In this document: in pieces, positions 1-64,000 of the stretch | How positions within the stretch are numbered: the stretch's first letter is position 1 | Layout: every line of letters begins with the position of its first letter | Origin: Martelella lutilitoris | GTDB lineage: Bacteria > Pseudomonadota > Alphaproteobacteria > Rhizobiales > Rhizobiaceae | NCBI RefSeq assembly: GCF_005924265.1 | Contig: NZ_VCLB01000003.1 | Span: 248,001 to 312,000, forward strand | Direction of reading: 5' to 3' | Length of the DNA: 64,000 nt | Notes under the pieces: model-generated | Told to the model about the DNA's origin: nothing | Seen by the model: the letters and a program-made list of their open reading frames with translations, nothing else | The model's database searches: none | Program-made: the position numbers and the translations under genes

Positions 1-30
1 CGCGCCATGGCCGAAGCGGTCGTGAGATAG
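1..30 (+). CDS. C-terminal end of an unidentified gene (partial)
   Basis: The first ten codons of frame 1 read RAMAEAVVR followed by a TAG stop, and a perfect hairpin follows eleven bases later, as expected at the end of a gene that starts before the window. Nine residues are too few to assign a family. The next gene on the same strand is a hydro-lyase, so this could be part of the same sugar-acid operon, but that is only inference from position. Confidence 0.35.
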   Translation, partial: RAMAEAVVR

Positions 31-40
31 GCAAGCGCAG

Positions 41-65
41 GGCGTCGCCCGTCTGCGGCGACGCC
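41..65 (+). terminator. Perfect 9-bp hairpin downstream of the partial gene
   Basis: GGCGTCGCC (41-49) pairs with GGCGACGCC (57-65) around a seven-base loop. No T-run follows, so it is either a weak or factor-dependent terminator or an mRNA-stabilising hairpin between two genes of one transcript. Confidence 0.45.
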
Positions 66-113
66 CGGACCAATGCAGTTATCCCGGGGAGCACCCGGTC
101 GGGAGGTATTATC

Positions 114-1640
114 GTGGCTGAACTCTGTCTCAAACTTCACCCCAAGGACACGGTGTCCATCCTTGCCGGACGCGCCGACAAGGGTGATACGCCGCTTGGC
201 TTCGGCGTGCCGCTCGACAAGCCCGTGACCCGTGGGCACAAGATCGCCAATACCGACATTCCCGAAGGCGGCGGCATCTTCAAGTTCGGCCAGTTGATCG
301 GCTATGCCGCGCGCGACATCAAGGCCGGCGAGCACGTGCATGTGCACAATTGCACTTTCGGCGACCATGGCCGCGATTACGAAATCGGCGTCGATCTGGA
401 AGCCGCCAGGGCCGCCATCCCCGAAGTCGCGCCCCGCACCTTCATGGGCTATCGCCGCGCCGACGGCTCCGCCGGCACGCGCAATTACATCGCCATCTGC
501 GGCACGGTGAACTGTTCGGCGACGGTGATCCGCCGCGCTGCCGACATCATCAACCAGTCCGGCATTCTCGATAGTTACCCGCATATCGACGGCGTTGCCG
601 CCTTTGCCCATGGCACCGGCTGCGGCATGGCCAGTTCCGGCCCCGGCTTCGACAATCTGCAGCGCGTGTTGTGGGGCTATGCGACGCATCCGAATGTGGG
701 CGCCGCGCTTTTCGTCGGCCTTGGCTGTGAGCAGATGCAGCTTGCCCGCATGCGCGAGATCCACGGCGAGATGGACGAGAGCCGTTTCTTCATGATGACC
801 ATCCAGGAGAACGGCGGTACGCAGAAATCGATCGACAAGATCGTTGACCACATCAAGGAGCTCCTGCCCAAGGTCAATGAGGCCCGCCGGGTCGAAATAC
901 CGGTTTGCGAACTGAAGCTTGCCCTGCAATGCGGCGGTTCCGACGGCTTTTCCGGCATCACCGCAAATCCCGCGCTTGGCATCGCCTCCGACCTTCTCGT
1001 CGGCATGGGCGGCACGGTCGTGCTGTCGGAAACGCCGGAAATCTATGGCGCCGAGCAGCTTCTGCTCCGCCGCGCGGCCAGCAAAGATGTGGCCGAGAAG
1101 CTACTCGCCCGCATCAAGTGGTGGGAGGACTATACCGACGCCAACCACGGCTCGATGGACAACAATCCCTCCCCCGGCAACAAGCAGGGCGGACTGACAA
1201 CCATACTGGAAAAATCCCTCGGCGCGGTCGCCAAGGCCGGCAGCACGCCGTTGATGGATGTTCTCGAATATGGCGAGCAGATCCGCGAAAAGGGCCTGTT
1301 GTTCATGGATACGCCCGGATACGATCCGGTTTCGGCCACCGGCCAGATCGCCGGCGGCGCGCAAATCCTCTGCTTTACCACCGGACGCGGCTCGGCCTTC
1401 GGCTCCAAGCCGACGCCGACGGTGAAGGTCGCGACCAACTCCGCCCTCTATGCCTCCATGCCCGACGACATGGACCTCAATTGCGGCGACATTCTCTCCG
1501 ACGGCGCAGACCTTCACAAGAAGGGCGAGGAACTGCTCGATTATCTGATCGCCACAGCCTCCGGGCAGAAGACCAAATCGGAAGCGCTCGGCCTCGGCGA
1601 CAATGAATTCGTGCCTTGGCAGGTTGGCGCGACGATGTAG
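114..1640 (+). CDS. UxaA-family altronate/galactarate dehydratase
   Basis: Predicted iron-dependent hydro-lyase of the altronate hydrolase/galactarate dehydratase family, which dehydrates sugar acids to 2-keto-3-deoxy acids. The 508 residues contain an N-terminal SAF-like domain (about 1-90, ending in the GEHVHVHNC stretch) fused to the large catalytic domain. Conserved cysteines occur in AICGTVNC, GTGCGM and GLGCEQ, plausible metal or Fe-S ligands. In some organisms the two domains are separate subunits; here they are fused at normal length. The GTG start at 114 has a GGGAGG Shine-Dalgarno seven bases upstream. It ends in a strong terminator, so it is last in its transcript. The exact substrate (altronate, galactarate or another aldonate) cannot be read from sequence. 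Confidence 0.85.
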   Translation: MAELCLKLHPKDTVSILAGRADKGDTPLGFGVPLDKPVTRGHKIANTDIPEGGGIFKFGQLIGYAARDIKAGEHVHVHNCTFGDHGRDYEIGVDLEAARAAIPEVAPRTFMGYRRADGSAGTRNYIAICGTVNCSATVIRRAADIINQSGILDSYPHIDGVAAFAHGTGCGMASSGPGFDNLQRVLWGYATHPNVGAALFVGLGCEQMQLARMREIHGEMDESRFFMMTIQENGGTQKSIDKIVDHIKELLPKVNEARRVEIPVCELKLALQCGGSDGFSGITANPALGIASDLLVGMGGTVVLSETPEIYGAEQLLLRRAASKDVAEKLLARIKWWEDYTDANHGSMDNNPSPGNKQGGLTTILEKSLGAVAKAGSTPLMDVLEYGEQIREKGLLFMDTPGYDPVSATGQIAGGAQILCFTTGRGSAFGSKPTPTVKVATNSALYASMPDDMDLNCGDILSDGADLHKKGEELLDYLIATASGQKTKSEALGLGDNEFVPWQVGATM

Positions 1641-1673
1641 TCCGGCGCCACATCAGAACGCTTTTCAGAGAGA

Positions 1674-1704
1674 CCGGATGCCGACAGGCGTCCGGCTTTT
1701 TTTT
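1674..1704 (+). terminator. Rho-independent terminator of the UxaA-family gene
   Basis: CCGGATGCC (1674-1682) and GGCGTCCGG (1687-1695) form a nine-pair stem with one G-T wobble and a GACA loop, followed by C and a run of seven or more T. This is a textbook intrinsic terminator 34 bases after the stop codon. Confidence 0.9.
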
Positions 1705-1938
1705 GCCTTTTTTGGGAAGGATAGCGGTTTCGCAAAGCGCCATCGCTTTTTCGTGCCGACGGCAAATCTCTATTTAGTTAGCTAATACTGACCTTAGAAA
1801 ATAGACATCCATCAAGCGTCGTATGTTTTCTGGCATGATTACAGAGACTTAATTAATCCTGCCTATTTCAGTAAAGTATCTTGCGCGCAATCATGCCGCG
1901 TGTCATACAGAAGGGAGATGGAGAGGAGACGAAAGGGC
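1705..1938 (+). promoter_or_regulatory. AT-rich leader of the feo operon
   Basis: This 234-base stretch has no convincing gene. It is clearly more AT-rich than its surroundings, especially 1765-1880, and must hold the promoter of the iron-transport genes. A perfect TTAGCTAA palindrome lies at 1778-1785 and TTAGAAAATAG follows at 1794. I could not match either confidently to the rhizobial iron regulators RirA, Irr or Fur, so the operator is unassigned. Confidence 0.4.
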
Positions 1939-2061
1939 ATGCGCATGACCATAACCAATGCCGGCGCCATAGCGCCGCAGATCGGCGAACGCCTGAACGG
2001 CGAAGGTCCGCACGCCAATGACTTCATCGATCGCGAAATCGCGGGCATGGGGCAGAAATGA
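1939..2061 (+). CDS. Small 40-residue protein translationally coupled to feoA
   Basis: ATG at 1939 (an in-frame second ATG lies at 1945) opens a 40-codon frame that ends in a TGA overlapping the feoA start as ATGA. A GGAG sequence sits ten bases upstream. The product is hydrophilic, without a membrane segment or cysteines, and it does not look like FeoC or HemP. Arguments for a real gene are the Shine-Dalgarno, the exact four-base overlap with feoA and the lack of a better explanation for the leader. It could instead be a leader peptide that only couples translation. Confidence 0.45.
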   Translation: MRMTITNAGAIAPQIGERLNGEGPHANDFIDREIAGMGQK

Positions 2062-2345
2062 GCAACGATCCAACCATGGAGACGCTCCGCGAGGGCCGGA
2101 TCGTCTCGCTTGAAAGCCTCCAGCCCGGCGAAAGCGGCATTGTCGAAATCGTCGAGGCCGGCAGTTTCGAGAACGGCCTGTCAGTGCGGTTGAGGGCGCT
2201 TGGCCTGTCGAGCCCGCACCAGGTTTCCGTGGTCCGGCGCGCCTGGTTCGGCGGGCCTCTGGTTGTGCGCGCCGGCAAGGCGACAGAGATCGCGATCCGC
2301 CGCACGGAGGCCGAACTGGTCAAGGTGCGCAAGATCGAAGACTGA
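2058..2345 (+). CDS. feoA: FeoA family iron-transport accessory protein
   Basis: Small cytoplasmic SH3-like protein (95 residues) that supports the FeoB ferrous-iron channel. The order of elements matches FeoA: a LQPGESGIV turn near residue 20, the RLRALGL helix near 45, and a C-terminal GKATEIAIRR strand that resembles the GxxIALR signature. It starts at an ATG overlapping the upstream small ORF and lies 124 bases before feoB on the same strand. The N-terminus is about 15 residues longer than minimal FeoA proteins; the internal ATG (codon 7) is an alternative start. Confidence 0.85.
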   Translation: MSNDPTMETLREGRIVSLESLQPGESGIVEIVEAGSFENGLSVRLRALGLSSPHQVSVVRRAWFGGPLVVRAGKATEIAIRRTEAELVKVRKIED

Positions 2346-2469
2346 ATGGAGCGAGGCGGATCGCACCGGTACGCCTCGTTTATCTGAAAGCATGCCCGGC
2401 GGGCCCACACCGAGCAAAACGACAAGACTGGCAGGCGGCCCACCGCCCGCCAAAGCTCCGGAAGACGCC

Positions 2470-4308
2470 ATGTCCCATTGTTCGCCGGCAGAAGCCAATC
2501 TCGACCTCAACGACGTTCCGCGCATCGCCATGATCGGCCAGCCGAATACCGGCAAGTCGATGCTCTATAACCGCATCACCGGCGCCAGCGCCTATGTCGG
2601 CAACTGGCCGGGCATCACGGTCTCGCTCTCCAATGCGCGCGTCAAACGCGGCGGCAAGACACTGGAATTCGTCGATCTTCCCGGCATCTACGACCTCGAA
2701 GGCTTTTCCGAGGACGAAACCATCGTCGCCGACTTCCTCAAGACCTATCCCGTCGATCTCGTCATCATCGTCATCAATGCCAGCCAGATCGACCGGCAGA
2801 TCCTGATGCCGCTGCAGGTCAAACAGCTCGGCCTGCCCGCAGTCGTCATGCTGAACATGGCCGACGAAGCGCGCAAGAACGGCATCGAGATCGATACGGA
2901 CGCGCTGTCCGCCCGCCTCGGCCTGCCGGTCCACCTGATCAGCGCCAAATATGGCGAGGGCTATCCCAAGGCGATCGAAAGCGTCTCCGCCATGCTCGAA
3001 GCACGCGCCGGTCAGCCTCCGGTGCTGGCCGACTACGAGACGCTACGTTCGACGCTGATGACCGAGGAAACGCTGTCGGAAACGCTTTCCGGCGCGGTCG
3101 TCTATCCCGAAGCTCCGCCGAAGACGATCACCCAGAAGCTCGACCGTTTCCTGCTTCATCCGGTTTTCGGCCTGCCGCTGTTCTTCGCGGTCATGCTGTT
3201 CGTCTTCTACATCGTCTGGACCATCGGCCTGCCATCGCAGGACTGGGTCGGCGTCATCACCGACTGGATCCAGAACCGCATTCTCGAGCCGGTGCTCAGC
3301 CTCGGCCCGGGCTGGCTGCAGAACTTCGTCATAAACGGCATCTGGCTCGGCGTTGCCACCGTCGCGTCCTTCGTGCCGCTAATCATGCTGTTCTTCTTCT
3401 GCATGGCGGCTGTGGAGGATTCGGGCTATCTGTCGCGCGCGGCCTATCTGATGGATACCTGGATGCGCCGCATCGGCCTCGACGGCCGCTCCTTCGTCAT
3501 GCAGATGATGGGTTTCGGCTGCAATGTGCCGGCGCTGATGGGGACGCGGGTGATGCGCTCGCAGCCACTCCGGCTGCTCTCCATGCTGATCATCCCGTTT
3601 TCGCTCTGCTCGGCGCGCCTGGCGGTGTTCGTCTTCATCATCGCCGCCGTCTTCCCGCCCGCCCAGGGCCCGATCGTCCTGTTTTCCTTCTACGTCATCT
3701 CCTTTGCCGCGGCCTTCCTCGCCGCCGCGATCTTTTCGCGCTCGAGGCAGTTCAGGAATACCGAGCCCTTCGTGCTGGAACTGCCGCCCTACCGTGTGCC
3801 GACGCTTCGCCAGGTCTGGCTGCGCGGCTATGGCGAGCTCCGGGAATTCCTGCACCGGGCGACGAATTTCATCATTATCGGCACGATTGCCGTCTGGTTC
3901 CTGACCAATTTCCCGACCGATGCCACCGGGCTTGAGACCTGGGGCGGCAAGCTCGGCGAGCTTCTCCAGCCGGTCATGGCGCCGATCGGCATCAACCCCT
4001 ATCTGACGCTGGCGCTGATCTTCGGCTTCATCGCCAAGGAAGTGGTGATCGGGTCGCTGTCGACGATCTATGCCATGTCGTCGGGCCTCGTCGCCCACCA
4101 GATCGCCATCTCGGTCTCACCGGCTGCCGCCTATTCCTTCTGCCTGTTCTGCCTGCTCTACACGCCCTGCCTGACGACGGTGGCCACCGTGAAGGCCGAA
4201 AGCCGGTCCTGGGGCTTCATGGTCTTCTCGCTGATCTTTTCGCTCGTCTACGCCTGGGCGATCGCCTTCCTGTTCTACCAGGGCGCCTTGCTCTTGGGCT
4301 TTGAATAG
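2470..4308 (+). CDS. feoB: Ferrous iron transport protein B
   Basis: Inner-membrane Fe(II) transporter with an N-terminal G domain. The G1 motif GQPNTGKS lies near residues 23-30, G3 is DLPG and G4 is NMAD. The two Gate regions follow, with the conserved GFGCNVPALMGTRVM segment and several hydrophobic helices. At 612 residues it belongs to the short FeoB form common in alphaproteobacteria. The frame is open back to 2200, but the upstream part overlaps feoA out of frame and looks unlike protein; ATG 2470 (GGAAG upstream) puts the G domain at a normal distance from the N-terminus. ATG 2392 is an alternative. It forms an operon with feoA and is probably induced by iron limitation. Confidence 0.92.
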   Translation: MSHCSPAEANLDLNDVPRIAMIGQPNTGKSMLYNRITGASAYVGNWPGITVSLSNARVKRGGKTLEFVDLPGIYDLEGFSEDETIVADFLKTYPVDLVIIVINASQIDRQILMPLQVKQLGLPAVVMLNMADEARKNGIEIDTDALSARLGLPVHLISAKYGEGYPKAIESVSAMLEARAGQPPVLADYETLRSTLMTEETLSETLSGAVVYPEAPPKTITQKLDRFLLHPVFGLPLFFAVMLFVFYIVWTIGLPSQDWVGVITDWIQNRILEPVLSLGPGWLQNFVINGIWLGVATVASFVPLIMLFFFCMAAVEDSGYLSRAAYLMDTWMRRIGLDGRSFVMQMMGFGCNVPALMGTRVMRSQPLRLLSMLIIPFSLCSARLAVFVFIIAAVFPPAQGPIVLFSFYVISFAAAFLAAAIFSRSRQFRNTEPFVLELPPYRVPTLRQVWLRGYGELREFLHRATNFIIIGTIAVWFLTNFPTDATGLETWGGKLGELLQPVMAPIGINPYLTLALIFGFIAKEVVIGSLSTIYAMSSGLVAHQIAISVSPAAAYSFCLFCLLYTPCLTTVATVKAESRSWGFMVFSLIFSLVYAWAIAFLFYQGALLLGFE

Positions 4309-4500
4309 GTCGCGGGAACAGGGCTGCGAGGCGTCTATCGCGCTCTGACGACGGCCGCAAAGCCCCTGCCACAAAACATTCTCTTTCGTTTTCGTCAAAA
4401 AATGTGTAAGAGCGCGGCAAGTGTAACAGGCGCCCCTTTTCCGGCAGCGGTCCTCCCACCGCTCCTACAGACCCGCGCCCAGCCCCAGAGATCGATAAAA

Positions 4501-6324
4501 ATGGCACTTCGCAATATCGCGATCATCGCGCACGTTGACCATGGCAAGACGACGCTCGTTGACGAGCTCCTGAAGCAGTCCGGCGCATTCCGCGAGAACC
4601 AGCGCGTTGATGAGCGCGTGATGGACAGCAATGACCTCGAGAAGGAACGCGGCATCACCATTCTCGCCAAGGCGACCTCGGTCGTCTGGAAGGATACCCG
4701 CATCAACATCGTCGACACGCCCGGCCACGCCGACTTTGGCGGCGAGGTGGAGCGCATCCTGTCGATGGTGGACGGCGCGATCGTTCTGGTGGACGCCGCC
4801 GAAGGCCCGATGCCGCAGACCAAATTCGTGGTCGGCAAGGCGCTGAAGGTCGGCCTCAAGCCGATCGTCGCCATCAACAAGATCGACCGTCCGGATGCCC
4901 GCGCCGATGAAGTCGTCAACGAGGTCTTCGACCTCTTCGCCGCACTCGACGCCACCGACGAGCAGCTCGATTTCCATATCCTCTACGGCTCCGGCCGCGC
5001 GGGCTGGATGAACACCGCGCCGGAAGGTCCGCAGGACCAGGGCCTCGGCCCGTTGCTCGACCTTGTTGTCGACCATGTTCCGGCACCAAAGGTTGCCGAA
5101 GGTCCGTTCAAGATGATCGGCACGCTGCTGGAAGCCAATCCTTATCTCGGCCGCATCATCACCGGCCGCGTCTTCTCCGGATCGATCAAGCCGAACCAGC
5201 CGGTCAAGGTCCTCTCCCAGGACGGCAAGACCGTCGAAACCGGCCGCGTTTCGAAGATCCTCGCCTTCCGCGGCATCGAGCGCCAGCCGATCGAGGAAGC
5301 GCAGGCCGGCGACATCATCGCCATTGCCGGCCTTTCCAAGGGCACGGTTGCCGACACGTTCTGCGATCCCTCCGTGACCGAGCCGCTTCAGGCGCAGCCG
5401 ATCGATCCGCCGACGGTCACCATGTCCTTCATCGTCAATGACAGTCCGCTCGCCGGCACCGAGGGCGACAAGGTGACGAGCCGCGTCATCCGCGACCGGC
5501 TGATGAAGGAAGCCGAAGGCAATGTCGCGCTGAAGATCGAGGAAGCCGAGGGCAAGGATTCCTTTTATGTGTCCGGTCGCGGCGAACTCCAGCTTGCCGT
5601 CCTGATCGAAACCATGCGTCGCGAAGGCTTCGAGATCGCCGTTTCGCGTCCACGCGTGGTCATGCACAAGAATGAGGAAACCGGCCAGTTGATGGAGCCG
5701 GTCGAAGAAGTCGTCATCGACGTTGACGAGGAGCATTCCGGCATCGTCGTGCAGAAGATGGCCGAGCGCAAGGGCGAGATGGTCGAGCTGCGTCCCTCGG
5801 GCGGCGACCGCGTGCGTCTGGTGTTCTTTGCCCCGACCCGCGGCCTGATCGGCTACCAGTCGGAGCTTCTGACCGATACGCGCGGCACGGCGATCATGAA
5901 CCGCCTGTTCCACAACTACCAGCCCTACAAGGGCGAGATCGGCGGCCGCAACCAGGGCGTTCTTCTGTCGAACCAGGCCGGCGAGGCCGTCGCTTACGCC
6001 ATGTTCAACCTTGAAGATCGCGGCCCGATGATCATCGAGCCCGGCGACAAGGTTTATGCCGGCATGATCGTCGGCATCCATACCCGCGACAACGACCTCG
6101 AGGTCAATGTTCTGAAGGGCAAGCAGCTCACCAATATCCGTTCCGCCGGCAAGGACGAAGCCGTGAAGCTGACGCCCCCGATCCGCATGACGCTCGACCG
6201 CGCGCTCTCCTGGATCCAGGATGACGAGCTGATGGAAGTCACGCCGAAGTCGATCCGCCTCAGGAAGCTCTATCTCGACTCCAACGAGCGCAAGCGGTTT
6301 GAGAAGACCCGCGCTGCAGGCTGA
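4501..6324 (+). CDS. typA: Translational GTPase TypA/BipA
   Basis: Ribosome-associated GTPase of the EF-G/LepA superfamily, important in stress adaptation and 50S assembly. The protein has 607 residues, normal for the family. It shows AHVDHGKTTL (G1), the RGITI switch I, DTPGHADF (G3) and NKIDR (G4), then domain II, the GRGELQLAVLIETMRREG segment of the EF-G III/V-like region and the TypA-specific C-terminal domain. The frame is open from 4402, but ATG 4501 starts MALRNIAIIAHVDHGK exactly as expected. It is monocistronic: 192 bases separate it from feoB, and a terminator follows. Confidence 0.96.
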   Translation: MALRNIAIIAHVDHGKTTLVDELLKQSGAFRENQRVDERVMDSNDLEKERGITILAKATSVVWKDTRINIVDTPGHADFGGEVERILSMVDGAIVLVDAAEGPMPQTKFVVGKALKVGLKPIVAINKIDRPDARADEVVNEVFDLFAALDATDEQLDFHILYGSGRAGWMNTAPEGPQDQGLGPLLDLVVDHVPAPKVAEGPFKMIGTLLEANPYLGRIITGRVFSGSIKPNQPVKVLSQDGKTVETGRVSKILAFRGIERQPIEEAQAGDIIAIAGLSKGTVADTFCDPSVTEPLQAQPIDPPTVTMSFIVNDSPLAGTEGDKVTSRVIRDRLMKEAEGNVALKIEEAEGKDSFYVSGRGELQLAVLIETMRREGFEIAVSRPRVVMHKNEETGQLMEPVEEVVIDVDEEHSGIVVQKMAERKGEMVELRPSGGDRVRLVFFAPTRGLIGYQSELLTDTRGTAIMNRLFHNYQPYKGEIGGRNQGVLLSNQAGEAVAYAMFNLEDRGPMIIEPGDKVYAGMIVGIHTRDNDLEVNVLKGKQLTNIRSAGKDEAVKLTPPIRMTLDRALSWIQDDELMEVTPKSIRLRKLYLDSNERKRFEKTRAAG

Positions 6325-6353
6325 TCAAGCGATCAGTATGTGATGACGAAGAA

Positions 6354-6381
6354 GGCGGCCCATCGCGGTCGCCTTTATTTT
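6354..6381 (+). terminator. Intrinsic terminator of typA
   Basis: GGCGGCC (6354-6360) pairs with GGTCGCC (6367-6373), one G-T wobble, six-base loop, followed by a T-rich tail (TTTATTTT). A 19-base stretch from the first base of this hairpin recurs exactly at 6578-6596. Confidence 0.75.
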
Positions 6382-6421
6382 GTTGAAAAGCCTGTTGCAA
6401 TGGCAAAGAACCTGCTCCCAT

Positions 6422-6550
6422 TCTCCGTCACCCCGGCCCTGAGCCGGGGTCCAGGGCCACAAAAACAGTATTCATAACAGCACTTTAATCGCGATGGTTC
6501 TCGCTTCTTGGCTCTGGATGCCGGCTCAAGGCCGGCATGACGGATGAGGG
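6422..6550. repeat. Rhizobial mosaic-type intergenic repeat (RIME-like)
   Basis: An element of about 130 bases with inverted, GC-rich ends: CCCCGGCCCTGAGCCGGGG at the left and a hairpin of GCCGGCTCAAGGCCGGC type at the right, outer bases CGTCA / TGACG, and an AT-richer centre. The arrangement and the phrase gtCCAGGGcc...CTGGATGCC are typical of short dispersed elements known from Rhizobium and relatives. Two related elements occur at 35973-36096 and 41019-41142. Confidence 0.6.
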
Positions 6551-6577
6551 TGGGGCGAACTTTGTCAGCAGTCTAGA

Positions 6578-6608
6578 GGCGGCCCATCGCGGTCGCTTTT
6601 ATTTTTGG
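6578..6608 (+). repeat. Second copy of the typA terminator sequence
   Basis: GGCGGCCCATCGCGGTCGC (6578-6596) is identical to 6354-6372 and is followed by TTTTATTTTT. The two copies stand 224 bases apart and flank the mosaic repeat. The second copy overlaps the stop codon of the minus-strand gene that follows, so it may serve that convergent end as well. Confidence 0.7.
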
Positions 6609-7000
6609 AATAAAACCCAGAAGACATAACAGCTCGCAGCGATCGTCCAGACATCAAAAACGAGCATCGGCCATTTGAGCGTGAGCCTAATCCACATCCA
6701 TTGAGGCAGTCCAATCTCGGCGACCTTTTTCTTCATGCGGCCTCTGGCATCGATGCCTCCTGCCAATGCGATACAGCCGAACGCAAAGGAGAAAATGGTG
6801 AACTTGGTGGTCGCATACAGCGCCATCGCGAACATCATTGCGAAAACGAAAGAGACCGCACGGTTCAGCGAAATAACGTCTTTGGAACCGAAGGGAACAT
6901 AAAAGGGCGGAAACCCCACCGTGACCTGGTAAGAGACGATAAAATAGAAGAAGGCTGCGAAAGAAAACGCGACGGCAGCCTGAGAAAGAAGGGGGATCAT
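6599..7000 (-). CDS. Small integral membrane protein of unknown function
   Basis: A 133-residue protein with about four hydrophobic segments: an N-terminal one (AAVAFSFAAFFYFIVSY), one around SFVFAMMFAMALY, one at FTIFSFAFGCIALAGG and a C-terminal one near MLVFDVWTIAASCYVF. A short basic loop (RGRMKKKV) separates the third and fourth. I do not recognise the family. ATG at 7000 was preferred because GGGAA lies upstream; a TTG at 7018 would add six residues. The gene stands alone, convergent with typA. The stop codon sits in a duplicated terminator sequence, so the extreme C-terminus may have been remodelled. Confidence 0.5.
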   Translation of the reverse strand: MIPLLSQAAVAFSFAAFFYFIVSYQVTVGFPPFYVPFGSKDVISLNRAVSFVFAMMFAMALYATTKFTIFSFAFGCIALAGGIDARGRMKKKVAEIGLPQWMWIRLTLKWPMLVFDVWTIAASCYVFWVLFQK

Positions 7001-7156
7001 GCGCGCAAGGGTTCCCAAAAAAGGTCGCAGAGGGCGGGTCGCGATGATTGGCGGCGTCCGCCTTGCACATCTTTATCATGAATTTTCCACCTATTCCCAG
7101 CCGCCCGGCGATTCGGCACAAAAACCACTGGCCTGCCGATCATAAGTTCTGCATAG

Positions 7157-7171
7157 TGGTATTATGTACCA
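7157..7171 (+). promoter_or_regulatory. TGGTA-N5-TACCA palindrome in the promoter of the SDR-pxpBC block
   Basis: TGGTATTATGTACCA has perfect five-base arms and lies about 45 bases before the start codon at 7217. It contains a -10-like TATTAT. The centre, read on the other strand, is ACATAATA, the same word found in the promoter of the opposing hyuA gene. It is a candidate operator for the GntR regulator of this locus. Confidence 0.35.
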
Positions 7172-7216
7172 TTTTACTGATGGTCGGACTCTTTTCAGTC
7201 CACTGGGAGGAAAGTT

Positions 7217-7984
7217 TTGAGAAGAATGATGGGAAGAACCGCGCTGGTGACCGGCGCGGCCGACGGGCTGGGCGCGGCAATCGCGGCACGGCTTGCAAGC
7301 GAGGGCGCGCGCATCGGCATCATCGACCGATCCGAAGAGGCAATTGAAAAGGCGCGGCAGAGCGAGAGCCTGGCCTCCGCCGTCTTCATCGCCGGCGACC
7401 TGACCGACGGTGACGACATTGCCAGGATGATGGCCGATTTTGCCGCGCGCGACATGGTCTTCGACATCCTCGTCAACAATGCCGGCGGTTCACTGCACAC
7501 CCCGCGCGCTTTTCTGGAGGAGACGGACGAGGACTGGGACCGTGTCATGACGCTCAATGTCACGGCCGCCGTCAGGATCAGCCGCCATGTGTTGCCGGGC
7601 ATGATTTCAGCCGGTTTCGGGCGGGTGATCAATCTCGGTTCCAAGGCCGGGCGCTACGGCAGCCTGTTCACCGGCGCCAATTATGTGGCTGCCAAGGGCG
7701 CCATCCAGTCGATGACGCTGCAGATGGCGCAGGAATTCGGGCCGAAGGGCATCACCTGCAACGCCGTCTGCCCCGGCGCGATCTCCACGCCGCGCGTCGA
7801 ACGGCTGCTCAATGAGCGCATGACGCCGGAAGAACGCCAGCGCGCGCTTGAAGGCGTGCCGGTGCGCCGCCATGGCCGCGTGGAGGATGTGGCCGCCGCC
7901 GTCGCCTTCTTCGCTTCCGATGAGGCGGGTTTCATCACCGGCCAACTTCTCGACGTCAACGGCGGACAGGGAATGGCATCATGA
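7217..7984 (+). CDS. Short-chain dehydrogenase/reductase (SDR)
   Basis: Classical NAD(P)-dependent SDR of 255 residues. It has the TGAADGLG nucleotide-binding motif near residue 13, NNAG near 90, an active-site serine in INLGSKAG and the catalytic YVAAK pair. The C-terminal SDEAGFITGQLLDVNGG is typical of 3-oxoacyl-ACP-reductase-like members that in fact oxidise many alcohols. The TTG at 7217 is six bases after GGGAGG and so was preferred over ATG 7226, which would be too far. It overlaps the next gene as ATGA and probably acts on the same substrate as the neighbouring 5-oxoprolinase-type proteins. Confidence 0.85.
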   Translation: MRRMMGRTALVTGAADGLGAAIAARLASEGARIGIIDRSEEAIEKARQSESLASAVFIAGDLTDGDDIARMMADFAARDMVFDILVNNAGGSLHTPRAFLEETDEDWDRVMTLNVTAAVRISRHVLPGMISAGFGRVINLGSKAGRYGSLFTGANYVAAKGAIQSMTLQMAQEFGPKGITCNAVCPGAISTPRVERLLNERMTPEERQRALEGVPVRRHGRVEDVAAAVAFFASDEAGFITGQLLDVNGGQGMAS

Positions 7985-8895
7985 GCGACACCGACAATAC
8001 ACAACGTACGCCGCTCAAGGTCCTGGTCACCGGCGGAACAGGATTTCTCGGCCAGGCGCTGACGAAGGCGCTTGCCGCGCGCGGCGACCAGGTCACCGTT
8101 CTCGACCTCAAACTTCCGGCGGAGATGGCGCGCATTCCCGGCGTCACCTATGTCGAGGGCAACATCACAGAACCGGACTCGGTCGAAGGGACCATCGCGC
8201 GCTTCGGGACCGAGGCGATCCTGCATCTTGCCGCCCTCGTCATTCCCGCCTGCCGGGCAAATCCGGCGCTCGGCGCCCAGGTCAATGTCGTCGGCCATAT
8301 CAACATCATGCAGGCGGCGCTGAAGGCCGGCATTTCCCGCATCGTCTACGCAAGCTCGCTTGCCGCCCGCCCCCGCGGCCCCCTCGCCTCGCCCGTCAAC
8401 CTCTATGGCGCGTTCAAGCATTGCTGCGAGGAGATCTCCAAGGTCTATTTCCTCGATCACGGCCTCGGCTCGGTGGGCCTGAGGCCGCATGTGGTTTACG
8501 GGCCGGGCCGCACCAGCGGGGAGACGGCGGCGATCACGCTTGCCATGCGGGCCGCAGCCCGCGGAGAACCTTACGAGATCCCGTTTTCCGGAAAGATGTG
8601 CTTCCAGCATATCGACGAGGTGGCCGAGATTTTCCTGCGATCGCTCGACCGCCCGGCGCCCGCGCCGATCGTCAGCGACCTCACGACGGCCATCGGCTCG
8701 AGCGAGGATGTGGCAGAGGCGATCCGCACGGTGGTGCCGGAGGCGCGGATCACCATTGCCGACCGGCCAAGACCGATGCCGGACGCGCTCGACAACGCGC
8801 CGCTGCGCGATTTTCTCGGCGACTGGAACGCCGTTTCCCTCCAAGAAGGCACCCGCCGTACGATTGAGGCCTTTCGCGCGACTGCCGATAGCTGA
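7981..8895 (+). CDS. NAD-dependent epimerase/dehydratase family protein
   Basis: Extended SDR of 304 residues. The Rossmann motif TGGTGFLG lies near residue 18, HLAAL follows the fourth strand, and the catalytic pair is in YGAFK with the serine in VYASSLA. The protein resembles UDP-sugar epimerases but lacks any glycan-synthesis neighbourhood; in this catabolic operon it more likely oxidises or epimerises a small carbonyl compound. Start ATG overlaps the stop of the preceding SDR (ATGA), indicating translational coupling. Substrate unknown. Confidence 0.82.
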   Translation: MSDTDNTQRTPLKVLVTGGTGFLGQALTKALAARGDQVTVLDLKLPAEMARIPGVTYVEGNITEPDSVEGTIARFGTEAILHLAALVIPACRANPALGAQVNVVGHINIMQAALKAGISRIVYASSLAARPRGPLASPVNLYGAFKHCCEEISKVYFLDHGLGSVGLRPHVVYGPGRTSGETAAITLAMRAAARGEPYEIPFSGKMCFQHIDEVAEIFLRSLDRPAPAPIVSDLTTAIGSSEDVAEAIRTVVPEARITIADRPRPMPDALDNAPLRDFLGDWNAVSLQEGTRRTIEAFRATADS

Positions 8896-8961
8896 TAGAT
8901 ATAGGGCCGCGCGGCGAAAAAAGAGCCGTGCGGACAATATCGAGCCAGGGACAGGCTTTTG

Positions 8962-9678
8962 GTGCGGATCAAGCCGGCCGGCGATCAGGCCGTGACGATA
9001 GAATTTGGCGACAGCATCGACGAGGCGGTCAGCGCCCGCGTGATCACGCTTGAGCGTTCCCTAAAGAACGACCCGCTCGCCGGGATTACGGAGACCGTTC
9101 CGACCTACCGCTCGCTTCTGGTGTTCTACGACCCGATGGTGCTCAGCGGCCGCGATCTGGCGCGCCATCTGGAGGCCCGCGTCGACGCAGCGACAACGCC
9201 CGGTACGGCGGACGCGCGCCATTTCACCGTGCCGGTCTGCTATCGGGGCGCCGATGCGCTCGACCTTTATGCCGTGGCGGCCGAACGCGGCATGGACCCC
9301 GACGACGTCGTCGCCCTTCACACCGGCGCGACCTTTCGCGTCTTCATGATCGGCTTTGCTCCCGGCTTTGCCTATCTCGGCGGCCTGCCGGAAGCGCTTG
9401 AAACGCCGCGCCTTGCCGAACCGCGCCAACGCGTACCCGCCGGCGCGGTCGGGATCGGCGGCAGGCAGGCGGCAATCAACTCGCTTCCCGGCCCAAGCGG
9501 CTGGCGCTATATCGGCCGCACGCCGCTCAGGCTGTTCGATCCCGAGCGAAGCGACCCGGCCTTTTTCCGCGCCGGCGACATCATCCGCTTTGCCGCCATC
9601 CCGCCGGAGGAAATGGCGGACCTCGACCGGCGGGCAGCCCTTGGCGAAATGATCGTGGAGGCTGAAGCGCCATGGTGA
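8962..9678 (+). CDS. pxpB: 5-oxoprolinase subunit B-like protein (KipI family)
   Basis: Member of the PxpB/KipI family; with PxpA and PxpC it forms the bacterial ATP-dependent 5-oxoprolinase, and in Bacillus KipI inhibits the kinase KinA. The 238 residues show the family pattern: an N-terminal beta domain, then GFAPGFAYLGGLPEALETPR and a C-terminal GPSGWRYIGRTPLRLFDP region. The GTG start at 8962 is six bases after ACAGG; TTG 8959 is an alternative. It overlaps pxpC by seven bases. No pxpA (LamB/YcsF) gene lies in the window, which is unusual and makes a different substrate possible. Confidence 0.88.
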   Translation: MRIKPAGDQAVTIEFGDSIDEAVSARVITLERSLKNDPLAGITETVPTYRSLLVFYDPMVLSGRDLARHLEARVDAATTPGTADARHFTVPVCYRGADALDLYAVAAERGMDPDDVVALHTGATFRVFMIGFAPGFAYLGGLPEALETPRLAEPRQRVPAGAVGIGGRQAAINSLPGPSGWRYIGRTPLRLFDPERSDPAFFRAGDIIRFAAIPPEEMADLDRRAALGEMIVEAEAPW

Positions 9679-10607
9679 TGCTGGAAGTGGCAAGGGCCGG
9701 CCTGATGGTGACGGTCCAGGCAAAGCCGCGCAACGGTTATCTGGCCGCCGGCGTCTCGCCGTCGGGCCCGATGGATGAGGATGCCTTCCGCATCGCACAG
9801 GCGCTTGTCGGTAACAATGCGGATGCTGCCGCGCTTGAATTTGCCCAGACGGGCGGAAGCTATCGCGTCTCCGAACCCACGCTTGTCGCCGTCACCGGTG
9901 GTGCTGCGGAAGTGCTGATCAACGGCCAGGCGGTGCCATGCTGGGAAAGCCATCTGCTCGAGCCCGGCGAAAGGCTCGATGTCGGCGTTCTGCGCGGCGG
10001 CATGTGGGGCTACATCGCCTTTTCAGGCGGCATCGACGTTCCCGTCGTGCTCGGGTCGCGCACCACCCATGTTCGCAATGCCATGGGCGGTTTTAAAGGC
10101 CGCGCGCTCGCCGATGGCGACATGCTGACCCTGTTTCCGTCGGCGACGCTTTTTCCGCGCCAAATGCGCTCGATCTTCCGCAGGCCTTCCGGACCGATCC
10201 GGACGATCGCAGGCCCGCAGGATGATTATTTCGACGCCCGCGCCTGGTCGCTGTTTCTCGAGGAGCCCTTCGCCGTCTCGACGCGGCGCGACCGGATGGC
10301 GAGCCTGCTCTTCGGCCCGGCGCTTCATGCCGCGCGCGGCCACGATATTATCTCCGACGGCACCCCGCCCGGCTCGATCCAGGTGCCGGGTTCGGGCACG
10401 GCAACCGTCCTGACGGCCGAGCGCCAGACGACGGGCGGCTATCCCAAGATCGCGACGGTGATTTCGGCGGACCTGCCGCGCCTGGCGCAGATGCCGGGCG
10501 GCCTGCCCTTCCGTTTTGCGCTGGTGGAACAGGAACAGGCGGAAGAAAGCCTCGGCACGGCAAGGCGCGCCGTCGACGCAATCATCGCCGAAATCGAAGA
10601 GGGCTGA
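9672..10607 (+). CDS. pxpC: 5-oxoprolinase subunit C-like protein (biotin-dependent carboxyltransferase-like, KipA family)
   Basis: Partner of PxpB, 311 residues, with the family's tandem beta-barrel fold. Recognisable elements are SPSGPMDEDAFRIAQALVGN near residue 30, GYIAFSGGIDVPVVLGSRTTH near 115 and the C-terminal QTTGGYPKIATVISADLPRLAQ segment, which is highly conserved in the AHS2/KipA domain. It is translated from an ATG inside the end of pxpB and is last in the plus-strand block; a palindrome follows and the opposing regulator gene converges on it. Confidence 0.9.
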   Translation: MVMLEVARAGLMVTVQAKPRNGYLAAGVSPSGPMDEDAFRIAQALVGNNADAAALEFAQTGGSYRVSEPTLVAVTGGAAEVLINGQAVPCWESHLLEPGERLDVGVLRGGMWGYIAFSGGIDVPVVLGSRTTHVRNAMGGFKGRALADGDMLTLFPSATLFPRQMRSIFRRPSGPIRTIAGPQDDYFDARAWSLFLEEPFAVSTRRDRMASLLFGPALHAARGHDIISDGTPPGSIQVPGSGTATVLTAERQTTGGYPKIATVISADLPRLAQMPGGLPFRFALVEQEQAEESLGTARRAVDAIIAEIEEG

Positions 10608-10616
10608 ACCCGCTCC

Positions 10617-10634
10617 GCGGAAACGCGTTTCCGC
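10617..10634. terminator. Perfect 18-bp palindrome between convergent genes
   Basis: GCGGAAACGCGTTTCCGC is fully self-complementary and lies between the stop codons of pxpC (+) and the GntR gene (-), only 28 bases apart. It probably ends transcription in both directions, although the T-runs are short. The wording (ggaaacgcg...) also resembles a repeat used at 18240-18290. Confidence 0.55.
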
Positions 10635-10635
10635 T

Positions 10636-11358
10636 CTATTTCAGCAGCACGTCATTGCGCAGCTGGAAGCGGGCGGGATCGTAAATCGCCTGGGAAATCT
10701 CGACCAGCTCGCCATTGTGGCTGTAGAGCTCGGCATCGATGGAAAGGACCGGCGTTCCAACCGACAGGCCGATGGCATCGGCCGCCGGTTGCGGACAGGC
10801 GATCGCATTGGCGCTCTGGCTGACGCGCACGATCGGCCGGTCGAACATCTCCTCGATCAGATTGTAGACCGAGCCGACCCGGTGGCGCGAGAGCGACGGC
10901 TCTATGCCGGCATAGGGGCCGGCGACAAACATGCGCGACCAGTTGAAGGGCCTCAACCTGCCGGGGATGCGCCTGACGCCGATGACCTCCAGCCAGAAGC
11001 CGGTGGCGCTTTCATGGCCGCCGAGCGCCGGATCGGAATGGTTCTCCACATGTCGCGACGTCCAGACTTCCAGCACTGTTTCCCGCGTCACGCGCATCAA
11101 TTCCGGCATGCTGTTGGTGGCCATGCGGAAATGCTGCTGCGGGGTCTGCGAGGCGATCACCGTGCCCACCCGCTTGCGCCGTGCAACCAGGCCTTCGGAC
11201 TCGAGTTCGCTCAGCGCGCGCCTCAACGTCGTGCGGCTCACGCCCCGTTCGACAGCAAATTCCACCTCCGGCGGAAGACGGTCACCGACCTTCCAGCGAC
11301 CGGAAGTGATCTCCTCGCGCAAAGAGCGGGTCAGCAATTTATGTCTCGGTGCGCTCAT
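10636..11358 (-). CDS. GntR-family regulator (HutC/UTRA type)
   Basis: Transcription factor of 240 residues. An N-terminal winged helix (LREEITSGRWKVGDRLPPE..., then VSRTTLRRALSELESEGLV) is followed by a UTRA ligand-binding domain ending in ELVEISQAIYDPARFQL. The ATG overlaps the stop of the TRAP large-subunit gene as ATGA, so it is the last gene of the hyuAB-TRAP operon, an arrangement that suggests autoregulation with a catabolic intermediate as ligand. A much longer open frame continues upstream but lies inside the TRAP gene and is not coding. Confidence 0.9.
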   Translation of the reverse strand: MSAPRHKLLTRSLREEITSGRWKVGDRLPPEVEFAVERGVSRTTLRRALSELESEGLVARRKRVGTVIASQTPQQHFRMATNSMPELMRVTRETVLEVWTSRHVENHSDPALGGHESATGFWLEVIGVRRIPGRLRPFNWSRMFVAGPYAGIEPSLSRHRVGSVYNLIEEMFDRPIVRVSQSANAIACPQPAADAIGLSVGTPVLSIDAELYSHNGELVEISQAIYDPARFQLRNDVLLK

Positions 11359-12644
11359 TCCATTTTTCCAGGCAACCAAAGAACGATCTGCGGGAAGATC
11401 GCCAAAAGCAACGCAAAGGCGACCAGAATAAGGAAAAACGGCGCGACGGCGCGGACCAGTCTTCCAATCGTTTCGCCGGTTTGCGCCTGTATGACGAACA
11501 GGTTGAATCCCACCGGTGGCGTTATCTGGGATATCTCTACAGCAACAACGACAAAAATACCAAACCAAATCGGATCAAAACCTGCAGATGTAACCAAAGG
11601 TAGCGTGATCGGCAATGTCATGACGATGATCGACGTCCCGTCCAGAAACATGCCGATCAGCACATAGAACAGCAGAAGGATGGTGATCAGGGCGAAGGGC
11701 GCGAGATCAAGCGCGGCGATCCAGCCGGCGATCGCGCGCGGCAGCCCGAGAAAGCCGAGCGCGGCATTGAGAAGCGCCGCTCCGATCAGGATCAGCCCCA
11801 TCATCGCGCTGGTGCGCACCGCGCTGTTGCCGGCTTTCAGGAGATTGGCGAAGGTCAGTTCACGCCGGAGCGCCGCCAGGATGACCGCGCCGAGCACACC
11901 AACGGAGGCCAGTTCCGTCGGGCTTGCAAGGCCGAAATAAAGCGCGCCCATGATGCCGGCGATCAGCGCCACCATCGGGGCGATCTCGACCAGCCCCCGC
12001 CAGCGCGCGCGCCAGCTGTAACGCTCGGCACTCGCCCGTCCGCCGGAAACCGTGTGGGCGGCGGCGATATAGAGGCTGTAAAGGCAGGCGAGCAGCAGGC
12101 CGGGCACGATGCCGGCGATGAACAGCCTGAGAATGCTCTGTTCGGAAACGACGCCGTAAATGATCATGATGATCGATGGCGGAATGAGAAAACCAAGCGT
12201 GCCTGCGCCGGCAAGCGAACCGATCGACAGACGGCGGTCATAACCATGCGCCTGAAGCTCGGGAAGCGTCACCCGGCCGACGATCGCCGTCGTTGCCGCA
12301 GACGAGCCGGAGACGGCGGCAAACAGGGTGGAACCGGCGACATTGACATGCACCAGCCCGCCGGGAAGCCGGCTGACCCAGGGCGCAAGGCCCGAAAACA
12401 GCGAGCGGCCGAGGCGTGCGGTCACGAGAATGTCGCTCATCAGGATGAACAGCGGCAGGGCGAGCAGTTCCTGCGCCGTGCCCGCCTGCCACATCAGCTT
12501 GCCGGCGAAGGCCTCAAGCGGGATATTGGGTTTGTAGACCGTAAGCAGGATATAGCCGACGCCGAAGAGCGACAGGCCGACCCAGACGGAGCCGAGAAGC
12601 AGCACGGCAAAAAGCAGCAACGTGACGAGGCCGATCTCAACCAT
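11355..12644 (-). CDS. TRAP transporter large permease subunit (DctM type)
   Basis: Twelve-helix-type membrane subunit that couples sodium-driven uptake to a periplasmic binding protein. The 429 residues match the DctM family in order: VGLSLFGVGYILLTV at the N-terminus, LLALPLFILMSDIL, the motif FAAVSGSSAATTAIVG near 110, LGFLIPPSIIMIIYG near 150 and EISQITPPVGFNLFVIQ near 365. Start ATG 12644 follows a GGAGGCGGAGG sequence and overlaps the small subunit by eight bases. Works with the products of the two genes before it. Confidence 0.93.
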   Translation of the reverse strand: MVEIGLVTLLLFAVLLLGSVWVGLSLFGVGYILLTVYKPNIPLEAFAGKLMWQAGTAQELLALPLFILMSDILVTARLGRSLFSGLAPWVSRLPGGLVHVNVAGSTLFAAVSGSSAATTAIVGRVTLPELQAHGYDRRLSIGSLAGAGTLGFLIPPSIIMIIYGVVSEQSILRLFIAGIVPGLLLACLYSLYIAAAHTVSGGRASAERYSWRARWRGLVEIAPMVALIAGIMGALYFGLASPTELASVGVLGAVILAALRRELTFANLLKAGNSAVRTSAMMGLILIGAALLNAALGFLGLPRAIAGWIAALDLAPFALITILLLFYVLIGMFLDGTSIIVMTLPITLPLVTSAGFDPIWFGIFVVVAVEISQITPPVGFNLFVIQAQTGETIGRLVRAVAPFFLILVAFALLLAIFPQIVLWLPGKME

Positions 12645-13152
12645 CCTCCGCCTCCCGTTCAAGCTCCGGTTCCAGGCCGAGAAGAAGCCGCAAAAGCCGC
12701 GCCGCCATGGCGAGCACGAACTCCGCCGCGCCGGCGACCGCAAGCGCCTGGGGGATGGCGAGCGGCGTATTCATGAAGCTTGACTGGCGCAGCCCGCGCG
12801 TAAAGGAGGCATGAAAGACGGTCCAGAAGGCTTCCAGCAGCAGACAGGCGAGGACCAGCCCGACCAGCGTGGCGGCGATATCGACGAGCCGCGCAAAGCG
12901 GGGGCCACGGGAGAGAAGCAGCGAGACCCGCACCTGCGTGCCATGCTGCAGCGCTGGCCCGAGGCCCAGCAAAAACACGCCGCACATGGCGAAGGCCGAA
13001 TATTCCCAGGAAAAGGCAAGGCTCCGGCTCAAGAAGCCGCGACTGAAGACCTCCGCCAGCATCATCGCGCAGAAACAATAGAGCAGCACCATGGCAATGG
13101 TCTGCGCAATTCTGGCGGTCCAGTCGGTGAATGTCAGAAAGGCACGAACCAT
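12637..13152 (-). CDS. TRAP transporter small permease subunit (DctQ type)
   Basis: A 171-residue protein with four predicted transmembrane helices, the usual DctQ layout. Typical features are the FSWEYSAFAMCGVFLLGLGPALQHGTQVRVSLLL region, matching the conserved E-(Y/L)-(A/S) and R-V-(D/S) motifs of the family, and a final helix before a charged tail (LEPELEREAEDG). ATG 13152 was chosen because the sequence before it lacks a Shine-Dalgarno and adds only non-hydrophobic residues. It lies between the binding-protein gene and the large subunit. Confidence 0.88.
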   Translation of the reverse strand: MVRAFLTFTDWTARIAQTIAMVLLYCFCAMMLAEVFSRGFLSRSLAFSWEYSAFAMCGVFLLGLGPALQHGTQVRVSLLLSRGPRFARLVDIAATLVGLVLACLLLEAFWTVFHASFTRGLRQSSFMNTPLAIPQALAVAGAAEFVLAMAARLLRLLLGLEPELEREAEDG

Positions 13153-13247
13153 CGAATATCCAGCGCAAGGCGGCTTCCGGGGCCGCAACCCCGGAACCCT
13201 CGTTCATGAAAGACGTGCCCGCAGAAACAGACGGCGGGCAATGGCGG

Positions 13248-14228
13248 CTATTTGCCGGCCGCCTCGGTGTACTGTTCGATGATCGGACCTGCGGCCGGGA
13301 CGCGCTCGATGAAGCTGCCCCACATCTCGTGCCCGGCCTCGGACATGACTGCCTTCATCGAATCCTCGGCCTCGGTCACGGTCATCCCGTTTTCGACGAG
13401 GATCTCCGTCTTTCCCTCGTCCTCGGCGGCGCTCTGGGCCCAGAACTCGGCCTCAAGTTCTTCGACCACGCCCTCGATTGCGGCCTGGTCCTCCTCCGAA
13501 AGCGCATTCCAGGCGTCGAGGTTGATGGTTACCGCATCGGTCGAGGTCGACCACTGCAGCGGGTTGAAATAGGAGGTCGTGTCCCACAGCTTGCCATCGA
13601 CGCCAGAGGAGGTCGAGGTCGCCACGCCGTCGATCGTTCCGGCGGCAAGCGCCGGCACGACGTCGCCCCAGGGCATTTCCAGCGGGGCGGCGCCAAGCTT
13701 GGTCAGGAATTCGAAACTGGCCGGATTGAAGGCACGGATGCGCTGGCCTTGCAGATCCTCGGCCGTGGTAATCTCCGAGCGTGAGTAGAGGCCCGGCGAC
13801 GGCCACGGGACATAATAGAGGATCTTCTGATTATGGCTTGCGGCGATCTCGTCGAACACCGGCGAGGCCACTTCGAGGAAGGTCGCCATCTGCTCCTGCC
13901 CCTGGATCAGATAGGGAAGCGTGTCCATCGCCAGAAGCGGCTCTTCGCCCGCCTGCAGGAACAGCAGGAAATCAGCCATCTGCACGATGCCGGTCTCGAC
14001 CGCCGCCATGCTCTCGGAGCCCGACACGCCGATTTCGCCGGCGTTGAAGACGTTGATCTGGACATCGCCGTCAGTCGCCTTGGCAACGGCTTCGGCAAAC
14101 TGCCGCGCGGCCTTGGCCTGAAAATTGGTATCCGGCCACGGGGTCGAGAAGTCCAATGTCGTTTGTGCAGAAGCCTGAGCGGCGCTCAGGCTGACGGCCG
14201 CAACGGCCAGCATTGATATCGTTCGCAT
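13248..14228 (-). CDS. TRAP transporter substrate-binding protein (DctP type)
   Basis: Periplasmic solute receptor of 326 residues. A signal peptide of about 22 residues ends in AQASAQ; the mature protein starts TTLDFSTPWPDTNFQ. Family features include KWAVEK-like helix spacing, the QGQRIRAFNPASFEFLTKLGA segment (DctP consensus KIR...) and EMPWGDVVPALAAGTIDGVATS, where the arginine-containing stretch binds carboxylate ligands. The Shine-Dalgarno AGAGGAG overlaps the hyuB stop region, so it is coupled to hyuB. The ligand is probably a carboxylic acid or lactam handled by HyuAB. Confidence 0.92.
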   Translation of the reverse strand: MRTISMLAVAAVSLSAAQASAQTTLDFSTPWPDTNFQAKAARQFAEAVAKATDGDVQINVFNAGEIGVSGSESMAAVETGIVQMADFLLFLQAGEEPLLAMDTLPYLIQGQEQMATFLEVASPVFDEIAASHNQKILYYVPWPSPGLYSRSEITTAEDLQGQRIRAFNPASFEFLTKLGAAPLEMPWGDVVPALAAGTIDGVATSTSSGVDGKLWDTTSYFNPLQWSTSTDAVTINLDAWNALSEEDQAAIEGVVEELEAEFWAQSAAEDEGKTEILVENGMTVTEAEDSMKAVMSEAGHEMWGSFIERVPAAGPIIEQYTEAAGK

Positions 14229-14232
14229 TGCC

Positions 14233-15924
14233 CTATTCTCCTCTGTCGGCTGGTTGCATCCTACCATTGTGCCCATTTTCATTGTACCCGTAATCGCGAT
14301 CGGCCGACACGGAACTGACGAGGCCGCGCTCAAGATCGATCGCGAGCTTTCCCGGATCACGACGCTCAGGGGGACCGAAACCGCCGCCGCCCGGCGTGCG
14401 CAGGATCAACGCCTCGCCCGGGGGGATGGTGTAGAGCCCTTTGCTGGTGATCACGGTTCCGTCGGTGATTTCAGCGTGGCCCGGCGCGCCGGCCTTGCCG
14501 CCCTCACGCCCGTCCGCGCCCTTTTTCAGGCGTTCAAACGCTGCCGCCGACAAGGTGAGGCTCTGGCCGCGCGCCGAACGGATGCGGATCTCCTGGCCGA
14601 GGCCGCCGCGATATTCGCCCGCTCCGCCGCTGTCCGGCGCGAATTCCTTCTTCTCGTAGATCAGCGGCGCCACGGTTTCTGCCACCTCGACCGGCACCGT
14701 GCCGACGCCCGAAGGAAAGGCCGTGGTCGAAAGACCGTCGGAGGCCGGACGCGCCCCCATGCCGCCAAGCGCGACATTGAGCGAGGCAAAGCCGCCCTCG
14801 CCCTCCGCCGTGATTGCCAGAACCCAGAGAGCGCCGGCGCTTTCGGCGAGAATTTCCCCGCGCTTGGCCTCCGCCAGACAGCCGAGCATGAGATCCGGCA
14901 GGGCCTGCCCCACCACATGGCGCGCCGTCACCGGCCAGGGGCGTTCGGCGCTGACGATCAGGCCCGGCGGCGCATCGATCCGGATCGGCGCAAGCGAGGC
15001 ATGGTTGTTCGGCACTTCCGGGGCAATTGCCACCTTGATGCCGAAGGAGGCATAGGCCTGGCTGTAGTTAAGCGGGCAGTTGATGCCCTTGGCGACGGCC
15101 GGCGACGATCCCTTGAGGTCAACCGAAATCTCGCCGTCCCTGACCGTCATCTCCGCCTTCAGCCGGATCGGCGCATCATAGCCGTCAAGTTCGATCTCGG
15201 CGTGGTAGACGCCTTCCGGCACCTTCTCGATCGCCACCCGCGTCGCCTCTGCCGAGCGGGCGAAGATGAACGCCGCCAGCGGTTCGAGCGAGCTTGCGTC
15301 ATATTCGTCCATCAGGGCGAGCAACCGCCTCAGCCCCTCGTCATTGCAGCTCATCAGCGAGATCACGTCGCCGCGCGCCTCGCGCGGGACGCGGGAGTTG
15401 ACGGCGATCAGCGCAAGCAGTTCCTCGTTGACGACGCCCTTGCGCCGAAGCCTGGTCACCGGAATGACCACGCCCTCCTCGAACACCGAGCGCGCCTCCG
15501 CCGACCAGCCGAGCCCGCCGATATCGACGACATGACAGGTCGAGGCGATATAGGCGACGATCGTCCCCTTCCTGAAAACGGGCGTCACCAGCACGAAATC
15601 GAAGACATGACCGGCCCCGAGCCAGGGATCGTTGGTCACCAGCACGTCGCCTTCTTCCAGGGTCTCTGCCGGCACGTGTTCCAGCATGGCATTGACCGAT
15701 TTCGCCATGGTGTTGACATGGCCGGGCGTGCCGGTGACGGCCTGGGCCATCATCCGCCCTCTCGCATCGAAAATGCCGGCCGACAGGTCGCCCGCCTCGC
15801 GCACAATGGCGCCGAAGGCAACCCGCAAAAGGGCATTCGCCTGTTCCTCGCAGACGGAAATCAGGCGGTTCCACATGACGTTCATGGCAATGATGTCGGC
15901 GTCGGTAAGATGCTCTTCTGTCAT
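14233..15924 (-). CDS. hyuB: Hydantoinase B/oxoprolinase family protein
   Basis: Second subunit of an ATP-dependent hydantoinase/oxoprolinase-type amidohydrolase, which opens cyclic amides such as N-methylhydantoin or 5-oxoproline. The 563 residues have the family hallmarks: NALLRVAFGAIVREAGD and FDARGRMMAQAVTGTPGHVNTM near the N-terminus, EEGDVLVTNDPWLGAGHVFDF, GKGINCPLNY-type AVAKGINCPLNYSQAYASFG near 275 and RTPGGGGFGPP near the C-terminus. Start overlaps the hyuA stop (TGATG). Confidence 0.93.
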   Translation of the reverse strand: MTEEHLTDADIIAMNVMWNRLISVCEEQANALLRVAFGAIVREAGDLSAGIFDARGRMMAQAVTGTPGHVNTMAKSVNAMLEHVPAETLEEGDVLVTNDPWLGAGHVFDFVLVTPVFRKGTIVAYIASTCHVVDIGGLGWSAEARSVFEEGVVIPVTRLRRKGVVNEELLALIAVNSRVPREARGDVISLMSCNDEGLRRLLALMDEYDASSLEPLAAFIFARSAEATRVAIEKVPEGVYHAEIELDGYDAPIRLKAEMTVRDGEISVDLKGSSPAVAKGINCPLNYSQAYASFGIKVAIAPEVPNNHASLAPIRIDAPPGLIVSAERPWPVTARHVVGQALPDLMLGCLAEAKRGEILAESAGALWVLAITAEGEGGFASLNVALGGMGARPASDGLSTTAFPSGVGTVPVEVAETVAPLIYEKKEFAPDSGGAGEYRGGLGQEIRIRSARGQSLTLSAAAFERLKKGADGREGGKAGAPGHAEITDGTVITSKGLYTIPPGEALILRTPGGGGFGPPERRDPGKLAIDLERGLVSSVSADRDYGYNENGHNGRMQPADRGE

Positions 15925-18005
15925 CAGGCGTTTCCTTCCCGCTCCAGCACGACATGACCCAGCGCATGGATATAACCCTGCCAGCCCTCGCTCGCATAAA
16001 TCGTCGTCTGGTCCTCGACGATCAGCATCGGCCCTTCGAAGACCGCGCCCGGGCGTTCATCGCCGCGCCGATAGCGCGCGAAGGTCACCCGTTCGCCTGA
16101 GAGCGGCGAGAACACCTCGGCCGTGCCGATGGCTGTCGCCGGACGCGGATCGAAGGAGCCGTCGGTCGCGGTCGCGACCACCGGTTCCGGACCCTTGGCG
16201 ACGAGGCTGAGTGCGACAAGCTCGATCGCATTGCCGGAATGCTCGGCGCCATAGACCGCGCGATAGGTCTCGACAAAGGCGACGCGCATTTTTTCAAGCG
16301 CTTCAGCCGTTTCCACGGGACCGTCAAGATTGATCCTGAGAGCATGGCCCTGACCTTCGTAGCGCAGCTCGGCGGCAATCGCGATATCCGGCTGCGTTCC
16401 CCTGGCAAGCGCCGGCCTAACCACGGCATTGGCCTCCTCGGCCATCTCCGACTGCAGCCGCTTCAGACGATCGAGGTCGATCCGGCCAAGCGGCGCCAGC
16501 ACGCTGCGCGCAACTTCATAGGCAATCGGCGCGCTCAGGAACCCGACGGCCGAACCGACGCCGGCAAAGGCGGGGATGACGACGCGGGAAATGCCGAGTT
16601 TTTCGGCAAGGCGCACCGCATGAAGCGGCCCTGCCCCGCCGGAGGCCATCAACGTGTAGGCCGAGACATTCTTGCCCTGTTCGACGGCGTGGACGCGCGC
16701 CGCATTGGCCATCGCTTCCTCGCCGATTTCGGTGATGCCGGCGGCGGCCCATTCCGGCGAGCTCATGCCAAGCGGTCCGACGACCTTTTCCTTTATCGCC
16801 GCGACCGCAAGCTCCGGCCTGAGCGCAAGCCGCCCGCCTGCAAAGCCTTCCGGCGAGAGCTTGCCGAGCACAACATTGGCGTCGGTGATGGTCGGCTCGC
16901 TTCCGCCGAGACCGTAGGCTGCCGGCCCCGGCGCAGCGCCGGCGCTCTTCGGCCCGACGGCAAGCCGGCCAAGCGTATCGCGCCGGGCAATCGACCCGCC
17001 GCCGGCGCCGATCTCGACCAGCTCCGTCGTCGGGATGCGCACCGGCAGGCCGGACCCCTTGATGTCGCGCCAGGCCCGCGCCACCTCGAAACGGCGCGCC
17101 GTGGCCGGCTGCGCATTTTCCAGAAAGCAGATCTTCGCCGTCGTGCCGCCCATGTCGAAGGCAAGCATTTTCGCGATACCGACCTCGCGCGAGACCCGCG
17201 CGCCGAGCGCGACTCCGCCGGCAGGCCCCGATTCCACCAGCCGGATCGGCATGCGCGCGGCCTGGTCGACCGTCGTCAGCCCGCCGCCCGACAGCATCAG
17301 CAGGAATTCGCCGGCAAAACCGCGTTCGCGCATTGCCGCGTCGAAACGGTTGAGATAGCGCGACATTAGCGGCCGCACATAGGCATTGGCGGCAACGGTC
17401 GAGAAGCGCTCATACTCCCGGATTTCAGGAGAGACCTCGCTTGACAGGCAGATGGTCACATCCTCCGGCAGACGCGCCCGCAACCACTTGGCCACCTGCC
17501 GCTCATGCGCATCGCTGGCGGTCGAGTGCAGAAAGCCGATGGCGACAGCCTCCACGCGCTTCTCCAGCAGTTGCGCCGCGATCGCGTCGATTTCGTCTTC
17601 CTGCGGCGCGCGGATCACCTTGCCATAGGCATCCATGCGTTCGTCGACGGTCATCCGCAGCTCGCGCGGCACCAGCGGCGCGGGCAGTTGCAGATTGACG
17701 TCATACTGCTCGAAGCGTCGCTCATAGCCCATTTCAAGAATGTCGCGGAAACCCCTGGTCGTAACCAGAGCCGTCTTTGCGCCGCGCCGCTCGATCAGCG
17801 CATTGGTCGCAAGCGTCGTGCCGTGAATGACGGCGGAAACGTCGGCAAATTCCACATTGTTTTCGGAAAGCAGTGCCAGGCTACCCTCAAGCGCTGCCTT
17901 TTCAGGCGCTTCCGGTGTCGTCAGGACCTTGAGCGAGGAGAGGCCGTCGCCCTCCAGCACCATATCCGTGAACGTTCCGCCAATATCAATCGCTAGTCTA
18001 AACAT
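15924..18005 (-). CDS. hyuA: Hydantoinase A/oxoprolinase family protein
   Basis: ATP-binding subunit of the same enzyme, 693 residues, ASKHA fold. It begins with the phosphate motif MFRLAIDIGGTFTDMVL and carries VIHGTTLATNALIERRGAKTALVTT, SGPAGG, LAFDMGGTTAKI and EIGAGGGSIA, all diagnostic of HyuA, then ASGGAGPLHA toward the C-terminus. First gene of a five-gene operon (hyuA, hyuB, dctP, dctQ, dctM) ending in the GntR gene. There is no Shine-Dalgarno; a -10-like CATAAT ends only five bases before ATG, so the mRNA may be leaderless. Substrate: hydantoin, 5-oxoproline or similar. Confidence 0.93.
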   Translation of the reverse strand: MFRLAIDIGGTFTDMVLEGDGLSSLKVLTTPEAPEKAALEGSLALLSENNVEFADVSAVIHGTTLATNALIERRGAKTALVTTRGFRDILEMGYERRFEQYDVNLQLPAPLVPRELRMTVDERMDAYGKVIRAPQEDEIDAIAAQLLEKRVEAVAIGFLHSTASDAHERQVAKWLRARLPEDVTICLSSEVSPEIREYERFSTVAANAYVRPLMSRYLNRFDAAMRERGFAGEFLLMLSGGGLTTVDQAARMPIRLVESGPAGGVALGARVSREVGIAKMLAFDMGGTTAKICFLENAQPATARRFEVARAWRDIKGSGLPVRIPTTELVEIGAGGGSIARRDTLGRLAVGPKSAGAAPGPAAYGLGGSEPTITDANVVLGKLSPEGFAGGRLALRPELAVAAIKEKVVGPLGMSSPEWAAAGITEIGEEAMANAARVHAVEQGKNVSAYTLMASGGAGPLHAVRLAEKLGISRVVIPAFAGVGSAVGFLSAPIAYEVARSVLAPLGRIDLDRLKRLQSEMAEEANAVVRPALARGTQPDIAIAAELRYEGQGHALRINLDGPVETAEALEKMRVAFVETYRAVYGAEHSGNAIELVALSLVAKGPEPVVATATDGSFDPRPATAIGTAEVFSPLSGERVTFARYRRGDERPGAVFEGPMLIVEDQTTIYASEGWQGYIHALGHVVLEREGNA

Positions 18006-18010
18006 AAGAT

Positions 18011-18040
18011 ATTATGTTCGTACTTTTTAGCAGGCGTCAA
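18011..18040 (-). promoter_or_regulatory. hyuA promoter, probably giving a leaderless mRNA
   Basis: On the minus strand TTGACG (18040-18035) and CATAAT (18016-18011) are separated by 18 bases, a good sigma-70-type pair. The start codon begins at 18005, so transcription should start at or within a few bases of the A of ATG. An interrupted palindrome, ACATAA-N4-TTATGT (18002-18017), covers the -10 and the start codon and could be an operator. Confidence 0.5.
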
Positions 18041-18195
18041 GAGGAGAGCGGTTCCGATTGCAACCGTTACTCTCATACCAAGAAAAAAGGGGCGCGACCA
18101 CGATTTCGAAGAGACTTCCGACGAAAGTCTCCACCAATTGGTCGGGCGGCGGCCCCGAAAGGACCGCCGCCCGAAATGTCAAACCATTGCTGTCG

Positions 18196-18358
18196 GTCGT
18201 AGAGCGCCGTGCTTTGCGAAAACCGGGCTCCACTTTCTCGCCCGACGCTCTAGCGCGGTTCCGCCTTTCATGGAAACGCGCATCCGCTCTATCTATTTGT
18301 TTTGGCGCATTTTCGCGGGCGTCAGATGTTTCCATCTGACTGCGAAATGCTCTAGCGC
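18196..18358. repeat. Dispersed Hyphomicrobiales-type intergenic repeat
   Basis: The stretch between hyuA and the BCCT gene (346 bases in all) holds no gene. It carries two related units ending in gCTCTAGCGCGGttc and aTGCTCTAGCGCGGctc around a phrase (cgctctatctatttgtttt) that I recognise as frequent between genes in rhizobial genomes. A hairpin, GTCAGATG-TTTC-CATCTGAC (18328-18347), lies in the second unit, close to the 3' end of the minus-strand BCCT gene, and may also end its transcript. Confidence 0.5.
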
Positions 18359-19965
18359 GGCTCGCTTCTCAGTCCCTTGATGATGGCGAAGCAGGCCAGC
18401 AGCAGAACGATGGTGAACGGGAAGCCCGTCGACACAGCCATCGCCTGGAGCGCCGTCAGTCCGCCGCCGAGCAGAAGCGCGATGGCGACCAGGCCCTCGA
18501 AGCTCGCCCAAAACACACGCTGCGGCACGGGCGCATCGACCTTGCCGCCGGCCGTGATTGTATCGATCACGATCGAGCCGGAGTCCGACGAGGTCACGAA
18601 GAAGACGATGACCAGCACGATGCCGATGATCGAGGTGATCGTCGCCAGCGGCAATGCCTCGAGCATGATGAACAGCTTCAGATCGAGCGGCGCGTTTCCG
18701 AGCGCTTCGTAATTGTTGACGATGATCTCATGGATCGCCGTGTCGCCGAACACCGTCATCCACACGATCGAGACGAGCGAGGGGATGATCAGCACGCAGG
18801 TGATAAACTCGCGCACCGTGCGGCCGCGCGAAACGCGGGCGATGAACATGCCGACGAAGGGCGACCAGGAAATCCACCACGCCCAATAGAACGAGGTCCA
18901 GCCGTCAAGGAAGTTCTTGTCGGTTCGCCCGAACGGATTGGCAAGCTCCGGCAGGTAGCGCGCATAGTCGAAAAAGTTCGAGAACAGGCTGCCGAGAATG
19001 GTCAGGGTCGGCCCGACGATAATCACAAAGAACAGCAGGATGCCCGCCAGCGCCATGTTGATCATCGAAAGCCTCTGAACGCCGGCATCCATGCCGGCAA
19101 CGACCGAACCCAGCGCAATGCCGGTGATCGCGATGATCAGGACCACTTTGGAGAGATCGTCCACGGGAAGCCCGAAGATGTGATTCAAGCCGGCATTGGC
19201 CTGTTCGGCGCCGATGCCGAGCGAGGTGGCGAGGCCGAAGAGGGTTGCCAGCACGGCGAGCACGTCGATGACATGGCCCGTCCAGCCCCAGACGCGGTCG
19301 CCGAAGATCGGATAGAACACCGAACGCATGGCAAGCGGCAGGCCCTTGTTATAGGAGAAAAGCGCCAGCGCCAGCGCAACGATCGCATAGATCGCCCAGG
19401 GATGAAGCGCCCAATGGAAGATGGTCGCGGCCATCGCCAGGCTCTTTGCCTCCGCGGGGTTTCCGGGCGCGCCGCCGAGCGGCGCCCAGCTTTCCGCCGT
19501 TCCGGCGTTTTCGGCGACGGAAGATGTGAAGTGCGATATCGGCTCGGACACGCCGTAGAACATCAGGCCGATGCCCATGCCCGCGGCAAACAGCATCGCG
19601 AACCAGCCGGTATAGGTATAGTCCGGCGTGGCCTCCGCGCCGCCGAGGCGGATCTTGCCGTAGGGCGAGAAGATCAGGAAGATGCCGAGCAGGACGAAGA
19701 TGTTGCCGGCGATCAGGAAGAACCAGTCAAAGGTCGACGTCAGCCAGTCCCGCATGCCGTTGAAGATGGTCGCAGCCTCTTCCTGAAAGGCCAGCGTCGC
19801 CAGCACGAAGGCGACAACAGCGAGACCGGAGATCAGAAAGACCGGGTTATGGATATCCAGCCCGAAGGGACCGATGTTCGTCGTGATATTATCCTGGCCG
19901 ATCTCGTAATCGGTTTCGATAATCTCAGTTTCGCCCTCGGGCTCGGGAATCCCCGTGTCGGTCAT
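18352..19965 (-). CDS. BCCT family transporter (betaine/choline/carnitine type)
   Basis: Secondary transporter of 537 residues with about twelve transmembrane helices, for quaternary amines or related zwitterions used as osmoprotectants or nutrients. Diagnostic segments are FAAGMGIGLMFYGVSEPISHF near residue 105, LFSYNKGLPLAMRSVFYPIFGDR near 200 and the signature WTSFYWAWWISWSPFVGMFIARVSRGRTVREF near 350. The start ATG 19965 follows AAGGAG; the longer open frame upstream is not supported. The N-terminal tail is acidic. It lies 62 bases after a UspA gene on the same strand, probably one operon. Substrate not determinable; DMSP, betaine and choline are possible. Confidence 0.92.
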   Translation of the reverse strand: MTDTGIPEPEGETEIIETDYEIGQDNITTNIGPFGLDIHNPVFLISGLAVVAFVLATLAFQEEAATIFNGMRDWLTSTFDWFFLIAGNIFVLLGIFLIFSPYGKIRLGGAEATPDYTYTGWFAMLFAAGMGIGLMFYGVSEPISHFTSSVAENAGTAESWAPLGGAPGNPAEAKSLAMAATIFHWALHPWAIYAIVALALALFSYNKGLPLAMRSVFYPIFGDRVWGWTGHVIDVLAVLATLFGLATSLGIGAEQANAGLNHIFGLPVDDLSKVVLIIAITGIALGSVVAGMDAGVQRLSMINMALAGILLFFVIIVGPTLTILGSLFSNFFDYARYLPELANPFGRTDKNFLDGWTSFYWAWWISWSPFVGMFIARVSRGRTVREFITCVLIIPSLVSIVWMTVFGDTAIHEIIVNNYEALGNAPLDLKLFIMLEALPLATITSIIGIVLVIVFFVTSSDSGSIVIDTITAGGKVDAPVPQRVFWASFEGLVAIALLLGGGLTALQAMAVSTGFPFTIVLLLACFAIIKGLRSEPR

Positions 19966-20027
19966 AAATAATCTCCTTGTTTTGCAATCGTTTCGCGCCG
20001 GCCCCTGCAGGCCGGGCAATCGCAGCG

Positions 20028-20444
20028 TCAGCCGCGGACCAGAAATACCGATGCCTCGGTATGGGTGGCGAGCTGGCCGCCATGCGAATGCATGAAGTGA
20101 TCCGCGAGATTGGGCACATGGGTGGCCATGATCACCAGGTCGCAACCGAATTCATCGACGGCACGGGCAAGCGACTGGTTGAGATCAACCGCAGGATCAT
20201 GCGCGACGACGGATCGGCTCTCGGTTGCAACGCCGTATCGGGCCGATTGTTCCTCGGCAAAGGCCTTCAGCCTTGCCTCGAATTCCTTGGGATTGTGGCC
20301 GAGCGCGCCGGGCGCCGAAGAGGTCACCCCGACATAGATGACGGACGCGTCATAGAGTTTCGCGATTTCGGCCGCCGTCGTGAGGGAGCGCGTCAACTTG
20401 TCGGCATGCGCAAGGTCGACGGGCACCATGATTTTCTTGAACAT
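20028..20444 (-). CDS. Universal stress protein UspA family
   Basis: A 138-residue cytoplasmic protein with the Usp fold: MFKKIMVPVDLAHADKL at the N-terminus, YVGVTSS in strand 2, CDLVIMATHVPN in strand 4 and VFLVRG at the end. The ATP-binding GX2GX9G(S/T) motif of the nucleotide-binding branch is degenerate here (HGGQLATHTEASV), so nucleotide binding is uncertain. It directly precedes the BCCT gene. Usp proteins are known to sit in operons with, and bind, osmolyte transporters such as the TRAP ectoine system, which suggests a regulatory subunit role here. Confidence 0.9.
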   Translation of the reverse strand: MFKKIMVPVDLAHADKLTRSLTTAAEIAKLYDASVIYVGVTSSAPGALGHNPKEFEARLKAFAEEQSARYGVATESRSVVAHDPAVDLNQSLARAVDEFGCDLVIMATHVPNLADHFMHSHGGQLATHTEASVFLVRG

Positions 20445-20667
20445 GTTGAGTTACGGTCCTTCACCGTTCGCGGGTTTGCCGACCCGCATCTTTCCTTCCT
20501 CTTCTGCCGCGCCGTAAACGGCGGGGCCGGTACGGCTCGACAAAGCCGGACACGAAAATGCCATATTTCAACTAACATCGCCAAAGCCGCCATGCAAATC
20601 AATCCCCTTCCAGCCGACGGCCGGTCGTCCGGAGAGGCAATGTGAAATGACGTGAACGACCTCGAAA

Positions 20668-20704
20668 CAAAAAAGCCCCACCGCTTTGCGCGATGGGGCT
20701 TTTC
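20668..20704 (-). terminator. Intrinsic terminator of the MsbA-like gene
   Basis: AAAAGCCCCA (20671-20680) and TGGGGCTTTT (20694-20703) form a ten-pair stem, flanked by A-run and T-run so that it can work in both directions. It follows the minus-strand ABC gene by 26 bases. Confidence 0.85.
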
Positions 20705-20729
20705 CTGGACACCGGACTGGAACCGAGGC

Positions 20730-22556
20730 TCAAGCCTCTTCGAGCTGAGGCAAAATCTGCAATTCGTAAAGACGGCGGTAGGGTCCGTCATGGGCGAGCA
20801 GATCGCGCTGCGGCCCCTGTTCGAGGATCTCGCCGTTTTCGAGCACGACGATATTGTCCGCCGAGGTGATGGTCGCCAGACGGTGGGCGATCACGATCGT
20901 CGTGCGATCCTTCGTCAGCCGCGCAAGCGCATCCTGCACCAGTGATTCGGCATAGGAATCGAGCGCGCTGGTGGCTTCGTCAAGAATCAGGATATCGGCG
21001 TCGCGCAACATGGCGCGGGCAATCGCCAGGCGCTGCTTCTGGCCGCCGGAGAGATTTCCGCCGTTTTCGCCGACAAGCGAATCATAGCCATTGTTCATGT
21101 TCATGATGAAGTCATGGGCATGCGCCGCCTTGGCCGCCTCGATAATCTCCTCTTCGGAAACGCCCTGGCGGCCAAGCGCCAGGTTCTCGCGCACCGTGCC
21201 GTTGAACAGGAACGTATCCTGGCCGACATAGGACATGTGCGCGCGCAGCGACTCGAAGGAAACCTGCCTCAGGTCAAGGCCGTTCACCGTGATCACGCCC
21301 TCATCTGGGTCGAACATGCGCATGACCAGGTTGATGATCGTTGACTTGCCACCGCCCGAAGCGCCGACCAGGGCCGTGGTCTTTCCGGCCGGAAAGACCA
21401 GGTTGAGGCCCTTGAACAGAGGTTTGTTCTCGTCATAGGAAAAAACGACATTTTCGAAGTGGATCTCGCCTCCGCCGGGCGGAATCGGCTGGGCGTTCTC
21501 GGCCTCCTTCAGCATGATCGGATGATCCTTCAGTTCATACATCATCCTGACGCCGACCATGGCGCTTTCGAGATTGACGCGCATGCGCGCCAGGCGCTTC
21601 GCCGGCTCATAGGCCAGAAGCAGGGCCGTGATGAACGACATCAGCTCGCCGGGCGTCTGTTGGCCGCCGATGACCCAAAGACCGCTCAATGCGATCACGC
21701 CGGCGATTGCCAGACCCGACAGCGTTTCCATGATCGGGCTTGTGGCGGCGGAAAGCCGGGCGATGCTGTTGGCGCGATGCTCCACCTGGGTGACCTGCAC
21801 GTCCATGCGTTTGCGCATGTGCTCCTCGAGGCCGAATGCCTTGATGATGCGAACGCCTGTGGAGGCTTCCTGAACGCTTTCGATGATCTTGGCGAAGGCG
21901 GTCAGTTCCTGCTGCATGATATGGCGGACCTTGTTGGTCAGGTAGCGAACGCCGATAAAGGCCGCCGGTCCGAGAATAAAGGAAACAAGCGATAGGATAG
22001 GCTGCTGGATGAACATCACGATGACCAGCCCGATCAGCGAAAACAGGTCGCGGATCGCCGAGGTCAGGATCAGATCCATCGCCGTCCTTGCCGCCTGGGC
22101 ATTGTTGGTCAGGCGCATGACAAGGTCGGAGGACGGAAACCGGATGAAGAAGTTCAGATCCTGCTGCAGGATGCGGCTGAAGATGCTGCTTTGCGTCTTG
22201 GCGATGATATTGTTGCCGGCCTTGCTCAGAATCACGATCTGGAAATAGGTCGCGATGCCCTTGACGATGAAGATCGTCGCCACGCCCCCGGCCAGCATGA
22301 ACATGCGGTTCATGTTCTGCGAGACCACCGTCTCGTTGACAACGTCCTTCATGATCCAGGCGCTGAGCGAGGTCATGCCGGCAACGATCAGCATCGCGAT
22401 GGTCGCCAGCGCATACCAGGGCGCCTGGTCGCGCAGGTTCTCCGACAAAAGGCGGTAGAGCAGGCTGCGGTTCGCTCTCGGAAGGAACCGCGCCGCCAGT
22501 GCGTTGAGCAAACCGGCAAAAGGCTTGGATAGCTGCATGGGGATCCGCATTTCCAT
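20730..22556 (-). CDS. MsbA-like ABC exporter (fused membrane and ATPase domains)
   Basis: Half-transporter of 608 residues that should work as a homodimer in the inner membrane. About six transmembrane helices occupy residues 40-330, including the ANGTT-like loop KIIESVQEASTGVRIIKAFG. The ATPase domain shows GASGGGKST (Walker A), a Q-loop in YVGQDTFLF, LSGGQKQRLAIARA (signature) and ILILDEATSALD (Walker B), with the H-loop in IVIAHRLATI. It resembles lipid A flippases and related lipid or glucan exporters. ATG 22556 is preferred for a GGAGG upstream, with 22538 as a shorter alternative. Monocistronic, with a strong terminator. Confidence 0.9.
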   Translation of the reverse strand: MEMRIPMQLSKPFAGLLNALAARFLPRANRSLLYRLLSENLRDQAPWYALATIAMLIVAGMTSLSAWIMKDVVNETVVSQNMNRMFMLAGGVATIFIVKGIATYFQIVILSKAGNNIIAKTQSSIFSRILQQDLNFFIRFPSSDLVMRLTNNAQAARTAMDLILTSAIRDLFSLIGLVIVMFIQQPILSLVSFILGPAAFIGVRYLTNKVRHIMQQELTAFAKIIESVQEASTGVRIIKAFGLEEHMRKRMDVQVTQVEHRANSIARLSAATSPIMETLSGLAIAGVIALSGLWVIGGQQTPGELMSFITALLLAYEPAKRLARMRVNLESAMVGVRMMYELKDHPIMLKEAENAQPIPPGGGEIHFENVVFSYDENKPLFKGLNLVFPAGKTTALVGASGGGKSTIINLVMRMFDPDEGVITVNGLDLRQVSFESLRAHMSYVGQDTFLFNGTVRENLALGRQGVSEEEIIEAAKAAHAHDFIMNMNNGYDSLVGENGGNLSGGQKQRLAIARAMLRDADILILDEATSALDSYAESLVQDALARLTKDRTTIVIAHRLATITSADNIVVLENGEILEQGPQRDLLAHDGPYRRLYELQILPQLEEA

Positions 22557-22727
22557 ATAGGTTCGTGGCCTCCGTTCTTCGAAGGGACGACGCCTGTCTT
22601 GGCGTTCCGGTCCCTGATCGGCCTCGGCGCGAGAGGAATAGGGCAAACGGCCTGCAAGAGCAAGCCTTCGTTTATCCGCCCTATTCGCCCCCGGCGATCT
22701 CTGGTTGTTCCCGGCCCTGAACCTTTC

Positions 22728-25172
22728 TCAGCCCCTCAAATAGCTAACGACTGGCGCGCCGCCTTGCGGAAGGCGGGACCGCCGCTCGCGGCTCACGGTG
22801 ATCGTCTTGGCGAGGCCGGGCAGAAGCGTGAAGCAATTGTCCGAATAGATATCGTCGCCGCCGTGGTCATAGGTGACGTAGAGCGCCGGGCGGTCGCTGG
22901 TCAGCGTGATGCGGCGCGTGCCGTCGCCAAGCGTTTCAGCCACCGTTTCGATTTGGGGTTCTGTAAAGCGGTAGGCCTTCGGCCTTTGCGGCAGATACTC
23001 GTTTTCGCCGAGGATGTTGCCTTCCGCATCCTGCCAGTCGAAGACCAGAAACGCGTCGTCATCCAAAGTCTCCGGGCGGATGCGGGCGACTTCAACGACG
23101 CTTTGGGCCGATGCGGTGACGGGATAGGCGCCGATCTCCTTCACGGTTCCGGACGCCGCGCCGACGCTCAGGAGCCGAACCGTGATTGGAATGTCCGTAA
23201 GCCCGTCGCAAACGGCGAGCAGCGTGATCGCGCCGGTCTCGGCATCCGGTTGCGCCGTCACCATCAGGTCGGCGAAGAAACGGCGGGCGAGATACTGGGT
23301 CGCCTTCCAGCCGCCGCCATATTCAAGACTCGACCAGCTTGCCACCGGCCAGGTGTCGTTCAGTTGCCAGAAGAGCGTGCCCATGGTGCGCGGCCGGTTG
23401 GAACGCCAGAACTCGATCGCCGTCTTCATCGCCAGGCCCTGGCCGATCTGGCTGAGATAAACCATGTCCTCGAAGCTGTCGGGAAAGCGGAAATAGCGGG
23501 CAATTGTCTCCACGATGCGGCTGTTGCCGCCCTCATTGCGCTGGTGAACGTCCATGACGGCGGAGGAGACGTTGCGGTCGACCTCTTCGGTGAAGCTTTC
23601 GATCACGCGCATGGACGGGAAGGACTGGAAGCCGAACTCCGAGCAGAAGCGCGGCCTGACGCTGCGATAATGCTCGAAATCCTTGGCCGAGTGCCAGACG
23701 TCCCAGAAATGCATGTCGCCGGAGGTATCCACATGCCAGCCGTCGCCGAAATCGAGCCGTCCGACGGAGGGCGAGGAGGGCCGGAAGGGCAGACCGAGGG
23801 CCTCGTCTTCCACCGCTTCTTCCAGAACGTGGTTGAGCCGGTCGTAAATCGCCAGGTAACGGTCGCGGTTCTCGAGGCTCTCCTTGTACCAGGTCAGCGC
23901 GCCGACAAGCTCATTGTCGCCGCACCACAGCGCCATGGCGGCAAAGCGGGAAAGGCGGCGCAACTGCTGGCGCGCCTCCTTGCGCACGAGGTCGAGGAAG
24001 GGACGCTCATGGGCGGGGTAGAGATTGCAGGCAAACATGAAGTCATGCCAGATCATCAGGCCGAGTTCGTCGCAGAGTTCATAGAACCAGTCGGCCTCAT
24101 ATTGGCCGCCGCCCCAGATACGGATCATGTTCATATTGGCTTCGACCGCCGAGACCAGCAGATCGCGCACCTGTTCCTTCGAGGCGCGTTCGGGCAGCGC
24201 GTCGCCCGGGATCCAGTTCGCGCCCTTCATGAAGATCTCGCGACCGTTGACCTGGAAGGCGAAGCGGTTGCCGATGGCGTCGGCGTCGGTCAGAAGCGCG
24301 ACGGCGCGCAGGCCGATGCGGAACTCCCGCTTCTGCCCGCCAAGCGAGACGGCGAGGTCGTAGAAGGCCTGATCCCCCTGGCCTGCCGGCCACCACAGGC
24401 GTGGATTATCCACCCTCACGGTGACGCAGATGCGGTTTTCGCCCGGATAGGCGTGAAGCGTTGCCGTCGCCTCGTGGCCGTCGATCTCGACCTGAGCGTC
24501 CTCGACGGCAGGCGCGAAGGCGAAGGCGTGCAGCGTCACATCCAGTTCGACGGCGTTTTCTTCATGGCGCTGACGGATGGCGACGTCATCGAGGCGAAGC
24601 GCGCCGGTGCGCTCTAGCGTGATATCGCCGTAAAAGCCGAGCGGGCAAAGCGCGATCCCCCAGTCCCAGCCACCGTGACACTGCGTCTTGCGCAGGAAGT
24701 TGAGATGGCCGATGCGACTGTTCTTGCTGTAGGGCATCGGAAATTCGGAATTCTCCGCCCGCTTTTCCGCCTCCAGCGAATTGGAGTGAAACACGACCTC
24801 GATCACATTCTCGCCCTCATTGAGAAGAGCGGTCACGTCGAAGTCATAACGCAGGAACTGGCTTTCGCAGCGCCCGGCAGGCTTGCCGTTGACGATGACA
24901 TCGGCTAGGCAATCCACGCTTTCGAAGCGGAGCGTGAAATGGCCGCCATCCAGGTTTTCGAGGCTGAACGACCGCCGCGCGATCCAGACCGAGCGATGGA
25001 CCCAATCCGTCTTCGTCTCGTTGTCGCGCCAGTAGGGATCCTCGATCCTGCCGGCGGCAAGCAGGGCAGAGTGAACGTCGCCCGGCACGGCAAGCGCGAC
25101 GGAGACCGCCGCCTCTTCGCACGTTGCCGTCCAGCCGTCATTGAGGTTCAGCGTTTCTGCTGCTGCTGTCAT
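22728..25172 (-). CDS. Beta-mannosidase (glycoside hydrolase family 2)
   Basis: Retaining exo-beta-mannosidase of 814 residues. The N-terminal jelly-roll (RSFSLENLDGGHFTLRFESVDCLADVIVNG) is followed by the TIM barrel. The acid/base glutamate is expected at E421 in WCGDNE and the nucleophile at E512 in SEFGFQSFPS; GANWIPGDALPER and QLNDTWPVASWSS are also typical for the mannosidase branch rather than beta-galactosidases. There is no signal peptide, so it acts in the cytoplasm on imported manno-oligosaccharides. ATG 25172 follows GGGACGGGAGC. No sugar transporter gene lies next to it, so the source of its substrate is not shown. Confidence 0.93.
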   Translation of the reverse strand: MTAAAETLNLNDGWTATCEEAAVSVALAVPGDVHSALLAAGRIEDPYWRDNETKTDWVHRSVWIARRSFSLENLDGGHFTLRFESVDCLADVIVNGKPAGRCESQFLRYDFDVTALLNEGENVIEVVFHSNSLEAEKRAENSEFPMPYSKNSRIGHLNFLRKTQCHGGWDWGIALCPLGFYGDITLERTGALRLDDVAIRQRHEENAVELDVTLHAFAFAPAVEDAQVEIDGHEATATLHAYPGENRICVTVRVDNPRLWWPAGQGDQAFYDLAVSLGGQKREFRIGLRAVALLTDADAIGNRFAFQVNGREIFMKGANWIPGDALPERASKEQVRDLLVSAVEANMNMIRIWGGGQYEADWFYELCDELGLMIWHDFMFACNLYPAHERPFLDLVRKEARQQLRRLSRFAAMALWCGDNELVGALTWYKESLENRDRYLAIYDRLNHVLEEAVEDEALGLPFRPSSPSVGRLDFGDGWHVDTSGDMHFWDVWHSAKDFEHYRSVRPRFCSEFGFQSFPSMRVIESFTEEVDRNVSSAVMDVHQRNEGGNSRIVETIARYFRFPDSFEDMVYLSQIGQGLAMKTAIEFWRSNRPRTMGTLFWQLNDTWPVASWSSLEYGGGWKATQYLARRFFADLMVTAQPDAETGAITLLAVCDGLTDIPITVRLLSVGAASGTVKEIGAYPVTASAQSVVEVARIRPETLDDDAFLVFDWQDAEGNILGENEYLPQRPKAYRFTEPQIETVAETLGDGTRRITLTSDRPALYVTYDHGGDDIYSDNCFTLLPGLAKTITVSRERRSRLPQGGAPVVSYLRG

Positions 25173-25383
25173 GATGCTCCCGTCCCGTTTCCTGCCCGGC
25201 GGGTCATGTACCCGGCGGCGTTGTCTCCCAGCCTTTTAATCCATTTAAGTCAGGTCGCGAACCGGCTTGTCGACGCAATTGCCGAAATTTTGACCGACCC
25301 GGCGCGGCCATTGCCGATCGCGGTTTGACGCAGGCCCTTTGGCGATGCAGAGTTGCCGGCATCTCTCACAGCCAGGCGTCACC

Positions 25384-26142
25384 ATGAAAAAAAGAAACCT
25401 CGTCGTCGCCCTTTTCGTCATCGCCGCGGCCTTTGCCGCCACGCGTCCCTCGTCTGCCGAAACCGTCAATGTCGCCGTCGCCGCCAACTTCACCGCAGCG
25501 GCCGAGGAGATTGCCGCCCTGTTTGCCGAGGAGACCGGACACGAGGCCCTGCTCAGCTTCGGTTCTACCGGCAGGCTCTATGCCCAGATCCTGCACGGCG
25601 CGCCGTTTTCCGTCTTCCTCGCGGCCGATCAGGAACGCCCGCGCCTTGCGGTCGAGGCAGGTCTGGCGCTTGCCGACAGCCGCTTCACCTATGCGCTCGG
25701 CGCCCTCGTTCTTTTCAGCGCCGAGGAAGACCTCGTTGATGACGGCGGCATTCTCGAGCGGCCCGACGATTTCAACCGCATCGCCATCGCCAACCCGGCC
25801 TCCGCGCCCTACGGCGCAGCCGCCGTCGAGACGCTTGAAGCGTTGAAACTCTACGACAGGCTGAAGGACCGGATCGTTCGGGGCGAAAACATCACCCAGA
25901 CCTTCCAGTTCGTGGCGACCGGCAATGCCGATATCGGTTTCGTCGCGCTCTCGCAGGTCGCCGGAAAAAAGGGCGGATCGCGCTGGCGCGTGCCGCAGGA
26001 CCTCTACAGCCCCATCGCCCAGGATGCCGTCCTGTTGACATCCGGCGCGGACAATCCAGCCGCCTTCTCCTTCATGGCGTTCCTGAAAAGCGATGCCGCT
26101 CACAAAATAGTCCAGAACCACGGCTACCAGATCGCTCCGTGA
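25384..26142 (+). CDS. modA: Molybdate ABC transporter substrate-binding protein
   Basis: Periplasmic molybdate/tungstate-binding protein, 252 residues. A signal peptide of about 26 residues ends in RPSSAE. The mature part has the ModA pattern [16 protein letters not shown], then [31 protein letters not shown], where the serine and threonine residues contribute to oxyanion binding, and [12 protein letters not shown]. The start at 25384 excludes an upstream in-frame ATG (25339) that would disrupt the signal sequence. First gene of modABC; no ModE gene is present in the window. Confidence 0.94.
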
Positions 26143-26176
26143 TTCCCGCAAATTCCGGCAAAGGCAAGGAGGAGAG

Positions 26177-26842
26177 ATGGGCGAGGCCGTATTTCTGACA
26201 CTGAAACTGGCAGCCGTCACCACTTTCTTCCTCATGCTTTTGGGCGTGCCGCTCGCCTGGTGGCTTGCCCGCTCGGAACGATGGTGGAAGGAAGTCATCG
26301 GCACGATCGTGGCCCTGCCGCTGGTCCTGCCGCCCACGGTCCTCGGCTTCTATCTTCTGATCGCGCTTGCTCCCCAGAGCCCGCTCGGCGAGGCGATCAA
26401 GGCGGTCACCGGCTTCTCTTTGCCCTTCACCTTCGCCGGGCTGGTGGTCGGCTCGGTGATCTATTCCCTCCCCTTTGCCGTGCAGCCCGTGCGCAATGCC
26501 TTCGAAGCGATCGGCAATGATCCGCTGGAGGCGGCGGCGACGCTGAGGGCCGGGCCGTTGGACCGCTTCTTCAATGTCGCGCTCCCGCTGGCGCGCCCCG
26601 GCCTTCTGACCGGCGCGATCCTCGGCTTTGCCCACACCGTCGGCGAATTCGGCGTCGTGCTGATGATCGGCGGCAATATTCCCGGCGAAACGAAGGTTCT
26701 CTCCGTCGCAATCTATGATTATGTCGAGACGCTGCAGTGGCAGAAGGCCCATATCCTCGCCTTCGGCATGGTGGCCTTTTCCTTTGCCGTGATCCTGTCC
26801 ACCATGCTGATCGAGCGTCACGTCAGGAGGCGGTTTCCATGA
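26177..26842 (+). CDS. modB: Molybdate ABC transporter permease
   Basis: Inner-membrane channel subunit of 221 residues with about five to six helices. The coupling helix region [37 protein letters not shown] fits the EAA motif that docks with ModC, and [29 protein letters not shown] is highly typical of ModB. It starts 34 bases after modA with a GGAGGAGAG Shine-Dalgarno and overlaps modC as ATGA. Confidence 0.95.
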
Positions 26843-27915
26843 GCGATGCCATGCTTGAAGCCCGGTTTGCCGGAAGGCTCGGCGCGTTCTCGCTTGATGC
26901 GGCATTCGACTTTCCGCAAAACGGCGTGACCGCGCTCTTTGGTCCGTCCGGCTGCGGCAAGACGACGCTTCTGCGCTGCTTTGCGGGCCTTGAACACCTG
27001 AGCGGCGGCGCGTTCTCGATCGACGGCGAGGTCTGGCAGGACGGACGGCGCTTCCGGCCCGCCCACCGACGCGCGGTCGGCTATGTGTTCCAGCATGCCA
27101 ATCTTTTCCCGCACCTGACGGTGCGGGACAATCTGCGCTTCGCCATGAAGCGGGCGAAGGGCGAAAACGCCGGCCGTTTCGACGAACTGACATCTCTGCT
27201 CGGCCTTGGCGATCTTCTCGAGCGCATGCCGGGGCGGCTTTCCGGCGGCGAGCGCCAGCGCGTCGGCATTGCTCGGGCGCTGCTTTCCGCCCCTCGTCTT
27301 CTGCTGATGGACGAGCCCATGTCGGCGCTCGACCTGCAGGCCCGTCAGGACATTTTCCCCTATCTGGAAAACCTCCGCCACACGCTGTCCATCCCCGTTC
27401 TCTACGTCACCCATGCGCCGGAGGAGGTGGCCCGCTTCACCGATCATCTCGTCGTCATGCGCGAGGGCAAGGTGATCGGCGCCGGACCGACGGCGGAAAC
27501 GCTTGCGCGGCTGGACCTGCCGATCGCGCATGAGCGCCAGGCCGGCATCGCGGTCGATGCCACGATCGCCGACATCGACCTCAAATGGCACCTTGCACTC
27601 GCCAAGTTCGACGGCGGCGCGCTGTGGATCGGCGATACCGGAAAGGCGGTAGGCGAGCGCGTGCGGCTGATGATCCATGCCCGCGATGTCTCGATCGCGC
27701 TGGTCGAGAACCCCAAGGTCTCGATCGTCAACCGGGTGCCGGCGATAATCCGCCAGATCCGTCGCAGCGAGGATCCTTCGGTGCAGATCATCGCGCTTGA
27801 AATGGGCAACACGGTCATCATGGCCCGCGTGACGGCACGCTCGGCCTATCTGCTCGACCTGAAGCCAGGAATGAATGTCTTCGCCCAGATCAAATCAGCG
27901 GCGATAATCGATTAA
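26839..27915 (+). CDS. modC: Molybdate ABC transporter ATP-binding protein
   Basis: ATPase subunit of 358 residues. The ABC domain carries GPSGCGKTT (Walker A, near residue 33), [16 protein letters not shown] (Q-loop), [15 protein letters not shown] and [12 protein letters not shown]. The C-terminal 70 residues form a Mop-type oxyanion-binding domain ([35 protein letters not shown]), which in this family senses molybdate. ATG 26839 overlaps the modB stop. It completes a compact modABC operon. Mop-domain feedback rather than a nearby ModE repressor could control transport, but this is inference. Confidence 0.95.
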
Positions 27916-27985
27916 AGAAATCAACATATAAATATATCTTTATGTGTTGTTGACATTCGCTTTTTCTTCAGTGACATTGCCCCCG

Positions 27986-28178
27986 CTCTGGTTCGCCATG
28001 CGGTCTGTCGCCGCGTGTGCGCCAAGAGGGAATCCGGTGCGCTCGCCGACCTTACCGTCGGCGGCAAGTCCGGGGCTGCCCCCGCAACTGTAAGCGGTGA
28101 GTGCCTTTCCACGATGTCACTGGGAAACCGGGAAGACGGAAAGGCGTTATGACCCGCAAGCCAGGAGACCTGCCAGAG
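27986..28178 (+). ncRNA. Cobalamin (adenosylcobalamin) riboswitch aptamer
   Basis: The untranslated leader of metE shows the conserved cobalamin elements in order: GGGAATCCGGTGCG (28028-28041), CCCCGCAACTGT (about 28080-28091), ACTGGGAAACCGGGAAG near 28120 and the B12 box AGCCAGGAGACCTGCC (28159-28174). CTCTGG (27986-27991) pairs perfectly with CCAGAG (28173-28178) as the closing helix, which fixes the limits. When cobalamin binds, expression of the B12-independent methionine synthase should fall, because the B12-dependent enzyme can then do the job. Confidence 0.95.
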
Positions 28179-28226
28179 TGCTTTACTGTCCACGGGCGGG
28201 GTGTCCCGGTGGTGCCTGTGAAACCG

Positions 28227-28250
28227 GCGCGGTTTTCCTCCGCGCGTTTT
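28227..28250 (+). terminator. Expression-platform hairpin of the cobalamin riboswitch
   Basis: GCGCGG (28227-28232) pairs with CCGCGC (28240-28245) and is followed by GTTTT. It lies between aptamer and metE start, where a cobalamin-controlled terminator or a ribosome-site sequester would be expected. The stem is short, so the mechanism is not certain. Confidence 0.5.
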
Positions 28251-28297
28251 CCCATGCTTTCCGCCAGCCCATGCCCCCAACAATTTTGGGGTATGAA

Positions 28298-30619
28298 ATG
28301 TCTGTTACCAAACCTGTAGCCGCGAGCCTCGGCTTTCCGCGCATCGGCGTCCGGCGCGAACTGAAATTCGCGCTCGAATCCTTCTGGGCCGGCAAGTCCG
28401 GCGCCGGCGAACTTCTTGATACGGCCGAGCATCTCAGGCGCAAGACCTGGCTGCTGCAGCGCAACAAGGGGATCGATGTCATCCCTTCGAACGATTTCTC
28501 TCTTTATGACCACGTGCTCGACACGGCCGTCATGGTCGGCGCGATCCCGCCGGACTATGGCTGGACGGGCGGCGATGTGCCGCTTGATATCTATTTCGCC
28601 TTGGCGCGCGGTGCCCAGACAACAGGCGATACAGCCGGATGCGGCCATCCGGGCCATGGCCGCGACGTGCGCGCACTGGAAATGACCAAGTGGTTCGACA
28701 CAAATTACCACTACCTCGTCCCGGAGCTTGCCAGGGACCAGACCTTCGCGCTTTCCACGACCAAGCCGGTCGATCATTTCAACGAAGCAAAAGCGCTCGG
28801 CATCGAGACGCGGCCGGTTATTCTGGGGCCTGTCACCTTCCTGAAGCTTTCCAAGGCGCGTGACGGTGACTTTTCGGCGATAACGCTGCTGCCGCGCCTT
28901 ATTCCGGTCTATGCCGAACTTCTTGTCCGGCTCAGGAATGCGGGCGCGGCGTGGGTGCAGGTCGACGAGCCGGCGCTGGCCCTCGACCTGACAGAAGGCG
29001 AGCGCGCCGCCTTTGTTGAAGCCTATGATGCCATCGCCAGGGCCGTGCCGGACGTCAAGCTGATGCTCGCAAGCTATTTCGGCGATCCCGGCGACAATCT
29101 CGACACGGCACTGAACCTGCCGGTCGCAGGCCTTCATCTCGATCTCGTGCGCGCGCCCGACGCCCTTGGGGACGTTCTGGCGAAAGTGCCGGCCGATCTG
29201 GTGCTGTCCCTCGGCGTCATCGACGGCCGCAATATCTGGCGCGCCGATCTGGCGGCGCTGATGGAAAGGCTGCGGCCCGTCATCGCCGCCCGGGGCGCAG
29301 ACAGGGTCCAGATCGCGCCCTCCTGCTCGCTTCTCCATGTGCCGATCGATGTCGCGCTTGAAACCGAACTCGATGCCGAGCTGAAAAGCTGGCTTTCCTT
29401 TGCGGTGCAGAAGCTTGATGAACTCTCTGCGCTGTCGCGGGGTCTCGGCGGCGAAGACATCGCGGCAGCGCTTGCGGCCTCAGACGACGCGCGCGCCGGA
29501 AGACGGCGCTCGGCACGGGTTCACAATAAGGCGGTTGCGGCAAGGCTTGTCCGCGTCACGGAAGCGGACCGGAACCGCCGAAACGGCTTTTCCGAGCGCA
29601 TCGCCCTTCAGCGCGAGAAATTGCGGCTGCCGCAGTTTCCGACCACGACGATCGGCTCCTTTCCGCAGACGGGCGATGTGCGCAAGGCCCGCGCCGCCTT
29701 CAACCGCGGCGAACTCGACCGCGTGGCCTATGACGCATTTCTTCAGGCGGAAACCGAGAAGACGATCCGGTTTCAGGAGGAGATCGGCCTCGACGTGCTG
29801 GTGCATGGCGAGTTCGAGCGCAATGACATGGTCCAGTATTTCGGCGAGAAGCTTTCCGGCTTCGCCTTTACCAAACATGGCTGGGTGCAGAGCTATGGCT
29901 CGCGTTATGTGCGCCCGCCGGTGATCTTCGGCGATGTCTCGCGACCGCAACCGATGACGGTCAACTGGTGGCAATTCGCACAGTCGAAGACGGAAAAGCC
30001 GGTCAAGGGCATGCTGACCGGGCCGGTCACCATCCTCAACTGGTCCTTCGTGCGCGATGACATTCCCCGCGCCGAGACATGCCGCCAGATCGCGCTGGCG
30101 ATCCGCGACGAGGTTCAAGACCTCGAACGGGCGGGCGCGGCGATCATCCAGATCGACGAGGCAGCGCTGCGCGAAGGCCTGCCGCTTCGACAATCGCAGT
30201 GGAAGACCTATCTCGACTGGGCGATCGACGCCTTCAGGCTCGCGGCCTCCGGCGTCTCGGACGCGACCCAGATCCACACCCATATGTGCTATTCGGAGTT
30301 CAACGACATCATCGCGGCAATCGCGGCAATGGATGCCGATGTGATCTCGATCGAGACCTCGCGCTCGAGGATGGAACTGCTCGATGCCTTCACCGCCTTC
30401 GACTATCCAAGCGAGATCGGACCTGGCGTCTACGACATCCACGCGCCCCGGATTCCGGCGACTTCAGAGATAACCGATCTCTTGAGCCTTGCCCGCGAAC
30501 GGCTCGACGATCGCCAGATCTGGATCAACCCCGATTGCGGGTTGAAAACGCGCGGCTGGGACGAGGTAAGGCCGGCGCTCACCAACATGGTGGCGGCCGC
30601 CAAAGCCCTTCGGGGATAG
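28298..30619 (+). CDS. metE: Cobalamin-independent methionine synthase
   Basis: 5-methyltetrahydropteroyltriglutamate-homocysteine methyltransferase, the last step of methionine synthesis, zinc-dependent and cytoplasmic. The 773 residues comprise two (beta-alpha)8 barrels: the N-terminal one begins SLGFPRIGVRRELKFALE and the catalytic one begins near FPTTTIGSFPQT. Zinc ligands are visible in HTHMCYSEFND (His, Cys), a following glutamate in SIETSRSRMELL and the cysteine in INPDCGLKTRGW. ATG 28298 is the right start; the frame stays open upstream through the riboswitch but that part is not protein-coding. Controlled by the cobalamin riboswitch, not visibly by MetR. Confidence 0.96.
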   Translation: MSVTKPVAASLGFPRIGVRRELKFALESFWAGKSGAGELLDTAEHLRRKTWLLQRNKGIDVIPSNDFSLYDHVLDTAVMVGAIPPDYGWTGGDVPLDIYFALARGAQTTGDTAGCGHPGHGRDVRALEMTKWFDTNYHYLVPELARDQTFALSTTKPVDHFNEAKALGIETRPVILGPVTFLKLSKARDGDFSAITLLPRLIPVYAELLVRLRNAGAAWVQVDEPALALDLTEGERAAFVEAYDAIARAVPDVKLMLASYFGDPGDNLDTALNLPVAGLHLDLVRAPDALGDVLAKVPADLVLSLGVIDGRNIWRADLAALMERLRPVIAARGADRVQIAPSCSLLHVPIDVALETELDAELKSWLSFAVQKLDELSALSRGLGGEDIAAALAASDDARAGRRRSARVHNKAVAARLVRVTEADRNRRNGFSERIALQREKLRLPQFPTTTIGSFPQTGDVRKARAAFNRGELDRVAYDAFLQAETEKTIRFQEEIGLDVLVHGEFERNDMVQYFGEKLSGFAFTKHGWVQSYGSRYVRPPVIFGDVSRPQPMTVNWWQFAQSKTEKPVKGMLTGPVTILNWSFVRDDIPRAETCRQIALAIRDEVQDLERAGAAIIQIDEAALREGLPLRQSQWKTYLDWAIDAFRLAASGVSDATQIHTHMCYSEFNDIIAAIAAMDADVISIETSRSRMELLDAFTAFDYPSEIGPGVYDIHAPRIPATSEITDLLSLARERLDDRQIWINPDCGLKTRGWDEVRPALTNMVAAAKALRG

Positions 30620-30644
30620 GCCTGCCTGAAAAGCCCTCGGCGCT

Positions 30645-31580
30645 TCACGGCGCCGGCGGCACCCAGGCGCTTTCGGAGGCCGCATTGTCGCAGAAACTCG
30701 CAGCGCTCTTGCGCGCCTCCTCCGCCACGGCCCGCAGAATATTCTGGCCGACGGCGGTCTGGTAACTCGCCACGATCGGCATGGGCGGAAACGGCTTTGC
30801 AACGCTGACGCGGCAGAGCAACCGGTTTTCGAGTTCCCGCGCAATGGCAACCGAGGGGATGGCGGCAACGCCGAAACCGCCGATCAGAAGGTTGATCATG
30901 GCAAACAGCGAGTTCGAACTGGTGAGCTTGGAGGCCAGCACCCGCTCGTCCTGAAAATAGGGCGCGACATAGGCGTAGGGCGGCGTGCCCTTGGGAAAGG
31001 TGATGATCGGCATGTTCGACAATTCGTCGACGCTGTAGGTGGTCTTCTCGTCGATCACGGCGGGCGCTGCCGCCCAGACCATCTCGTAATAGCAGACGAT
31101 GAAGGAGCGGAAATTATCGCCGATCGCCGGCTCGATGCCGAAGATCAGGTCGAACTCGCCGCGCGACAGGCCGGCGACCAGATCGCGCGTGCCCTCGATG
31201 GTCAGCTCCACCCTGAGATTGGGCATGGCATGGCTGAGCGCCTCGATAAAATCCGGCATCCAGGTGGCGACGACGGAATCGATCGCGCCGATGCGCACGA
31301 TATAGGCGGCGTCGCTGCCGCCTTCCTTCAGGTCGGATTTCAGCGTGTTGAGCTTTTCCAGCACCTCCTGAAACACCATCAGCGCCTCTTCGCCGGCGGG
31401 CGTCAGGCGGAATTCGCGGTCGCCGCGCTCCACCAGCCGGCAGGCATATTCGCGCTCCAGAATGGCAAGGCGCGAGGAAATGGCCGGCTGCGTGGTGTTG
31501 AGCTCCTGCGCCGTCCGGCCGAAATGCCGGTTGCGTGCCAGGGCAACAAAGGTGGCCATATCGATGATGCGCATGGGCAT
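30645..31580 (-). CDS. LysR-family transcriptional regulator
   Basis: Regulator of 311 residues: an N-terminal helix-turn-helix (MATFVALARNRHFGRTAQELNTTQPAISSRLAILE) and a periplasmic-binding-like effector domain from residue 95. GGGAGG lies ten bases before ATG 31580. It follows the aldehyde dehydrogenase gene by 35 bases on the same strand, at the end of the polyamine-type transport operon, so it likely controls that operon. Although metE is its convergent neighbour, the sequence does not resemble MetR. Confidence 0.9.
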   Translation of the reverse strand: MPMRIIDMATFVALARNRHFGRTAQELNTTQPAISSRLAILEREYACRLVERGDREFRLTPAGEEALMVFQEVLEKLNTLKSDLKEGGSDAAYIVRIGAIDSVVATWMPDFIEALSHAMPNLRVELTIEGTRDLVAGLSRGEFDLIFGIEPAIGDNFRSFIVCYYEMVWAAAPAVIDEKTTYSVDELSNMPIITFPKGTPPYAYVAPYFQDERVLASKLTSSNSLFAMINLLIGGFGVAAIPSVAIARELENRLLCRVSVAKPFPPMPIVASYQTAVGQNILRAVAEEARKSAASFCDNAASESAWVPPAP

Positions 31581-31615
31581 CTTTTATCAGCCTCCCTTGC
31601 AGCAGACAATCTGGC

Positions 31616-33049
31616 TCAGTCGAGCGCCGTCATCACATGGCGGACCTGGGTATAGTCGAGAAGCGACTGCATGGAGAGGTCCGAGCCATAGCCCGAATTC
31701 TTCATGCCGCCATGGGGCATCTCGGTGGCGAAAACGCCGTGCGTGTTGATCCAGGTGACGCCGTATTCGAGCGCGCCGGCAATGCGGGCCGCGCGTGCGC
31801 TGTCCTTCGACCAGACGGAGGAGGCGAGCCCGTATTCGGACGCATTGGCGATGGCGAGCGCTTCCCTCTCGTCGGCAACGCTTGTGAGCGAAATCACCGG
31901 GCCGAAGACCTCCTTCTGCACGATCTCGGCTTCTGCACGCGCTTCCACCAGCGTCGGCTGAAAGAAATAACCTTCGCCTTCCGGCGCCTTGCCGCCGGCC
32001 AGCACCGTGCCGCCATCGGCTTTCGCGCGCTCGACAAAACCGGCAATGCGGTCGCGGTGGCGGGCGGTGATGACAGGGCCGAATTCGACATCGTCGCGTT
32101 CCGGCGCGCCATAGGTGAGATCGCCGATCATGGCGACGAGGCGCTCTTTCAGTTCATCGGCACGCGAGCGGTCGACGAGAATGCGGCAGGCGGCGGTGCA
32201 GTCCTGCCCGGCATTGTAGAAACTCGCCTCGCGCAGCGTGGCGACAAGCTTGTCGAGATCCGCGTCGTCGGCGACGATCACCGGCGCCTTGCCGCCAAGC
32301 TCCAGATGGGTGCGCTTGATCATCGGGCCCGCGGCTGCCTGCAGCACGGCGCGGCCGGTGCGCACATCGCCGGTGAGCGAGATCATCCGCACAAGGTCAT
32401 GGGAAATCAGCGTCTGGCCGACCGCAAGCCCGTTGCCGAGCACGACATTGACGACGCCCGGCGGCAGGATGTCGCCGATGATCTCGGCAAGCTTCAACAG
32501 ACTGAGGGGCGTGTGCTCGGAGGGCTTGATCACCACCGTATTGCCGGCCGCCACGGCCGGCGCGATCTTCCACGCCGCCATCAATAGCGGATAGTTCCAC
32601 GGCGCGATCTGGGCAATCACGCCAACCGGATCACGCCGCATCACGCTCATCATCGCGGACGAGCGATAGTGCCCGCCCGCCGTTGCCGGCATGTTGCGGA
32701 CGGCGGAAGCGAAGAAGCGGAAGACATCGGCCACATTGGCAAGCTCGCCGGCGATCACAAAGCGCAGCGGCTTGCCGGCATTGACGGATTCGATTGCCGC
32801 GAGATCCGCATTGCCCTCGACCTTGTCGGCGATGGCGTTGAGGGCGGCAGCGCGCTCCTTCGGCGTCGTCATCGCAAAGCCATGCCGGGCGGCGTCGGCG
32901 GCTTCGACGGCGCGGTTCACCTGCGCCTCGCTCGCGGAGGCGACATCCGCGAGCTTTCGGCCGGTCGCGGGCTCGAACGCGGTTTCAGGACTGCCTTCGC
33001 CGGCCTCGAACCGGCCATTGATGAAAAGTCGCGTTTCGAAATCCGACAT
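31616..33049 (-). CDS. Aldehyde dehydrogenase, gamma-aminobutyraldehyde dehydrogenase-like
   Basis: NAD-dependent aldehyde dehydrogenase of 477 residues. The Rossmann region has PWNYPL and VIKPSEHTPLSLL; the general-base glutamate is in LELGGK near residue 250 and the catalytic cysteine is C284 in NAGQDCTAACR. That last motif is typical of the aminobutyraldehyde (PatD/YdcW) branch, which converts 4-aminobutanal from putrescine to GABA. The upstream polyamine-type ABC genes support this substrate class, as in the ydcSTUV-patD arrangement of enterobacteria. ATG 33049 follows GGAAG. Two hairpin repeats lie between it and the transporter ATPase. Confidence 0.88.
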   Translation of the reverse strand: MSDFETRLFINGRFEAGEGSPETAFEPATGRKLADVASASEAQVNRAVEAADAARHGFAMTTPKERAAALNAIADKVEGNADLAAIESVNAGKPLRFVIAGELANVADVFRFFASAVRNMPATAGGHYRSSAMMSVMRRDPVGVIAQIAPWNYPLLMAAWKIAPAVAAGNTVVIKPSEHTPLSLLKLAEIIGDILPPGVVNVVLGNGLAVGQTLISHDLVRMISLTGDVRTGRAVLQAAAGPMIKRTHLELGGKAPVIVADDADLDKLVATLREASFYNAGQDCTAACRILVDRSRADELKERLVAMIGDLTYGAPERDDVEFGPVITARHRDRIAGFVERAKADGGTVLAGGKAPEGEGYFFQPTLVEARAEAEIVQKEVFGPVISLTSVADEREALAIANASEYGLASSVWSKDSARAARIAGALEYGVTWINTHGVFATEMPHGGMKNSGYGSDLSMQSLLDYTQVRHVMTALD

Positions 33050-33080
33050 GGGGTTCTTCCTTCGGTTGAAATCAGGCGCT

Positions 33081-33157
33081 CTAGTGGTCCGATTCCAACA
33101 TTTGGTTCCCGTTTCAGCGACCTCGGCGCCAAATGCTGGAATCAACAGGACCACTAG
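33081..33157. repeat. CTAGTGG-bounded inverted repeat, copy A
   Basis: Left arm CTAGTGGTCC-ATTCCA-CATTTGG and right arm CCAAATG-TGGAAT-GGACCACTAG pair over more than 20 bases with a small asymmetric bulge, leaving a loop of about 23 bases. It is a miniature palindromic element without coding capacity. It stands 13 bases from a related copy. Confidence 0.8.
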
Positions 33158-33170
33158 CAAGTTTATGTTT

Positions 33171-33248
33171 CTAGTGGAATTTTCGAATTTGACATTTGAT
33201 GTATGCGCTCGCTGCGACGGGAAGCAAATGTCAAATTCATTCCACTAG
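33171..33248. repeat. CTAGTGG-bounded inverted repeat, copy B
   Basis: Arms CTAGTGGAAT and GAATTTGACATTTG (left, separated by TTTC) match CAAATGTCAAATTC and ATTCCACTAG (right) perfectly, giving a 24-pair stem. The ends and the inner CATTTG word are shared with copy A, so both belong to one family. The stop codon of the minus-strand ATPase gene (33245-33247) is the TAG of the terminal CTAG. Confidence 0.85.
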
Positions 33249-34276
33249 CGATCGAGAATGCGGATGCGGTCTGCGGCGATGGCAAGCCTCACCTCTTCGC
33301 CCGGCTTGAGCACGACCTCGTTTGCCGTCAGCATGCGGATGGTCTGGCCGGCAAGCGTCAGAACATAACGGTTGCGCCCGCCGAGATAGACGCGGGTCTT
33401 GACCTTTGCCATCAGGCCGGCGCCATCGGCGGCAACGCCAAGGTCTTCCTGCCTGAGCGCAACGGAGACGGGACCGTCCGGCCTGTCGGTCATCGGCAGG
33501 TCGAGGCGCTGTCCATCGTCCAGCACCGCCGCGCCCGCCTCGATTTTCGCCGGCAGGATATTGGCCGATCCGATGAAGCCGGAAACGAATTCGGTGGCCG
33601 GCTCGGCATAGATCGCCTCCGGCGCGCCTTCCTGCTCAACCTTGCCGGCGTTCAGCAGCACGACCCGGTCGGAAAGGCTCAAGGCCTCCTCCTGGTCGTG
33701 GGTGACGAACAGCGTCGTCAGGCCGAGGCGGCGATGGATCTCGATCAGCTCCACCTGCATGTCCTCGCGAAGGCGGGCATCGAGATTGGAGAGCGGCTCG
33801 TCGAGCAACAGCACTTTCGGGTTTGAGACGATGGCGCGGGCGAGCGCCACGCGCTGCTGCTGGCCGCCGGAAAGCTGGCGCGGGTAGCGATCGGACAGAT
33901 GCGGCAATTGCACGGTCTCCAGCGCGTCCTTCACCCGCTGGTCCTGTTCGGCCCGCGTCCCGATGCGGCGCATGCGCAGCGGGAAGCGGACATTTTCATA
34001 GACGGAGAGGTGCGGCAGCAGCGCATAGGACTGGAACATCATCGCGATGTCGCGCCGTTCCGGCGGCAAATTGGTGACGTCCTGATTGTCGATGACCACC
34101 CGCCCGGCGGTCGCCGCCTCAAGGCCCGCCACGGTGCGCAACAGCGTGGTCTTGCCGCAGCCCGAAGCGCCCAGAAGGCTGACGAATTCGCCGGAGGCAA
34201 GCTCCAGGTCGATGCCGTGCAGCACTTCCACATGGCCATAGGATTTTCTGATCTGGTCGAGATGAATGTCTGACAT
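33245..34276 (-). CDS. Polyamine/iron-type ABC transporter ATP-binding protein (PotA-like)
   Basis: ATPase subunit of 343 residues. It contains GASGCGKTT (Walker A, residues about 36-44), FQSYALLPHLSVYENV (Q-loop), LSGGQQQRVALARAI and LLLDEPLSNLD with an H-loop in VTHDQEEA. A C-terminal TOBE-type domain (residues 240-343) follows. It starts ten bases after the permease gene, in an operon with two permeases and a binding protein. The stop codon is provided by an inverted repeat, so the final residues (ADRIRILDR) may have been shaped by its insertion. Confidence 0.93.
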   Translation of the reverse strand: MSDIHLDQIRKSYGHVEVLHGIDLELASGEFVSLLGASGCGKTTLLRTVAGLEAATAGRVVIDNQDVTNLPPERRDIAMMFQSYALLPHLSVYENVRFPLRMRRIGTRAEQDQRVKDALETVQLPHLSDRYPRQLSGGQQQRVALARAIVSNPKVLLLDEPLSNLDARLREDMQVELIEIHRRLGLTTLFVTHDQEEALSLSDRVVLLNAGKVEQEGAPEAIYAEPATEFVSGFIGSANILPAKIEAGAAVLDDGQRLDLPMTDRPDGPVSVALRQEDLGVAADGAGLMAKVKTRVYLGGRNRYVLTLAGQTIRMLTANEVVLKPGEEVRLAIAADRIRILDR

Positions 34277-34286
34277 GATTTTATTC

Positions 34287-35090
34287 CTATGCGCTCGCGA
34301 ACTTGCCGATCCCGAGAACGCGGTCGATCACGAGAATGAGCAGGACGGTGAGCGCGATCATGATCGTGGAGACCGCGGCGACGGAAGGGTCGGGGCTGAA
34401 TTCGAGTTGCCCGTAGATCTGCACCGGCAGCGTGGTGAGGTCCGGGGTTCTGAGGAACAGCGACAGCACCGCCTCGTCAAACGAGATGTTGAAGGCAAAG
34501 AAAGCGCCGGCGGCAAGGCCCGGCCGGCATTGCGGCAGCACCACAAAGAACAGCCGCTGCAGGCGTCCCGCCCCCATGGTGCGCGCCGCCTCCTCGATGA
34601 AGGGATCGGATTCCGTCAGCACGGCAAGCGTGGTGCGCACCACGTAAGGCAGCGTGATGGCCGTATGGCCAATCCACAGCGTGACGAAGGAAACTCGGCC
34701 GAAGGTGGCGCTCCAGAACATCAACAAGCCAATCGCGTAGATGATCGTCGGCAGGATCAGCGGCGACAGGAACAGTGCGCCGAGCAGCTCCGATTTCGGC
34801 AATTGCCGCCGGTGGATCGCGATCGCCGCAGCACCGCCGATGATGACGGCGGAAAGCGTGACCAGAAGCGCGATCGCCAGGCTGAGGCCGGCCGATCCGA
34901 GATAGGCATCGGACGACAGCACCTTCTGATACCATTCCAGCGAAAAGCCCTTCGGCGGGAAGGCAATGAACTGGTTGGCCGAAAATGACGTGCCGACCAC
35001 CACGACAAGCGGCGCAAGCATCAGCACGACGATCAGTGCGATGAAGATATAGGTCGTGATCTTCAGCCAGAGCGGAACAGCCTTAACCAT
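34287..35090 (-). CDS. ABC transporter permease (PotC/YdcV-like)
   Basis: Inner-membrane subunit of 267 residues with about six helices. The EAA-type loop is EAARTMGAGRLQRLFFVVLPQCRPGLAAGAFFAFNISFDE, characteristic of PotC-like permeases (…FDE near the end). It overlaps the other permease by eight bases and has GGAGG before ATG 35090. Works with the second permease as a heterodimeric channel. Confidence 0.92.
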   Translation of the reverse strand: MVKAVPLWLKITTYIFIALIVVLMLAPLVVVVGTSFSANQFIAFPPKGFSLEWYQKVLSSDAYLGSAGLSLAIALLVTLSAVIIGGAAAIAIHRRQLPKSELLGALFLSPLILPTIIYAIGLLMFWSATFGRVSFVTLWIGHTAITLPYVVRTTLAVLTESDPFIEEAARTMGAGRLQRLFFVVLPQCRPGLAAGAFFAFNISFDEAVLSLFLRTPDLTTLPVQIYGQLEFSPDPSVAAVSTIMIALTVLLILVIDRVLGIGKFASA

Positions 35091-35910
35091 GCCGGCCTCC
35101 CGTGAGCCTGAAATAGGGAATAAGGGTGAGCGCGATCCCGAGGAACAGGATCACCGCCTGGGCGGCGGCAAAATGCCAGTCGAGGGTCTGCGTCACCGAT
35201 GAATAGATCGAGGCGGCAAGAACCTGAAGCCTCGGCCCGCCAAGCAGGCTCGGCGTAACGAACGAGCTAGCCGACAGCGTGAAGGCAAGCAGGGATCCGG
35301 CGGCAATTCCCGGCATGGAAAGCGGCAGCACCACATGGCGGAAGGACTGGAGGAAATTGCAGCCCATGGTGCGCGCGGCTTCTTCCAGCCGCTGGTCGAT
35401 GCGGGTAATGACGCCGAGGATCGACAGCGTCATGAAGGGCAGCAGCACCTGCACCATGCCGATGACGATCGCCGTTTCCGTGCGCATCAGGGTAAAACTC
35501 CGCTTCACCAGGCCGAGATCGTAAAGCGTGGTCGAGACGATGCCGCCGCGCTCGAAGATCACCATCCAGCCGAAGGTGCGGATGACGACGCTGGTCATCA
35601 GCGGCAGCAGGATGACGATGATCAGCCACAGCCGCGCGCGCGGTCCCGTCCGCGCCATGATATAGGCGAGCGGAAAGCCGATCAGGGCGGAGATGGCAGT
35701 GATGATGAAGGAAAGCCGGATCGTGCGCCACAAGACCCCGAGATAATAAGGCTCGCTGATAAACTGGACGAAGTGGTCAAGCGTAAAGCCCCCCTCCTTC
35801 GCCATCACCGAAAGCCCCAGCATGCGCGCGATGGGCAGGAAGAAGGCAAGCGCCAGCAACAGGAGCCCCGGTGAAACCAGGAGCGCATTTTCTGCACGAT
35901 CGGTCTTCAT
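35083..35910 (-). CDS. ABC transporter permease (PotB/YdcU-like)
   Basis: Second channel subunit, 275 residues, about six helices. The EAA loop reads EEAARTMGCNFLQSFRHVVLPLSMPGIAAGSLLAFTLSASSFVTPSLLGG, as in PotB-like proteins. The ATG at 35910 has AGAGGAA upstream; a longer frame from 35979 adds 23 residues without support. It lies 356 bases after the binding-protein gene, a gap filled by a mosaic repeat and a strong hairpin, so its expression may be lower than that of the binding protein. Confidence 0.92.
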   Translation of the reverse strand: MKTDRAENALLVSPGLLLLALAFFLPIARMLGLSVMAKEGGFTLDHFVQFISEPYYLGVLWRTIRLSFIITAISALIGFPLAYIMARTGPRARLWLIIVILLPLMTSVVIRTFGWMVIFERGGIVSTTLYDLGLVKRSFTLMRTETAIVIGMVQVLLPFMTLSILGVITRIDQRLEEAARTMGCNFLQSFRHVVLPLSMPGIAAGSLLAFTLSASSFVTPSLLGGPRLQVLAASIYSSVTQTLDWHFAAAQAVILFLGIALTLIPYFRLTGGRHG

Positions 35911-35972
35911 CCAAATTCCTCTCGACTTTGATGCTAAGGCAATCAGTTTTTGACGAGGGTCCACAGGCAGGT

Positions 35973-36096
35973 CCGTCATGCCGGGCCTGACCCGACTTAA
36001 AAGGCCGGATATCGAGGACTATCAAAAATAAACCCGTTGCATGCAAGGCGTTCCGCAGCCCTTAACCCCGGATCAAGTCCGGGATCACGGACAGAG
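35973..36096. repeat. Mosaic-type intergenic repeat inside the transport operon
   Basis: The 356-base gap between binding-protein and permease genes has no gene. This element begins with CGTCATGCCGGGCCTGACC and ends with CCCCGGATCAAGTCCGGGAT, inverted GC-rich ends of the same kind as at 6422-6550. Between them is a less GC-rich segment. Confidence 0.55.
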
Positions 36097-36215
36097 GATG
36101 AGCGCATTGCGCGCGATTGCAAACCGGCTTGTCGTCACTCCGAAACGCCCTCTTTGAACGAGGGAGATCGGCTCTTCGCGGGATCCGGCTGAAATTTGCC
36201 ATCGCGCGATTTGTT

Positions 36216-36251
36216 CGCCCCGCATTCCGGTGGGGTCCGGAATGCGGGGCG
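36216..36251 (-). terminator. Perfect 15-bp hairpin after the binding-protein gene
   Basis: CGCCCCGCATTCCGG (36216-36230) and its exact complement (36237-36251) enclose a six-base loop, 16 bases downstream of the binding-protein stop codon. There is no T-run on the minus strand. Such hairpins after binding-protein genes stabilise the upstream mRNA and reduce read-through, giving an excess of binding protein over permease. Confidence 0.75.
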
Positions 36252-36266
36252 TGGGCGCACCCCGTC

Positions 36267-37298
36267 TTATTGGGCGATGGCCTTGTTCCACTCGACGACC
36301 CAGTCGGCGCGGTTTGCTTCGATCACGGCCGGATCGAAACGCAGAAGGCTCTTCACGCCCTCCTCGCCATAGGCGACGTCGGCTGCAACCTCTTCCGGCA
36401 GTTCGGTCTTGGAATTGGTCGGCGTGTAGCGCAGCGCATCGGCGAAGCAGGCCTGGGCTTCGGGCGAGAGCTCGATATCGATGAACTTCAGCGCCAGATC
36501 CTCATTGTCGCGGCCCGCCACCAGATTGGTGGTGATGTAGCTTGCCGGCGTGCCTTCCGCGCCCTGCTGAAACTTGACCGGCAGACCGGCCTTTCTCAGC
36601 GTATAGGCATAGTCGGAGGCGTAAGGCGCAATGAACGCGCCGCCCTGCGCGAAGGACTGCTGGATTTCCGGCGATTTGGAAACGACATAGGCGCCGTTTT
36701 CAAGCATCGATTTCACCGCCTCGAGGCCCGGCTCGATATTGTCGAGATCGCCGCCGGCAACCTGGTTCAACATCAGGAAACCGAACAGGCCGTAGGTGTT
36801 GGAGATGTCGGTCAGCACCAGGCCTTCCGCCATTTCCGGCTTCATCAGGTCGACCCAGTTCGCCGGTGCCTCGGCAAGCTCGTCGCTGTTGTAAAGCAGG
36901 CCGATGGCCGCGATCTGGTAGGCCGGACCTTCGCCCTTTTCCATATTGGCGCCGGCGAAGGGGTAGAGATCGGCGGCGTTCGAAAGTTTCGACGGATCGA
37001 TCGGGGCAAGAAGCCCTTCCTCGGCGCCGACGATCTCCTGGCCGCCCGAGAAATGGATGACGTCGAACTGCGGCGCGTCCTTCTGGGCGCGCAGCTGGGC
37101 GAAGGCGTCGGCCGAATAGGCGGTGACGATCTTCACATCCGCGCCGGTCTCTGCCGTGAACGGCTCGATGACGCATTTGCGGTGGGCCTCCTCATAGGCG
37201 CCGCCGAAGGAGTTGATGGTGATTTCCGCCGCGAAGGCAGAAGCCTGCGAGGCGGCGAGAACTGACACAGTCGCCAGCAATGTGGTTACGCGTTTCAT
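36267..37298 (-). CDS. Polyamine/spermidine-type ABC transporter substrate-binding protein
   Basis: Periplasmic receptor of 343 residues with a signal peptide of about 24 residues ending in ASAFAAE. The mature N-terminus, ITINSFGGAYEEAHRKCVIEPF, and the AAIGLLYNSDEL and PANWVDLMKPE stretches are typical of the PotD/PotF-like cluster. Start ATG 37298 has AGAGGAAGGGA upstream. A 35-base gap separates it from the DUF3830 gene. The dehydrogenase encoded downstream suggests a diamine or amino-aldehyde precursor as ligand, but this cluster also includes amino-acid- and opine-related binders. Confidence 0.9.
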   Translation of the reverse strand: MKRVTTLLATVSVLAASQASAFAAEITINSFGGAYEEAHRKCVIEPFTAETGADVKIVTAYSADAFAQLRAQKDAPQFDVIHFSGGQEIVGAEEGLLAPIDPSKLSNAADLYPFAGANMEKGEGPAYQIAAIGLLYNSDELAEAPANWVDLMKPEMAEGLVLTDISNTYGLFGFLMLNQVAGGDLDNIEPGLEAVKSMLENGAYVVSKSPEIQQSFAQGGAFIAPYASDYAYTLRKAGLPVKFQQGAEGTPASYITTNLVAGRDNEDLALKFIDIELSPEAQACFADALRYTPTNSKTELPEEVAADVAYGEEGVKSLLRFDPAVIEANRADWVVEWNKAIAQ

Positions 37299-37333
37299 GC
37301 TATTCCCTTCCTCTTCTTATGGTTTCGGATGGC

Positions 37334-37810
37334 TCAGGCAAGACGCCCGATTTCCACCCGCTTTGCGCCCTCGGTGCGGATCAGCTTGCACTGCTCGGCA
37401 ACCGCATCGAGGTTTTCGGTCATTTTTCCGATATAGGTGCACGAGATCCAGCCGGTGGGGCCAAACGTACGGCCGCCCTTTCCGTAGAACATGCCGAGCT
37501 CCCAGAACTCATCCGGATCGATCTTGAAGAAGTTCTTCGGCTGATAGAACCACAGCATTTCGCCGGGCTCCGGCAGGATCGTCTGGTTTTCCGGCGGAAG
37601 GCTGGTCGGATCGAAATTGCGCGCTTCTTCCGGCAGGCCCATCATGATCTCCGGACCGGAAAAGATCGCGTGCGTTGCCGGCCACTGGATCGGCTTTTCG
37701 AGCGCGCCCCAGATCGCCTTGCAGGTCTCCGGCGCATTCTCCCAATAAAGAGAAATTATACCCTGCACGTTGGCGTCGATGAATTTGAGATAGAGTTTTC
37801 TGTGGTCCAC
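37334..37810 (-). CDS. DUF3830 family (cyclophilin-like fold) protein
   Basis: A 158-residue cytoplasmic protein matching DUF3830: an opening KLYLKFIDANVQGIISLYWENAPETCKAIWGAL, a central WPATHAIFSGPEIMMGLP and a late FYGKGGRTFGPTGWISCTYIGKM. The family is predicted to share the cyclophilin-like fold and recurs next to transporters and amidohydrolases, but its activity is unknown to me. GTG start at 37810 six bases after GGGAG. First gene of the transport operon, so it probably handles the same imported compound. Confidence 0.8.
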   Translation of the reverse strand: MDHRKLYLKFIDANVQGIISLYWENAPETCKAIWGALEKPIQWPATHAIFSGPEIMMGLPEEARNFDPTSLPPENQTILPEPGEMLWFYQPKNFFKIDPDEFWELGMFYGKGGRTFGPTGWISCTYIGKMTENLDAVAEQCKLIRTEGAKRVEIGRLA

Positions 37811-37989
37811 TTTGTCGCTCCCTCTAATTTCTTATGGTGAATGAAGCGGAACAGGGCTGTCCATGTCCAATTTCAATTTCTCATGTTTCGATAGAAAATT
37901 TTTATCGCGCAATGCCTCGCGCAAAGTTGATGGAAGCAAGCCGGCTCCATCTCCTATACTCGGCCCGAATTGGATTGAAGGAATGACTG

Positions 37990-38604
37990 ATGATTGAAAG
38001 ACGTAGCCTGCTGAAGGGCATGATCGCGGGGTCGGGGCTGGTGCTGTCGCCTCTCGGCGCGGCCTTCGCTCACGAGCCGACCCCGCAGGACGTGTTCGCC
38101 GATCCGAACGCCCCCGTTCTCGGCAATCCGGACGGCGACGTGACCGTGGTCGAATATTTCGACTTCCAGTGCACCTATTGCAAGCGCGATTATCCGATGG
38201 TGCGCGATGTCGTTGCCAAAGACGGCAATGTGAAACTGGTGATGAAGGACTGGCCGATCTTCGGCGAGGTCTCCGTCTATGCCGCCCAGGCCGTTCAGGG
38301 CGCGGCGGCGCTCGGCGAATATGATACGGCGCTCAACGCGCTGATGACCGCCAAGGGCCGGCTGACGCATGAGCGAATCGAGGAACTCCTGACCGGCGCG
38401 GGGCTGGATTTCGACGCCATTGCCGAAGCGGTGAAGGCGAACGAAAAGACAATTTCCGATCTGCTTGACAGCAATTACCACCAGGCGGAGGCCTTCCAGT
38501 TCAACGGGACGCCGTCCTATGTGATCGGCCGCATGGTCTATCCGGGCGTGCTCGACAGGATCATGCTGGAATCCGCGATCGCCGAGGCGCGGTCTGCCGG
38601 CTGA
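37990..38604 (+). CDS. DsbA-like thiol-disulfide oxidoreductase
   Basis: Periplasmic thioredoxin-fold protein of 204 residues. The N-terminus MIERRSLLKGMIAGSGLVL has a twin-arginine-like start (RRSLLK) followed by a hydrophobic stretch and the cleavage region AAFAHE. The active site is CTYC in EYFDFQCTYCKRDYP, and the cis-proline loop is NGTPSYVIG. This resembles the DsbA/BdbD-like group with an alpha-helical insert (residues 100-165). Start ATG has AAGGAA upstream. Transcribed alone; it diverges from the DUF3830 operon over a 179-base AT-richer region. Confidence 0.88.
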   Translation: MIERRSLLKGMIAGSGLVLSPLGAAFAHEPTPQDVFADPNAPVLGNPDGDVTVVEYFDFQCTYCKRDYPMVRDVVAKDGNVKLVMKDWPIFGEVSVYAAQAVQGAAALGEYDTALNALMTAKGRLTHERIEELLTGAGLDFDAIAEAVKANEKTISDLLDSNYHQAEAFQFNGTPSYVIGRMVYPGVLDRIMLESAIAEARSAG

Positions 38605-38732
38605 GCGCCGCAAAACGGCCTGGATAAGGCTTTTCAAGAAAGCTCTGGACCCTGCGCCCGGCCGTGGTTAGCCTCATGGCCGAGGGCGTCCGTCCGAGAC
38701 GCGCGCCAACCTGACCAGCACGAAGGCCGATC

Positions 38733-40535
38733 ATGAGCAAGCTGACACGTTTTTCCGTCGCCCCCCTTTCCGAAATGACGCGGCGGCTCGCCGACGTCGC
38801 CTTCGGCCGCGAGGAACCGGACCGCGTCATCACCGGCGCGCGGGTTCTGTCGACCTATTCGGAGCGGATGCTGGACGAGCGCGAGATCTGGATTTCCGGC
38901 GGGCGCATCGCCGCGATGAAACCGGCCGGAACCTATCACGGCAAGGCGGCCGAGATCCACGACGTCAAGGGCGGCATCATCGCGCCCGGCCTTGTGGACC
39001 CGCATCTCCACATCGAGTCCAGCATGGTCACGGCTTCAGCCTATGCCGAGGCGGCCCTTCTGAACGGAACCACGACGATCTTCTGCGACAGCCACGAGAT
39101 CGGCAATGTCATGGATGTCGCCGGCGTGGAGGCGATGCTGGAGGATGCGCGCGAGGCGCCGCTTTCGATCTTCCTCACGGTTCCAAGCACGGTACCGGCG
39201 ACGAGCCCCGAGATGGAAACGGCCGGCGGCGACCTGACGCCGGAAAAGATCGCGAAAATATTCGACGAGTGGCCGGAAGCCGTAGCGCTCGGCGAAAAGA
39301 TGGATTTCGTGCCGGTGGCCATGAGTGATGAGCGCTCGCATGCCATCATCGCCGAATCGCTCAAACGCGGCCGTCCGGTCTCCGGCCATGTCTATGGCCG
39401 CGATTTCGTCGCGGCCTATGCGGCTGCCGGCGTGACCGATACGCATGAGGCCATCGACCGCGAAATCGCCAACGACCTGATCGAGGCCGGCGTCTGGGTC
39501 TTCCTGCGCGGCGGCCCGCCGACCACACCCTGGCATTCGCTGCCCGAGGCGATCAAGGCGATCACCGAGCTCGGCGCATCCCACAAGCGCGTGGCCGTCT
39601 GCACCGATGACCGCGACGCCGATGATCTCCTGATGTTCGGCCAGGACTGGGTGACGCGACAGGCGGTCAAAGCCGGGATGAAGCCGGAACAGGCCTGGTC
39701 GATGGGCTCGCTCCACGGTGCCACACGTTTCGGCATGGGTGACGAGATCGGCGGGCTCGGCGGCGGCAGGCGCGCCGATATCGTGCTGCTGGACGACACG
39801 CTGAAGCCGGTCAACACATGGTATGGCGGCGAGCTCGTGGTGGAAGACGAGAAGGTGACGCCGCTGCTCGATGAGGCGCTTTCGCAGCGTTACCGCTACC
39901 CGGAAGCCGCCTATCACACGGTGAAGCTGCCGAAGGCGATCAAGCTGACGCCGGATCTTCCGACGAAAAAGGTGATCGCCCACTGCATCCGCACCGAACT
40001 GCCCGGCATCACGCTGATCCACGACAGACTAGAGCTCGAACCGGCGAATGACTGGCAGGACCATTTCGACCGGCACGACCTCTGCTTTGTCTCGGTGATC
40101 GAGCGCCACGGCAAGTCCGACGGCAATGTCGCCAGCGGCCTGTTGTCCGACTTCTCGCTGAAGCGCGGCGCGGTTGCCTCTTCCGTCGGCCATGACAGCC
40201 ACAATATCATCGTCGCCGGCACCAACGAAGCCGACATGCAGGTTGCTGTGCGCGCCATCGAGGAGAGCCAGGGCGGCGTCTGCGTGGTCAATGAGGGCAA
40301 GGTCCGGGCCATGGTCGAACTGCCGATCGCGGGCCTTCTGTCCGACAAGCGCGTCCACGATGTCGCCGACGCCGTGCGCGTGCTGAAGCTCGAATGGGAG
40401 GAAGCGGGCTGCGCCATCCCCTATATGGGCTTCAACCTCATCCCGCTCTCCGTCATCCCCGAAATCCGCCTCACCGACAAGGGGCTGGTCCTGGTGCCGG
40501 AGATGGAGGTGATCGACCTGTTCGAGGCAGTGTGA
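38733..40535 (+). CDS. ade: Adenine deaminase
   Basis: Amidohydrolase-superfamily enzyme converting adenine to hypoxanthine and ammonia for purine salvage, 600 residues. Metal-binding motifs are PHLHIES near residue 90, the DSHEIGN segment and GHVYG with DTHEA in the barrel. The C-terminal adenine deaminase domain includes [19 protein letters not shown], characteristic of the AdeC family. The final [12 protein letters not shown] is also typical. It lies 128 bases after the DsbA-like gene with GAAGG before ATG and is probably its own transcription unit. Confidence 0.93.
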
Positions 40536-40593
40536 ACAGGCAGCATTTTGTCGGTTGGCGGGTTCGCAGCCGAAGAGCCTTGCGCCTTTTAGG

Positions 40594-40897
40594 GCCCTTC
40601 AGGCTTAAATGGACGCAGTTCTGTTTGCCCAAACCGGTCATTCCACGCGAAGAAGCCCGCGCGGCATAGCCATAGCTATGTCGAAAGGCTTCGACAAAGT
40701 GGAGGGCCGGTTTCGGCAAACCCGCAAGGGCGGCATTCCAGTCGGTTCAGCGCGTCAAGCGCGCTGAACCGGGCGGCATGAATTTGATTACCGGCGGCCT
40801 TCGGCTTGGACATAGCGACGGCTATGCCCTGCGCCAAAGCCCTTGGTCCTGGCGCAAATTCCTTGCCGCAGAACGCTTCCACTTAAGCCTGAAGGGC
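40594..40897. repeat. Long imperfect inverted repeat (about 300 bases)
   Basis: The 764-base gap between ade and the next gene has no credible coding frame. GCCCTTCAGGCTTAA (40594-40608) is the exact complement of 40883-40897, and the similarity continues inward for several bases (ATGGACGCAGTTCTG versus CAGAACGCTTCCACT inverted). A second nested pair lies at CATAGCCATAGCTATG (40665-40680) and CATAGCGACGGCTATG (about 40811-40826). At the centre GGTTCAGCGCG (40744-40754) pairs with 40760-40770. The whole could fold into one large cruciform or structured RNA. Confidence 0.7.
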
Positions 40898-41018
40898 TCT
40901 AGTTTTCATTTGTATTGCGCGGGCCTTTCCATACGGGCTTTATGCTTGGGCTCGCCCCGCTGGTTTACGGTTTAGCCATCAGCCGCGTATCGTCGATGGC
41001 CATTCCACCCCTCCACCT

Positions 41019-41142
41019 GCGTCATACTCGGGCTTGACCCGAGCATCCAGGCAATTCAAGTCATTCAATTCAGAATAGCTTCCGCGGCCATTTGTCGTGC
41101 GGCCAGGATCCTCGGGTCAAGCCCGAGGAAGACACAGGGAGG
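41019..41142. repeat. Mosaic-type intergenic repeat (RIME-like)
   Basis: Begins GCGTCATACTCGGGCTTGAC and ends with its near-complement around CTCGGGTCAAGCCCGAGGA, with inner CATCCAGG / GGATCC words. The arrangement matches the elements at 6422 and 35973. It lies between the long inverted repeat and the promoter of the DUF993 operon. Confidence 0.6.
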
Positions 41143-41243
41143 AGAGGTCGCGCGCGTTCGCGCTGGCTCTTGCCCGTTGCTTCACAATCCACGCCTCTGA
41201 ATTCCGTCCCGACCAGCACCACCATTTCCCCTCCCCCCCTTTC

Positions 41244-41276
41244 TTGACCAATTTGTTACTAACTGGTAGGTAACAA
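41244..41276 (+). promoter_or_regulatory. Promoter and operator of the Gfo/Idh-DUF993 operon
   Basis: TTGACC (41244-41249) is followed after 17 bases by TAGGTA, a plausible -35/-10 pair. An interrupted palindrome TTGTTAC-N10-GTAACAA (41253-41276), with an inner near-symmetry TTACTAACTGGTAGGTAA, lies across the spacer and -10. Position and symmetry fit a TetR-type repressor site, most simply for the TetR gene at the end of this operon. Confidence 0.6.
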
Positions 41277-41299
41277 TCCGGTTGACGGGAGGAGAGCCA

Positions 41300-42454
41300 A
41301 TGTCTGAGACAAATCGTATCGGGATTATCATGCACGGCGTGACCGGGCGCATGGGCATGAACCAGCACCTGATCCGCTCGGTTCTGGCCATTCGCGATTC
41401 CGGCGGGCTTCGGCTGAAGGACGGTTCAACGGTGATGCCGGACCCGATCCTTGTCGGGCGCAACGGGCAGAAGATCGAGACGCTCGCCCGCCGCCACAAT
41501 GTCGCGCGCTATACGACCGATCTCGACGCGGCCCTTGCCGATCCCTACAACATCATCTTCTTCGACGCCGCCTCGACCAAGCTGCGCCCGGCGCTTTTGA
41601 GGAAGGCCATCGATGCCGGCAAGCATGTCTATTGCGAAAAACCGGTCTCCGAAGGTCTTGAGGAGGCGGTTGCCATTGCCCGCTATGCCAAGGAGAAGGG
41701 CGTCAAGAACGGCATCGTTCACGACAAGCTTGACCTGCCGGGCCTTCTCAAGCTGAAGCGGCTGCGCGATAACGGCTTCTTCGGCCAGATCCTCTCGGTC
41801 AAGGGCGAGTTCGGCTACTGGGTGTTCACCGGCGAGGACCAGCCGGCGCAGCGCCCGAGCTGGAACTATCGCGCCGCCGATGGCGGCGGTATCGTTTCCG
41901 ACATGCTCTGCCACTGGCGCTATGTGCTCGACAATGTCGTCGCCCCGGTGAAAGCCGTCTCCTGCACCACCGCCACCCATATCCCGAAGCGCTATGACGA
42001 ACAGGGCAAGGAATACCAGGCAACGGCCGATGACGCGGCCTATGCGACCTTCGCGCTCGAGGGCGATATCATCGCTCACATCAATTCGAGCTGGTGCACC
42101 CGCGTGCGCCGCGACGATCTCGTGACCTTCCAAATCGACGGCACCCATGGTTCCGCCGTCGCCGGCCTGCACAAATGTTTCAGCCAGCATCGCGCCAACA
42201 CGCCGAAGCCGGTGTGGAACCCGGACGAGCCGCAGAAGATGAACTTCTTCGACGACTGGCAGGAGGTGCCGGACAACACCGTGTTCGACAACGGCTTCAA
42301 GGTGCAGTGGGAGCAGTTCCTGCGCCACGTGCTGGAAGATGCGCCCTTCGCCTACACGCTGAGCGAAGGTGCCAAGGGCGTGCAGCTTGCCGAAGCCGGC
42401 TACAAGAGCGCGCGCGAGCGCCGCTGGATTGATATTGAAGACCTGGGTATTTGA
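41300..42454 (+). CDS. Gfo/Idh/MocA family oxidoreductase
   Basis: NAD(P)-dependent dehydrogenase of 384 residues. The N-terminal Rossmann part starts RIGIIMHGVTGRMGMNQHL, an altered dinucleotide motif (GVTGRMG), and contains the family's CEKPVSEGLEEAV near residue 117. The C-terminal sheet domain carries GGGIVSDMLCHWRYVLD, equivalent to the family's GGG...D..CH motif with the catalytic histidine. GGGAGGAGAG precedes ATG 41300. First of three closely spaced genes with DUF993 and a sugar-isomerase-like protein, so it probably oxidises a sugar or polyol derivative. Confidence 0.88.
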   Translation: MSETNRIGIIMHGVTGRMGMNQHLIRSVLAIRDSGGLRLKDGSTVMPDPILVGRNGQKIETLARRHNVARYTTDLDAALADPYNIIFFDAASTKLRPALLRKAIDAGKHVYCEKPVSEGLEEAVAIARYAKEKGVKNGIVHDKLDLPGLLKLKRLRDNGFFGQILSVKGEFGYWVFTGEDQPAQRPSWNYRAADGGGIVSDMLCHWRYVLDNVVAPVKAVSCTTATHIPKRYDEQGKEYQATADDAAYATFALEGDIIAHINSSWCTRVRRDDLVTFQIDGTHGSAVAGLHKCFSQHRANTPKPVWNPDEPQKMNFFDDWQEVPDNTVFDNGFKVQWEQFLRHVLEDAPFAYTLSEGAKGVQLAEAGYKSARERRWIDIEDLGI

Positions 42455-42456
42455 CC

Positions 42457-43614
42457 ATGAACACGATCACACTTCCGACCGCGTCCAGCACGCTTGAGCC
42501 CTTCACCTTCTCCGGCGCGGCCATCGCCGCCGACCGGGGCCAATGGAACCGTTCGGTCTTTGCCGCCGCTCATGTCGTCGTCGATCCGCTCGCCGACAAC
42601 AATCCCTGGTCCGACTGCAATGTCGATTGGGACAGGACGCTCGCCTTCCGGCACCACCTTTGGTCGCTCGGCTTCGGCGTGGCTGAAGCCATGGACACCG
42701 CCCAGCGCGGCATGGGCATGGACTGGCCAACCTCGCTGGAGCTGATCCAGCGCTCGGTGGCCGACGCAAAGGCCGGCGGCCATGCGATCGCCTGCGGCGC
42801 CGGCACCGACCATCTCGATCCGGCGGAGGCAAAGACGATTGACGACGTGATCGCAGCCTATGAAATGCAGTGCGAAGCCGTCGAAGCCACCGGCGGCCAG
42901 GTCATCCTCATGGCCTCGCGGGCGCTTTGCAAGGTAGCAAAAAGCGCTGACGACTACGCACGTGTCTATGGCCACATTCTCTCCGGCCTGAAGCAACCGG
43001 CCATCCTGCACTGGCTCGGCGAGATGTTCGATCCGGCGCTCGAAGGCTATTGGGCGAGCGCCGATCACATGGCGGCGATGGAGACCTGCCTGAAGGTGAT
43101 CGAAGACAACGCCGACAAGGTCGACGGCATCAAGATCTCGCTGCTGTCTGCGGAAAAGGAAATCGCCATGCGCCGCCGACTGCCCGACGGCGTGAAGATG
43201 TATACGGGCGACGACTTCAATTACCCCGAACTGATTGCCGGCGACGATCAGGGCTTCAGCCACGCGCTTCTCGGCATTTTCGATCCGATCGCCCCGGTAG
43301 CCGCCACCGGGCTTGCGGACCTTGCCAAAGGCGACATGCAGCGCTGGAACGCGGTGATGGAGCCGACCGTGCCGCTCTCGCGCCATATCTTCAAGGCGCC
43401 GACGCGTTACTACAAGACGGGCGTCGTGTTCCTGGCCTATCTGATGGGCCATCAGGACCATTTCACCATGCTCGGCGGCCAGCAGAGCGCCCGTTCCGCG
43501 CAGCATCTGGCAGACGTCGTGCGCCTTGCCGACAAGGCCGGGCTGATTGCCGACGCCGACATGGCGGCAACGCGGACGGCCCGCGTGATGGCGACCTATG
43601 GCATCGGTGTCTAG
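42457..43614 (+). CDS. DUF993 family protein (dihydrodipicolinate-synthase-like barrel)
   Basis: A 385-residue cytoplasmic protein of DUF993. Recognisable parts are WNRSVFAAAHVVVDPLADNNPW and DWDRTLAFRHHLWSLGFGVAEAMDTAQRGMGMDW near the N-terminus, ILHWLGEMFDPAL in the middle and DGIKISLLSAEKEIAMRRRLP, where the lysine of KISLL stands where class I aldolases carry the Schiff-base lysine. I therefore suspect an aldolase-like or hydratase activity, but no function is established to my knowledge. It starts two bases after the previous stop and is five bases from the next gene. Confidence 0.85.
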   Translation: MNTITLPTASSTLEPFTFSGAAIAADRGQWNRSVFAAAHVVVDPLADNNPWSDCNVDWDRTLAFRHHLWSLGFGVAEAMDTAQRGMGMDWPTSLELIQRSVADAKAGGHAIACGAGTDHLDPAEAKTIDDVIAAYEMQCEAVEATGGQVILMASRALCKVAKSADDYARVYGHILSGLKQPAILHWLGEMFDPALEGYWASADHMAAMETCLKVIEDNADKVDGIKISLLSAEKEIAMRRRLPDGVKMYTGDDFNYPELIAGDDQGFSHALLGIFDPIAPVAATGLADLAKGDMQRWNAVMEPTVPLSRHIFKAPTRYYKTGVVFLAYLMGHQDHFTMLGGQQSARSAQHLADVVRLADKAGLIADADMAATRTARVMATYGIGV

Positions 43615-43618
43615 ACCC

Positions 43619-44446
43619 ATGGATGTCATCACCCCCGAACGACTGTCGCTGAACACGGCGACCACGCGGGCGCAATGGACGCTCGACAAGGCAATCGACG
43701 GCGCGGCGCGGCACGGTTTCGGCGGGGTTTCGCCCTGGCGCGACCAGTTGCAGGCGCTCGGCGTCGAAAAGGCCGCCCGACAGATAAGCGAGGCGGGGCT
43801 TGCCGTCTCCGGCCTTTGCCGGGGCGGCTGGTATACAGCGGAAGGGGCGTTGACGCAGACCGTCATCGATGACAACCGCCGCGCCGTGGACGAGGCGGCG
43901 GCGATCGGCGCTGCCTGCCTGGTGATGGTGGTCGGCGGGCTCGCGCCCCGAAGCCGCGATCTGGAGGGCGCGCGCGCCATGATCGAGGAGGGACTGGCGA
44001 CAACGCTGGACTATGCGAAAACCGCCGGCGTGAAGATCGCCATCGAACCGCTGCATCCGATGTATGCCGCCGACCGTGCGGCGGTGAACACCATGGCCCA
44101 GGCGCTCGACATTTGCGATCGCCTCGGCGACGGCATCGGCCTTGCCGCTGACGTCTACCACATCTGGTGGGACCCGGACGTCAAGGCGCAGATCGCCCGC
44201 GCGGGAAAGGAGCGCCTGCTGGCCTTTCATCTTTGCGACTGGCTGGTGCCGACCACCGACATGCTGAACGATCGCGGCATGATGGGCGACGGCGTGATCG
44301 ATATCCCCGATCTGCGCCAGGCCGTCGAAGCGGAGGGCTTTGCCGGCCTCAACGAGGTCGAGATCTTCTCGGCGGAGAACTGGTGGAAACGCGATCCGGA
44401 CGACGTGCTGGAAACAATCATCGCCCGCGCGGCTGGCTGGTGCTGA
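43619..44446 (+). CDS. Sugar phosphate isomerase/epimerase-like (xylose isomerase-like barrel) protein
   Basis: AP-endonuclease-2-type TIM barrel of 275 residues. Metal-ligand candidates are the glutamate in KIAIEPLHPMYAADR, the DVYHIWWD aspartate/histidine, the histidine in LLAFHLCDW and the final glutamate in GLNEVEIFS, the classic four positions of this superfamily. It starts four bases after the DUF993 stop. It likely isomerises or epimerises the product of the preceding enzymes. Confidence 0.87.
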   Translation: MDVITPERLSLNTATTRAQWTLDKAIDGAARHGFGGVSPWRDQLQALGVEKAARQISEAGLAVSGLCRGGWYTAEGALTQTVIDDNRRAVDEAAAIGAACLVMVVGGLAPRSRDLEGARAMIEEGLATTLDYAKTAGVKIAIEPLHPMYAADRAAVNTMAQALDICDRLGDGIGLAADVYHIWWDPDVKAQIARAGKERLLAFHLCDWLVPTTDMLNDRGMMGDGVIDIPDLRQAVEAEGFAGLNEVEIFSAENWWKRDPDDVLETIIARAAGWC

Positions 44447-44611
44447 GACGGACGCGCTTTGGCGGTGAAACCTCCGCTCGCCCGATGACGCAGGCCTTGC
44501 CGGCTGACCGTCTCGATCCCGCCGATCCGTATTCTTCTCCGGTTCACCCGCAGGGGCGGCAGTGCTAACAGAAGAGAAACGGCAGAAGGCGACCATCAGG
44601 GAGAGACGCAA

Positions 44612-45283
44612 GTGGCGAGAAGCGGCAGGGAAACGGCAAGACGGACACGCCGCGGCGTGCGCGATGCGGAAGCCTCGCGCGCAGCCATTCTTCAGGCCGC
44701 GCTCGACGAGTTTTCCTCCGTTGGCTATGACGGCGCGCGCGTCGACAGGATCGCCGCCGCAGCGGGCCTGTCGAAACCGCTTCTCTATGACTATTTCGGC
44801 GACAAGGACGAACTCTACAAGGCCGCATTGCGCGAGGCCTATGTGCAGATCCGGGCCGGCGAGGAAGCCCTCGCCCTCGACGCACTTCCGCCGGAAGAGG
44901 CATTGGCGGCCCTGGTGATGTTCACCATGACCCATTTCCGTACACGCCCCTGGTTCATCACCATGCTCAATACGGAAAACCTCCGCGAGGGCTCCTCCGT
45001 CGCCGCCATAGGCGACCGGCGCGAGATCCAGTCGAAGCTTCTGGTCAAGCTCGCTGATGTGCTTCGGCGCGGCCGCGAGGACGGCATCTTCCACCGCCGG
45101 GCGGAACCGCTCGAGGTCTATCTGATGATCGCCTCGCTCTGCTATTTTCCCGTTTCAAACCGTTTCACCCTGGCCGAGGTCTTCGGCTTCGACACCAGCG
45201 AGGAAGGGCTGAACGCCCATGCCAGGCGCGCCACCGAGGCCGTTGTCGGCTGGCTGAAGCAGGAACCGGCGGACGCTCCCTGA
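44612..45283 (+). CDS. TetR-family transcriptional regulator
   Basis: Regulator of 223 residues. The helix-turn-helix lies at about 25-70 (ILQAALDEFSSVGYDGARVDRIAAAAGLSKPLLYDYFGDKDELY), preceded by an arginine-rich tail. The C-terminal ligand domain is of the AcrR/RutR-like sort (FTMTHFRTRPWFITMLNTENL). GTG start at 44612 with AGGGAGAG upstream. It follows the three enzyme genes by 165 bases on the same strand and probably represses them through the operator at 41253-41276. Confidence 0.88.
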   Translation: MARSGRETARRTRRGVRDAEASRAAILQAALDEFSSVGYDGARVDRIAAAAGLSKPLLYDYFGDKDELYKAALREAYVQIRAGEEALALDALPPEEALAALVMFTMTHFRTRPWFITMLNTENLREGSSVAAIGDRREIQSKLLVKLADVLRRGREDGIFHRRAEPLEVYLMIASLCYFPVSNRFTLAEVFGFDTSEEGLNAHARRATEAVVGWLKQEPADAP

Positions 45284-45474
45284 ACGGCCCGCTCTCATGC
45301 AGCGAACAGCTTCTTCGCTTTATCGCCCATATGCTGCGCACATTTGAGGCACGAAAACCGAGCCTTGCGTTTTTTGCATAGGGGCATTGCTTTTGCCCCA
45401 CTGCCTCATCGCGAAGTGCCGACGTATATAGGGATCAACAACAGCGAAGACGAAGCCAACAAAGGAGACCGGAA

Positions 45475-45618
45475 ATGAGCATGACCCGTTCGTTCAACAA
45501 CTGGCTCAAATACCGCGAAACCGTTACCGAGCTTGGCCGCATGAGCACCCGCGAACTGCACGACCTCGGCATCAATCGCGAAGATATCCGCCGCGTCGCC
45601 CGCAAGGCCGCGTTCTAA
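45475..45618 (+). CDS. DUF1127 small arginine-rich protein
   Basis: A 47-residue protein with the DUF1127 pattern: FNNWLKYRETVTELGRMSTRELHDLGINREDIRRVARKA, where the L..L..L-D-(L/I)G-(I/L)-R-DI motif is typical. Start ATG is preceded by AAAGGAG. Related small proteins in Rhodobacter (CcaF1) bind RNA and influence sRNA levels. It is followed directly by hairpins with CCUCCUCCC loops, exactly the arrangement of that locus. A -10-like TATATA lies at 45425-45430. Confidence 0.88.
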   Translation: MSMTRSFNNWLKYRETVTELGRMSTRELHDLGINREDIRRVARKAAF

Positions 45619-45660
45619 AGAATTCCTTCGGCTCACAAGGAGCCGAAACACACGTTTTCG

Positions 45661-45775
45661 GAGCTGCGCCCTCCTCCTCCCAGCGCGCTTCGATCTGGAC
45701 CGGCGATCCTCCTCCTCCCAATCGCTGGTCACCATGATGACGCCCACCGGATCCTCCTCCCCCGGTGGGCGTTTT
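45661..45775 (+). ncRNA. Three tandem cuckoo/CcsR-type small-RNA hairpins
   Basis: Three stem-loops expose CCTCCTCCC in their loops. Hairpin 1: AGC-T-GCGC (45662-45669) with GCGCGCT (45683-45689), loop CCTCCTCCTCCCA. Hairpin 2: GACCGGCGAT (45698-45707) with ATCGCTGGTC (45721-45730), the same 13-base loop. Hairpin 3: CGCCCACCGG (45741-45750) with CCGGTGGGCG (45762-45771), loop ATCCTCCTCCC, followed by TTTTCTTTT, so it also terminates. The loop is complementary to Shine-Dalgarno sequences. In alphaproteobacteria such RNAs are processed from the DUF1127 transcript and respond to stress. A further hairpin (45627-45647, TTCGGCTC / GAGCCGAA) separates the gene from this set. Confidence 0.85.
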
Positions 45776-45856
45776 CTTTTGCGCGAAAAGCCCACGCCGC
45801 CGGGATCAGGCAGCGGGCAATCCCGAAAATTGTATCATGACAATTTACGCAGTCGC

Positions 45857-46657
45857 TCAGGGCGTGGCCTTGCCCGATGTCGCCTGGACGAACTCGACCT
45901 CGCGGTCCGGCCTGACGATCGCCGCCGTCAGGCGGTCCGTGGCATAGGCGCCGGTGTCGATCGAGATCACGCCATTGGCCATTTGCGGCACCTGGACGAT
46001 CGTGTGGCCGTGGACGACCCACAACCCATCGCGACGCGGCAACTGGCCGAAAGCCTGGTGGCCCCAGGTGAGGTTGCGGGACGGTTGCTCATCAAGCGGC
46101 TTGCGCGGATCGGCGCCGGCATGGACCACCGCCATGTTGCCGCTCGACCAGACGAGCGGCATGGCTTTCAGCCAGGTAAGCCGCTCCTCGCCCAGCCGCT
46201 CGATCACCGCGTCGCGCAGGCGGGCAATGTCCTTGCGGCCATAGGCATCGCCCGTGGGGCCGAAGCTGGCGACGGTCTGCAGGCCGCCATAACGCAACCA
46301 GCGCTCGCCGCTTTCCGAAGGATCGTAGAGAAACTCAAGGAACATCTCCTCGTGATTGCCCTTGAGACAGACGACATCGGCGCGCTCCTTCTGCCTGTCG
46401 AACAGCATTTCAAGCACCTGCGCCGAATGATCGCCGCGATCGACATAATCGCCGACATGCACCAAAGGCAAATCCGGAACCGTCTGGTCGAGCTTTTCCC
46501 AGAGCCGCGCCAGGTTCTCGGCGCAACCGTGAATATCGCCGATCGCGACAAAAGCGCGATCCGGCTTCGGCAAGCCGCCGCGAAAGCTCGGCGGCGGCTC
46601 GGGACGGGACGTGGATTTCGGCTTTGGCGATGTGAACAGGCGGCGCAGCGATTTCAT
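45857..46657 (-). CDS. Metallophosphoesterase (PP2A-like serine/threonine phosphatase type)
   Basis: Cytoplasmic metal-dependent phosphatase of 266 residues. The three metal motifs are present in order: GDIHG near residue 40, GDYVDRG near 68 and GNHE near 100, with a late VVHAG and VVHGHT. It belongs with bacterial PrpA/ApaH-like phosphatases that act on phosphoproteins or nucleotides. ATG 46657 (AGAGG twelve bases upstream) is preferred over a longer frame that would add a sequence without resemblance to the family. Monocistronic, convergent with the cuckoo RNA locus. Confidence 0.85.
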   Translation of the reverse strand: MKSLRRLFTSPKPKSTSRPEPPPSFRGGLPKPDRAFVAIGDIHGCAENLARLWEKLDQTVPDLPLVHVGDYVDRGDHSAQVLEMLFDRQKERADVVCLKGNHEEMFLEFLYDPSESGERWLRYGGLQTVASFGPTGDAYGRKDIARLRDAVIERLGEERLTWLKAMPLVWSSGNMAVVHAGADPRKPLDEQPSRNLTWGHQAFGQLPRRDGLWVVHGHTIVQVPQMANGVISIDTGAYATDRLTAAIVRPDREVEFVQATSGKATP

Positions 46658-46817
46658 CGGCGGAGCAAACCTCTCTTGGATGACAACCGGACCGGCCTGC
46701 GAGACCGCCCGGGTTTCCGTAACACTAGGGTGCGGCTTGCTGCAGTTCAACATGATATACGAGGCGAAGTCTGGAGCCCGTCCAAGGGCGCCTCCGGATC
46801 GCCCCGGGGATTTTCTC

Positions 46818-47510
46818 CTATTCCGGCTGCCCGTAATAGGCCGTCGCGCCGTGCTTGCGCAGGAAATGCTTGTCGAGCAGCTCCTGCTCGATTGCCTGCA
46901 GGCCCGGATTGAGCTGCATCGACATCAGTGCCATCTCGGCGATGCATTCCACCGCGACGGCCACCTCGACGGCCTTCGCCACCGACTTGCCCCAGGTGAA
47001 CGGCGCATGGCGGTTGACGAGCACGCCCGGAAAATCAAGCGGGTTCAGCCCCTTGAAGCGTTCAAGGATGACGTTGCCGGTCTCCCACTCATAGGCTGAG
47101 GCGATTTCCTCCGGCGTCATCTTCCGCGTCACCGGAATTTCGCCGTAGAAATAGTCGGCATGGGTGGTGCCGAAATTCGGGATCGGCTTGCCGGCCTGGG
47201 CGAAGGCGGTCGCCTTGGTCGAATGGGTGTGGACCACACCGCCAATGCCCTCAAAGGCGAGCAGCAGGCAGCGATGCGTGGGCGTGTCGGAGGAGGGCCT
47301 GAGATTGCCCTCCACGATCTTTCCGTCGAAATCGACGATCACCATGTTTTCCGGCGACAGCTCATCGTAATCGACGCCGGAGGGCTTGATGGCGAAGACG
47401 CCCTTGTCGCGGTCGGCGGCACTTGCGTTACCGAAGGTCAGGTTGATCAGACCGTGACGTGGAAGCGCGAGGTTGGCCTCGTAAGCCTCGCGCCGGATTT
47501 CCGTATACAT
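46818..47510 (-). CDS. araD: L-ribulose-5-phosphate 4-epimerase
   Basis: Class II-aldolase-type zinc enzyme of 230 residues converting L-ribulose-5-phosphate to D-xylulose-5-phosphate. The family sequence runs LINLTFGNASAADRDKGVFAIKPSGVDYDEL, SSDTPTHRCLLLAF, GVVHTHSTKATAFAQAGKPIPNFGTTHADYFYG, where the HTH and the later histidine bind zinc. AAAGGGG precedes ATG. Last gene of the arabinose operon, 14 bases after araA. Confidence 0.95.
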   Translation of the reverse strand: MYTEIRREAYEANLALPRHGLINLTFGNASAADRDKGVFAIKPSGVDYDELSPENMVIVDFDGKIVEGNLRPSSDTPTHRCLLLAFEGIGGVVHTHSTKATAFAQAGKPIPNFGTTHADYFYGEIPVTRKMTPEEIASAYEWETGNVILERFKGLNPLDFPGVLVNRHAPFTWGKSVAKAVEVAVAVECIAEMALMSMQLNPGLQAIEQELLDKHFLRKHGATAYYGQPE

Positions 47511-47524
47511 TGCTTACCCCTTTC

Positions 47525-49033
47525 TCAGGCCTTGATGCCAAGGCCGAGATGCCAGTAGATCTCGTTATTGCGCAGATCCTGCCTGAAGCGATCGAGCTTG
47601 GTCTCGCCGTCAATGACCGCAAGTTCAATCCCCGCCATGGTGGCGAAATCGTCCAGCATCTCCGTCGTTACGTCATTGCTGTAGGCGGTGTGATGCGCGC
47701 CGCCGGCAAGGATCCACGCCGAGAGCGCGGTCTTGAAGTCAGGTTTGCATTCCCACACCGCGCGCGCAACCGGCAGGTTGGGCAAATCGGGATGCGGCAC
47801 GGAGGTCACTTCATTGACCAGCAGACGGAAGCGGTTGCCCATGTCCATCAGCGAGGCATTCAGCGCCGGGCCGAGCTTCGCGTTGAAGACCATGCGCACG
47901 GGATCCGCCTTGCCACCGATGCCGAGCGGGTGGATCTCGACTTTGGGCTTTCCATCGGCAATTGTCGGGCAGACCTCCAGCATGTGCGAGCCGAGCACCT
48001 GCTCGTGGCCCGGCGCCATGTGGTAGGTATAGTCCTCCATGAACGAGGTCGCCCCGCTCATGCCGTGTCCCATCACCTTCAGCGCGCGCACCAGCGCCAC
48101 CGTCTTCCAGTCGCCCTCGCCGGCAAAGCCGTAGCCTGCCGCCATCATCCGCTGGGTTGACATGCCCGGCAGGGTCTCCATGCCGTGCAGGTCCTCGAAC
48201 GTATCGGTAAAGCCCTTGAAGCCGCCCGCTTCCATGAAAGCCTTGAGACCAAGTTCCTGGCGCGCGGTGTTGAGCAGCGCATCATGGCGTTCGCCGCCTT
48301 TTTTCAGGACATCGACGACATCATACTGGTTCTCATATTCGGCAGAGAGCGCTGCGACATCGCTGTCGGAAAGCGTATTCATCACGTCGACCAGGTCCAT
48401 GATGCCATAGCCATTGACGGAAAAGCCGAGCTTCATTTCGGCCGCCACCTTGTCGCCCTCGGTCACCGCGACCTCGCGCATATTGTCGCCGAAGCGGCAG
48501 AAGCGGCCGCCCTGCCAGTCGTCCCAGGCGCGCGCGGCACGCATCCAGGCGTCGATCCGGGCATGGACTTCCGGGTCCGACCAGTGGCCGGAGACCACCT
48601 TGCGGCCAAGCCGCATGCGGGTATGGATGAAGCCCGCCTCGCGGTCGCCATGGGCCGACTGGTTGAGGTTCATGTAATCCATGTCGATCGTGTCCCACGG
48701 CAGTTCGCGGGCATATTGCGTATGCAAATGCAGGAACGGCTTGTTGAGCATGGACAGCCCCCGGATCCACATCTTCGACGGGGAGAATGTGTGCATCCAG
48801 AGAATAAGCCCGCCGCATTCCGGATCGGAGTTGGCGCGCACCGCAAGCTCGGCGGCTTCCGCCGGGCTTTTGACGACGGGCTGCGGCACGATTTCGAGCG
48901 GCAGATTGCCATCCTTGGAAAGAGCGGCGGCAATGGCGTTGAACTGCGCGTCGACTTCCGCCAGCGCTTCGGGTCCGTAAAGGTGCTGCGAGCCGCACAC
49001 GAACCAGATCTTGAGGGGCTTCAGGCCGATCAT
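47525..49033 (-). CDS. araA: L-arabinose isomerase
   Basis: Mn-dependent isomerase of 502 residues converting L-arabinose to L-ribulose. The sequence aligns along its whole length with bacterial Ara[18 protein letters not shown] at the N-terminus, [18 protein letters not shown] near residue 78, GHWSDPEV, the catalytic-region [18 protein letters not shown] with [12 protein letters not shown] (metal ligands) near 335, and HTAYS near 450. AAGGA lies before ATG. Followed 14 bases on by araD. Confidence 0.96.
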
Positions 49034-49072
49034 GTTATTTAATCCTTCTGCAATAAACCGGGACGGGGCGGC

Positions 49073-50731
49073 TCAGCCGCGCACCTTATCCCTGATGTCG
49101 ATCAAATCCTTCATCACCTGCGACATGTCGCTGTCGCGGGTAATGCCGCCGAAACCGTCATGGAGCGTCAGGTAAAGCCCGTAGAGCTCCTCGTAAATCG
49201 CGACGTTTTCGGGAATGGGGTCGTAGCGGATGTCCTTCAGCCCGGTCATCGCGCGCGTCGTTTCGCCAATATTCTCATGCGATCCGCCAACGGCGGCAGC
49301 CGCCACGGCCGCACCCAGCGCACAGGTCTGGGCCGAGCGGGTGACCAGCATGGTGCGGTTCATCACATCGGCATAGATCTGCATCAGCATCGGGTTCTTT
49401 TCGGCAATGCCGCCGGCGCAGACGACCTTATCGATCGGCACGCCGAAATCGGTCATCCGCTCGACGATGGCGCGCGCGCCGAAGGCCGTCGCCTCGACAA
49501 GAGCGCGATAGATTTCCGCGCGGGTCGAATAGAGCGTCTGGCCGAGCATCAGACCCGTCAGCCGCTGGTCGACGAGAATGGTGCGATTGCCGTTGTTCCA
49601 GTCGAGCGCCAGGAGGCCGCTCTGGCCGGGTTTCATCGCCGTCGCTTCTTCCGTCAGTTCGCGGTGCAGTTCCGGCCCGCCCTGGCAGACGCGCTCCACC
49701 CACCATTTGAAGATGTCGCCGACGGCCGACTGGCCGGCCTCGATGCCGAAGAAACCCGGCAGGATCGAGCCTTCGACAATGCCGCAAACGCCGGGGATCG
49801 TATCGGACTTCGACAGATCGACGATGGCGCAGTCGCAGGTCGATGTGCCGATGACCTTGACCAGCATGCCTTCCTCGATGCCGCAGCCAATCGAGCCCAG
49901 ATGGTTGTCGAAGGCGCCGGTAGCAATGGCGATGCCTTCCGGCAGGCCAAGCTTCTCCGCCCATTCGGCGCAGAGCGCGCCGGCGGGCACGGAGATGTCC
50001 TGCGCCGTGTCATAGAGCCGGTCGCGCAGATCGGCGATCGCCGGATCGAGCTTGCCGAGAAAGTCCTTGTCCGGCAGGCCGCCCCATTTGGGGTTATAAA
50101 GCCCCTTGTGACCGGCGGCGCACACACCGCGCTTGATATCGGCCGGCGCCTTGACGCCTGCGAGAACGGACGGAATCCAGTCGGCAAGCTCGACCCAGGA
50201 GGCCGCCGCATCAAAGACGGTCCGGTCGACATTGAGGCAGTGCCAGATCTTGGACCACCACCATTCCGATGAATAGGTATCGCCGACCATGGCCAGGTAT
50301 TCGGGCCGTTCAGCCTTGCCGAGCGCCGTGATCTTCTCCGCCTCGCGCCAGCTCGTATGGTCCTTCCACAGCCAGCAATAGGCGTTGAGATTGTCGGTGA
50401 AACGCGGATCCATCGACAGCGCGCCGTTGTTTTCGTCCACCGGAAGCGGGCTGGAACCAGTCGAATCCACGCCGATCCCAATCACTTTCGCTGCATCGAA
50501 GGCTTTATGCTTTGCCGCTTCGGCGAGCGCGCCGCGCACGCTTTCCTCAAGACCCTTCAGGTAATCCGCCGGGCTCTGTCGGGCAAGCAGCGGGTCAGAG
50601 GGGTCAAGCAGCACGCCCTGGTCGCCGCTTGGATAGTTGTAGACATGGGTTCCGTACTCAAACCCATCGTCGCAGCCCACTACAAGCGCGCGGACCGAAT
50701 TGGTTCCGTAATCGATTCCGATGGAGAACAT
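49073..50731 (-). CDS. araB: L-ribulokinase
   Basis: FGGY-family kinase of 552 residues phosphorylating L-ribulose. It opens with SIGIDYGTNSVRALVVG, contains GIGVDSTGSSPLPVDENN near residue 95 and the family's LDWNNGNRTILVDQRLTGLMLGQTL, and VVCAGGIAEKNPMLMQIYADVM close to the C-terminal nucleotide site. It lies 74 bases after the last transporter gene and 39 bases before araA, so transport and catabolism are one operon. Confidence 0.95.
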   Translation of the reverse strand: MFSIGIDYGTNSVRALVVGCDDGFEYGTHVYNYPSGDQGVLLDPSDPLLARQSPADYLKGLEESVRGALAEAAKHKAFDAAKVIGIGVDSTGSSPLPVDENNGALSMDPRFTDNLNAYCWLWKDHTSWREAEKITALGKAERPEYLAMVGDTYSSEWWWSKIWHCLNVDRTVFDAAASWVELADWIPSVLAGVKAPADIKRGVCAAGHKGLYNPKWGGLPDKDFLGKLDPAIADLRDRLYDTAQDISVPAGALCAEWAEKLGLPEGIAIATGAFDNHLGSIGCGIEEGMLVKVIGTSTCDCAIVDLSKSDTIPGVCGIVEGSILPGFFGIEAGQSAVGDIFKWWVERVCQGGPELHRELTEEATAMKPGQSGLLALDWNNGNRTILVDQRLTGLMLGQTLYSTRAEIYRALVEATAFGARAIVERMTDFGVPIDKVVCAGGIAEKNPMLMQIYADVMNRTMLVTRSAQTCALGAAVAAAAVGGSHENIGETTRAMTGLKDIRYDPIPENVAIYEELYGLYLTLHDGFGGITRDSDMSQVMKDLIDIRDKVRG

Positions 50732-50805
50732 GGTGTGCCTCGTTTTTTATCTTGTTGTGTTGCCGGCGCCGCCTTTCCCGTGCCGGCAACGTGTTCTTTT
50801 TTCAA

Positions 50806-51777
50806 TCAGGGGGCCGCAGTGCGTTCGACCGTCAGTCTCAGCAGGCCCTTCTGCAGCACGATGAAGAGTAGAAGCAGAATGCCGATCGCGATCTTGGTCC
50901 ACCAACTGGAAAGCGTCCCGTCGAAGACGATGTAGGTCTGGATCAGGCCCATGGTCAACACGCCGAAAAGCGTGCCGAAGACATAGCCCGCGCCGCCGGT
51001 CAGAAGCGTGCCGCCGATGACCACGGTCGCAATCGCCGTCAACTCGGTGCCGACCGTTGCCAGTGGATAGCCCGAGCCGGTGTAGATAGCGAAGACGATG
51101 CCGGATAGGCCCGCCATGAAGCCAGAGAAGGCATAGATCATCACCGTGGTCTGCCCGATCTTTGAGCCCATCAGCGTCGCCGTCTGCTGACCGCCGCCGA
51201 TGGCGAAGACATTGGCGCCGAAACGGGTCTTGTGGGCGACAAAATGACCGATGACGAAGGCGAGCAGCATGATCACGCCGATCAGCGTCAGCCGCCCCTT
51301 GCCAGGCATCAGCCAGTAGGCGCCCTGCAGCATGTCGAAGAACGGATTGTCGATCGGCACGGAATCGATCGTCAGCATGTAGGCGACGCCGCGCGCGAGG
51401 AACATGCCGGCCAGCGTGACGATGAAGGCCGGCATGCCGAGCGTGTAGATCAGCCAGCCCATGGCCGCGCCAAAGGCGGTCGTGACCGCCAGAAGCAGGG
51501 CGAAGACGACAAGCGGGTGAAGGCCCGTATCGCGCAGAAGCACGGCGATGAACACGCCGGAAAAGGCGATCACCGAGCCGACCGAAAGGTCGATCCCGCC
51601 CGACAGGATCACCACCGTCATGCCGACGGCGACGATGCCGAGATAGGCGTTGTCGGTCAAAAGATTGCCCGCCACCCTTGTCGACAGCATGAACGGAAAC
51701 TGGATGTAGCAGATCGCATAGGCCACGATGAAGATGGCAATGGTGGCGAACAGCGGATAGAGACGCGGATTTTTCAT
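50806..51777 (-). CDS. yjfF: Sugar ABC transporter permease (YjfF-like)
   Basis: Inner-membrane permease of 323 residues, RbsC/BPD_transp_2 family, about nine to ten helices. GGIDLSVGSVIAFSGVFIAV near residue 60 and the later GGTLLTGGAGYVFGTLFGVLTMG segment are hallmarks. Its closest relatives by layout are YjfF of the galactofuranose/arabinose-type systems, which always occur with YtfT. ATG overlaps the ytfT stop (ATGA). Confidence 0.9.
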   Translation of the reverse strand: MKNPRLYPLFATIAIFIVAYAICYIQFPFMLSTRVAGNLLTDNAYLGIVAVGMTVVILSGGIDLSVGSVIAFSGVFIAVLLRDTGLHPLVVFALLLAVTTAFGAAMGWLIYTLGMPAFIVTLAGMFLARGVAYMLTIDSVPIDNPFFDMLQGAYWLMPGKGRLTLIGVIMLLAFVIGHFVAHKTRFGANVFAIGGGQQTATLMGSKIGQTTVMIYAFSGFMAGLSGIVFAIYTGSGYPLATVGTELTAIATVVIGGTLLTGGAGYVFGTLFGVLTMGLIQTYIVFDGTLSSWWTKIAIGILLLLFIVLQKGLLRLTVERTAAP

Positions 51778-52799
51778 TTGCCTGCCTCCTGCCGGGCTTC
51801 GGGCTTGGCCCGCCCCGCAAACAGGTTCTGCTTCAGGAATTTCAGGTCGCCGGTGATGTTGGGCGACTGCAGCACCAGAATGATGACAACCAGAACCGCC
51901 TTGATCACCAGATTGTATTCCGACGGGAAGCCCGCCAGCAGAATGCCGGTATCGATGGTCTGGATGATCATCGCGCCGATGACGGCGGCCGAGATCGAGA
52001 AGCGGCCGCCCATCAGGGAATTGCCGCCGATGACGGTGGCAAGCACGGCGTCAAGCTCGAGCCAGAGACCCGCATTGTTGGCGTCCGCGCCGCGGATATC
52101 CGCCGTGATGATGATGCCGGCAAGAGCCGCGCAGAAGCCCGACGCCATGTAGACGGCGATCAGCAGAACCCGCGCATTGACGCCGGCCAGCGCGCTTGCC
52201 CGCCGGTTGACGCCGATCGATTCGATCAGGAGACCAAGCGCGGTGCGACGGACGAGGAAGATGACCAGCGCCCCCGCCAGCACCCAGATCCAGACCGGCA
52301 CCGGAATGCCGAGAACGTCGCCGGAGCCGAGAAAGGCAAAACTCGGCAGGTTGAAGGTCAGGATCCGCCCTTCGGTGATCAACTGCGCGATGCCCCGCCC
52401 GGAAATCATCAGGATCAGCGTCGCGACAATCGGCTGGATGCCGATGAAGGCGACCAGAATGCCATTGAAAAGCCCGGCAGCAAGCCCTGCGGCGATCGCA
52501 GTGACAAGCGCCGGCACAAGGCCGTAACCGCTTGCGATCGTCGCCGCGCCGACCGCGCCCGAGATCGCGATCACGGTGCCGACCGAAAGGTCGATCCCGC
52601 GCGTCGCGACAACGAGCGTCATGCCGATCGCCAGCAGGGCAACGGGCGCACCCCGTTTCAGAACATCGATGACCGGCCCGACAAAGCGTCCGCCGGAATA
52701 TTCGACCTGCAGGAAGGTCGGAAAGAACAGGCTCACCAGCCCTACGAGGAAGACGAGCGTGACAAGCTGCGGGATGACCCGCTTCAGACCGCCGGGCAT
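51774..52799 (-). CDS. ytfT: Sugar ABC transporter permease (YtfT-like)
   Basis: Partner permease of 341 residues, same family, with GIDLSVGTVIAISGAVGAATI near residue 70 and GGNSLMGGRFSISAAVIGAMIIQTIDTGIL near the C-terminus. Together with YjfF it forms a heterodimeric channel. Overlaps the ATPase gene by one base (TGATG) and yjfF by four. Confidence 0.9.
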   Translation of the reverse strand: MPGGLKRVIPQLVTLVFLVGLVSLFFPTFLQVEYSGGRFVGPVIDVLKRGAPVALLAIGMTLVVATRGIDLSVGTVIAISGAVGAATIASGYGLVPALVTAIAAGLAAGLFNGILVAFIGIQPIVATLILMISGRGIAQLITEGRILTFNLPSFAFLGSGDVLGIPVPVWIWVLAGALVIFLVRRTALGLLIESIGVNRRASALAGVNARVLLIAVYMASGFCAALAGIIITADIRGADANNAGLWLELDAVLATVIGGNSLMGGRFSISAAVIGAMIIQTIDTGILLAGFPSEYNLVIKAVLVVIILVLQSPNITGDLKFLKQNLFAGRAKPEARQEAGK

Positions 52800-54316
52800 C
52801 AGACAGCCTCCCTTTTCTCGGCCGCCGATGTGGCGATCGCCTTGACGATGTTTTCCGTGGCGATTTCTGCCCCCGTCAGTTCGGCGACATGGCGGCGGTC
52901 GCGCACGACGATGACCCGGTCGGAGACCGCAATCAGTTCGTCGAGCTCGGAGGAAATGATCAGGATCGACATGCCCTCGGCCGTGATCTGGTGAATGAGA
53001 TGAAGGATCTCGGCATGCGCCCCGACATCGATGCCGCGCGTCGGCTCATCGAGAATGAGGAAGCGCGGGTTCATCGCCAGCCAGCGGGCAAGCACCACCT
53101 TCTGCTGGTTGCCGCCCGACAGTTCGCCGACCGGCTTTTCCGCGCTCGAGGTGCGGATGTCGAGCTTTTCGATATAGTCGGCGGCAAGCCGCGCCTGTTC
53201 GCCCCGGCTGATCGGTCGCGCCCAGCCGCGCCGGGCCTGCAGCGCCAAGGCGATGTTCTCGCGCACCGAGAGATCGGCGATGATGCCGTCGGTCTTGCGG
53301 TCTTCCGGGGCAAAGCCGAAGCCCGCGGCGATCGCATCGCGCGGGCTGCCGATCGAGATCTTGCCATTGTCGTCGGAGACCGTTCCCGACTGGGCGGTGC
53401 GCACGCCGAAGATGAGTTCGGCCGTTTCCGTGCGGCCCGAGCCCAGAAGGCCGGCAAGGCCGATGACCTCGCCCTGGTGCACCTCGAGATCGAAGGGTTC
53501 GACGAAATTCCTCCGCCCGACGCCCTTGAAGCTGAGAAGCGGCTTTTCGCTGACCCGGCCTTTGGTGTCGCGCCGGACGCCGATCTCCTCGGCCTCGTCA
53601 AGTTCGCGGCCGAGCATGTGGGAAATCAGCCGGACCCGATCGAGTTCGGCCGTCTTTTCGGTGGTGATCTTGCAGCCGTTTCGAAGCACCGTCAGCCGGT
53701 CCGTCAGCTCGAAAACCTGGTCGAGGAAATGCGAGACGAAAATGATGCCGAGCCCCTTGTCGCGCAATTGCCGGACGACATCGAACAGCATTTCGACCTC
53801 GCGCGTATCAAGGCTTGCGGTTGGCTCGTCGAGGATCAGCACCTTGCCGGACAGCGCCACCGCGCGGGCTATCGCGACGATCTGCTGGACGGCGACGGAA
53901 TAGCTGCCAAGGTCGCGGTTGACGTCGATATCGAGGCCGTAGCCTTCCAGCATCGCCTCGGCATCGCGGCGCATGGCGCCCCCGTCGATAATGCCGAAGC
54001 GGCGTTTTTCGCGTCCGAAGACGAGGTTCTGGGCAACGGTCAGGTTCGGCAGAAGGTTGACCTCCTGGTAGACTGTGCCGATGCCGAGATCCTGCGCTTC
54101 CAGCGTGGAGCGCGGCGAGATGGTCTCGCCGTTCAGCGTGATGACGCCCGAATCGCGGCTATAGGCCCCGGTCAGGCATTTGATGAGGGTCGATTTGCCG
54201 GCGCCGTTTTCGCCGAGGAGGGCGTGCACCTCGCCGGCTTCAAGCTCGAAGGAGACGTCATCGAGCGCCTTCATGCCGACAAAGGTCTTGGTCAGGTTTT
54301 TGATTGTCAGAAGCAT
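52799..54316 (-). CDS. ytfR: Sugar ABC transporter ATP-binding protein (YtfR-like, two ABC domains)
   Basis: Tandem ATPase of 505 residues as in RbsA/MglA. Domain 1 has GENGAGKST (Walker A, near 35) and LILDEPTASLD; its signature region is modified (YSVAVQQIVAIARAV). Domain 2 has the usual degenerate Walker A (GLLGSGRTET), a good LSGGNQQKVVLARWL signature and LILDEPTRGIDVG. Substrate type follows from the YtfQ-like receptor. Transcribed from ytfQ across a 94-base gap with a hairpin. Confidence 0.92.
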   Translation of the reverse strand: MLLTIKNLTKTFVGMKALDDVSFELEAGEVHALLGENGAGKSTLIKCLTGAYSRDSGVITLNGETISPRSTLEAQDLGIGTVYQEVNLLPNLTVAQNLVFGREKRRFGIIDGGAMRRDAEAMLEGYGLDIDVNRDLGSYSVAVQQIVAIARAVALSGKVLILDEPTASLDTREVEMLFDVVRQLRDKGLGIIFVSHFLDQVFELTDRLTVLRNGCKITTEKTAELDRVRLISHMLGRELDEAEEIGVRRDTKGRVSEKPLLSFKGVGRRNFVEPFDLEVHQGEVIGLAGLLGSGRTETAELIFGVRTAQSGTVSDDNGKISIGSPRDAIAAGFGFAPEDRKTDGIIADLSVRENIALALQARRGWARPISRGEQARLAADYIEKLDIRTSSAEKPVGELSGGNQQKVVLARWLAMNPRFLILDEPTRGIDVGAHAEILHLIHQITAEGMSILIISSELDELIAVSDRVIVVRDRRHVAELTGAEIATENIVKAIATSAAEKREAV

Positions 54317-54364
54317 TTCCCAGCACCTTGGATCGATCGCGCGGCGCCATGATCATGAACCGAG

Positions 54365-54392
54365 GCGGCCGGGACCCTGGAGTCCCGACCGC
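54365..54392 (-). terminator. Hairpin between ytfQ and ytfR
   Basis: GCGGCCGGGAC (54365-54375) pairs with GTCCCGACCGC (54382-54392) with one mismatch around a six-base loop, 18 bases after the ytfQ stop. No T-run follows. As with the polyamine-type operon, it should favour binding-protein mRNA over the downstream genes. Confidence 0.65.
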
Positions 54393-54410
54393 ACCCGGGA
54401 GGAAGCGGAC

Positions 54411-55361
54411 TTAGTAGCCGAGGCCCTTGCGGCGCTCGTATTCGCCCTGCGGATCGTCAGCCTGGGTGTAAAGCTTGGATTCCGTCTGGATGAATTTCGG
54501 CGGCATGGTGCCGTCGGCCCAATAGGCTTCCAGCGCATCGAAGGCGGGACCAGCCATGTTCGGCGTCAGTTCCACAGTGGCATTGACCTCGCCTGCGGCC
54601 ATGGCCTGGAAGTAATCCGGCACGGCGTCGATGGCGACGACCAGAATGTCGGAACCGGGTTTCAGGCCGGCTTCCTTGATCGCCTGGATGGCGCCGACGG
54701 CCATGTCGTCATTATGGGCATAGAGCGCGCAGATATCCGCGCCGCCGTTTTCGGCCTGCAGGAAGCTTTCCATGACTTCCTTACCCTGCGAGCGGGTGAA
54801 ATCGCCGGTCTGGCTGCGGACGATCTCGATATTGTCATGGCCTTCCAGCGAATTGCGGAAACCGGTCGCGCGGTCGATGGCCGGCGACGAGCCGGTCGTG
54901 CCCTGGAGCTCGACAACGCGGCACGGCTCGTCGCCGACCGTATCCACCAGCCACTGGCCGGCCACTTCGCCCTCATGCACGAGGTTGGAGCCGACCGCCG
55001 TCAGGTAGAGGTCATCGGAACTGTCGACCTGGCGGTCGAGCAGGACCACCGGAATGTCGGCATCCTTTGCCTCTTCCAGCGCCGAATCCCAACCGGTGGC
55101 AACGACCGGGGCGAGCAGGATGGCGTCGACGCCCTGCGCGACGAAGGCGCGGATCGCGGCGATCTGGTTTTCCTGTTTCTGCTGGGCATCGGAGAATTTC
55201 AGGTCGATGCCGCGTTCTTCCGCCTGCTGCTTGGTCAACGTCGTTTCGGCCGCGCGCCAGCCCGATTCCGAGCCGATCTGCGAAAAGCCGACCGTCTGCG
55301 CCGATGCGGCGGTCGCAGCGAGGGTGAAGGCGGCGACGCCTGCTAGAAATATCGATTTCAT
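54411..55361 (-). CDS. ytfQ: Sugar ABC transporter substrate-binding protein (YtfQ-like)
   Basis: Periplasmic receptor of 316 residues, type I fold. The signal peptide ends in ATAASAQ after about 21 residues. The mature start TVGFSQIGSESGWRAAETTLTK, VDAILLAPVVATGWDSALEEAKDADIPVVLLDRQVD and DICALYAHNDDMAVGAIQAIKEAG closely follow the YtfQ pattern for galactofuranose or L-arabinofuranose. The arabinose enzymes in the same operon favour arabinose. GGGAGGA precedes ATG 55361. Confidence 0.93.
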   Translation of the reverse strand: MKSIFLAGVAAFTLAATAASAQTVGFSQIGSESGWRAAETTLTKQQAEERGIDLKFSDAQQKQENQIAAIRAFVAQGVDAILLAPVVATGWDSALEEAKDADIPVVLLDRQVDSSDDLYLTAVGSNLVHEGEVAGQWLVDTVGDEPCRVVELQGTTGSSPAIDRATGFRNSLEGHDNIEIVRSQTGDFTRSQGKEVMESFLQAENGGADICALYAHNDDMAVGAIQAIKEAGLKPGSDILVVAIDAVPDYFQAMAAGEVNATVELTPNMAGPAFDALEAYWADGTMPPKFIQTESKLYTQADDPQGEYERRKGLGY

Positions 55362-55585
55362 CAGTTTTGTCCTCCCGTTAGGAACAGATGGCAATCATGA
55401 TTGCCGTTCCGGCACCGGCCTCCTCCGGATGGGGAGACCCTGCCTATCGGCCCTTGCGGCCGATCCATCGCAATGCCAAGGTTGACACGGTTTTCGGCCT
55501 TTCCTCCCGGCGAAACCGTGTCGCCCTGCCGCAGAAAGGAAGGGGTGATCCACCCGCTTTTTCTGCGCTAAAAGGGCCCTGCGAC

Positions 55586-55650
55586 GAGGGAATTCTTGCA
55601 ATTTCCCTCCATACGGACAAATGAATAATCGTGTTTCTGATATAGCAGAA
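55586..55650. promoter_or_regulatory. Divergent control region between ytfQ and the LysR gene
   Basis: The 294 bases between the two starts contain no gene. Two symmetric sites stand out: GAGGGAATT with AATTTCCCTC (55586-55594, 55600-55609) and TTCTG-N6-CAGAA (55635-55650), which also satisfies the T-N11-A rule of LysR boxes and lies just before the LysR start. Both are candidate operators for the neighbouring regulator. Confidence 0.5.
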
Positions 55651-55655
55651 TTGGT

Positions 55656-56660
55656 ATGGATATCATGGCGCATGACCTACGCCAGAAAAGTCAGGACGAG
55701 TTCATCCGCCGCGGACTGCGGTTCTCGCAGATGCGCCTGATCGCGCTTCTCGACCGCAAGGGGCAGATCTCTTCGGCGGCGGCGCAGCTGGGGATGACCC
55801 AGTCGGCAGCCTCGCGTCTTCTGTCGGAGCTTGAACACACCGTCGGGGCGAAGCTTTACGAGCGCCACGGGCGCGGGGTCGTCTTGAGCGAGGCCGGGCA
55901 GGCGATGGCGCGCCAGGCGCTGATCATCCTCAACCAGCTTGACAGCGCTCACCAGGAGATATCGCAGATCGTCGACGGCGCGCGCGGCCAGGTGCGCATT
56001 GGCGCGGTGACCGGGCCCTCGATGCAGCTTGTGCTGCCGGTGATCCGCGAACTCAGGGAGAACTATCCCGAGATCGAGCTTTCGGTGCTGGTCGACACCT
56101 CCGACAAGCTGGCCGAGGCGCTCTTCTCCCACAATCTCGATTTCTATATCGGCCGCCTGCCGGAGGAGGTGGACGCCAAGTCGGTGACCATGCGTCCGCT
56201 CGGCGTCGAGCCGATCAACATGATTGCCCGCACCGGCCACCCGCTTTGCGACAAGGGCCCGATCTCGATCGGCGAATGCCTTGATTATGACTGGGTGCTG
56301 CAACCGGTCGGGGCGCCGATGCGCCGCTCGATCGAGGCGCATCTTCTGGCCAACGGCTTCACCCTGCCCCGCCATGTCTTTGTCACCACCTCGCCGCTTC
56401 TGTCGCTCGCCATCATCGCGGATACGGACGCCGTGACGCCTGTTGCCCGGCCGGTGGCGGACTTTCTGCACATCGACGGCAGGCTGGGGGCGGCGATCTG
56501 CCAGTTGCCCGTGCGCGAAAGCATCGATGTCAGCCCCTATTCGATCATCCAGCGGGTGACCGCCGTCCAGCCGCCGCCGGTTGAGCGGGTGCTGGCGCTG
56601 ATCGACCGGGAAATCAAGCGGAGGCCCGAGCAGTTCCCCGAGGACCTGATCGGCCGGTGA
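55656..56660 (+). CDS. LysR-family regulator (GbpR-like)
   Basis: Regulator of 334 residues with a helix-turn-helix at about 20-80 (RFSQMRLIALLDRKGQISSAAAQLGMTQSAASRLLSELE) and an effector domain starting GQVRIGAVTGPSMQLVLPVIREL. It resembles GbpR of Agrobacterium, which controls a periplasmic sugar-binding-protein gene (chvE) in response to L-arabinose, galactose or fucose. Divergent from ytfQ and followed by a sugar 1-dehydrogenase gene, the same layout as gbpR loci. ATG 55656 or 55665 may be used. Confidence 0.88.
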   Translation: MDIMAHDLRQKSQDEFIRRGLRFSQMRLIALLDRKGQISSAAAQLGMTQSAASRLLSELEHTVGAKLYERHGRGVVLSEAGQAMARQALIILNQLDSAHQEISQIVDGARGQVRIGAVTGPSMQLVLPVIRELRENYPEIELSVLVDTSDKLAEALFSHNLDFYIGRLPEEVDAKSVTMRPLGVEPINMIARTGHPLCDKGPISIGECLDYDWVLQPVGAPMRRSIEAHLLANGFTLPRHVFVTTSPLLSLAIIADTDAVTPVARPVADFLHIDGRLGAAICQLPVRESIDVSPYSIIQRVTAVQPPPVERVLALIDREIKRRPEQFPEDLIGR

Positions 56661-56754
56661 AAGTCGCGCCGGCTCTTTTCAACGGAGCGCAAGCGCGCTA
56701 ACGGTGATGGGCAGGCTTGCCGCGTCTTCCGCCTGCCGAGGCATCGAGGACAGT

Positions 56755-57681
56755 ATGAGCGCTTTAAAGATCGCGATTGTCGGTTACGGCAAGATCGCCG
56801 TTGAAGAGCATCGCCCGGCGATCGACCGAGCCCGTGATTTCGAGCTTGCGGCGATTGTCACCAAAGGCGCCGCGCCTGCCGATCTTCCCGTCTTTTCCGA
56901 TCTTGCCGGCCTTTTCGACAAGGGGCCGGCGGTCGATTGCGTGGCGCTCTGCGTGCCGACGGCCGCGCGCTATGCGCTAGCCGCAGAGGCGCTTGAGGCG
57001 GGCAAGCACGTGCTGCTGGAAAAGCCGCCGGCCGTGACGCTGGAGGAGATCGAGACGCTGCGGCAAAATGCAGCGGCAAAGGGGCTGTCGCTGTTTGCAG
57101 CCTGGCATTCGCGCTTTGCCCCGGGCATTGCCACGGCGCGTGACCTGCTCCTGGATGCCCATATCCGTTCGGTGAGGCTGACCTGGAAGGAAGATGTGCG
57201 CCGCTGGCATCCGGACCAGAGCTGGATCTTCGAGCCGGAAAGCCTCGGCGTCTTCGACATGGGTATCAACGGCCTGTCGCTCGCCTCGGCGGTGCTGCCG
57301 GCCCCCTTCGCCGTGCAGGGCGCGAGGCTCGCATATCCGGAGAACCGAAGGGTGCCGGTGGCGGCCGAGCTCGACATCGCCATGGACGGCTGCGACAATT
57401 TTTCCGCCGCCTTTGACTGGAACCATCAGGGCGCGGACGACAAGGCGCTCGAGGTCGAGACCGACCGGGGCATGCTTCTGCTGGACCGCAGCGGCGAACG
57501 GCTCGCCTTTAACGGCGCCCTGCTTCTCGACAGGCGGCAGCAGGAATATCAGGCCGTCTACAGCCGTTTCGCCGCATTGGTCGGCAGCGGCGAAAGCGAC
57601 GTCGACGCGACCCCGCTCGGTCAAGTCGAAGAGGCGTTCGCGAGAGCCGAGAAAAAGACGACAGAGCCGTTCTTCGGCTGA
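56755..57681 (+). CDS. L-arabinose/D-galactose 1-dehydrogenase-like Gfo/Idh oxidoreductase
   Basis: NAD(P)-dependent dehydrogenase of 308 residues. It starts KIAIVGYGKIAVEEHRPAID and carries VLLEKPPAVTLEE near residue 90, followed by LFAAWHSRFAPGIATARDLL and VRLTWKEDVRRWHPDQSWIFEPESLGVFDMGINGLSL. That last stretch is strongly reminiscent of bacterial L-arabinose 1-dehydrogenase and D-galactose 1-dehydrogenase, which oxidise the sugar to its lactone. The start has GAGGAC upstream; a longer frame from 56704 is not supported. Co-directional with the LysR gene, converging on the Slam-like gene three bases from its stop. Confidence 0.85.
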   Translation: MSALKIAIVGYGKIAVEEHRPAIDRARDFELAAIVTKGAAPADLPVFSDLAGLFDKGPAVDCVALCVPTAARYALAAEALEAGKHVLLEKPPAVTLEEIETLRQNAAAKGLSLFAAWHSRFAPGIATARDLLLDAHIRSVRLTWKEDVRRWHPDQSWIFEPESLGVFDMGINGLSLASAVLPAPFAVQGARLAYPENRRVPVAAELDIAMDGCDNFSAAFDWNHQGADDKALEVETDRGMLLLDRSGERLAFNGALLLDRRQQEYQAVYSRFAALVGSGESDVDATPLGQVEEAFARAEKKTTEPFFG

Positions 57682-57683
57682 GG

Positions 57684-58994
57684 TCAGAACTGCTTGGTGA
57701 CGAACAGCGAGACCGTGCTCTTGTCGTATTCGTAGAGCTCGACATTGGAGAAATTCTTCGAATAGGCATATTCGAGGCGCGGCGCGAAGCCTTTCATCGC
57801 AAGGGTGCGGAAGGTCGCGCCGACGGCAATATCGAGCCTTCGGTCAAGCCGCGATTTCGTCATCAGCGGAAAATCGCCCTCATAATCGCGCAGCGTGCCG
57901 GCGACCTCGATATCGGTCAGAATGCCGCCCGACCATTCGCGGGCATATTTGGCATTGATGTTGTAGCCGTAATAGGAGTTGAAGTCCTTCTCGGCGGAGA
58001 CATAGTTGAACCCGCCGCCCATGCGGATGCTGCTCGACGGCGTCAGCGCATAGCGGTGGTTGATGCTCATGCCGGCCTCATAGCCGTCATAGGCGTCCAT
58101 GTCGTGGTAATCGAGCCACTGGAACGAGAAATTGGCCGACGTGACCCCGAACGGTCCGAAGGAACGGCGCACCGAAAACACCGGCCCGTAGCCGACACGG
58201 TAGGGCTCATTGCCCATCAGCACATATTCCGCTGCCATGCCGCCGCTGAAAATCCAAGGATCATTGCGCCAGGACAGCTGCGAGAACCCGCCGAACTGGG
58301 TCTGGTTATAGGCCTTTTCCTTGTAGGCAAGTCCGGTGACGGAGCCGCCGAAGGTGAGCGACAGGTCGTCGACGAGATCGAATGAGTAGGTGCCGTTGAC
58401 GCCGTAATTGAGGCCGACGCCGCTTTCCGCCCGGGTGCCGGGCGCAAGCGGAATGCCGCCGACATGAACAAGGCTCTGATCCGTGGCGTTGGAAATGTTG
58501 GTGCTCGGCGCAATCGCGAGAAAGCCGCCGAGCGTCCAGGGCCGGTCGATATTAACCCGGTCGATGAAGTCCTCGTAGAAGGAGCGGAGCGATTCGCTCG
58601 GCGCATTGTCGGCGAGAAGCGAGAAGTGATAGATCGCCGCCTTCTTCTCGCCCATCAGCGCCAGCGTATGGGCAAGCTCCTGTCGCACGCGGGAAAAATC
58701 CGGCTTCTTGTCGAGAACGCCGCGCATCAGGATCGCCGCTTCCCTGAAGTGGCCCTCATGCTTGAGGATCAGCGCATAGGTGAATTGCTGGGAAAGCGCG
58801 GAGAGTTCCGGATCAGCCGAAAGCTCAGCCGAAAGCGCCATGGCCTGTTCATACTGGCCGCTCTCGATCAGCACCTTGATCTGCGGAAACGGATTGACGG
58901 CCGCTGCGGCGCTGCCGGCGGCAAGAAGCGCCAGCAGACAGGCAAAAAGCCCACCCGCCAGGCTCAAGCGCAACAAGATCAGAAAACGCCCCAT
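57684..58994 (-). CDS. Slam-like outer-membrane protein (TPR plus DUF560 barrel)
   Basis: Predicted surface lipoprotein assembly modulator. Of 436 residues, a signal peptide covers about 1-30 (ending AAAAV). Residues 35-150 are helical repeats of TPR type (IESGQYEQAMALSAEL, GHFREAAILMRGVLDKKPDFSRVRQELAHTLALMGEKKAAIYHFSLL). From about 160 alternating beta strands form a barrel ending in SVLFVTKQF-like VSLFVTKQF with terminal phenylalanine. This two-part architecture matches Slam proteins that export TbpB-type lipoproteins. GGGAA lies before ATG 58994; TTG 59012 is an alternative. The lipoprotein gene upstream is the likely client. Confidence 0.78.
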   Translation of the reverse strand: MGRFLILLRLSLAGGLFACLLALLAAGSAAAAVNPFPQIKVLIESGQYEQAMALSAELSADPELSALSQQFTYALILKHEGHFREAAILMRGVLDKKPDFSRVRQELAHTLALMGEKKAAIYHFSLLADNAPSESLRSFYEDFIDRVNIDRPWTLGGFLAIAPSTNISNATDQSLVHVGGIPLAPGTRAESGVGLNYGVNGTYSFDLVDDLSLTFGGSVTGLAYKEKAYNQTQFGGFSQLSWRNDPWIFSGGMAAEYVLMGNEPYRVGYGPVFSVRRSFGPFGVTSANFSFQWLDYHDMDAYDGYEAGMSINHRYALTPSSSIRMGGGFNYVSAEKDFNSYYGYNINAKYAREWSGGILTDIEVAGTLRDYEGDFPLMTKSRLDRRLDIAVGATFRTLAMKGFAPRLEYAYSKNFSNVELYEYDKSTVSLFVTKQF

Positions 58995-59031
58995 GAAATT
59001 CCCGGAACTCAAAACACGATACCGAAGGTGA

Positions 59032-59054
59032 CGGGCCGGCAGAAAGCCGGCCCG
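59032..59054 (-). terminator. Perfect 9-bp hairpin between lipoprotein and Slam-like genes
   Basis: CGGGCCGGC (59032-59040) and GCCGGCCCG (59046-59054) with an AGAAA loop, 26 bases after the lipoprotein stop. No T-run on the minus strand. It would reduce expression of the exporter relative to its client. Confidence 0.65.
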
Positions 59055-59079
59055 CCGCTATGCGCAAAGGCGCTGAAAC

Positions 59080-59892
59080 TCAGTTCCGTTCGCCGACAAA
59101 CGTTCCGACCATGCCGGCCCCGGCATCGGCCCGCGCGCCGTTGACCTGGTAGGTTCCGGCAATGCCGGCGGCGCGATTGCCGTAAAACGCGCCGTTGACG
59201 CGGGAATTGGCCTGATCGACGTTGAGATAGTCATTGCCGACGGCGATCGAATTGGCATTGGAGTTGAACTCCGAGCCGGCGATCGTCGCCTGGAAGGTGA
59301 CGTCGCCCACCTGTGTGTCCATCGCACCGGCCAGCTGTCCGCTGCCGAAGTCCACATTGGCGTTGAACGAGCCGTCGATATAGTCGAGATACTCGCCCGG
59401 AAGCGCCGCCGCGCCGAGATGTTGGCCGGAATAGGTCGCACGTCCGCTGAGCGGCATGTTGCCGGGCGCGGTCACGCCATCGGTTGCCCGGAAGGCCATT
59501 CCCACCACATTGTCATCCCAGGTGTCGGCATCGATGAAGGCCACGACCGGACCGTCCTTGATCCCGTCAACGCCGAAATAGCCGAGCCGCATATAGGCTT
59601 CCGCGCCATCGCCGAGATTGGCCGTGTAGCCATCGCCGTCGGGATAGAAGAGCGCCGTTTCGCCTGCGTCGGGACCGCCGGTGATCTCGACGCCGACCGT
59701 GCCGTCGCCATTCATCTGGATATTGGCCGACGCCGATCCCGAACCCCTTACGGCTTCGTTCCAGGTGTCGAAATCCGAATAATAACCGAGCGCGTTCGGC
59801 GCGAGCGGCCCCCCGCCGCCTCCGCCGCCGCTGCAGCCGGCGAGGGCAATAAGCGCAATTGTCCCCATCAGCGCCGTCATCGATGATTTCAT
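59080..59892 (-). CDS. Surface-type lipoprotein with TbpB-like beta-barrel domain
   Basis: Lipoprotein of 270 residues. A signal sequence of 19 residues ends in the lipobox LAGC with Cys20, followed by SGGGGGGG, a glycine anchor seen in many transferrin-binding-protein-B-like proteins. The C-terminal half has the handle/barrel pattern: VDFGSGQLAGAMDTQVGDVTFQATI, then SRVNGAFYGNRAAGIAGTYQV and a closing MVGTFVGERN, close to the FxG...A.E.GG.F...G.FGa.R signature of TbpBD domains. GGAGAGGGG lies before ATG. It is co-transcribed with the Slam-like gene. The ligand is unknown; no transferrin-like host protein is implied. Confidence 0.8.
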   Translation of the reverse strand: MKSSMTALMGTIALIALAGCSGGGGGGGPLAPNALGYYSDFDTWNEAVRGSGSASANIQMNGDGTVGVEITGGPDAGETALFYPDGDGYTANLGDGAEAYMRLGYFGVDGIKDGPVVAFIDADTWDDNVVGMAFRATDGVTAPGNMPLSGRATYSGQHLGAAALPGEYLDYIDGSFNANVDFGSGQLAGAMDTQVGDVTFQATIAGSEFNSNANSIAVGNDYLNVDQANSRVNGAFYGNRAAGIAGTYQVNGARADAGAGMVGTFVGERN

Positions 59893-60142
59893 GTCCCCTC
59901 TCCTGTCATGCTCTCTTGCGTTGTTAAGAACTTGTAAACCTTCGCAACGGGGCGCGACGCTGTCAACCGCGTCAATCGCTGAAAGCGAGAGGTTCGGGCG
60001 TGTTTCAACCGAAGCCTCAATCTGTCCGGGAAATGGCGACATGCAGCCGGCATCAAGAAAGAGACGGAACCTGACGATTGTCGCCAACCGACATCGATAG
60101 TAGAAGACGCACTCCGGCCGTCGGATGAAGGAGACCTGATCG

Positions 60143-60919
60143 ATGACCAAAGAGAACGCCATGCCGCTTTTTTACAAGAAGCCACAGGTGCTGCGCTTCG
60201 AAGAGCACAAAGGCCTCGGTCTGGTGGCGAGGAATGACTACGCATTCTCCGCCGAGGCGACGGCGATCCCGCTTTCGGTGAGCGAGTTCATGCCGGCCGT
60301 GCGCCACTATCCGATCGTCTTCATCGAGGCTGCCGGCCAGCCGGCCCCGGTCGCCATTGTCGGCCTCAGGGAAGGCCAGAACCTGATGCTGGAGAAGGAC
60401 GGCAGCTGGGCGCCGCATGCCTATGTGCCCGCCTATATCCGCCGCTATCCCTTCATTCTGGTGCAGTCGCCCGATGAGGATACGCGCTATCTCGCCTATG
60501 ACAGCGAAAGCGGGCGGGTGAAGCCGCTTGCCGAGACCCCCGACGCCGCGCCGATCTTCAACGACGACGGCACGGCGAGCAAGACGGTCGCGCCGATGCT
60601 GGAGCTTTGCGAGGCCTACCACCAGCACCGCGCCCAGGACGCGGCCTTCCTGAAGGCGATCGCCGAGGCCGATATCCTGCTCGCCCGCCATGTGGACATG
60701 GAGTTTCCCGACAAGAGCCGCTACCGGCTCGACGGCTTCAGCGTCATCGACCACGAACGCTACCGCAACCTGCCCGCCCGCACGCTCAAGCAGTGGACGG
60801 AGAAGGGCTGGACGGACGCCATCGCGCTACACCTTGCCTCCGCCCAGAACTGGGGGCTGATGATGGAGCGCAACCGGCTGGTCTCCGCCGGCGACAGGGA
60901 CGCGCGCCTAAGGCATTAG
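60143..60919 (+). CDS. SapC family protein
   Basis: A 258-residue protein of the SapC family, named after an S-layer-associated locus. Features are MPLFYKKPQVLRFEEHKGLGL, AIPLSVSEFMPAVRHYPIVF, APVAIVGLREGQNLML, AYVPAYIRRYPFILV and a late LDGFSVIDHERYRNLP. It has no signal peptide. GAAGGAGA precedes ATG 60143. Divergent from the lipoprotein/Slam pair over 250 bases and overlapping the end of the next convergent gene by 12 bases. In other genomes SapC genes accompany outer-membrane receptors, so a cell-surface role is plausible; biochemical function is unknown to me. Confidence 0.88.
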   Translation: MTKENAMPLFYKKPQVLRFEEHKGLGLVARNDYAFSAEATAIPLSVSEFMPAVRHYPIVFIEAAGQPAPVAIVGLREGQNLMLEKDGSWAPHAYVPAYIRRYPFILVQSPDEDTRYLAYDSESGRVKPLAETPDAAPIFNDDGTASKTVAPMLELCEAYHQHRAQDAAFLKAIAEADILLARHVDMEFPDKSRYRLDGFSVIDHERYRNLPARTLKQWTEKGWTDAIALHLASAQNWGLMMERNRLVSAGDRDARLRH

Positions 60920-61672
60920 CTGTCCGCCGTTGATATCGAGGATCTGGCCGGTGATATAGCCGGCCATGGTCGGCGAGGCGAGGAAGACGAAGCTCCAGGC
61001 GCAGTCTTCCGCCGTGCCGAGCCTTGCGAGCGGGATCGCGGCCAGCGCCGCGTCGAGCGCGGAAACCGGCGTCTCGTCATGGAACGGCGTCTCGATGACG
61101 CCGGGCGCGATTGCGTTGACGCGGACGCCGTCGGCCGCCATCTCCCGCGCCAAAGCCCTTGTCAGCGAATGCACGGCGGCCTTGGCGGCGGCATAGAGGC
61201 CGGAGCCCGGCGCGCCCCCATTGCGGCCGGCGATCGATCCGAGATTGATGACCGAGGCGCGGTCACTTGCTTTTAGTGCAGGCCCCGCATGGCGCACCAT
61301 GCGCAGGATCGAACGGGTGTTGAGGTCGAAGACCTGATCATAGATCGCCTCGTCGAAATCGGCCGACGGCGAGCGCAGGATGGCGCCGGCATTGTTCACC
61401 AGGCAGTCAAGCCCGCCCATCATCGCCACTGATCGCGCGACGATGTCCTCAGCGTCCTCGGCCCGGGTCACGTCGCCGGCAACGACATGGGCCGTGCCGC
61501 CCTCCTCGCGCAGGGCCGCGGCAAGGCTCTCGGCCTCGTCCCGTCGCGAATTATAATGGATAGTCACCTCCGCGCCCGCGCGCGAAAAGGCGCGCGCGGC
61601 AGCCGCCCCGATGCCGGAACTCGCGCCGGTGATGAGAACCTTCAGTCCTTGAATATCATTGACGGGTATCAT
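60908..61672 (-). CDS. Short-chain dehydrogenase/reductase (SDR)
   Basis: Classical SDR, 254 residues. Motifs: TGASSGIG near residue 14, NNAG near 93, VINLGSIAG with the catalytic serine and YAAAKAAV with the Y-K pair; the end YITGQILDINGGQLMP is typical. It follows the second SDR by 75 bases on the same strand and may form an operon with it. Substrate not determinable; 3-oxoacyl reductase and sugar dehydrogenase types look alike at this level. Confidence 0.85.
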   Translation of the reverse strand: MIPVNDIQGLKVLITGASSGIGAAAARAFSRAGAEVTIHYNSRRDEAESLAAALREEGGTAHVVAGDVTRAEDAEDIVARSVAMMGGLDCLVNNAGAILRSPSADFDEAIYDQVFDLNTRSILRMVRHAGPALKASDRASVINLGSIAGRNGGAPGSGLYAAAKAAVHSLTRALAREMAADGVRVNAIAPGVIETPFHDETPVSALDAALAAIPLARLGTAEDCAWSFVFLASPTMAGYITGQILDINGGQLMP

Positions 61673-61747
61673 GCGGTTCCCTTTCCTTAAGTCTGATGTG
61701 ACCCTCTATAGACCGATCGGCGCGGCGAAGGCGAGAACATCGCGGCC

Positions 61748-62503
61748 TCAATGCATCACCCAGCCGCCATCGACATGGAGATTCTGCCCGGTGATGAAGC
61801 CGGCGCGCTTCGAGATCAGGAACATCAGCGCCTCGGCAAGGTCTTCAGGCGCGCCCCGGCGCTTGATTGCCTGGCTGTCGATGATGCGGCGCTGATAGGC
61901 CTCCTGGTCCGGATGGATCTTCTCCGCATCCGTCGGAAAGGCCCCCGGCGACAGCGTGTTGACCGTGATGCCCCATTTGCCGAATTCGCGCGCCCAGCCG
62001 CGCGCCAGCATGATCAGCGCGCCCTTCGACTGGATATAGGGGGTGAGGTTCTCCCAGCCGCCCGAGACCGTGATCGAGCTGATATTGATGATCCGCCCGA
62101 AACCGGCATCGCGCATGCCCGGCAGCAGAGCCTTGACGATCATGAGCGCCGCCTCGACATTGACGGCATGGATCTTCGCATGCTCCTCCATGGTGAAATC
62201 CTCGAACGGCTTTGAGGGATAGATCGCCGCATTGTTGATCGCCGTGTCGATCGGCCCCTGTTGCAGAAACCCGGAAAGGGTTGCCTCAAGCGCCGCCTTG
62301 TCGGTCAGATCAACCTTGCTGACCGTGAGCCTCTCCGAGAGCTTCTTCTCGACCGCCGCCGCCTTCAGCGCCTCGATCTTGGCCGGATCATTGTCGAGCA
62401 CGATCACGTCGGCGCCGGCTTGCATCAGGGCAAGGCTCGCCGGAAGCCCGAGCCCGCCTGCTGCACCCGTGTAAAGGATCCGCCGCCCCTGAAATTCGCC
62501 CAT
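61748..62503 (-). CDS. Short-chain dehydrogenase/reductase (SDR)
   Basis: SDR of 251 residues with TGAAGGLG near residue 12, NNAAI near 88 (a variant of NNAG), the serine in INISSITVSG and YIQSKGA as the catalytic pair, ending AGFITGQNLHVDGGWVMH. ATG 62503 is seven bases after GGAGG; the GTG two codons earlier is too close to it. First of the two SDR genes. Similar proteins are glucose or gluconate dehydrogenases, but the assignment is open. Confidence 0.85.
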   Translation of the reverse strand: MGEFQGRRILYTGAAGGLGLPASLALMQAGADVIVLDNDPAKIEALKAAAVEKKLSERLTVSKVDLTDKAALEATLSGFLQQGPIDTAINNAAIYPSKPFEDFTMEEHAKIHAVNVEAALMIVKALLPGMRDAGFGRIINISSITVSGGWENLTPYIQSKGALIMLARGWAREFGKWGITVNTLSPGAFPTDAEKIHPDQEAYQRRIIDSQAIKRRGAPEDLAEALMFLISKRAGFITGQNLHVDGGWVMH

Positions 62504-62596
62504 GATCACGCCTCCTGCCGGTTATTGCGGGCGGAGGATAACGCCGATACCGCGACGGAGCGATGGTGTTTTTCACATTGCCGGAAACATCGCCGC

Positions 62597-64000
62597 TCAG
62601 TGCGGCGCGAACTGGCCGGGATGGAACTGGCCGAGCCAGGTCTCCGTCAGCGGCTCGCCATCCTCGGAAAGATAGGCGCGCACATCGATCGTATCGGCGG
62701 TTCCGTCGAATTTGAGGTCATAGGTCATCCGCCAGTCGTCCGTGCCGACGATCGGCATCGCATAGGCGTTGATGACCTCGGCGCCGCCGCCGACCGAGAT
62801 TTCGGCTTCCACGCCATCTTCGGCCGTCAGGCCCTCAACGGCCGGACCGGAGAAATCGACCACGACCTTGACCTGGTCGCCCGGACGCGGCTGCCCCGGC
62901 ACGCCGCCGCGGCCGATCCGGCTTGCGGTCGTCTCGGCGAGGCGCTCATTTGGTGGCGCGGTCCTTGCCCAGGTGAGCGTATAGGAAAAATCGCGTTCTT
63001 CGCCGGCCTCGGGCAGATTTTCCGGCAGCCAGTAGGCGACGATATTGTCGTAGATCTCGTCATCGGACGGCAGTTCGACGAGTTGCACCGCCCCCCGGCC
63101 CCAGTCGCCATCCGGCGTCACCCAGGCCGAGGCCCGGCGATTATAGAACACGCCGTCGTCCTGGTAGTGGTCGAAATTCCGGTCGCGCTGGATCAGGCCG
63201 AAACCTTCGGGATTCTCGTCAAAAAAGCTCGAGGTCACGACGCGCGGCGGGTTGTTGAGCGGTCGCCAGATCTGCTCGCCCGAACCGGTGACCACCTCAA
63301 GCCCGTCGCTGTCATGGACCTCCGGACGCCAGTCGAAGGCCATGTTGCGGTGGGTCTCGGAATACCAGTACATCGAGGTCAGCGGCGCGACGCCGAGCCG
63401 CTCCACCGCCTCGCGGAAGAACAACCGGCTGGTAATATGCAGAACCTGACCTTCGCCGTCCTCGTTTTCCGCCTCGATGCGGTAGGCGCCGGCAACGCTC
63501 TTGCTGTCGAGCAGGGCGTAGATGACGATGCCGTCACCGGGCTTGTCGTCCTTTTCCAGGTAGAAGGACGTGAAGCGCGGAAATTCTTCCGGCCGCGCAA
63601 GACCGGTATCGACGGCCAGCGCACGGGCGGAAAGGCCGTATTGCCTGTCCGGCCCGTCGGTGCGGAAATAGCTCGCGCCGAGAAAGGAGATCCAGTCGGT
63701 CTTCATGTCCGGCCGCATCACCCGGAAACCGGCCCAGCCGGCAAAATCCTCGACTGCCTTTGCCGGGCTGTCATCCGGCATGGCGAAATAATCGGAACTG
63801 TAGAGCACTTCGCGCGCCTCGCCGTCCTCGACCAGGCTGATCGTCACCGGTTCCTTGAAATAGCGGCCCTGATGGAAAAACTGCACCGGCGCGTCGCCGA
63901 CATCGATCGTATGATCCTTGCGGAACATGATCTTCCAGTGCGCGTCGTAATCGATCGCTTCGAAGAGTTCGGGATGCTCGACCGGATAGGGCTCGAACGG
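62597..64000 (-). CDS. Glucan biosynthesis protein OpgG/OpgD, N-terminus outside the window
   Basis: Periplasmic protein for synthesis of osmoregulated periplasmic glucans. The window holds the last 467 codons; the frame remains open through 64000 (…PFEPYPVEHPELFEAIDYDAHWKI before the first in-window ATG at 63928), so the signal peptide lies beyond. Family marks are DYDAHWKIMFR, HQGRYFKEPVTI, FLGASYFR, YGLSARALAVDTG, TSMYWYSETHRNMAFDWRPEVHDSDGL and RPLNNPP. MdoG/OpgG and OpgD are hard to separate here. Confidence 0.92.
   Translation of the reverse strand, partial: PFEPYPVEHPELFEAIDYDAHWKIMFRKDHTIDVGDAPVQFFHQGRYFKEPVTISLVEDGEAREVLYSSDYFAMPDDSPAKAVEDFAGWAGFRVMRPDMKTDWISFLGASYFRTDGPDRQYGLSARALAVDTGLARPEEFPRFTSFYLEKDDKPGDGIVIYALLDSKSVAGAYRIEAENEDGEGQVLHITSRLFFREAVERLGVAPLTSMYWYSETHRNMAFDWRPEVHDSDGLEVVTGSGEQIWRPLNNPPRVVTSSFFDENPEGFGLIQRDRNFDHYQDDGVFYNRRASAWVTPDGDWGRGAVQLVELPSDDEIYDNIVAYWLPENLPEAGEERDFSYTLTWARTAPPNERLAETTASRIGRGGVPGQPRPGDQVKVVVDFSGPAVEGLTAEDGVEAEISVGGGAEVINAYAMPIVGTDDWRMTYDLKFDGTADTIDVRAYLSEDGEPLTETWLGQFHPGQFAPH

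Follow-up and report, generated by a model that had tools for sequence, protein, structure and literature searches.

A Slam-type exporter and its probable TbpB-fold lipoprotein client in Martelella lutilitoris, with a CtrA-like promoter box shared with a second, unlinked client gene

Slam homologues were reported in 2017 from all proteobacterial clades, 185 of 353 lying beside a lipoprotein gene (PMC5449769). Type 11 secretion (T11SS) was named in 2021 (PMC8406197) and its cargo surveyed in 2025 (PMC12282271). According to that survey, the seven experimentally verified exporters all belong to the animal-associated cluster 1. The Neisseria systems Slam1 and Slam2 (TbpB, LbpB, fHbp, HpuA) combine an exporter composed of a SlipAM barrel and a TPR region with lipobox clients carrying a TbpB-type barrel, and one exporter can serve unlinked clients, as Slam1 does for NmTbpB and NmLbpB (PMC5449769). 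In the haemophilin system HphA-HsmA, a single handle-plus-barrel cargo is encoded beside the Slam. Cluster 3, from marine Rhodobacteraceae and Roseobacteraceae, is alphaproteobacterial; TonB genes are rare nearby, and one conserved locus encodes a lipoprotein of 282-375 aa with a C-terminal barrel (PMC12282271). The main texts of the 2017, 2021 and 2025 papers contain no word beginning with 'rhizob'. No literature was found on Martelella together with 'surface lipoprotein'.

The DNA analysed here is a 64-kb stretch, hereafter the window, of Martelella lutilitoris, a salt-tolerant organism. The window carries the client and exporter genes, both on the minus strand, where an earlier note based on the sequence had located them (Table 1). 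The genus is placed in the Aurantimonadaceae, Hyphomicrobiales, in the NCBI taxonomy, and the closest named relative of the exporter is from Martelella radicis (93% identical). The exporter gene starts at ATG 58994 and encodes 436 aa; an alternative TTG lies at 59012. Its product matches the SlipAM profile PF04575 with E 6.9e-27 over positions 1-288 of 288, has a signal peptide, read by eye from the sequence, and ends in Phe. The Slam-type exporter proposed in the earlier note is thus upheld by the DUF560/Slam profile search that the note had named as a check. The TPR region scores under the cut-offs of both TPR_Slam (25.2 bits, cut-off 35.2) and TPR_19 (21.3 bits, cut-off 25).

Table 1. Features of the client-exporter locus in window coordinates.
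Feature	Position	Strand	Basis
Slam / T11SS outer-membrane exporter gene	57684..58994	-	Full-length SlipAM match, 95.2 bits (cut-off 22)
SlipAM (DUF560) barrel domain, residues 153-436	57687..58538	-	PF04575 match
TPR region, residues 70-128	58611..58787	-	TPR_Slam and TPR_19, both under cut-offs
Intercistronic hairpin, client-exporter gap, no U-run	59030..59056	-	11 pairs; gap z -3.7
Predicted Slam-dependent surface lipoprotein (client), 270 aa	59080..59892	-	TbpB_B_D and slam_lipo profile matches
C-terminal 8-strand barrel, residues 138-270	59083..59481	-	TbpB_B_D match, AlphaFold2 model, structure matches
Handle domain, residues 29-137	59482..59808	-	Predicted strands; aligns with TbpB C-lobe handle
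Poly-Gly tether (S-GGGGGGG), residues 22-28	59809..59829	-	Read from sequence
Lipobox LAGC, predicted lipidation site Cys20, Ser at +2	59833..59844	-	Read from sequence
Shine-Dalgarno AGGAGAGGGG, strong, client gene	59895..59904	-	Read from sequence
CtrA-like box TTTAC-N6-TTAA	59924..59938	-	7/8 positions of TTAA-N7-TTAA
TTGACA, -35-like, 22 nt before box	59961..59966	-	Promoter comparison
Divergent SapC-family gene accompanying the pair	60143..60919	+	PF07277 193 bits

The client gene starts at ATG 59892. Its product scores 48.2 bits with Pfam TbpB_B_D (cut-off 26) and 87.1 bits with NCBIfam NF041636 slam_lipo, entitled 'Slam-dependent surface lipoprotein' (cut-off 80), above the threshold in both cases, and the lipobox residues G19 and C20 are invariant across 20 aligned clients. 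AlphaFold2, run on the window protein aligned with seven clients of related loci (eight sequences in all), returned a model with pLDDT 74.5 and pTM 0.77; from the single sequence the pLDDT was 32. Among solved structures the model fits TbpB C-lobes best (5kkx_B: Z 17.6, 204 residues, 3.8 Å), followed by NHBA (Z 16.4), fHbp (Z near 15) and haemophores (Z near 14), while phmmer against solved structures returned TPR and chance matches only. As modelled, the client is one handle-plus-barrel lobe, residues 29-270, without a separate effector lobe. The lipobox and poly-glycine stretch described in the earlier note are confirmed, and its TbpB-like barrel is upheld by the TbpBD profile as well as by the predicted structure.

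The association of the two genes extends well beyond the window. Among 151 genomes of the same family, own genome included, SlipAM was found at E 0.001 in 22 (21 above cut-off) and slam_lipo at E 0.01 in 16, the own genome alone exceeding the cut-off of the latter family; both occur in 13 genomes (Fisher p 1e-10). A slam_lipo match lies at most 3 kb from SlipAM at 15 of 24 SlipAM places, and at all 15 the client is upstream of the Slam gene on the same strand, G056 having a second client match downstream as well; the order of client then exporter, to which the earlier note had pointed, is thus general at these places. An exporter orthologue (78-100% identical) is present in nine of 13 Martelella genomes, own included, and a client (49-100% identical) adjoins it in every one. 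In these counts, L004 and L082 are the same place, as are L006 and L085, their contigs being equal in length, and each was counted once; L084, in which the client start is not called, does not enter the figures for promoters, hairpins and dN/dS; the client list for related loci was picked by hand.

Both genes are under purifying selection, with dN/dS against the window genes of 0.09-0.41 for the client and 0.08-0.20 for the Slam. Against four distant members, the client exceeds the Slam in dN by a factor of 2.5-3.1 (0.36-0.48 vs 0.14-0.16), whereas against the nearest relative, L080, its dN is slightly lower (0.024 vs 0.034). Within the client, dN of the handle is 0.37-0.55 and that of the barrel 0.30-0.42 in the four distant members, and the two are similar in near ones; since the handle is not clearly faster, there is no strong indication that a ligand site is diversifying.

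Marine cluster 3 Slams seldom adjoin barrel clients, and their function may have shifted (PMC12282271); the TPR domain of the window exporter scores under its Pfam cut-offs, which would agree with a Slam homologue that has another role and a lipoprotein that stays periplasmic. Against a client above its family cut-off, a conserved pairing and order and a full-length barrel profile, such a reading appears highly improbable. The pair is an ordinary member of the widespread Slam/T11SS system. The earlier interpretation stood for the homology of exporter and client, their order, the hairpin between them and the lack of an adjacent TonB receptor; the rarity outside pathogens that it implied did not, as Slam/T11SS is reported across Proteobacteria (PMC5449769, PMC8406197, PMC12282271) and NCBIfam already holds a client family. 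Compared with cluster 3, which is likened to the Martelella locus by description, the six window proteins scanned include no DUF1194 protein, thymidylate synthase or glyoxalase.

Several related loci differ in content. A second Slam (SlamB, 43-44% identical) is encoded in five of the 13 Martelella genomes, the own genome not being among them; a lipoprotein gene lies just upstream of it in L088, L089, L090 and L092, and none is called in L091. The promoters of these four clients have in common a palindromic element, CCCCCC-AAAT/ATTT-GGGGGG, variants of which also precede the clients of L099 and L101. In L088, L090 and L092 the client has as its neighbour a gene for some 550 aa that matches an alpha/beta-hydrolase, the one in L092 having in addition a LuxR-type HTH match under cut-off; this gene is possibly a dedicated regulator. 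In a Beijerinckiaceae MAG (L008:920-3090) two lipoprotein genes stand in tandem before the Slam gene. Locus L005 is Martelella-like (Slam 89%), and the title of its record, Marinicella sp. W31, a gammaproteobacterial name, is probably mistaken; in the LysR and ABC genes of this locus the matches are spread over more than one frame, as frameshifts would produce.

The two window genes are separated by 85 bases, which fold at z -3.7, as judged from 200 shuffles, into the G:C-rich hairpin of Table 1, located 3' of the client stop, so that the hairpin reported in the earlier note is real. No Rfam family reaches its gathering score within 57500-60400. The gap folds at z of -1.5 or lower in eight of the nine pairs examined (+0.5 in L005). 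The hairpin is not a classical terminator since no U-run follows it; it could keep the exporter at a lower expression level than the client, and, as the letters of its arms vary between lineages, it may tune exporter expression. On the other side of the pair, the SapC gene is divergent to the client in nine of ten distinct loci of Martelella type and stays there when the opposite flank changes, L087 being the one without it. A functional link between the SapC gene and the Slam pair is possible.

The structural match to TbpB raises the question of the ligand. TbpB has two lobes, each with handle and barrel, and a TbpA-type TonB receptor partner in its locus. Here the client is one lobe, and no such partner was found among the six window proteins scanned or in the 46 loci searched. 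Binding of transferrin or lactoferrin was rejected on these two grounds, in keeping with the view of the earlier note that host iron proteins are an unlikely ligand. Compared with the Neisseria systems, the Martelella client thus has about 250 residues, one lobe and no effector lobe, no TonB receptor partner was found and no host proteins are expected. The scan of six window proteins brought up no TonB receptor, as the earlier note had stated for the adjacent genes. The genome has two Plug-domain (TonB receptor) genes, at C1:185 kb and C13:147 kb, which match each other at 5e-9; neither had a tblastn match at E ≤1 in the 46 loci, a search that very distant receptors could escape.

With two Plug-domain receptors in the genome and haemophore structures (6om5 and two HphA entries) matching the model at Z about 14, the client might be a haemophore or metal co-receptor passing cargo to one of these receptors encoded elsewhere. 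The mature client, however, has one His (H157), and its 81%-identical orthologue in L005 has none, whereas HphA of Acinetobacter baumannii no longer binds haem when H43 and H106 are changed (PMC8560813); moreover, the receptors are without match in the loci searched. An HphA-type haem site, which takes two haem-binding His, was marked down accordingly, and a haemophore role seems improbable. The Martelella client also differs from HphA-HsmA in having a lipobox and in the lack of both an adjacent TonB receptor and a haem His pair. Since neither a TonB receptor beside the loci nor a two-His haem site was found, nutrient piracy is unlikely.

Charge suggests another role. The mature client has a pI of 4.05 and a net charge of -20, and LbpB is reported to trap cationic peptides with an anionic domain (PMC11022072), so that the client could likewise act as an acidic sponge against cationic peptides or polycations. 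However, a substrate-binding protein of the same window is similarly acidic (pI 4.25, net -27), and acidity is therefore not special to the client. Besides, LbpB uses disordered anionic inserts that are missing from the client model, save for a weak stretch at residues 106-113. An acidic sponge is on these grounds unlikely.

The earlier note did not include a second, unlinked client, the CtrA-like promoter box that both client genes share or the conserved SapC neighbour. The own genome encodes a single Slam, and slam_lipo matches it at two places. The second client lies at C1:428.8 kb, 3' of an FGGY kinase gene, matches TbpB_B_D with 42 bits (cut-off 26) and is 37% identical to the first. An unlinked second client is present in six of 13 Martelella genomes, each time behind the FGGY carbohydrate kinase gene (68-100% identical across the six loci, L093-L097 and L098, which is G000:C1:422500-435500). 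In L087 this kinase (63%) is encoded close to the paired client as well, and the paired and unlinked loci may have a common history.

In the promoter of the paired client, TTGACA and the box are conserved while much of the other sequence differs. The box, TTWAC-N6-TTAA, scores 7 or 8 of 8 positions in eight of nine Martelella pairs (under 7 in L087), and its distance from TTGACA is 22 nt in eight of the nine and 20 in L005. The second client of the own genome has the box TTTACGGGTAGTTAA, with TTGAC 26 nt before it. Among the five other unlinked clients, the box is kept in L093 and degraded in L094; it is absent at that place in L095-L097, which have a different 7/8 match near -100. Because both client genes have the same rare promoter box, the second client is probably exported by the same Slam. 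The box was absent from the promoters of the four SlamB clients examined and, among 17 promoters of clients from other lineages, from all but that of L008, which has a 7/8 match; the control, if real, is therefore specific to Martelella.

In Sinorhizobium meliloti, CtrA has the consensus TAA-N7-TTAAC, and such sites precede ctrA and rcdA (PMC3616915); there CtrA binds the rcdA promoter, rcdA expression being unchanged on depletion (PMC4433202). A TTAA-N7-TTAA motif is described as functional across Alphaproteobacteria (PMC9437464), and the BTLCP protein HvyA of Caulobacter is activated by CtrA (PMC4241560). The client promoters thus have a TTAA-N7-TTAA-type box in common with the CtrA regulons of S. 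meliloti and Caulobacter, the window box being one base off the S. meliloti consensus, and ctrA and rcdA bear the box in Martelella as they do in S. meliloti (PMC3616915, PMC4433202). A link to Slam, DUF560 or T11SS was absent among the matches listed for the CtrA regulon literature.

The pattern TTWAC-N6-TTAA, defined post hoc from the client promoters, occurs at 17 sites in the genome (4.45 Mb), two of them at the client genes, and the window contains three box matches at 7/8 or better. Other sites adjoin ctrA (421 bits, cut-off 350), rcdA (189.7, cut-off 170), repA (533, cut-off 348), pal (139, cut-off 125) and a PdhS-like kinase gene, cut by the locus end, whose 182 bits stay below the cut-off of 2000; the gene of a BTLCP/HvyA-family protease (214 bits) has two. 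At three places sites also lie beside genes of no known link, namely an OmpR-type regulator and an OEP efflux gene, an SH3 protein and a hydroxyacid dehydrogenase, and fumC and a peptidoglycan-binding protein, and five (L124, L125, L129, L134, L136) have no identified family beside them. The script placed 16 of the 17 box sites in intergenic DNA, or 17 when L128, where the ORF was extended past the real start, is counted so, vs 17 of 23 sites of the reversed control pattern. Among control-site neighbours, 21 of 23 were scanned and gave dnaX, S21, gntR-type, Lrp- and IclR-type regulators and pxpA, with dnaX as the only replication gene and none of the cell-cycle genes of the box set. The remaining two, at one control site, are ctrA, the promoter of which is AT-rich, and its neighbour. 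Scans were run at E 1e-10 for the box set and at 1e-45 for controls, those with few or no matches being run at 1e-10 and ten also against Pfam, which left the result unchanged.

Two readings of the box compete. Its neighbours include ctrA, rcdA, repA and an HvyA-family gene, for which reason it is probably a CtrA box; on this comparison of sequences we put the prediction at slightly better than an even chance. Alternatively, the box could be a promoter element inherited from a common ancestor of both client genes and unrelated to CtrA. The genome shows no enrichment of the pattern (19 strand matches vs 24 for the reversed control), TTGACA stands at a near-constant distance from the box and one control site also precedes ctrA, all of which speaks for this origin. 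Against it, the box is found in both clients at only 37% identity, and the neighbours of the 17 sites include ctrA, rcdA, repA, a PdhS-like kinase and a BTLCP gene, none of which appears among the 21 control neighbours scanned. A purely ancestral element remains a serious contender that falls somewhat short of an even chance.

Should the box be a CtrA site, its position would suggest the sign of control: with TTGACA as -35, it overlaps the -10 and start region, and repression fits better than activation. CtrA would most likely bind there at both client genes. Tentatively, and with some doubt, we propose that the cell cycle runs this T11SS, CtrA switching the client-exporter operon and the unlinked client and one Slam showing two lipoproteins; two single-lobe TbpB-fold clients would then be displayed on a defined cell type or at a cycle stage of a free-living alphaproteobacterium, for a purpose other than iron piracy.

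The route of the client would begin with export by Sec, cleavage and lipidation at Cys20, and delivery to the outer membrane by Lol, steps that are general knowledge for lipoproteins. In the periplasm the client would be kept unfolded, a role that Skp has for TbpB; in the reconstituted TbpB pathway, an unfolded client held by a chaperone then passes through Slam (PMC9090332). The Slam barrel would thread it to the outer face, where a one-lobe TbpB fold would sit atop a Gly-rich tether, and the second, unlinked client would probably also be exported by this sole Slam of the genome. There, the client would probably work as an adhesin or surface-binding protein, and not as co-receptor to a TonB transporter. 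Homology predicts the classes of exporter and client, the lipidation and the fold, and translocation, surface exposure and the pairing of the window client with the window Slam are steps that we infer. Overall, a two-gene Slam (type 11 secretion) unit with a surface client very likely accounts for the locus, with shared CtrA-type control as a probable addition.

What is new is the arrangement of one Slam with two unlinked clients, both behind the same rare box. If true, control of a Slam system by CtrA would be new as well. A client-exporter pair in a non-pathogen, for which no TonB partner was found, offers an entry to the roles of surface lipoproteins outside the animal host, and its testable, putative cell-cycle promoter would make it possible to ask if Slam can expose its clients at set times.
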